A stretch of DNA of 22,618 nt from a virus. Made by a program: the position numbers and the translations under genes. The stretch is from IMG/VR virus record IMGVR_UViG_3300032069_000056, positions 1 to 22,618 of that record. One strand, 5' to 3'. The notes beneath the pieces were generated by a model, which was not told the origin of the DNA, did not search any database, and saw only the letters and a list, made by a program, of their open reading frames with translations. Shown here one piece after another: positions 1-22,618 of this stretch (position 1 is the first letter of the stretch; each line of letters opens with the position of its first letter).

Positions 1-30
1 CCCTTGTGTGGGCAGAAAGCGGACAGGAAA

Positions 31-456
31 ATGGACACTATTATGAAAAACATTTTACTCATTGCAATACTCATTATGGTTGCCTTCATCGGTATCAGAA
101 TTTTCGCAATGAAAAAGAGAATCATAGAAGTAAATAACAATCTTCAAGATTTAAAAATCCTGAATGGGTTGCGTCAGCCGATTGAGTTGCCGGAAAAGGC
201 AATTGAGATAACCCCCGAAATGTTTGATTTAATAAACTGCGAAAGCTCGTGGGACTTTGAGGCAAGGGGGGACAATGGCCGAGCTTTCGGCCCCGCACAA
301 TTTTGGGAAGAAACCTTTGACTGGTTAGCAAAATTATCTGGTGAAAAAGGATTAGAATATGAAAACCCGGGCGACCAGTTGTTTCTCTTAAAATGGGCAA
401 TGGAAAATAATTATTCTTATTTGTGGTCTTGTGCGAAAATTTTAGGAATTAAATAG
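31..456 (+). CDS. membrane-anchored lysozyme/transglycosylase-like lysin
   Basis: Probably cleaves peptidoglycan at the cell envelope for lysis or DNA entry. From the ATG at 31 the product is 141 aa. Residues about 7-24 form one hydrophobic helix followed by a basic stretch (AMKKR), so it looks like a signal anchor. The C-terminal half carries CESSW with a candidate catalytic Glu71, then DNGRAFGPAQF and an ETFDWLA helix, the order seen in lysozyme-fold transglycosylase domains (Glu, Gly-rich turn, AQF/LQF, TF). The domain is short, about 80 residues. The frame is also open from a TTG at 4, and ATG 43 is another possible start; the window edge hides what lies upstream. The holin-like gene follows 117 bp downstream. 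The lysozyme-fold assignment is by motif only. Confidence 0.62.
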   Translation: MDTIMKNILLIAILIMVAFIGIRIFAMKKRIIEVNNNLQDLKILNGLRQPIELPEKAIEITPEMFDLINCESSWDFEARGDNGRAFGPAQFWEETFDWLAKLSGEKGLEYENPGDQLFLLKWAMENNYSYLWSCAKILGIK

Positions 457-573
457 AAGGAGGGGATAGTTTCTTTTTCTTTTCTGGGCCGAGGTTTATG
501 GAACGATTTCCTTGACCCAGAGCCAGAGACGGAAACGCTCTTTAAAAAGCAAAATTCAATAAGGAGGTGGCCA

Positions 574-870
574 ATGGTCATCGTGAAAATCTTGATTTAC
601 TTTCTTGCGGGACTTTCGCAATGGTCGGCAGCGACCCTGCGGACATGGTTTATCGCCAAAGACAAGTCCAAAACAGTTGCCATTGTAGTCTTTATCGAGG
701 AAATTCTCCTCGTGGGCGTAACTGCCTATATTATAAACAATCCAAAACAATGGTGGTTGCTTCTGTCGGGAGCCTTTGGCGGGGCAATCGGCTCGTATCT
801 TTGCCTGAAACTTAAAAATGGCAGGCACAAAAAAGTCCAACCCTACTGGTGGATAAGGAGGTCAAAATGA
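574..870 (+). CDS. small multi-spanning membrane protein, holin candidate (DUF5698-like)
   Basis: A 98-aa product with about three hydrophobic segments (residues roughly 3-20, 33-54 and 58-80) and a basic C-terminal tail (KNGRHKK...RRSK). That size and topology fit a phage holin, and it sits just downstream of the lysin-like gene. The core pattern TLRTWFIAKDK...FIEE...GGAIGSYL recalls the N-terminal membrane domain of UPF0316/DUF5698 proteins. The start is ATG 574 with AGGAGG at 562-567. The frame stays open without a standard start back to about 457, so an N-terminal extension or a lost start upstream cannot be excluded. Its stop overlaps the next start (ATGA). The membrane character is clear from sequence; the holin role is inferred from position. 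Confidence 0.6.
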   Translation: MVIVKILIYFLAGLSQWSAATLRTWFIAKDKSKTVAIVVFIEEILLVGVTAYIINNPKQWWLLLSGAFGGAIGSYLCLKLKNGRHKKVQPYWWIRRSK

Positions 871-1088
871 CACACATCGGAAGGTTGCTTTCTTTGGTTC
901 ACGAGTATTTGCTCTATGTGATTCAGAAGGAAATCAACGAAAGGGAAGACGAATTGCTCGACCCGAAACTCGACCCGGAAATCGAGGCGAATGTCCGGGA
1001 AAGCATCAGAAGGTTGAAACGGGAAAGAACAGATGTCACGAATCACTGCTTTGAACTTCGGAAACACATAGAAAGGAGGGAAAAGTGA
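867..1088 (+). CDS. small helical hypothetical protein
   Basis: A 73-aa, highly charged and almost wholly helical product with heptad-like Leu/Ile spacing (LLSLVHEYLLYVIQ, then ESIRRLKRERTD). There is no signal or membrane segment. The start is ATG 867, because AAGGAGG lies at 855-861 with good spacing; the in-frame GTG at 849 has no such site. It overlaps the preceding membrane gene by ATGA and the following gene by 4 bp, so translation is probably coupled in a compact lysis-side operon. I do not recognise the family. A structural or regulatory partner for the neighbouring membrane protein is possible but only a guess. Confidence 0.6.
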   Translation: MTHIGRLLSLVHEYLLYVIQKEINEREDELLDPKLDPEIEANVRESIRRLKRERTDVTNHCFELRKHIERREK

Positions 1089-1249
1089 AATGGTATTGTC
1101 TGGCAATCTTTTGGAAGAGTGGAGAGGTCTCCAAGATTCTATTTACGGACGAGAAGTTCTACGAAGCGGTCGCAGAATCATTCAGAGCCAGTCCGAAAGT
1201 AGATGGATGCATCATCACGGAGGAGGTGAGAGATGAAAAAGACAAGTAA
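1085..1249 (+). CDS. small hypothetical protein (54 aa)
   Basis: A GTG start at 1085 with GGAGG at 1075-1079 gives a 54-aa product starting MKWYCLAIFWKSGEVSKILF and ending EVRDEKDK. It overlaps the stop of the previous gene by 4 bp and runs 17 bp into the metallophosphoesterase gene. The pattern (a beta strand, then FTDEKFYEAVAESF) suggests a small alpha/beta fold. I see no recognised motif. Support comes from the ribosome site and the tight overlaps on both sides. Confidence 0.55.
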   Translation: MKWYCLAIFWKSGEVSKILFTDEKFYEAVAESFRASPKVDGCIITEEVRDEKDK

Positions 1250-2024
1250 GAAACTCTTTCAGCACGTCTTGGATGTTGGGAAAAACAATGAGGCGAGCGT
1301 GATGCTATTTGGGGATATGCACTATGGTTATCCCACCTGTATCTTGTCAATGATTCAGGACACAATTAAATATTGTCTCGAACGGCACATTTACCTCATT
1401 GGAATGGGCGACTACATTGAGTGTGGAACAAAGGATTCTCCTGGTGACAGTCTGTTTATTCAAAGGGGAAATGCGCAAACCCAAATGGATTTCATTATTG
1501 AACTCTTCAAACCACTTGCCCAAGAAGGACTGATGTTGGGACTCCATACTGGAAATCACGAAAATCGTGCTTTCAAAATTCTGGGTATTGATCTTGTGAA
1601 AAATATTTGTCGTGAACTCTCTCATCAAAAAAAGGAGTATTCATGCAGAAACTTCGGCTACACTGCATACCATCTTATCCGTGTAGGGAAAGAAAGCTAT
1701 GATCTTTTTACCACGCATGGTGTGTCGGGAGCGAGAACCCCTGAAACCAAAATGCGCGCAGTGAGAAGATTTGGCGAGTATGTCGATGCCGAAGTCATTG
1801 CAATGGGACATCTTCATGACATCTCTACTACCTGTTTTGATCACTACACCATTTCCAAAAAGCATGAAAGCGTGATGTGGAGAAAGCAGTATTATGTCCT
1901 TACGGGTTCGTATCTTGGACACGAGGGAAGTTATGCCGAAGCAAAAGGCATGATTCCCGGCACACTCGGATCGCCCAAAATCAGGTTTTTGTCGGACAAA
2001 CACGACATCTTTATCTCTTTCTGA
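1233..2024 (+). CDS. calcineurin-like metallophosphoesterase
   Basis: A 263-aa dimetal phosphoesterase. The full motif set is present in order: GDMH (Asp28, His30), GMGDYIE (Asp60), GNHE (Asn108, His109), the TTHG histidine (His162) and GHLHD (His193, His195). These residues bind the two metals and catalyse phosphoester hydrolysis in the calcineurin/Mre11/SbcD superfamily. The substrate cannot be told; phage copies may act on nucleic acids or nucleotides. The protein is soluble with no signal peptide. ATG 1233 follows a GGAGG-containing purine stretch at 1219-1226. The gene begins inside the end of the preceding small gene and is followed by a 47-bp gap holding the 5' arm of the hairpin at 2054. 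The superfamily assignment is firm; the biological role is open. Confidence 0.9.
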   Translation: MKKTSKKLFQHVLDVGKNNEASVMLFGDMHYGYPTCILSMIQDTIKYCLERHIYLIGMGDYIECGTKDSPGDSLFIQRGNAQTQMDFIIELFKPLAQEGLMLGLHTGNHENRAFKILGIDLVKNICRELSHQKKEYSCRNFGYTAYHLIRVGKESYDLFTTHGVSGARTPETKMRAVRRFGEYVDAEVIAMGHLHDISTTCFDHYTISKKHESVMWRKQYYVLTGSYLGHEGSYAEAKGMIPGTLGSPKIRFLSDKHDIFISF

Positions 2025-2053
2025 TGTTCACTTTTCCGCCTAAGTTCGCTAAC

Positions 2054-2123
2054 AACGAGAGGAAGACTTAAATGTCCAAAAAAGAGAACGCATTACAAGC
2101 GGTGCCTTCCTCTCGTTCTCTTT
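2054..2123 (+). promoter_or_regulatory. candidate translational switch over the 2072 start
   Basis: Bases 2054-2065 (AACGAGAGGAAG) are an exact reverse complement of 2106-2117 inside the coding sequence. This 12-bp stem would bury the ribosome-binding purines GAGAGGAAG and loop out the start codon at 2072. A competing perfect 9-bp stem pairs 2081-2089 (AAAGAGAAC) with 2115-2123. The two stems share 2115-2117, so they exclude each other at least in part. This geometry suits a bistable on/off leader. The pairings are seen in the sequence; regulation is inferred. Confidence 0.55.
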
Positions 2124-2335
2124 GTATGATTTATAAAAAAGTTTTACCAAAATTTGTTAAACTATTAGACCAAAAAATGCTCAAAGGTTTTTATTCCTAT
2201 GGAGATAAATCATTTAGCAGAGACCCCAAAGAATTAATGAATGAAATTCAGGCAGAGATAATTGATATAGCGGGTTGGGGGATGGTGCTTTGGCAGAGAA
2301 TTGAGGATTTAAAAAAGAAATGGAGGAAAAAATGA
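2072..2335 (+). CDS. hypothetical protein (87 aa)
   Basis: An 87-aa soluble protein with a basic C-terminus (DLKKKWRKK) and a central helical segment (KELMNEIQAEIIDIAGWGMVL). I do not recognise the family with certainty. It ends in an ATGA overlap with the deoxyribosyltransferase-like gene, so the two are probably translated together and may share a role in nucleotide handling. Its ribosome site GAGAGGAAG (2057-2065) lies inside the 12-bp inverted repeat described for 2054-2123, so its expression may be gated by RNA folding. Codons 12-16 are part of that stem. Confidence 0.65.
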   Translation: MSKKENALQAVPSSRSLCMIYKKVLPKFVKLLDQKMLKGFYSYGDKSFSRDPKELMNEIQAEIIDIAGWGMVLWQRIEDLKKKWRKK

Positions 2336-2688
2336 CAAAAAGAGTTTATGTCGCCGGTGCTTATTCTGCGTCAAACATTATCTCGGCCCTTGATAATATG
2401 AGGCGCGGAATGAGGGCGGGACTCGAAGTTCTTTTGGCTGGGTTTGCACCTTTTGTTCCTTGGTTTGATTATCACTTTCAGCTGATGATTAGAGACGAAG
2501 AAACTCTAACCGTGCAGAATTATTACGATTATTCAATGGCGTGGCTTGAAGTATCGGATGCAGTTTTGGTTCTTCCTAATAGTGAAAACTCTAAAGGAAC
2601 GCAAGCAGAAATTCAAAGGGCAAAAGAATTGAACATACCAATCTTTTACTCTTTGGACGAACTTAAAGGTTCGCTGGTTAATCCTTAA
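2332..2688 (+). CDS. nucleoside 2-deoxyribosyltransferase-like protein
   Basis: A 118-aa Rossmann-like protein starting MTKRVYVAGAYSA, the nucleotide-binding opening typical of the DUF4406/DUF1937 and nucleoside 2-deoxyribosyltransferase superfamily. It continues with a polar helix rich in Arg (NMRRGMRAG), a strand ending FVPW, a helix with AWLEVSDAVLVLP, and SKGTQAEIQRAKELNIPIFY, the usual Gly-Thr-x-x-Glu segment whose Glu is catalytic in true transferases. It may modify or salvage (deoxy)nucleotides during infection. The start is ATG 2332, with TGGAGG just upstream and an ATGA overlap with the previous stop; the in-frame ATG at 2320 has no such site. The fold assignment is good; the exact substrate is unknown. 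Confidence 0.78.
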   Translation: MTKRVYVAGAYSASNIISALDNMRRGMRAGLEVLLAGFAPFVPWFDYHFQLMIRDEETLTVQNYYDYSMAWLEVSDAVLVLPNSENSKGTQAEIQRAKELNIPIFYSLDELKGSLVNP

Positions 2689-2693
2689 AGCCA
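2676..2693 (+). repeat. 18-nt intergenic repeat, copy 1
   Basis: GGTTAATCCTTAAAGCCA spans the stop codon of the 2332 gene and is identical to 3963-3980. Its CTTAAAGCCA core also occurs at 3084, 3518 and 4464, always just before a gene start in this AT-rich block. Confidence 0.8.
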
Positions 2694-2701
2694 GCACTTA
2701 T

Positions 2702-2944
2702 ATGCCCTACGTAGACAAAATTTTAAGGGAAAAAATTGACAGCGGGAACTATGAGCCAATCGAGGCAGGGGAGTTGAATTACAAAATTACAAAAATAGTT
2801 TTAGGGTATTTGGGCAACGAACCGCACTATAAAGAATTTAACGATGTCTTGGGGGTTCTGACCGCAATACAACACGAACTTTATAGAAGGCGAATTGCTG
2901 ATTATGAAAACGATGCCATTAAAAGAAATTCAGATGTATATTAA
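2702..2944 (+). CDS. DUF6899-like phage protein
   Basis: An 80-aa protein with the layout I associate with a widespread phage family annotated DUF6899: an N-terminal MPYVDKILREKID, a central GELNYKITKIVLGYL, a conserved segment around EFNDVLGVLTAIQHELYRR, and a short polar end finishing in SDVY. The family has no established function and is common in phages and their hosts, often near DNA metabolism genes. There is no membrane segment or signal. It begins 9 bp after the repeated CTTAAAGCCA element, without a clear ribosome-binding site. It is the last gene before a 171-bp non-coding, structured gap. Confidence 0.75.
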   Translation: MPYVDKILREKIDSGNYEPIEAGELNYKITKIVLGYLGNEPHYKEFNDVLGVLTAIQHELYRRRIADYENDAIKRNSDVY

Positions 2945-2963
2945 ACAATAATGATTTTTTGGG

Positions 2964-3016
2964 GGAATAAAGAATAAGGGTTTATAGTATTTATTCCTTA
3001 ATAGCAACCCAAACCT
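2964..3016 (+). other. hairpin/pseudoknot-capable segment in a 171-bp gap
   Basis: GGAATAAA at 2964-2971 pairs exactly with TTTATTCC at 2990-2997. The loop holds GGGTTT (2978-2983), which can pair with AACCC at 3006-3010 or AAACCT at 3011-3016 downstream. That gives an H-type pseudoknot topology. The rest of the gap (3017-3115) holds a leader repeat but no gene or terminator that I can see. A function as a leader or small RNA is only inferred. Confidence 0.35.
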
Positions 3017-3070
3017 GAAACCCCGAAAAACTCGATAAGTTCAGCAGTTAGGAGTCGCACCCAGAATAAT

Positions 3071-3096
3071 TAACCCCCTAATTCTTAAAGCCATTA
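3071..3096 (+). repeat. 26-nt leader repeat A, copy 1
   Basis: This 26-nt segment, from TAACCCCC through CTTAAAGCCATTA, is identical to 4451-4476 and differs at one base from 3505-3530. Each copy lies between the end of one small gene and the start of the next. Confidence 0.85.
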
Positions 3097-3115
3097 ATTA
3101 ACTAATAAAAAATAT

Positions 3116-3502
3116 ATGAAAAAAGAAATAAGAGAAGAAAGAGAAAAAGTCAATAAAACAAAAAGATGTGTGGTTTGTAATAGAATAATAAAAAGAGAGG
3201 GCATAATGGTGAATATTTATGATAATGTGCTTGGAAAAAGAATGGGAGTTGAATGTGGGAAGAAAGATTGTAAGTTAAAAATTGGTAGTCCAGCTTGGGT
3301 AAAACTTTATTGGACGGGGCATTTTTTAGATGTTATTTATAGACCCGATTATTTTGGAAAATCTGCTTATCAGAAATTCTGGAAAGAAGTGAAAGAATTT
3401 TGTCAAGATAAAAAGAATGGATTATCAATTAAAGAAAGGATTGATAAATTCCCAATAGATAAAATTTTCAAACAGAAATATCCGAATAAATGGGACAACT
3501 AA
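3116..3502 (+). CDS. zinc-finger-type hypothetical protein
   Basis: A 128-aa basic protein. Cys18/Cys21 (RCVVC) and Cys47/Cys52 (ECGKKDC) form a probable four-cysteine zinc site. The C-terminal two thirds are aromatic and lysine-rich (PAWVKLYWTGHF, YQKFWKEVKEFC). The family is not recognised. It is the first of a run of small Cys-rich genes. The start at 3116 has no Shine-Dalgarno sequence; it is reached through the AT-only leader ending AAAAAATATATG that precedes several neighbours. DNA or RNA binding is a reasonable guess from the finger and the charge. Confidence 0.65.
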   Translation: MKKEIREEREKVNKTKRCVVCNRIIKREGIMVNIYDNVLGKRMGVECGKKDCKLKIGSPAWVKLYWTGHFLDVIYRPDYFGKSAYQKFWKEVKEFCQDKKNGLSIKERIDKFPIDKIFKQKYPNKWDN

Positions 3503-3504
3503 TT

Positions 3505-3530
3505 TAACCCCTTAATTCTTAAAGCCATTA
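3505..3530 (+). repeat. 26-nt leader repeat A, copy 2
   Basis: Matches 3071-3096 and 4451-4476 except for one C-to-T change. It runs directly into the 32-nt leader repeat B at 3526-3557, so here the two elements are joined in tandem before the 3555 gene. Confidence 0.85.
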
Positions 3531-3557
3531 ATCATTAAAAGAAGATAAAAATATATG
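3526..3557 (+). repeat. 32-nt start-codon leader repeat B, copy 1
   Basis: A 32-nt AT-rich leader that ends with the ATG of the 3555 gene. It is one base different from 4591-4622 and close to 3766-3797. The element contains CATTAA..CATTAAAA and ends TAAAAATATATG. It has no Shine-Dalgarno core, so initiation presumably relies on the A-rich context. Confidence 0.8.
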
Positions 3558-3788
3558 AAAACAATAAATCAGGCGATTTTAGACAAAACACTTTATATCG
3601 GGGAAGAAATCCCCGAACGCATTGCCAATGATAAACGCCAAAAGTTTGTAGTGTTGGGAACTCCGCAAGAACTGATAGACGAAATAAAATGTTCTTGTGG
3701 CGAGCCTTGGACATTGGGAGTTATTCACCAAAAAGACAAGCCCTGTTATTGGCCAGAAAGAAAGTCATTAACCATTAAAACAAAATAA
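3555..3788 (+). CDS. small Cys-containing hypothetical protein
   Basis: A 77-aa protein beginning MKTINQAILDKTLYIGEEIP. Cys46/Cys48 (KCSCGE) plus Cys64 could bind a metal with a further ligand. There is no membrane segment and no recognised family. Its last codons are contributed by leader repeat B: the C-terminus KSLTIKTK is encoded by the same repeat DNA that encodes KSLIIKRK at the end of the 4476 gene. That suggests the repeat unit moved together with gene ends. The gene follows the same leader with ATATATG and no ribosome-binding site. Confidence 0.6.
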   Translation: MKTINQAILDKTLYIGEEIPERIANDKRQKFVVLGTPQELIDEIKCSCGEPWTLGVIHQKDKPCYWPERKSLTIKTK

Positions 3789-3797
3789 AAATATATG
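3766..3797 (+). repeat. 32-nt start-codon leader repeat B, copy 2
   Basis: Two bases differ from 4591-4622 over 32 nt. It covers the last codons and stop of the 3555 gene and ends with the ATG of the 3795 gene, so it serves as coding end, spacer and leader together. Confidence 0.8.
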
Positions 3798-3968
3798 AAA
3801 ACAATTATGAAAAGCTTATTAAGACCAATTTGCTGGATTAAAACATTATGGCGAACCATTGAAAGAATAATGGCAGGTAATTTTGACGGGATTTATATTG
3901 ATGGTTGTGATTATGTAGGGCAGGAAAATGGCGATTTAATTTGTAAAAGGTGCGGTAAAAAAGGTTAA
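3795..3968 (+). CDS. small Cys-rich protein (57 aa)
   Basis: A 57-aa product. The N-terminal part is basic and helical (MKTIMKSLLRPICWIKTLWR). The C-terminal part carries Cys38 and the pair Cys50/Cys53 (ICKRCGKKG), which looks like half of a zinc ribbon. The start lies at the end of leader repeat B. The stop overlaps the repeated GGTTAATCC element that leads to the next gene. It is too short for a family call. Reality is supported by leader conservation, spacing and sense coding between two similar genes. Confidence 0.5.
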   Translation: MKTIMKSLLRPICWIKTLWRTIERIMAGNFDGIYIDGCDYVGQENGDLICKRCGKKG

Positions 3969-3980
3969 TCCTTAAAGCCA
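3963..3980 (+). repeat. 18-nt intergenic repeat, copy 2
   Basis: Identical to 2676-2693. It covers the stop codon of the 3795 gene and ends three bases before the ATG at 3983. Confidence 0.8.
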
Positions 3981-3982
3981 TT

Positions 3983-4174
3983 ATGAAAGCAATAATTACA
4001 AAAGAAGAATTGATACGGGCATATACAGAAATAAACAGATGTCCTTGTTGTGGTTCGGTTGAGCCAGTGCATACTTGTGCTTGTTCGCCAGAAGTATTTG
4101 AAAACCGCCCAACAACAACAGAAGTAGAGGTTCAGGTGTCTTATATCCCGCCAATAGATGTTAAATTAACCTAA
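3983..4174 (+). CDS. small zinc-binding-type protein (63 aa)
   Basis: A 63-aa protein with a compact cluster of ligands: Cys20, Cys22 and Cys23 (RCPCCGS), His30, then Cys32 and Cys34 (TCACS). This can form a small zinc site. The tail TEVEVQVSYIPP looks like a single beta strand. The family is unknown. It follows the CTTAAAGCCA element with the start at ATTATGAAA and no ribosome-binding site, like the 4476 gene. Confidence 0.55.
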   Translation: MKAIITKEELIRAYTEINRCPCCGSVEPVHTCACSPEVFENRPTTTEVEVQVSYIPPIDVKLT

Positions 4175-4197
4175 TCATTAACACAAAATAAAAGGAT

Positions 4198-4461
4198 ATG
4201 AAAACAATAAAAAAAATATCAACAATAAGAATCCAAGAGGCAAATGAAATAGTTGTTATACTTCAAAATAATTTACCAAAGATTGTGAACCAAAATTTTT
4301 GGCAGAAAAAAGTTTCAATGCCCGAAAAGATAGAATATTTTAAACAGATAGCCATTGCAAGAAGAAACTTATGGCAAGTTATAAATGATGAATATCCAGA
4401 AACCAAAGGGAAAAATGTGGTGGTAAATTCTGTTGAAATATCCTACCAAATAACCCCCTAA
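4198..4461 (+). CDS. hypothetical protein (87 aa)
   Basis: An 87-aa basic, helical protein (MKTIKKISTIRIQ at the start; EKIEYFKQIAIARRNLWQVI in the middle) with no cysteines. It is one of the few metal-free products in this block. Its leader is a diverged form of repeat B ending AAAAGGATATG, which restores a weak AGGA ribosome site. The last codons (ITP and stop) are encoded by leader repeat A at 4451-4476. The family is not recognised. Confidence 0.55.
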   Translation: MKTIKKISTIRIQEANEIVVILQNNLPKIVNQNFWQKKVSMPEKIEYFKQIAIARRNLWQVINDEYPETKGKNVVVNSVEISYQITP

Positions 4462-4476
4462 TTCTTAAAGCCATTA
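4451..4476 (+). repeat. 26-nt leader repeat A, copy 3
   Basis: Identical over 26 nt to 3071-3096. It encodes the C-terminal residues and stop of the 4198 gene and ends at the first base of the ATG at 4476. Confidence 0.85.
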
Positions 4477-4613
4477 TGAAAAAGACAAAGGTCTATAAAA
4501 CAAAGAAATATCCGTATAATTGTGAAAGATGTGGCGAAAAATTTGATACATTTCTAATGTGGTCAGCTCATAGCAACTATTGTCCCAAGTCATTAATCAT
4601 TAAAAGAAAATAA
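4476..4613 (+). CDS. tiny C2HC zinc-finger protein (45 aa)
   Basis: A 45-aa product with a classical single finger: Cys16-x2-Cys19, a hydrophobic core (FDTFLMWSAH), His32 and Cys36. The spacing matches a C2H2-type fold with Cys as last ligand. Basic flanks (MKKTKVYKTKK and IIKRK) suggest nucleic-acid binding. It follows leader repeat A directly. Its final codons come from leader repeat B. Its reality rests on the intact finger and on the conserved leaders at both ends. Confidence 0.6.
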   Translation: MKKTKVYKTKKYPYNCERCGEKFDTFLMWSAHSNYCPKSLIIKRK

Positions 4614-4622
4614 AAATATATG
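4591..4622 (+). repeat. 32-nt start-codon leader repeat B, copy 3
   Basis: Differs by one base from 3526-3557. It covers the end of the 4476 gene and ends with the ATG of the 4620 gene. Confidence 0.8.
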
Positions 4623-4769
4623 AAAAGCCTAAAAGACAAAGTTTTAGAGATACTGGGCGAAATGATGACCTATCCGCCATTTGACAAAATAGAAATGCCC
4701 GCCAATAGATTAAATGAAATAGCGGATAAAATAGTAGAAGCTTTTAACCTAACCCAAATAATTATATGA
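4620..4769 (+). CDS. small helical hypothetical protein (49 aa)
   Basis: A 49-aa product beginning MKSLKDKVLEILGEMMTYPP and ending FNLTQIII, made of two amphipathic helices around a proline turn. It has no cysteines. The start lies at the end of leader repeat B and the stop overlaps the next start (ATGA at 4766). The layout resembles small phage proteins that bind a larger partner, but there is no family I can name. Confidence 0.5.
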   Translation: MKSLKDKVLEILGEMMTYPPFDKIEMPANRLNEIADKIVEAFNLTQIII

Positions 4770-5362
4770 AAAAGAAAGATTGTAATTGTCAATTTGAAAA
4801 CGGCTATCATTCAAGGGCTTGCCCTTTGTTTGTTGAGCCAGAAAATCCGATGAAAGTGATACATTTACAATCTAATGTATCAGAAAAGCCCAAAAGTGAT
4901 ACAACCCAAGAATCACCAAGAAAGAAACACAAACACGATTATGAAATGATTGATGTTTTAAGGACAAAATGCAGAATTTGCGGAAAGTTTTTTGAAACAA
5001 ACCCCTATACGGGAAAGATAAAAGAAATCAGCAAGAAAGCGGCAATGTTTTATATACCCAAAGAATCACCAAAGGCGTGGGAAGAAAACTGGGAAGAAGA
5101 GTTTGATAGAAAGAATATAGCAGGAAATTGTAAAAACTATCAGAAAATTATTATCAAGCAATTTATCCGCACCCTATTGTCCGCCCAGACAGACAACATC
5201 ATCAGACAATTTGCTATGGGGGAATTTGTCCAAAGCGATATAGCCAAAAAGTTCGCCAAAGAAGTAAAAAAGGAGATTATTGAGGAGATATTGAAAGAAC
5301 CAAAACGCTTACATTCAAAATGGATTTCTGTTGAAGACATAGAGAAATTATTAAAAGATTAA
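4766..5362 (+). CDS. hypothetical protein with two Cys/His clusters
   Basis: A 198-aa protein. The N-terminus has Cys6/Cys8, His15 and Cys19 (DCNCQF...YHSRACPLF), a pattern seen in short zinc sites of phage proteins. A second site is His55/His57 with Cys69/Cys72 (KCRICGKFF). Between them lies a polar linker, and the C-terminal half (about 115-198) is a long charged helical region (AKEVKKEIIEEILKEPKR). The start is coupled by ATGA to the preceding small gene. The family is unknown; nucleic-acid or protein binding is likely from the composition. Confidence 0.6.
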   Translation: MKKKDCNCQFENGYHSRACPLFVEPENPMKVIHLQSNVSEKPKSDTTQESPRKKHKHDYEMIDVLRTKCRICGKFFETNPYTGKIKEISKKAAMFYIPKESPKAWEENWEEEFDRKNIAGNCKNYQKIIIKQFIRTLLSAQTDNIIRQFAMGEFVQSDIAKKFAKEVKKEIIEEILKEPKRLHSKWISVEDIEKLLKD

Positions 5363-5369
5363 AAGAGAA

Positions 5370-5741
5370 ATGACTAACAAGCAGAAACTCGCAAAAGAAA
5401 ATAACAAGTTGTGGCAAGAGATTTGTCTGGGATTATGGGGCGACAAATGTTTAATCTGCGGACAATCGCCAATAACTTTTCACCATTTTATTATCAAAAG
5501 CAGAAACGGATTGATGATTTATGACGAGCAAAATGGAATCCCGCTTTGTCAGAAACATCATTACATAATTCATTTCAGTAGCAGTCCATCAGAAGTTCAT
5601 CGATTGGTTCAGATAATCCGGGAGAAAAAAGAACCCGACTGGTGCAAATACATTGACCACAAAGAAAAAATACACAAGGATAGTTTCAAGACAATCAAAT
5701 GGTTAAAACAAGAAAATAAAAGATTAAGGAATTTATTATGA
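5370..5741 (+). CDS. HNH endonuclease-type protein
   Basis: A 123-aa protein with a beta-beta-alpha metal finger: structural Cys27/Cys30 (CLICG), the HH pair His38/His39, Asn55 (EQNGIPLC), then Cys60 and the HH pair His63/His64 followed by His68. These match the HNH nuclease pattern with an extra C4-like zinc site. The C-terminus is a basic helix. Free-standing HNH proteins near terminase genes are common in phages, where they can nick DNA and assist packaging; here the terminase lies 2 kb downstream. It is also possible that this is a mobile free-standing homing nuclease. The next gene overlaps by ATGA. Confidence 0.8.
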   Translation: MTNKQKLAKENNKLWQEICLGLWGDKCLICGQSPITFHHFIIKSRNGLMIYDEQNGIPLCQKHHYIIHFSSSPSEVHRLVQIIREKKEPDWCKYIDHKEKIHKDSFKTIKWLKQENKRLRNLL

Positions 5742-5953
5742 GTCTTCTTTGTTTAAATTATCATAAGGGGAAAGATACAGAAAACCGCAACCCCAAATTC
5801 TATCCCGACGAAAAAGACAGGAGAATTTCTTTATTAAATTCAATCTGGGACATCATACAGGCAATTTTTATTTGGGTATTCGCTTTGTGTTTTGTTGCGG
5901 GCTGGATTTATGTGATTTATCTGGGAATTAAGTGGCTGATTAAGATTTTCTAA
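5738..5953 (+). CDS. small single-span membrane protein
   Basis: A 71-aa product with a polar N-terminal half and one long hydrophobic segment at about residues 40-67 (IIQAIFIWVFALCFVAGWIY onward), ending in LIKIF. It could be one long or two tightly packed spans. No signal peptide precedes it, so the N-terminus is probably cytoplasmic. It overlaps the HNH gene by 4 bp. The family is not recognised; a second holin or a superinfection-exclusion protein is possible. Confidence 0.6.
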   Translation: MSLLCLNYHKGKDTENRNPKFYPDEKDRRISLLNSIWDIIQAIFIWVFALCFVAGWIYVIYLGIKWLIKIF

Positions 5954-5954
5954 G

Positions 5955-6179
5955 ATGATAAAAAAGATTTGCCAGCAATGTGGAGAAGAATTTAGTAGTT
6001 ATGCCTTTTTAGACAGAAAGTATTGTTCTCCCGAATGTTATTATGCAGTATTAAGAGGAGAACCATCGGTAGCACCGCAACAATTTGCGAAATGTAAAAT
6101 GTGCGGCAAAGATATTCCAAAAGAGAACAAAGAACGCATTTGTTTTATCTGTTGGCATAAAAATAAATTCCACTATTGA
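5955..6179 (+). CDS. double zinc-ribbon protein
   Basis: A 74-aa protein made almost entirely of two four-cysteine fingers: Cys6/Cys9 with Cys24/Cys28 (RKYCSPEC), and Cys47/Cys50 with Cys63/Cys66 (ICFIC). The first resembles the CxxC...YCSxxC zinc site common in small bacterial and phage DNA-binding proteins. It is the last gene before the RNA-rich gap, and its stop codon (6177-6179) lies inside the -35 element of the promoter at 6176. Transcription-factor-like or nucleic-acid-binding activity is plausible but not shown. Confidence 0.65.
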   Translation: MIKKICQQCGEEFSSYAFLDRKYCSPECYYAVLRGEPSVAPQQFAKCKMCGKDIPKENKERICFICWHKNKFHY

Positions 6180-6205
6180 CTTCGCTCATCGAAATGATTT
6201 ATATT
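6176..6205 (+). promoter_or_regulatory. sigma70-like promoter
   Basis: TTGACT at 6176-6181 and TATATT at 6200-6205 are separated by 18 nt (a TTATAT reading gives 17). Transcription would start near 6212 and produce the small RNA that ends at the U-tract near 6325. The -35 box overlaps the stop codon of the previous gene. Confidence 0.6.
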
Positions 6206-6211
6206 AAGATT

Positions 6212-6325
6212 AGATAAGAGGACGAGTGTAGTTTTCACATAGAGAAAGACGTCTAAAATAATTGCTTTAATTTGAAGCCGACGGGTTTCGCTAAAATTAA
6301 GGCAAATTAATAGACGTCTTTTTTA
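6212..6325 (+). ncRNA. structured small RNA with intrinsic terminator
   Basis: From the predicted start near 6212 the RNA would be about 110 nt. Its 3' part folds as one long hairpin. AAAGACGTCTA (6245-6255) pairs exactly with 6311-6321. Inside it, ATTGCTTTAATTT pairs with AAATTAAGGCAAAT with one bulge and one wobble. At the tip, GAAGCC pairs with GGTTTC. A run of Us follows the outer stem (6319-6324), making it its own terminator. There is no open reading frame of note. I do not recognise the RNA family. Promoter, structure and terminator together support a discrete transcript. Confidence 0.6.
6245..6325 (+). terminator. rho-independent terminator of the small RNA
   Basis: An 11-bp perfect stem (6245-6255 with 6311-6321) runs into TTTTTT. 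The internal sequence is itself nearly fully paired, so the stem is much longer than a usual terminator. Confidence 0.6.
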
Positions 6326-6327
6326 TT

Positions 6328-6383
6328 TTGGCAAGAGGGGAGATGGCTTTTATAAATTCCGTCTGCTGTTTCCCCTTTGCCAA
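6328..6383 (+). other. second long stem-loop in the non-coding gap
   Basis: TTGGCAA (6328-6334) pairs with TTGCCAA (6377-6383). Inside, GGGG (6337-6340) pairs with CCCC (6372-6375), and AGATGG (6341-6346) can pair with CCGTCT (6359-6364) with one wobble. No U-tract follows. It looks like a structured leader or RNA domain; its function is unknown. Confidence 0.45.
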
Positions 6384-6418
6384 TAATTAGAAATTCCATT
6401 ACAGGAATTAAAAAAAAT

Positions 6419-6481
6419 ATGGCGCATATCCTTCGGGATTGAAACGATTTTACCGGACATTGAGTTCGGTTATTGCGCCAT
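6419..6481 (+). ncRNA. three-way-junction RNA with CRISPR-repeat-like tail
   Basis: An outer 8-bp stem, ATGGCGCA (6419-6426) with TGCGCCAT (6474-6481), encloses two hairpins. ATCC-UUCG-GGAT (6428-6439) has an extra-stable UUCG tetraloop. ACCGGAC/GTTCGGT (6452-6458 with 6464-6470) has a 5-nt loop. The segment GGGATTGAAAC at 6435-6445 matches the 3' end typical of several type I and III CRISPR repeats. The element ends 6 nt before the ATG at 6488. It may be a cis-acting leader or a separate small RNA; both are inferred. Confidence 0.5.
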
Positions 6482-6487
6482 CTCAAA

Positions 6488-6892
6488 ATGGAAAACAATT
6501 TATCAACAACAAGCATCCCCTTAGCCTTAGAGAGAGAAGCCAAAGAAAAATTGAAGCTGTTTTTAATGCTTATTAAAAAAGATAATTTGATGCCAGTTGG
6601 AGAAACTATTGGAGTGGTAATTGCCTATAACTCTCCTGAAGCCATTAGTAGGGCAAAACAAGATTATCCGGGAATGTATATCTTTTACCAAGAAGGAAAT
6701 TATCTTTTAGTTGAGGAGTTAATGAAAATAATTCAATTAGAGGAAATGAAATTGTCGGTCGCCCCGATAGAAGTCGAGTTGCCTAAAATGTCGAAAGAAT
6801 CCTTTGTCGCCAGCTTAAAGTTAGTAGCTGACGATTTTTTAAACCCCAAAGATTCGACAACATTAAAGAAAATAATTGAGAAAATAAAATGA
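6488..6892 (+). CDS. hypothetical protein (134 aa)
   Basis: A 134-aa soluble protein. The N-terminal part is helical and lysine-rich ([17 protein letters not shown]). The middle has alternating strands ([36 protein letters not shown]). The C-terminus is helical ([17 protein letters not shown]). I do not recognise the family. The start is ATG 6488, six bases after the three-way-junction RNA closes, with no Shine-Dalgarno site. The in-frame TTG at 6473 lies inside that stem and is less likely. RNA structure may therefore control it. The stop overlaps the next gene by ATGA. Confidence 0.6.
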
Positions 6893-7068
6893 CAAAGAAA
6901 ATCAAAAGAATTAGATATGGACTGGAGAAAAGGGCTAACTTTACCAAGGATCATCCAAAGTGCCACGATTGCGGAGTAGAAACGGGAGAATACCATAGGG
7001 CCGGATGTGATGTTGAGGAATGCCCGCATTGTGGTAGGCAAAAATTAAGTTGCGGATGCGAAGAATAA
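6889..7068 (+). CDS. small Cys-rich zinc protein (59 aa)
   Basis: A 59-aa protein with Cys25/Cys28, His36, Cys40, Cys45, His47, Cys48, Cys55 and Cys57. The ordered pattern CHDCG, H-x3-C-D-x3-CPHCG, then CGC matches a small zinc protein common in bacteria and phages, whose members usually show H-x-PGCD-x-E-x-CPxCG. The function of that family is not established to my knowledge. The N-terminus is basic ([15 protein letters not shown]). It overlaps the previous gene by ATGA. It lies one base upstream of the next small gene. Confidence 0.65.
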
Positions 7069-7069
7069 A

Positions 7070-7234
7070 ATGAAAACCGGCGCACTTACTCTTTCTCGTT
7101 GGCAAAAAGATAAAAGCACTCAAGAAGGAGAGTGCCCCTGGTGTAAAGTAAAAGGATTTTGGGGATATTATATTGATGGCAGAAGACACTACCGGCTTTG
7201 TAAGTGGTGCGGAACCCTACAGAAAATAAAATGA
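7070..7234 (+). CDS. small zinc-ribbon protein (54 aa)
   Basis: A 54-aa product with a clean four-cysteine ribbon: Cys22-x2-Cys25 (CPWC) and Cys44-x2-Cys47 (CKWC), joined by an aromatic strand pair (GFWGYYIDGRRHYRL). The fold is typical of small zinc ribbons that bind nucleic acid or stabilise a partner protein. It overlaps the next gene by ATGA and is one base from the previous one. The specific role is unknown. Confidence 0.6.
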   Translation: MKTGALTLSRWQKDKSTQEGECPWCKVKGFWGYYIDGRRHYRLCKWCGTLQKIK

Positions 7235-7383
7235 TTTGTGAAGATAACAAAATTAGAGACATCGTAAAAGTAGACAGAGCATTGGCTTGTTCGTTTCAAG
7301 GCGGTGAATTACATTGGTTTGGAGATGGCATAGGTTATGTGGAATTAAAAAAAGTCGTTGATTTAAGAAAAAATGGAAACTAA
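7231..7383 (+). CDS. small hypothetical protein (50 aa)
   Basis: A 50-aa product beginning MICEDNKIRDIVKVDRALAC with a strand-rich middle (ELHWFGDGIGYVELKKVV). It has two cysteines but no clear metal site. It overlaps the previous gene by ATGA and the terminase small subunit gene by 11 bp, which supports real translation in this compact operon. The family is not recognised. Confidence 0.45.
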   Translation: MICEDNKIRDIVKVDRALACSFQGGELHWFGDGIGYVELKKVVDLRKNGN

Positions 7384-7786
7384 AAAAAAAATTCAAAAAC
7401 ACCCAGGGGGAAGACCAAAAAAGACATTAGATAACCTGCCAAAGAATTGGAAGGATATAATTTTGAAAATTAAAAAAGAAGGAGGTTCGGATGTCGAGGT
7501 AAGAGTGGCCCTGAACATCTCGGTTGATTTATGGGAAAGATTTATCAAAGAGATTAAAGAGTTTTCCGAAACCATAAAAAAAGGAGATGACCTTTGTAAT
7601 GCGTGGTGGCTAAAAAAGGGCAGAACCAATTTAGAGAATAGAAAGTTCAGCGCGGTGCTGTGGTATATGAATATGAAAAACAGATTTGGCTGGAAAGATA
7701 AAAGCGAAGTAGAGGTTGGATTTCCAAAGAATTTAATTGATTTAATCAAAGGAATCAAAAATGACAAACCTCCCGAGCAAAAATGA
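7373..7786 (+). CDS. terminase small subunit
   Basis: Recognises phage DNA and starts packaging together with the large subunit. The 137-aa product has the features of small terminases: an N-terminal HPGGRPKK segment, a helix-turn-helix region (VEVRVALNISVDLWERFIKE, about residues 41-60), and the segment FSETIKKGDDLCNAWWLKKGRTNL followed by LWYMNMKNRFGWKDKSE. The run 'G...AWW...GR.NL....F....W...MKNRFGW.DK' is one I associate with this family. It overlaps the large-subunit gene by 26 bp, the usual pairing. No ribosome site is obvious; the ATG follows a run of A. Confidence 0.88.
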   Translation: METKKKIQKHPGGRPKKTLDNLPKNWKDIILKIKKEGGSDVEVRVALNISVDLWERFIKEIKEFSETIKKGDDLCNAWWLKKGRTNLENRKFSAVLWYMNMKNRFGWKDKSEVEVGFPKNLIDLIKGIKNDKPPEQK

Positions 7787-9158
7787 AATAGAGGCCTTTC
7801 AAAAAAGAATAACAGAAGACCCGATCTGGTTCAGCGAAGAAGTATTGGGTCCTAAGCTATGGGAAAAGGAAAAAGAGATTTTATTGTCAGTAAGGGATAA
7901 TCGGGTAACGGTGGTAAGGAGTTGCAATGCTTCGGGAAAGAGTTTTACGGCCGCCAGAGTAGCGAATTGGTGGCTGGTCGGGCATACAAATTCGGTGGTG
8001 CTGACAACCGCACCAACGTGGAAGCAAGTCAAAGAGATTTTATGGCGGGAGATTAAGGATTCTGTTGCCGGAAAGGGAATCTATCCCGCAGATGCAGTTT
8101 TACAAACAGAAATACATTTGGACGACAAATGGTTCGCCCTGGGAATCTCAACCAACAGACCTGATCAGTTTCAGGGATTTCACTCAAAAGATTTATTGGT
8201 AATCGCCGACGAAGGTTCGGGAATAGCAGATGTAATCTTTGAGGCGATTGACGGATTGACTCCCGAAAGAATTTTAATCATTGGAAATCCATTGAGAAAT
8301 TCGGGAAGGTTTGCGGATGCATTCAAAGACCCGGCAGTAAAGAAGATTCATATCTCGGCATTCGATACTCCGAATCTCAAAGAAGGAAAAGTCCTGATTC
8401 CCGGGCTGATAACCTTGGAGGATGTCGAAGGATTCAAAAGCAAGTATGGAGAGGTTAGCGATGTTTATGGCGTTAGGGTATTGGGAGAGTTTCCGAAAGC
8501 GGAAGCAGAGAGCTGGATCGGGCTGAATGAAATCGAATCAGCGATGAACAGAGACCCGGTTGAGCAGCATACTGAAAAGATAATGGGAGTTGATACTGCG
8601 CGCTTCGGAGACGATAGAACCGTTTTGCAGGTCAGGCAGGGAGACAATTATGGAAAAAAGATTGTTCTTGTAAAGAAAGACGCACCGCAGATTGCAGGGC
8701 AGATTATCGTCTTAGCTACCGAAGAAAAAATAAAGGCAACGAATATCAAAGTTGACGTGATTGGCACGAACGGGTTATCGGTGGTTCATCTTTTGAAATC
8801 GGAAGGTTGGGATGTGACGGAAGTCAATTTTGCAGAGTCCGCACAGAACCCAATAAATCAGGAAGTCCAGTATGCGAATCTAAGAGCTGAGTGCTATGCG
8901 TATTTCAAAGAGAGTTTAAAAAACGGTTCACTGCCCAAAGACGAAGATTACTGGGAAGCGGCCAACATCAAGTATTCCTACAACCGCAAAGGGCAGATTC
9001 TTTTGGAGAGCAAGGACGATATGAAGAAAAGAGGACTGCCTTCGCCCGATGTTGTTGATGCCTGTGCTATCAGTTGGGCGCCGATAAGAAGTAAATCAAG
9101 AATTACCCAGTCGGGAAGCGGGTATAAACCGCTGTTTCCGGAGATGGGGAGCTTTTAG
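7761..9158 (+). CDS. terminase large subunit (packaging ATPase and nuclease)
   Basis: The DNA-packaging motor, 465 aa. The ATPase domain has a Walker A-type loop CNASGKS (Lys60), a Walker B LLVIADE with Asp150 and Glu151, and the coupling motif IIGNP (175-177). The C-terminal RNase H-like nuclease has GVDTARFGDD (Asp278), a second acidic residue near VDVIG (Asp332), and the final SPDVVDACA (Asp430/Asp433). All three acidic positions of a headful-type nuclease are therefore present. Length is normal. It is preceded by the small subunit with a 26-bp overlap and followed after 4 bp by the next gene, within one long transcript. Capsid-side partner: the portal at 10498. Confidence 0.95.
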   Translation: MTNLPSKNEIEAFQKRITEDPIWFSEEVLGPKLWEKEKEILLSVRDNRVTVVRSCNASGKSFTAARVANWWLVGHTNSVVLTTAPTWKQVKEILWREIKDSVAGKGIYPADAVLQTEIHLDDKWFALGISTNRPDQFQGFHSKDLLVIADEGSGIADVIFEAIDGLTPERILIIGNPLRNSGRFADAFKDPAVKKIHISAFDTPNLKEGKVLIPGLITLEDVEGFKSKYGEVSDVYGVRVLGEFPKAEAESWIGLNEIESAMNRDPVEQHTEKIMGVDTARFGDDRTVLQVRQGDNYGKKIVLVKKDAPQIAGQIIVLATEEKIKATNIKVDVIGTNGLSVVHLLKSEGWDVTEVNFAESAQNPINQEVQYANLRAECYAYFKESLKNGSLPKDEDYWEAANIKYSYNRKGQILLESKDDMKKRGLPSPDVVDACAISWAPIRSKSRITQSGSGYKPLFPEMGSF

Positions 9159-9162
9159 GGCT

Positions 9163-9774
9163 ATGAAAATATTTAAACTAATTAAGGCGTTTATCGTTTT
9201 TGCCAGGAAAGCCAAAAACGAAAAAGACGATGAGCCGATATTCGGCAGAGACCCGGGTATTTATCATGTCGAAGACCCATTGGAGAAAGAAATAGCGAGG
9301 AAGATGGGAACGAAAGTACTCCATGTCAGCACTTATTTCCCGGAAGAAGGAGGCACCTTTACCCGGATAGAGGGAGAGAAAGAGCCTTTTCCCGGCTTTC
9401 CCCAAAAGGATGTGGTAATGAATCTGGCGACACTCAAAAGGATGATTCCCGCAGCCCTCGATGCCTATTACCCGTTTCTGTCGCCACACTTGCTTAGTCC
9501 CGAGAAGTATTGCAAGTGCGTGAGGGAGGTTTACCGGTTATTCAACATTTTGATCGAGAGGGAAGTGAAGCCAAAACATATCGAGAGGTGGAAAAAGGTC
9601 AGGGATATAGTCTGTATAGTGCTTGAATTCGATAATGCTTATAGGTTCAGGGCGCAAGACATTATTGCCGAGGCAAAGATAGACGAAATGAAACTGGGCA
9701 AAGGAGACCAATACTGGGCGGGAAAGACCCCGACCTACAAGTGGGGGTTTAATCAAAATAATTCAAACTTATGA
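9163..9774 (+). CDS. hypothetical protein of the head module
   Basis: A 203-aa soluble protein between the terminase and a coiled-coil gene. The N-terminal region is basic (MKIFKLIKAFIVFARKAK), with a weakly amphipathic helix rather than a clear membrane span. The middle has the segment AALDAYYPFLSP and the C-terminal half is charged and helical (KHIERWKKVRDIVCIVLEF). I do not recognise it. Genes at this place, between terminase and portal, often encode minor head or packaging-associated proteins. It ends in an ATGA overlap with the next gene. Confidence 0.55.
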   Translation: MKIFKLIKAFIVFARKAKNEKDDEPIFGRDPGIYHVEDPLEKEIARKMGTKVLHVSTYFPEEGGTFTRIEGEKEPFPGFPQKDVVMNLATLKRMIPAALDAYYPFLSPHLLSPEKYCKCVREVYRLFNILIEREVKPKHIERWKKVRDIVCIVLEFDNAYRFRAQDIIAEAKIDEMKLGKGDQYWAGKTPTYKWGFNQNNSNL

Positions 9775-10136
9775 TGATTTGGTTTTGGGACAAAGGAATG
9801 AGGAGGTATCTGAAAAGACTTTACAATAAAGTCCAAAGGGAAATCTACCAAGCGCAATTCAATGTTTCTATCATCAATAACCTGGTTCTTGGATTCTCAA
9901 AGGAGCGACTAAGACTGCTTAAACAAAAAGAAGCGGAATGGACGGCAAAGGACGAGAACATTACGAGCAAGAAAGACAAGGCAGATGCCCTTTTAAAGAT
10001 GAGGGACGATGTGAAGAGGGAGGAGAATGCGATTAAGGGTGCTGAAATGCGCAAGGAAGAGTCTGTGGAGGGAATAAAGGTGCGCATGGGGAAACTTGAG
10101 TTTATCAAAGACACTTTAAAGGGAAAATATAGCTAA
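9771..10136 (+). CDS. coiled-coil hypothetical protein
   Basis: A 121-aa product. After a short start MMIWFWDKGMRRYLKRLY, nearly the whole protein (about 20-115) is a charged Lys/Glu coiled coil (LLKQKEAEWTAKDENITSKK onward). There is no membrane segment beyond the short aromatic N-terminus. Position, overlapping the previous gene and before the portal, suggests a minor structural or assembly protein. The family is unknown. Confidence 0.55.
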   Translation: MMIWFWDKGMRRYLKRLYNKVQREIYQAQFNVSIINNLVLGFSKERLRLLKQKEAEWTAKDENITSKKDKADALLKMRDDVKREENAIKGAEMRKEESVEGIKVRMGKLEFIKDTLKGKYS

Positions 10137-10156
10137 CAATTAATTTTTATAAGTTT

Positions 10157-10498
10157 ATGCCAAACGAAAACATAAAAGAATTACAGGAAGTCGAGCAAGA
10201 AGAGATTAAAAGAATCCTCGACTTGCCAACCACATTGCGCTTTCCGAGTGAAAGTGACTTGGCGCACTTAAGAAAGAGAATTGGGTATTTAACCTTTGCA
10301 GAAATAAAGCAATTTGGATTGGTTCAAGCAGGAACAGGCGAGATATGTAACGACAAAACAGAGATAGTGGGGTCTGTGCCTATATTTAAGGCAAAGAAGC
10401 CCCAGAAAGCCAAGAAATCGCCAAAAATAGCACCTAAAAAGGCTGTTAAGGCAAAGAAGGCAGTTAAAAAAGCAAAATCTAAGCGGAAAGCACGATAG
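10157..10498 (+). CDS. protein with histone H1-like Lys/Ala tail
   Basis: A 113-aa product with two parts. Residues 1-77 are an acidic-to-neutral helical domain with the segment LPTTLRFPSESDLAHLRKRI. Residues 78-113 are almost pure Lys, Ala, Pro and Arg in repeats such as KKAVKAKKAVKKAKS, like the tails of histone H1 and bacterial histone-like proteins. Such a tail can bind DNA or other polyanions without sequence preference. It lies directly before the portal gene, and its TAG stop shares one base with the portal GTG. A link to DNA entry into the head is possible but not shown. Confidence 0.6.
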   Translation: MPNENIKELQEVEQEEIKRILDLPTTLRFPSESDLAHLRKRIGYLTFAEIKQFGLVQAGTGEICNDKTEIVGSVPIFKAKKPQKAKKSPKIAPKKAVKAKKAVKKAKSKRKAR

Positions 10499-12174
10499 TG
10501 GATGATAAACAATTACTCGAAAAATTAAAACAAGAGAAAGAAGTCGCTTGGACTTTTCAAAGCAGAAGACATAGTCAGTGGAATGAGTCATATAATCTTT
10601 ATCGGGATTTCGTTCAGACCAATCGGCTCACCCAGCGACAGGCAATCAATTTTCCGATGATGAAAGCGAGTTTAAGGACTCTGCTTGCCAATGTTGACGA
10701 CCCGCCCAGTCTTGAATTTAAAAATTTAGAGGAAGGAGAGGCAGCCCAGAAGAAGGAAATGGTCACGAACGAAATGTGGCTCGAGCATTTCGAGGACTTG
10801 AACTTTGAAGACCTTGATATTTTGGATAAGAAGAATGTTTTTCTCTATGGCCGGTCTTTCAAGAAGCTGAATTTTCTCGAAAAGAGTTTCAAGACCGAAG
10901 TTCTGGACAACTGGGATATGCTGGTTGACCCCAAGACGAACCCGATGGATTTGGAAACCGCGAAATTCCTTGTCCATATCCATATTTTTAAATCATTAAG
11001 GGAAATTCTGGCTGATACGAAATACGAACAGAAGGGAAAGAACGAGTTGAAGAACTTTCTTGATAGCGACACAGAAGGAGGAATCATAGCGATGGCCGAT
11101 GCCAAAGAGACCTTGGCAGCCAAACAGGAGCGACTCGAAACAATGGGCGTGGAGAACTTTGATGAGTTCGGAGCTAGCGATGTAATCGTGGAACTCAATG
11201 AGCATTACACCCTGATTTGGGAAAAGAATAAGTTTGTCAGATACATAGTTATTACAGCCGTGGGTTCCAATGAATCCAAGGCTATTTTATTTAAAAAGCC
11301 CCTAAAAAGTGTGATTGGAATCGAGGACTGGCCATTTACGACCTGGGCCGATGATTTGGAACTTTCGGACTTCTGGTCGGATGGCAAAGCCGATACGGTT
11401 AGGACTCCGAACAAGATTCTAAATATCTGGCTATCCCAGCTATTGGAAAATAGGACTTTGAGGAATTATGGGATGCACTGGTTCGATTCTACGGACCCAA
11501 GTTTTATTCCCACCCAATATGAACCGAAACCGAATGGGATGTATCCCTGCCCGGGCGACCCGAACAAACTGACCAAACAGATCGAGATTCCCGACCTGTC
11601 GGAATCCTTGGATGAAATGATGTTCATAAAAGGCCTGATTGAAGAAGTGACCTCCGCCACTCCCACGAAGAAGGGAATCGAAGGCAAGGAGAAGACATTG
11701 GGAGAAGTAGAGTTAATCCAAGCAGAATCGAATGAGAACATATCGGGCATAGCCAAGTTCTACCGCAAAAGTTGGAAGCAGTTTGCAAAGTTATGGTATA
11801 AGATTCTCGATGCCAATGTTTCAATCAGCCAATCAGTGGACTTGTTCAAGGAATCAACCAAGGGAAGTGGCAGGATGTTCAAGAAATCAATCCAGGCCAA
11901 GGACTGGAAGTCGAGAGCAGGATACAGGATTAGGGTTTTGTCAACCTCCGAGCAGAAACAAAAGAATGTCGAAGAAATCAACAAATGGATAGCGATTAAG
12001 AACCAATTCATTGACAATCCGAAACTCGTAACAATGGCCGAGAGAAAGATATTGGAAGGATTGGGACTCGAAAAGACCGAGATAGACGACATAGTAAACA
12101 TTGAGAAAGGTAAAGCCGAACAGTTTCCCGGAGGGCTTTCATTGACTCCGCCGGTTCCTGCCCGAGCCAGATAA
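10498..12174 (+). CDS. portal protein
   Basis: Forms the ring through which DNA enters and leaves the head. The 558-aa product has the size and layout of portals of the P22-like and related podovirus type: an N-terminal helical region with YNLYRDFVQTNRLTQRQAINFPMMKASLRT, a wing and stem region with LVDPKTNPMDLETAKFLVH, and a C-terminal helical segment with EEVTSATPTKKGIEGKEKTLGE, the crown-side stem motif often seen as 'TG..P...G......TATE'. The start is GTG 10498, sharing a base with the previous TAG; GGAAAG lies upstream. Neighbours (terminase upstream, scaffold and coat downstream) fit. The assignment rests on size, context and segment pattern. Confidence 0.85.
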   Translation: MDDKQLLEKLKQEKEVAWTFQSRRHSQWNESYNLYRDFVQTNRLTQRQAINFPMMKASLRTLLANVDDPPSLEFKNLEEGEAAQKKEMVTNEMWLEHFEDLNFEDLDILDKKNVFLYGRSFKKLNFLEKSFKTEVLDNWDMLVDPKTNPMDLETAKFLVHIHIFKSLREILADTKYEQKGKNELKNFLDSDTEGGIIAMADAKETLAAKQERLETMGVENFDEFGASDVIVELNEHYTLIWEKNKFVRYIVITAVGSNESKAILFKKPLKSVIGIEDWPFTTWADDLELSDFWSDGKADTVRTPNKILNIWLSQLLENRTLRNYGMHWFDSTDPSFIPTQYEPKPNGMYPCPGDPNKLTKQIEIPDLSESLDEMMFIKGLIEEVTSATPTKKGIEGKEKTLGEVELIQAESNENISGIAKFYRKSWKQFAKLWYKILDANVSISQSVDLFKESTKGSGRMFKKSIQAKDWKSRAGYRIRVLSTSEQKQKNVEEINKWIAIKNQFIDNPKLVTMAERKILEGLGLEKTEIDDIVNIEKGKAEQFPGGLSLTPPVPARAR

Positions 12175-12176
12175 AA

Positions 12177-12503
12177 ATGGGACTTTTAGATAGACTTCTA
12201 AAAAAAAGGAAAATCGAGGATTATTCCATGCTGACCGAGGAGGAAAGGACTGTTTTTGACCAATGGGAGAAGGAATTGGAGGGCAAGGAGATTACCATTC
12301 CGGACCTGAAGAACTTTTTGGAGCGGCAACAAGCACTCGCACTCACTCAATTCGAGAATTATGAGAATCCGAAAGAAAAAGACCTGTATCTGAAAGTCTA
12401 TTCAAGAATCTGCCGCCAGATCATATTATTTATCGAGACTCCCGAAAAAGTCAAAAGGATAAGGGAGGATGCAATAAAAGAAGAAATTAAAACCAAGAAA
12501 TAA
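12177..12503 (+). CDS. small hypothetical protein after the portal
   Basis: A 108-aa helical and charged protein, beginning MGLLDRLLKKRKIEDYSMLT and ending AIKEEIKTKK. The central segment (FDQWEKELEGKEITIPDLKN) recurs in my memory of small phage proteins between portal and scaffold, but I cannot name a family. It starts 2 bp after the portal stop, so translation is probably coupled. A minor head or adaptor role is possible. Confidence 0.55.
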   Translation: MGLLDRLLKKRKIEDYSMLTEEERTVFDQWEKELEGKEITIPDLKNFLERQQALALTQFENYENPKEKDLYLKVYSRICRQIILFIETPEKVKRIREDAIKEEIKTKK

Positions 12504-12507
12504 ATTC

Positions 12508-13377
12508 GTGGAAAGCAACGAATTATCTTCATACAGGGATTTTATCGTTCGCAACCAGCAATATGCGAAACCAATATCCTGGGAGGAACTTCAGAACCAA
12601 ATTGAACAAGCAGGAATCTACCTTGCCGAGATTTATCCCGACCTTAATCCCTCTGGCAAGACAACCTCCGACCTGAAAGCGAAACTTATAAAAGAACTGA
12701 ATATAGGTTTCCTCTTAAAAAGATTGGATTGGGTGGTGACTATTGTCGCCGAGCATCCATATCCTGATTATATCGAGAAGGAATTGTTGCTCACCAATTC
12801 GGAAATAGGGACTTTCTCTGTTTTATTACTGGTGCCCGAAAAAGAACATCGTTGCGCGATAATCGGTCTGCACGGACATAGATACGATAATACCGGGTTC
12901 AGGGACAGGTATGGTGTGAAAGAGTGGCCAAAACAAGGATTTACGGTAGCTATGCCGACTTTTCGGGCAATGGGTTGCGATGCAACCGAGGAAATCATCA
13001 CTACGGAATTGGCTCTCAAAGGCTTTACCTTGATGGGATTGAGGATTTACGAGACATTAGTTCTGATAGAATACCTGAAACGCCAGCCCATCATCGACAG
13101 AATTGGAATTATGGGGCATTCGGGAGGCAGTGATGTGGCTTATCTGACTTCGATAATCAACCAGGACATAAAAGCACTGGCATTCGATATGTATCCTAAA
13201 CTATCTAACCTTTGCGAGGGAAGGATTCATTGCGAGACGATTCCAAGTCTGGCTGGATACGACAAGCAGATAAACGAATGGAAGTTTGAAATTCCTTTCA
13301 GGAAATGGGAATACAAGTATCCCAATGCCAAAGAGGAAATACTCGAATTTTTTAATAAGAATTTAAAAATTAACTAA
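12508..13377 (+). CDS. alpha/beta-hydrolase, serine type
   Basis: A 289-aa enzyme. The nucleophile elbow GHSGG places Ser205 as the catalytic serine, and LHGHRYDN (122-128) supplies the oxyanion-hole strand end, as in esterase and dienelactone-hydrolase-type alpha/beta-hydrolases. Possible acid and base residues are Asp227 (AFDMYP) and His241 (IHCETIP). The region after residue 241 is short and lacks an evident final strand and canonical His, so the triad is uncertain. The start is a GTG, 4 bp after the preceding stop. Between portal and scaffold, phages usually carry a prohead protease; none is visible in this window. This enzyme may be a cargo, an envelope-acting esterase, or a substitute. 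Confidence 0.78.
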   Translation: MESNELSSYRDFIVRNQQYAKPISWEELQNQIEQAGIYLAEIYPDLNPSGKTTSDLKAKLIKELNIGFLLKRLDWVVTIVAEHPYPDYIEKELLLTNSEIGTFSVLLLVPEKEHRCAIIGLHGHRYDNTGFRDRYGVKEWPKQGFTVAMPTFRAMGCDATEEIITTELALKGFTLMGLRIYETLVLIEYLKRQPIIDRIGIMGHSGGSDVAYLTSIINQDIKALAFDMYPKLSNLCEGRIHCETIPSLAGYDKQINEWKFEIPFRKWEYKYPNAKEEILEFFNKNLKIN

Positions 13378-13383
13378 AATTTT

Positions 13384-13536
13384 ATGCCTTGTATCCCGGT
13401 AAAAGGAGGATATAAGATTCGCAGGTCAAAAGGCGGACTATATCCCAAAATATACAAATCAGAAATAGCTTGTGAATCGAGAGTGAATCAAATGGAGCAA
13501 TTTGAACATATGAAACTCCCGATGAAAATGAGGTAA
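13384..13536 (+). CDS. small conserved phage-type protein (50 aa)
   Basis: A 50-aa basic product beginning MPCIPVKGGYKIRRSKGG with YPKIYKSEIACESRVNQMEQF. This resembles short proteins that are often found next to portal and protease genes in phages. Two cysteines (Cys3, Cys30) are present. It begins 4 bp after the hydrolase stop and ends 1 bp before the next ATG. The function is unknown; support is the tight spacing and the familiar N-terminal pattern. Confidence 0.6.
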   Translation: MPCIPVKGGYKIRRSKGGLYPKIYKSEIACESRVNQMEQFEHMKLPMKMR

Positions 13537-13537
13537 T

Positions 13538-13975
13538 ATGGACGAATTCCACAAAATAGAGACTACCCAATACAAGAAAGTATACTGGGAAGGGTCTCAA
13601 AACCGACTGATTCGCTGGTGGATTTACCTTTTGAAGGGCTTGAACATGGTCAATGAGTTCAAGTATGTGGTGGCGACAATAATAGCACTATACGCCATTC
13701 TACATTTTCATACCCCAGTATGGATGATAATTGCCGGATCAGCCTGTCTTCCGCCCCTGATAATTCTCGGTAGGTGGAATGTCAAAAAAGCATCAAAAGT
13801 CAACCAGTGGATAGATACCGAGTTCGGAAACATTATCAAATGGAATGACTATAACATTAAGGTTGAAACTTTGAATAAATTAAAGGAGATTTGCGATAAA
13901 TTAGGCGAGTTAAATAGTAATCGCCCAAAACCTGAGAAGATTATTGACCAAAATCCTACCAAGGACGGAAAATAA
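13538..13975 (+). CDS. two-span membrane protein in the head module
   Basis: A 145-aa protein with a 40-residue polar N-terminus and two adjacent hydrophobic spans (about 43-58 and 61-78, separated by HTP), then a charged cytoplasmic-type C-terminus of about 65 residues (LNKLKEICDKLGEL). This hairpin topology resembles phage membrane proteins of unknown role. It is odd to find one between the hydrolase and the scaffold gene. It could tether the hydrolase or the assembling prohead to the membrane. The family is not recognised. Confidence 0.6.
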   Translation: MDEFHKIETTQYKKVYWEGSQNRLIRWWIYLLKGLNMVNEFKYVVATIIALYAILHFHTPVWMIIAGSACLPPLIILGRWNVKKASKVNQWIDTEFGNIIKWNDYNIKVETLNKLKEICDKLGELNSNRPKPEKIIDQNPTKDGK

Positions 13976-13998
13976 TCGGACAAGGACGGGCAAAAACA

Positions 13999-14751
13999 AT
14001 GGAAAATCCAAAACCCGATGAACTCGGAACGGATGAGAGGAAGGGAAACCTCGGGGATCCTTTAAATCCCGACCAAACCCCAAAGGAGCCAGTTAGAGGT
14101 TCTGACGATTCTTTGGCATTAAAAAAACAGCTCAAGGAATCTTCCGAGGAAGGTATTCGTCTTGCAAAAGAGAATAAAAAACTCGCTGAAGAGAACGAAA
14201 GGCTAAAAACCGAGTCAGGGGATAAAAGCCTTGGCGAAATCCCTCTTGACCAGAAGGAGTTGGAAAAGAAATATCCCGACTGGGATGTTATGACCGACTC
14301 CGAGAAGGAAAATATCCGGACAACGGAACGCCTTAAAATAAAGCAGGACAAATTAGATAAAGACCTGCGGAAAGAGAAACAGGACAGGCTCAAAAAGGAA
14401 GAGGAGGACAGGTTTGAGAAGGACTTCAGAAAGGTTCTTGCAAACCCAGCCTTCGCGGAAGACCTGAAAGGCAAAGAAGATGAATTCAAGGAGTTCTGTT
14501 ATCAGGACGAAAATCTTGGGACGACCAATTTGGAAGTCTTAGCTAAGTCTTTCTTGTTCGATGTCGTAAAGAACAAGAAAAAAGACGATGAGACGCCAAA
14601 AGGAGAAGGATTGGAATCAGGAACGGCCGGGAACAAACAAGTTCCGCCCAAAGAAGGATACACTGCTGAAGAAGCGGATGCACTAAGATTGTCCAATCCC
14701 CGAAAGTATAACGAGATGATTCGGGACGGGAAACTCAAGATTGTAGATTGA
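13999..14751 (+). CDS. capsid scaffold protein
   Basis: Guides coat assembly and leaves the head before or during packaging. The 250-aa product has the composition of scaffolds: acidic, Lys/Glu-rich, disordered N-terminus, long coiled coil (about 40-75 and again about 105-145), and a short basic C-terminal segment (SNPRKYNEMIRDGKLKIVD) that resembles the coat-binding end of many scaffolds. It lies directly before the major capsid gene. No protease domain is fused to it. The ribosome site for the coat gene lies just after its stop. Confidence 0.82.
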   Translation: MENPKPDELGTDERKGNLGDPLNPDQTPKEPVRGSDDSLALKKQLKESSEEGIRLAKENKKLAEENERLKTESGDKSLGEIPLDQKELEKKYPDWDVMTDSEKENIRTTERLKIKQDKLDKDLRKEKQDRLKKEEEDRFEKDFRKVLANPAFAEDLKGKEDEFKEFCYQDENLGTTNLEVLAKSFLFDVVKNKKKDDETPKGEGLESGTAGNKQVPPKEGYTAEEADALRLSNPRKYNEMIRDGKLKIVD

Positions 14752-14762
14752 GGTCGAGAAGA

Positions 14763-14797
14763 GAGGAAACTAATTTTATCGGAAAGCGATAAAAATG
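14763..14797 (+). promoter_or_regulatory. hairpin-bridged ribosome site of the capsid gene
   Basis: A GAGGA purine core (14763-14767) lies far from the ATG at 14795, about 26 nt. Between them TTTATCG (14775-14781) pairs exactly with CGATAAA (14787-14793) around a 5-nt GAAAG loop. Folding this 19-nt hairpin reduces the effective gap to about 7 nt. Phage T4 genes 38 and 25 are known examples of such structure-assisted initiation. Confidence 0.5.
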
Positions 14798-16742
14798 GCT
14801 AATACACACTTTGGCATTAAATTTGCCAGTAAATGTGTAAAGAAATTCTACGAAGCCGCCGTTACCCCGAAGATTACCAATGACTGGTACGAGGGTTTTT
14901 AAACAAAAAAAGCCCCATTAGAGCTCTTTTAAAATTTATTGACAAGCTTTTTCTGTCAATCTATAAGATTTGATTTAGTAATCTTGACTACCATTTCAGG
15001 ACAACTTCTTAGAAGATGATGATAGGCACAATGATTGGTTTTGTCAGGAAAAAGATATAGATTTTCTAATCTATTATCATCTTTAATCTCGTTGATGTGA
15101 TGGACTAATTCATTTTCAGTTAAATAACGATTGAGATATTTTTCTATTACCAATCTATGTTCACAAATATATCCTTGTTTGGTGGCAAATGGATGACGGG
15201 GTTGATAAATCATAATATATCCACTGGATTTTTTCCTTCTTCCACCCTTCCAATGACGACTTCTTTTACCTTCGAGCGCTTTACGGATATTATTTGTTGC
15301 TTCTTCAGAGCGGATAATCTTTTTATCCTTACACCAAGGAATGTTTCCTTTCCTAAATTCTGTTGCAGGAGATATATGTTGACCTTTCTTGAATTCGGTA
15401 AAAGAAGAAAGATGTTGTCCCCTTTTAATTCTCCACTGATTACCTTTTGAAAATAAGAATTTTGTCATAATCTTAAAGCCCACCTTAAGCGGTCAGCTCT
15501 CGGTGGGCAAGATAACTAATAAAATAAGCTGACCGCTATATCTTAATTATAGGTTAATAAAAAAAGTTTGTCAATAGATTAGAGTTTTAATCGCAAACGA
15601 GGCTAATTCGGTGAAAATCCCAATGCCAAAAATGGTAATGGATGATGCCGAGCTAAATTGCCGAAAGGCATAAATGTGTAACGACTATATACCTCGCCCG
15701 AAAGGGATAACATAGTCTGGACTTATGGGGAACCATAAGAATAACAAAATCGCAGATTAAAAACGGCAGAGCCGACAGACTGAAGATTAAGACCGTCAAT
15801 GAAAGTGGAGGTTTGCAGACTTATACTCCTGGGACAGCCCTTACTAAGGGCGCTTTGAGTGATACCGAAGCATCATTGATTCCTAATCAGAGAAAAGGTT
15901 ATTACTTTGAGATTGACGATGTGAATGAATTCGAGGACTACTGTGACGACCTGAAAGATAATATCCTTGACCAGAAGGTCAATGAGCTTTACGAAGCCAT
16001 TGATGCTTATGTTCTGGCGTTGTATACCGATGTTGCTTCTGGAAACAGGGTCGGAGTAGACCTTGTGGGAACAATGACGGTATCGGCTGCTGGAGCTGCT
16101 ACTGGAACTAGTTTCGTTGCCGCTTGTGCCGGAAGGGGCATAAAGTTTACGGCTGCCGGAACTATGTGGTACAGGGTGCTTAGCTATGACAGCGCGACAG
16201 CCTTGACCTTGGAGGATGATAAGGATGACGAGTCTACCCATTTTGATGCCGGAGCGCAAGCTGCCAATACTGCATATAGGATTGAAGCCGTGACTCCTGT
16301 TGAGGTTACAAAGACTAATATCTATGCCAAGATCGTGGCATTAAGAACTAAACTTGATGCCGTAAAGGCACCGAAAGCGAATAGATGGCTTGTGGTCAAT
16401 AGTTCGGTTGCCGGTCTCCTGCTTCAATCCGCCGAACTCATACCTGCGGTTGCTACCGCTTATGAGGAAGTGGTTAAGAACGGGAATATCGGAAGAATTG
16501 CCGGCTTCGATGTTTACGAAAGTGAACAGATAAGCGGCACCGATAGTTCTACTGCGGGTTTGCATATTCTCGCTGGGCATATTTCTTGGATGACATTTGC
16601 TTCTGCATTTGTTGCATCCACAATCGAGGAAGATTTGCCGGGAGAATTTGGCAAGGCCTACAAAGGTCTTAACTGCTACGGAGGAAAAGTTATCGATGTA
16701 AGAAGAAAGATGGCGGCAGAATTGTTCTGTTACACAGCATAA
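14795..16742 (+). CDS. major capsid protein, P22-like, split by a group I intron (join 14795..14896, 15753..16742)
   Basis: Forms the shell of the head. Exon 1 (34 codons) begins MANTHFGIKFASKCVKKFYE and ends NDWYEG. Exon 2 resumes QIKNGRADRLKIKTVNESGG and runs 329 codons. The spliced protein is 363 aa, starting with the N-arm and ending in YGGKVIDVRRKMAAELFCYT. The YEGxIKN join and the LQTYTPG strand fit the N-terminus of P22 gp5-like coats. Residues about 140-214 look like an inserted small beta domain (VGTMTVSAAG...TLEDDKDDE). Without splicing, translation stops after 35 residues (TAA at 14900-14902). Exon 2 alone would lack the N-arm. The ribosome site is bridged by a hairpin. The downstream gene starts 105 bp later. 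Confidence 0.88.
14938..14960. other. hairpin at the 3' end of the antisense endonuclease gene
   Basis: ATTGACA (14938-14944) pairs exactly with TGTCAAT (14954-14960) around a 9-nt loop. On the minus strand it contains the stop codon of the endonuclease gene and is followed by AAATTTT, so it could be a weak terminator. On the plus strand it could be part of the intron P2 region. Confidence 0.4.
14939..14967 (+). promoter_or_regulatory. possible sigma70-like promoter inside the intron, plus strand
   Basis: TTGACA (14939-14944), a 17-nt spacer and TATAAG (14962-14967) match the consensus at 11 of 12 positions. It would read through the intron toward exon 2. It overlaps the hairpin and the end of the antisense gene, so it may be fortuitous. 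Confidence 0.3.
14956..15468 (-). CDS. intron-encoded HNH homing endonuclease, antisense to its host gene
   Basis: Probably cuts intronless capsid genes to spread the intron. From the ATG at 15468 the protein is 170 aa. The N-terminus has repeated basic motifs FKKGQH, FRKGN and the WCK-type turn (about 20-45), a DNA-binding array common in HNH homing enzymes. The C-terminal catalytic part has EHRLVIEKYLNRYL and then VHHINEIKDDNRLENLYLF, the HNH_3-type H-H-N pattern. An in-frame GTG at 15483 is a less likely start; AAGGTGG at 15480-15486 favours the ATG. It has its own consensus promoter upstream (15546-15574) and a structured leader. Opposite orientation to the intron is unusual among group I intron endonucleases. 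Confidence 0.85.
   Translation of the reverse strand: MTKFLFSKGNQWRIKRGQHLSSFTEFKKGQHISPATEFRKGNIPWCKDKKIIRSEEATNNIRKALEGKRSRHWKGGRRKKSSGYIMIYQPRHPFATKQGYICEHRLVIEKYLNRYLTENELVHHINEIKDDNRLENLYLFPDKTNHCAYHHLLRSCPEMVVKITKSNLID
15478..15537 (-). promoter_or_regulatory. pseudoknot-capable leader of the endonuclease mRNA
   Basis: On the minus-strand RNA an 11-bp perfect stem forms between 15537-15527 (AGCGGTCAGCT) and 15498-15488 (AGCTGACCGCT). Its 28-nt loop contains GCCCACC (15508-15502), which pairs exactly with GGTGGGC (15484-15478) downstream. That downstream strand is most of the ribosome-binding site AAGGTGG. The resulting H-type pseudoknot would hide the ribosome site. The pairings are direct; the control is inferred. 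Confidence 0.5.
15546..15574 (-). promoter_or_regulatory. exact-consensus sigma70 promoter of the endonuclease gene
   Basis: On the minus strand TTGACA (15574-15569), a 17-nt spacer and TATAAT (15551-15546) match the bacterial sigma70 consensus at all 12 positions. The predicted start near 15539 lies just before the 5' arm of the 11-bp leader stem, about 70 nt upstream of the endonuclease ATG. It points away from exon 2. Confidence 0.75.
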
Positions 16743-16770
16743 GTAATTCGACAACTTGTATTGTCTCTTA

Positions 16771-16826
16771 CCCCGTTGCTTCGGCATTAAATCGAGCCTT
16801 AGGCTTTCCGAAGGGCTTGAGCGGGG
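16771..16826 (+). other. GC-rich stem-loop between capsid and fibre genes
   Basis: CCCCG (16771-16775) pairs with CGGGG (16822-16826), and CGAGCC (16793-16798) pairs with GGCTTG (16814-16819), with one wobble. No U-tract follows, so it is not a standard terminator. It may slow ribosomes or stabilise the mRNA end, or reduce read-through from the highly expressed capsid gene. Confidence 0.35.
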
Positions 16827-16847
16827 GAAGGAAAGCAGATAATACAT

Positions 16848-17750
16848 ATGACACAGGAAGAAAAAAAATTACAAAACGAAAGAGACGAAAAAACAGCCGG
16901 ATTCCTGAAAATCGGCTATTCTTGGCTATCAGAGTTATTTAATAGTATTACCGATAAAATAGTCAAGGCACTTAATAAGGACATTTATAAGATACACATA
17001 GACAATCAGGTAGAAACCGATTTGAGCAAGATAGAAAAGAGCTTGGATAAGATAGCGGCAAAGGATACCAAACCGATAATCAATGTTGATGCCAATAATT
17101 TTGAATTTTTAAAATCAATCAAGAAAATCGAGGGCATTGATGGCGAGAAAGGGGAGAAAGGTGATAAGGGAGACAAGGGCGATCAGGGAGAAAAGGGAGA
17201 GAAAGGAGATACAGGTAGGGATGGAAAGGATGGAAAACAGGGGAAACAAGGAGAACAAGGAATGCTCGGAAAGGATGGTAAAGATGGCAAAGATGGAAAA
17301 AATGGGAAAGATGGAAAGGATGGCAAACCAGCAACATCAAAAGAAGTCATTGCCGCACTCAAAAAAGATATGCTCGATATTTCACATATAAAAGGATTGG
17401 AACAACATCTTAAAGTTTCCAGACAGCGAATGTATGGCGTCGGGCCGAGTGGTGCATTAACTACTGTTGCTCACGATAGCTCGATTACCGGGGACGGCAC
17501 TCCTGGAAATCCCTTGAGGGCAGTGGCAGGGACTGGAGGCGGTGCACCTACAATAGAAACTCCTGTTGGAGACGTAGACGGGGCAAATACCGCCTATACG
17601 ATTACTGCCGCCACTACACATATTATTCTTTTAAATGGTGTTGAATTGGAAGAAGGCGCAGGAAACGACTACACCATATCAGGGACAACTCTTACAATGC
17701 TTTATGCCCCTGAAACTGACAGTAAATTAAGACATCGTTATTGGATATGA
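16848..17750 (+). CDS. collagen-like fibre protein
   Basis: A 300-aa trimer-type surface protein. Residues 1-95 are helical and charged, likely the attachment and trimerisation part. Residues 96-161 are 22 uninterrupted Gly-X-Y triplets rich in GEK, GDK and GKD, the charge pattern that stabilises triple helices without hydroxyproline. Residues about 197-235 contain YGVGPSGALTTVAHDSSITG and GDGTPGNPLRAV, a segment common in phage tail fibres and appendages. The C-terminal domain (about 236-300) is a beta-type tip with ILLNGVELEEG and YTISGTTLTMLYAP. The next gene overlaps by ATGA. A neck, fibre or head-decoration role is inferred. Confidence 0.8.
   Translation: MTQEEKKLQNERDEKTAGFLKIGYSWLSELFNSITDKIVKALNKDIYKIHIDNQVETDLSKIEKSLDKIAAKDTKPIINVDANNFEFLKSIKKIEGIDGEKGEKGDKGDKGDQGEKGEKGDTGRDGKDGKQGKQGEQGMLGKDGKDGKDGKNGKDGKDGKPATSKEVIAALKKDMLDISHIKGLEQHLKVSRQRMYGVGPSGALTTVAHDSSITGDGTPGNPLRAVAGTGGGAPTIETPVGDVDGANTAYTITAATTHIILLNGVELEEGAGNDYTISGTTLTMLYAPETDSKLRHRYWI
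17133..17330 (+). repeat. triplet repeat encoding Gly-X-Y
   Basis: Sixty-six codons encode 22 collagen-type triplets. The 3' half is the most regular, with near-identical GGNAARGAT-type units from about 17270 to 17322, prone to expansion and contraction by slippage. Confidence 0.85.
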
Positions 17751-20700
17751 AAAAAATACTAATCTTTTGCCTTGAACATCCATTCGTAATTATATTCTCC
17801 GTAATAATTATCGGAGGTTTGACTTTTAGTGGAATAGTTTTGGTAAAGAATGGCAAAATTACTTTCGGCGCACCGACACAGATTAGGATTGCCCAGCAAA
17901 CTCTCTGGACAACAGATTTAGTGCCAGATGTAGATAATGCCGTGGATTTGGGTTCAAACAATAAAACAATCAGGAACGGTTATTTTGGTGGTTTGATGAC
18001 CTCTGGCAGTTTTGTCGGGGATTCCACTGCTTCAATCTCCGGCACAATCACCTTCGGCAATCTCATTTCCTGCGATACCATTGATAGTTCTGCCACCGGG
18101 CTTTTATCCTGTGGCACTGATGCTAGCGGGACAGGTGCCGCGATAGTTCATAGTTTAATGGATTCTGATTGGCATGGAGATACCTTATTGGCTTCCGTTT
18201 CGCAGGGTTCATTGATTGTCGGCAATGCAACCCCCAAATGGTCAGAACTTGTAATAGATGTTGTCTCGGGTTCGTTTTTACAAAGCGATGGCACAACTGC
18301 TTATTGGAATGATTATCAGGACCAGAATACCACTTATACCGCAGGGGATAATTTAACCTTGACTGGAACCGACTTTGATGTTGATGACCCGTTTGCCGTT
18401 GTTCACGCTTCCGCTTCAGGGGATTTCTCAACACCTTCTGGGCAGATAACTTCCGCAAGCATCGGGACTTTGGAACTTATAACCGACTTGGATATTTCAA
18501 GCTATACGAACCTGACCGCAGGAGACCATATAACTTTAACCGATGATGACTTGGATGTTGATGACGATTTTCTTTTAAATACTGGGGACACTGGCACTTG
18601 GGTTTCTCTAAGTGCTGACTTTCAGGCATTACAAGGGGTTATACCTTCTTTGAGTGCGACTACGACTTTTACTGGTGCTGGTTTAGCGGATTGTGATACT
18701 GCCGCCACTTCCAAATTGTTATGGTCTGATACAGGGGTTTTTTCTTGTGGCACAGATTCTAATTCCGTGACTGCGGCTTCTGACCCATTAAGTTTAATAG
18801 GCACTACACTTTCAATAGACACGGCTTCGGCTGGAGACAATGGTGTTCTTTCAGCCGCAAACTGGTCAACCTTTAACAATAAATTAGACCAAGCGGCTTC
18901 TACTTCATTTGTTTGGAGTCCCACTACTACTACTAACGCCTTTGAATTAAATGGTTTGGCTTCAGTTTCAGGATTAGCTACTTTTTACGGAGGCATACTT
19001 TCTTCCGGCAGTTTGACGGTTGATAGCACTGCTTCGCTTTCAGGGACAATAACTTTGGGAAATTTAGTTAGCTGTAATACCATTGATTCTGATGCTACCG
19101 GACTTCTGGCTTGCGGGACTGATGACGATGTGCCTGAAGTTAGTGATTTTGCCGCTTTGGTAGGCGGTCAAGGAATAGACAACAATTCAGGAACTTTGGA
19201 CTTTGATTTGACCGAATGGGATAACTTGGTTTGGGCATCGGGAAGCCAGACATCTCTAACTTTAACTGTAGACCTATCAGGAACAGACCCAGTAATAGAA
19301 TTCGGAAGTGATATTTTAAGAACTTCGGCATCTTGGAGCATAGACGATGCGGCTTCGCTTTCGGGAGCTTTTAATGTCGGAAGTTTAAAGTCCTGCGATA
19401 CCATAGACACGGATGCAAATGGACTTTTCGCTTGCGGCACGGACGCTACAGGAGGAGGTTCGGGGATGGTCACTCATGGCCTCCTTTCAGACGAATGGCA
19501 CAATGATGTTTCAAATGCTTCCGCTTCCGCAGGAGCTTTGATTTATGGGGCTGGAACAACTTGGACACCTCTGGCTGTCGGTGCTTCAGATTCATTTCTT
19601 TTTAGCGATGGAGTAAATCCTATTTATAAGTTAGACCCCGATATAGCATCAATGAGCATTACAGACCTTAAAACTTCAACTTTAACTGGAACACTAACAG
19701 GAGCTTTAACTGGTAATGCCTCTACTGCAACAAAGTTAGCTGCCAATGGCGCGAATTGTAATGCGGGAGAATATAATTTAGGAGTAGATGATTCTGGTGC
19801 TGCAGAAACCTGCACAGATGCCACTACTGAAATTAACTCTGTAATAAACGGAGCAGGTGGAACGAACTTAACTTGTTCTGCTCAATCTTGTGATGTAGAT
19901 GACGCCTTCCTTTTAAATACTGGAGATACTGGAACTTGGGCATCTTTGACTGTAGGGTTTAGCGCAAATCAGGCAGAGATAACTTCCCTGTCGGCTACAA
20001 CATTATTATTTCCCGCAGACTCTATAACCGAAGCCAACATCAATTTTGCCACTACTTGCAATTCTTCATCAAAACTTTACATTGATAGCGGAAACTTAGC
20101 TTGTAACGCAGACGCAACAGGCGGAGCGGGTGGCGAAGTTCACGGACTTTTAAATACCGATTGGCATACAGATGTCCTGCTTGCCTCTGTTTCAGAGGGA
20201 AGTGTAATCGTTGGTAACGCCACTCCCAAGTGGGCGGCAGTAGGAAAAGGAGCATCGGGAAGTTTTCTTGGAGGAGATGGAACTGATACTTTATTTACTA
20301 CTAATACAGGAAACATAGACATTTATGGTACTGCATCTGTTTCTGGGGCGTTTACCCTGGGAAGCAATCTTTCTGGGATAGGTGCATCTTTGTCTGATGA
20401 CTTGGACCTTGCTGACTTGAATGTTACTTCAGCGAGCATAGGAACTCTTTATGCTACGACTTTCAGTCCTACGTCTTTATCTGTTACCCACGTTTCGGTT
20501 TCTGATGACTTTGAATCCTTATACAGCAATCTTTCATCTGTGAGTATTACCAATACCTTCACTCTTGCCGGTGACCAACTATGGAATACCTCCAATTCAA
20601 GTAATCTTATGTCAAGCCACTCTTGGCAATTCTCTACTGGAACTATGGAATTTGACAATGGGGCATCTTTATCGGGAACCCTTGATTTGAATAATGTAGG

Positions 20701-21571
20701 ACTGATAACGAACATCGGAGATGCGAATACTGACTTTATTTCTGGGGGTGGATTAAATATTGCAGGAACATTCGGCTTGGCTACCGACCAGATATTTACT
20801 ACTTCTAATACCGGGAATGTCTTATCAAGCCATAGTTGGCAATTTTCAACAGGACAAAGCGTGGAATTTGACGGCACGGCTTCAACTTCGGGAAACTGGA
20901 CTATAAATAATGGTGTCTGGGATATGTCGGCAATCGGTTCATTCTCTTTAGGAACAAGCCAATTATTCACGACAAGCAAAACAAGTGAAGTTTTTTCAAG
21001 TGCCAGCTGGACACATACGACAGGGGCATTATCGTTTGATAATGCGGCCTCTACTTCGGGGGCGTGGACAATCAATACTGGTGCGTGGGACTTTACAAAT
21101 GCTACTTCACTTAAAGTTCCAACGGGTACGGCACCGAGTATAACCGCAAATGGGCAAGTCGCGGTAGATACTACTGGTGGGCAATTCTTATTCTATTCAG
21201 ATGAAGTAAATGTCTTAATGGCGACAAAATCTTTCGCTTTTAATTATGGTTCTGGCTCATTTGATTTGACGAATAACCAGCAATATGTACAATTTCACGA
21301 ACCAATTACCATAACAGCCATTGATTGTTTTGTAACCAGTGGGACTTCGGCACAGATTGAGATTGAAGAATGTGATGCTAATGGAGCGAACTGCGCTACG
21401 ACTGACGCGGCAATTACTTGTACGACCTCCGATGTTGCTGATGATGGCTCTCTTTCAAACGCTTCAATAGACGCATTGGATTGGGTGATAGCTTCAATTT
21501 CACAAGGAGATGTTTCGGGAGACGTTGATTCGGTTCATATAAATGTCCACTTTAAATATACAGCACAATGA
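17747..21571 (+). CDS. giant modular fibre/adhesin-like protein with N-terminal anchor
   Basis: A 1274-aa protein from the ATG at 17747, which overlaps the previous stop by ATGA. Residues about 8-34 are one strong hydrophobic segment (FVIIFSVIIIGGLTFSGIVL), an unusual start for a virion fibre. The rest is Ser/Thr/Asp/Gly-rich beta-repeat sequence. Three Cys modules of the form SCDTIDSSATGLLSCGTD recur at about 18041, 19043 and 19363. Three modules of the DWH...NATPKW...SDG type recur at about 18148, 19470 and 20138. Near the end, SSHSWQFSTG-type units repeat (from 20581). The final domain (about 1170-1274) has paired cysteines (IEECDANGANC). Attachment to the host is likely; membrane display is also possible. 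Confidence 0.78.
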   Translation: MKKILIFCLEHPFVIIFSVIIIGGLTFSGIVLVKNGKITFGAPTQIRIAQQTLWTTDLVPDVDNAVDLGSNNKTIRNGYFGGLMTSGSFVGDSTASISGTITFGNLISCDTIDSSATGLLSCGTDASGTGAAIVHSLMDSDWHGDTLLASVSQGSLIVGNATPKWSELVIDVVSGSFLQSDGTTAYWNDYQDQNTTYTAGDNLTLTGTDFDVDDPFAVVHASASGDFSTPSGQITSASIGTLELITDLDISSYTNLTAGDHITLTDDDLDVDDDFLLNTGDTGTWVSLSADFQALQGVIPSLSATTTFTGAGLADCDTAATSKLLWSDTGVFSCGTDSNSVTAASDPLSLIGTTLSIDTASAGDNGVLSAANWSTFNNKLDQAASTSFVWSPTTTTNAFELNGLASVSGLATFYGGILSSGSLTVDSTASLSGTITLGNLVSCNTIDSDATGLLACGTDDDVPEVSDFAALVGGQGIDNNSGTLDFDLTEWDNLVWASGSQTSLTLTVDLSGTDPVIEFGSDILRTSASWSIDDAASLSGAFNVGSLKSCDTIDTDANGLFACGTDATGGGSGMVTHGLLSDEWHNDVSNASASAGALIYGAGTTWTPLAVGASDSFLFSDGVNPIYKLDPDIASMSITDLKTSTLTGTLTGALTGNASTATKLAANGANCNAGEYNLGVDDSGAAETCTDATTEINSVINGAGGTNLTCSAQSCDVDDAFLLNTGDTGTWASLTVGFSANQAEITSLSATTLLFPADSITEANINFATTCNSSSKLYIDSGNLACNADATGGAGGEVHGLLNTDWHTDVLLASVSEGSVIVGNATPKWAAVGKGASGSFLGGDGTDTLFTTNTGNIDIYGTASVSGAFTLGSNLSGIGASLSDDLDLADLNVTSASIGTLYATTFSPTSLSVTHVSVSDDFESLYSNLSSVSITNTFTLAGDQLWNTSNSSNLMSSHSWQFSTGTMEFDNGASLSGTLDLNNVGLITNIGDANTDFISGGGLNIAGTFGLATDQIFTTSNTGNVLSSHSWQFSTGQSVEFDGTASTSGNWTINNGVWDMSAIGSFSLGTSQLFTTSKTSEVFSSASWTHTTGALSFDNAASTSGAWTINTGAWDFTNATSLKVPTGTAPSITANGQVAVDTTGGQFLFYSDEVNVLMATKSFAFNYGSGSFDLTNNQQYVQFHEPITITAIDCFVTSGTSAQIEIEECDANGANCATTDAAITCTTSDVADDGSLSNASIDALDWVIASISQGDVSGDVDSVHINVHFKYTAQ
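18041..19450 (+). repeat. three diverged Cys-module repeats
   Basis: Units at 18041-18130, 19043-19126 and 19363-19450 encode SCDTIDSSATGLLSCGTD, SCNTIDSDATGLLACGTD and SCDTIDTDANGLFACGTD. The proteins are close but the codons differ widely, so the copies are old or have been kept apart at the DNA level. Confidence 0.7.
18148..20281 (+). repeat. three diverged DWH modules
   Basis: Units near 18148-18295, 19470-19612 and 20138-20281 encode related segments that start H-x-LLxxDWHxD (DEWHND in the second) and end SGSFLxxDG. The first and third share SVIVGNATPKW or SLIVGNATPKW exactly or nearly so, again with many synonymous differences. Confidence 0.7.
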
Positions 21572-22618
21572 GAAAAATACTGATTACAATTTTAATAATT
21601 TTAGTGGTGCTTGACCTAAGCGGTTTTGCTTATCTGAAAACCCGACCAGTAAGAATACCAGAAAAGTTCGGGCAGGTATCAATCACTTATGTCGGGAGTT
21701 CAAGTAATCCTGCGGATAACGGAACAGGGGCGGATGCCTCAACTTATGCGGTTGATTCTTATAATGGTTCTCAAGCAGGCGATTTAATTATAATGGTCGG
21801 CGCAATGCAGGCCGAAGCCGCAGGGGCGATAACGATTTCAGAAGCAGGCGGACAAACTTGGAGTACTCTTTCAGAATATGTGGCCGCAGGACTGGATATG
21901 ATGGTTGCCGTTTACTGGACTCAACTTGTGGGAGAATTAAGCGCCAGTGTTTCTTTGGCTTTTGCCTCCCAATCGGGAACGCAACCCGTTGTCGCGGTAC
22001 AGCATATTTTCAGGCCTTCGGTGGTCGGGACTTGGATTGCCGATACTGCCATTTTCGGAGAAAAAGCGTCAAATAGCCCAGATGTTATTTCTGGGATTAC
22101 CCCGACCAAAAAAGATAACTTAGTTCTGGCTGGCTGGGCGATTTCAAATGTTTCTACTTGGGGAACACTCGCAGGAACGGGTTGGAACACAATGACCCCT
22201 GCTTATTACAGAAACACTTCGGGTTCAGACCAATCCGTGACTTTCGCTTATCAGACACAGGCAAATCCCGCTTTTACAAATAACGTATCGCAAAATCCTT
22301 CAACCGCCACAACTGGTGCTCAATTTACAATGGCGTGGTCAGCGCAGGTCGCTCCCACAACAACCATTGATACCCCCGACAATAACGCCACAGGAGTAAG
22401 CGTAACCCCTGATTTACTTTTTACAGGGACAGATACTAATACAGATGAAGTGGAATATGAGGTACAGGTAGATACGGCAGTAGGGTTTGATAGTGTAAAG
22501 GGTGGTGATACGCAAACAACAGATAATACCATTGGAGGATATGTCCAAGGAGGAACGGGAGGTTCAGGTGAAAGTTATCAGGCGGCAGGACAAACAATAA
22601 ATCCAACAAACTCTTTTA
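21568..22618 (+). CDS. surface-type protein with N-terminal anchor, partial at the window end
   Basis: Starts at ATG 21568, overlapping the previous stop (ATGA), and is open for 350 codons to the window edge. Residues about 4-22 form a hydrophobic signal or anchor segment after MRK. Residues about 38-240 look like a beta-sandwich domain (VSITYVGSSSNPADNGTGAD onward, LVLAGWAISN, TFAYQT). Near residue 271 begins an Ig/FN3-like repeat (TPDNNATGVSVTPDLLFTGT, then EVEYEVQVDT). The pattern resembles large secreted or surface adhesins. With the gene before it, this forms a cassette of exposed, host-contacting proteins. Confidence 0.7.
   Translation, partial: MRKILITILIILVVLDLSGFAYLKTRPVRIPEKFGQVSITYVGSSSNPADNGTGADASTYAVDSYNGSQAGDLIIMVGAMQAEAAGAITISEAGGQTWSTLSEYVAAGLDMMVAVYWTQLVGELSASVSLAFASQSGTQPVVAVQHIFRPSVVGTWIADTAIFGEKASNSPDVISGITPTKKDNLVLAGWAISNVSTWGTLAGTGWNTMTPAYYRNTSGSDQSVTFAYQTQANPAFTNNVSQNPSTATTGAQFTMAWSAQVAPTTTIDTPDNNATGVSVTPDLLFTGTDTNTDEVEYEVQVDTAVGFDSVKGGDTQTTDNTIGGYVQGGTGGSGESYQAAGQTINPTNSF

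Follow-up and report, generated by a model that had tools for sequence, protein, structure and literature searches.

The 22,618-base virus record IMGVR_UViG_3300032069_000056, analysed over its whole length and called the window here, very probably (about 0.93) carries a mobile group I intron in its major coat gene, together with an antisense HNH gene whose product is predicted to spread it. This reading is drawn from features visible in the sequence, namely a split reading frame, an empty site in a sibling phage, a ribozyme match, the HNH gene, a promoter match and the recurrence of introns at the same site, and from them splicing, the specificity of the HNH enzyme, homing and the timing of expression are predicted.

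The split coat gene and its empty site

The coat gene and its insert are laid out as follows.

14795 to 14896, plus strand: coat (major head protein) exon 1, 34 codons ending in NDWYEG; the last exon base is U14896
14897 to 15752, plus strand: group I intron, 856 nt, placed by the RF00028 match, the L028 empty site and same-site introns; the last intron base is G15752
15753 to 16742, plus strand: coat exon 2, from QIKNGRADR to the stop; PHROG 267 major head protein

The frame that opens at ATG 14795 runs for 35 sense codons (MANTHFGIKF...NDWYEGF) before TAA at 14900-14902, and joining 14896 to 15753 preserves the coat frame. The exact boundaries come from a sibling phage, L028, which was found through a terminase search (terminase segment 78% identical) and whose coat gene, at 7118-8209, is a single open frame encoding a coat 65% identical to the window's (TBLASTN E=3e-156). 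When 14897-15752 is removed from the window, the alignment to L028 has no gap at the join and the host gene is restored exactly; because of this gap-free alignment the insert is set at 856 nt, between 14896 and 15753. Splicing after 14899, which would add F, and after 15755, which would drop Q, are both disfavoured by the same alignment. As far as the YEG motif, exon 1 aligns with L028 and with the coats of PHROG 267, and the N-terminus of the joined protein can be aligned position by position with PHROG 267 coats of annotated phages across ITNxxYEG/EI, where the slash marks the insertion point within conserved codons of the coat. The downstream part of the protein matches the PHROG 267 major head protein at E=5e-33 and the joined form at E=2.5e-34; among solved structures its best relative is 8e16 gp6 (E=1e-12), and no Pfam match was obtained for the coat.

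An earlier note on this DNA had described a coat frame that breaks after 34 codons and resumes in frame 856 nt later, with boundaries at 14896 and 15753, and the two frames and the L028 alignment bear this out. Its claim that an unspliced message stops after 35 codons, such that coat production depends on splicing, agrees computationally with the TAA, and the intronless relative it proposed for comparison is provided by L028. The truncated capsid call that it anticipated from TTG 15813 does appear in the program-made list of open reading frames, which opens the downstream coat frame there (309 aa). The same note considered the joined protein a normal P22-type coat N-arm; the P22 label is weak, since the coat belongs with PHROG 267 and true P22 coat appears only at E=0.42.

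Intron fold and ribozyme match

The helices of the predicted fold, all on the plus strand, are listed below.

14893 to 14915, plus strand: P1, GGGU(UUUU) at 14893-14900 with (AAAA)GCCC at 14908-14915; the terminal U of exon 1 pairs with G as a wobble (U14896.G14912) at the splice site
14933 to 14966, plus strand: P2 5' arm, 32 of 34 pairs with 15547-15580
15547 to 15580, plus strand: P2 3' arm, pairing with the P2 5' arm
15598 to 15739, plus strand: catalytic core, P3-P9, from the RF00028 match and helix pairing
15598-15602 with 15692-15696, plus strand: P3
15608-15613 with 15646-15651, plus strand: P4
15617-15620 with 15640-15643, plus strand: P5
15652-15653 with 15676-15677, plus strand: P6, with P6a at 15659-15670
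15683-15688 with 15712-15717, plus strand: P7
15697 to 15706, plus strand: P8
15722 to 15739, plus strand: P9

The group I model RF00028 matches 15549-15739 on the plus strand, which is the coat strand, at 36.4 bits (E=2.2e-7, 1151 bases searched with permissive filters); the alignment spans the full model (1-253) and stops 13 bases short of the 3' splice site. Because this score lies below the curated cut-off of 50 bits, the intron is missed by routine Rfam scans, and a scan at the gathering threshold reported nothing for it. Searches with RF00028 over whole records miss even the window's own intron and are hence uninformative. The Rfam check proposed in the earlier note was therefore positive by E-value and short of the cut-off in bits.

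All helices from P1 to P9 can be written with standard pairs, as the earlier note had stated for the major pairings (P1 8/8, P2 32/34, P3 5, P4 6, P5 4, P6/P6a, P7 6, P8 3, P9 7). Unaided RNA folding of the insert with its open reading frame deleted recovers P1, P2, P4, P5, P6a, P8 and P9; P3 and P7 cross, and therefore a nested fold cannot display both. The core is compact, without the insert between P7 and P3 that is found in the same-site introns L128, L237, L260, L261 and L264 described below. P10, a pairing of the P1 loop with the 3' exon, is common in group I introns without being universal, so its absence from the window and L260 does not exclude group I membership; it is present in L128, L237, L264 and L261 (5 pairs). 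The 34-nt inverted repeat was also considered as transposon ends and rejected, the repeat being P2 and the insert encoding no transposase.

A second candidate guide, GCUCUU, can be read by eye just 3' of P1 and would select the same 5' splice site. Two candidate guides for one 5' splice site, GCCC and farther on GCUCUU, occur both in the window (14897-14925) and in L128 (2192-2215), and L237 and L260 have only GCUCUC as guide.

The antisense HNH gene and its expression signals

The loop of P2 holds an HNH gene that is antisense to both the coat gene and the intron.

14956 to 15483, minus strand: HNH homing-endonuclease-like gene, 175 codons from GTG 15483; the likelier start is ATG 15468 (170 aa)
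15546 to 15574, minus strand: sigma-70-type promoter for HNH, TTGACA-17-TATAAT (12/12), inside the P2 3' arm
15479 to 15541, minus strand: HNH 5' leader, with hairpin GCCCACC/GGTGGGC over the ribosome-binding site
14901 to 14931, minus strand: candidate terminator 3' of HNH, a weak hairpin and U tract (-9.5 kcal/mol)

The protein carries an HNH domain (Pfam HNH_3, PF13392, E=8.9e-7, 28.9 bits against a cut-off of 24.8) and matches phrog_20891 at E=1.6e-27. Directly upstream of its reading frame on the minus strand, the exact sequence TTGACA-17-TATAAT is present a single time in the window, and 100 shuffles of the window did not produce it. A mirror on the plus strand within the P2 5' arm (TTGACA-17-TATAAG, 14939-14967, 11/12) was rejected as a promoter, being explained by P2 complementarity. 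The group I call of the earlier note is supported computationally; the note overlooked the opposite-strand gene with its promoter, and it did not see that introns recur at the site. A second, free-standing HNH-type frame lies at 5370-5741 on the plus strand (phrog_8048, E=6.8e-7; phrog_22514, E=1.5e-6).

The predicted leader would start near 15539, and its 7-pair hairpin contains the HNH ribosome-binding site. Its 5' end, AGCGGTCAGCT, is complementary to the hairpin loop and could form interlocking stems, a score that none of 1000 shuffles reaches (0/1000). Because such stems were not seen among the HNH relatives, no conserved riboswitch is claimed, and the two stems are better treated as alternatives, as 3 loop nucleotides seem unlikely to bridge a stem of 12 pairs. 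The terminator scan made no call at the 14901-14931 hairpin. In phage T4 the ribosome-binding sites of I-TevI, I-TevII, I-TevIII and mobE are hidden by an RNA hairpin, and mobE belongs to the HNH family (PMC2988022). The window resembles T4 in the hidden ribosome-binding site and, for mobE, in the enzyme family; however, the T4 homing endonuclease genes are sense-oriented except segD, whereas the window gene runs antisense and has a dedicated sigma-70 promoter (PMC2988022).

What would an opposite-strand gene accomplish in this position? An own host-type promoter could uncouple synthesis of the nuclease from the late coat operon, and antisense placement may spare the folding ribozyme the passage of ribosomes. 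A more speculative and very improbable idea is that antisense transcription acts as a timer, in that early RNA made by the host polymerase from the perfect promoter, complementary to the P2 loop and possibly P1, would hold back intron folding and coat mRNA splicing for as long as antisense transcription continues. The predicted transcript would not be complementary to P3-P9, because its start lies downstream of the catalytic core. Were the timer to operate, the intron would be a regulator of late capsid production.

Recurrence at the coat site, alternatives and context

At least five distinct other coat genes (L128, L237, L260, L261 and L264) are split at the same YEG/EI codon boundary, with exon 2 starting at the homologous codon in each; a further one, L271, is a cut near-copy of L260. 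L128 was found by a scan with exon 2 only, L237 by a DNA-pattern search for the shared 3' intron end, and L260, L261, L264 and L271 by a DNA pattern combining the 5' exon end and the guide sequence. The first alignment scan used a pattern spanning the splice junction, which cannot detect intron-bearing coat genes; the coat surveys being pattern-based and cut at a set number of matches, counts of occupied sites are lower bounds. Among the 82 coat relatives listed by exon-2-only retrieval, 79 are uninterrupted at the site, 2 stop at contig ends and 1 (L128) is split. A single-sequence scan of viral contigs for coat relatives returned none, an exact search for the window's core elsewhere gave no match, and a population of near-identical alleles with and without the intron was not found.

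RF00028 scores the L128 intron at 71.7 bits (E=9e-18), L237 at 58.1, L264 at 53.1, L260 at 48.9 and L261 at 35.6, such that L128, L237 and L264 lie above the 50-bit cut-off. Exon 1 ends in GAGGGU and the intron in G in the window and its same-site counterparts, and every complete same-site intron holds an HNH gene. In L128, with an insert of 752 nt, the gene is antisense as in the window and its product is 38% identical to the window HNH. The introns of L237, L260, L261 and L264 are 901-1058 nt long and carry a sense-oriented HNH that differs from the window's, placed in the P8 loop by the Rfam alignments of L237, L264 and L260. These four are 71-86% alike over their first 200 nt and show two-sided compensation in 22 of 58 predicted pairs; the window, L128 and the sense-HNH introns share little beyond core motifs. 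One site is thus occupied by two arrangements, an antisense HNH in P2 (window, L128) and a sense HNH in P8, and from this recurrence the YEG/EI boundary appears to be a favoured landing site for such introns.

The sense-HNH cores are 70-78% identical to introns in other genes of Staphylococcus, Pseudomonas and other phages, a likeness which suggests that such introns have moved not only from phage to phage but also from gene to gene. In introns of Staphylococcus, Pseudomonas and Flavobacterium phages, the cores are ~70-78% identical to L237 and L128 over 130-190 nt; those introns and that in terL of Streptococcus thermophilus phage 2972 occupy other host genes and sites than the window's. The gap in 2972 terL scores 53.3 bits with RF00028 and shares only ~30 nt with the window core, in the P7-P9 region.

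Capsid introns, one with a bottom-strand endonuclease, are already known, and the window adds another. The report on mycobacteriophage LittleE describes a group I-like intron of ~820 bp in capsid gene gp13 with a bottom-strand endonuclease, gp14, its splicing proven by RT-PCR and N-terminal sequencing (PMC3706429). As described there, LittleE resembles the window in having a similar-size intron in the major capsid gene, an opposite-strand endonuclease, an exon 1 ending in U and an intron ending in G; it differs in its HK97-like Omega/LittleE capsid, its insertion site and its enzyme, which is called LAGLIDADG-like with an HNH-related C-terminus, whereas the window enzyme is HNH (PMC3706429). 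In contrast to the window's site, no recurrence across distant phages is reported in the accessible part of that source (PMC3706429). Nuclear rDNA L2066 group I introns carry homing endonuclease genes in sense or antisense orientation (PMC9548176). They are like the coat site in combining a single insertion site with either orientation, but they lie in nuclear rDNA and encode His-Cys box enzymes with spliceosomal introns, whereas here phage coat genes hold HNH enzymes (PMC9548176).

By analogy with the LittleE capsid intron, we hypothesize that late coat mRNA self-splices and that the nuclease drives the spread of the intron. The intron would fold through P1-P9 within late coat mRNA, an external guanosine would attack after U14896, and the exons would be joined with loss of 14897-15752, G15752 being its last base. 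The spliced message would give a 363-residue coat and the unspliced message only a 35-residue peptide. The HNH gene would be transcribed separately, its sigma-70 promoter giving a message whose leader is able to hide the ribosome-binding site. In co-infection the HNH product would be expected to cut or nick coat alleles that lack the intron, close to the insertion site, and their repair would copy the intron in.

How else could the arrangement be explained? The alternative deserving most attention, although unlikely, is that the intron splices and the antisense HNH is a free-standing gene that recently landed in the P2 loop, either a passenger or a gene that homes elsewhere. In favour of this, the HNH gene comes with a promoter and leader of its own; the second type of intron at this site holds a different HNH, placed in another loop and oriented the opposite way; and no group I intron was detectable near relatives of the window's HNH in the viral contigs scanned. 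However, those scans were insensitive, missing also the window's own intron, and a related antisense HNH (38% identity) occupies the corresponding position of the same-site intron in L128, a phage clearly distinct from this one, which suggests a kept association.

That the insert is decayed and does not splice, with a defective phage genome or a coat made from the internal start TTG 15813, would fit the sub-threshold Rfam score and the missing P10. It is nonetheless very improbable: all core helices are intact and both exons open, exon 1 is kept in nearly all coat relatives and differs from L028 mostly at third codon positions (14 of 21), and the internal start would lose the conserved YEG/EI region. 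An assembly chimera or sequencing artefact, to which a single metagenomic contig is exposed, is hardly credible for an insertion that is base-exact against L028, in frame and furnished with intron features, and that has equivalents in contigs from other metagenomes. The mobile intron with its antisense HNH is therefore preferred.

Group I introns have a recurrent landing site here, within the N-terminal motif that is most conserved in a widespread family of phage coats. Two intron types in divergent phages, with HNH genes in different loops and strands, offer a natural comparison for the capture and exchange of homing enzymes, and for the way in which a phage copes with an intron in the gene it expresses most heavily. 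Such introns escape the Rfam cut-off, and a coat gene in a metagenomic phage can therefore be recorded as truncated.

Among bacterial-genome contigs, only L190 and L191 carry relatives of this coat; both come from MAGs, one labelled Candidatus Woesebacteria, a weak lead towards a candidate-phyla-radiation host. Between the portal-side genes and the coat, a 289-aa frame (12508-13377, plus strand) reads like an alpha/beta hydrolase (GHSGGSD), although neither Pfam nor PHROG gave a match. Immediately after the coat gene, 16848-17750 (plus strand) encodes a collagen-like GxK/GxD repeat protein with matches to phage tail fibre families, and it is followed by a 1276-codon frame (17741-21571, plus strand) with repeated TASVSG/SASLSG-like segments that is probably a fibre or surface protein.
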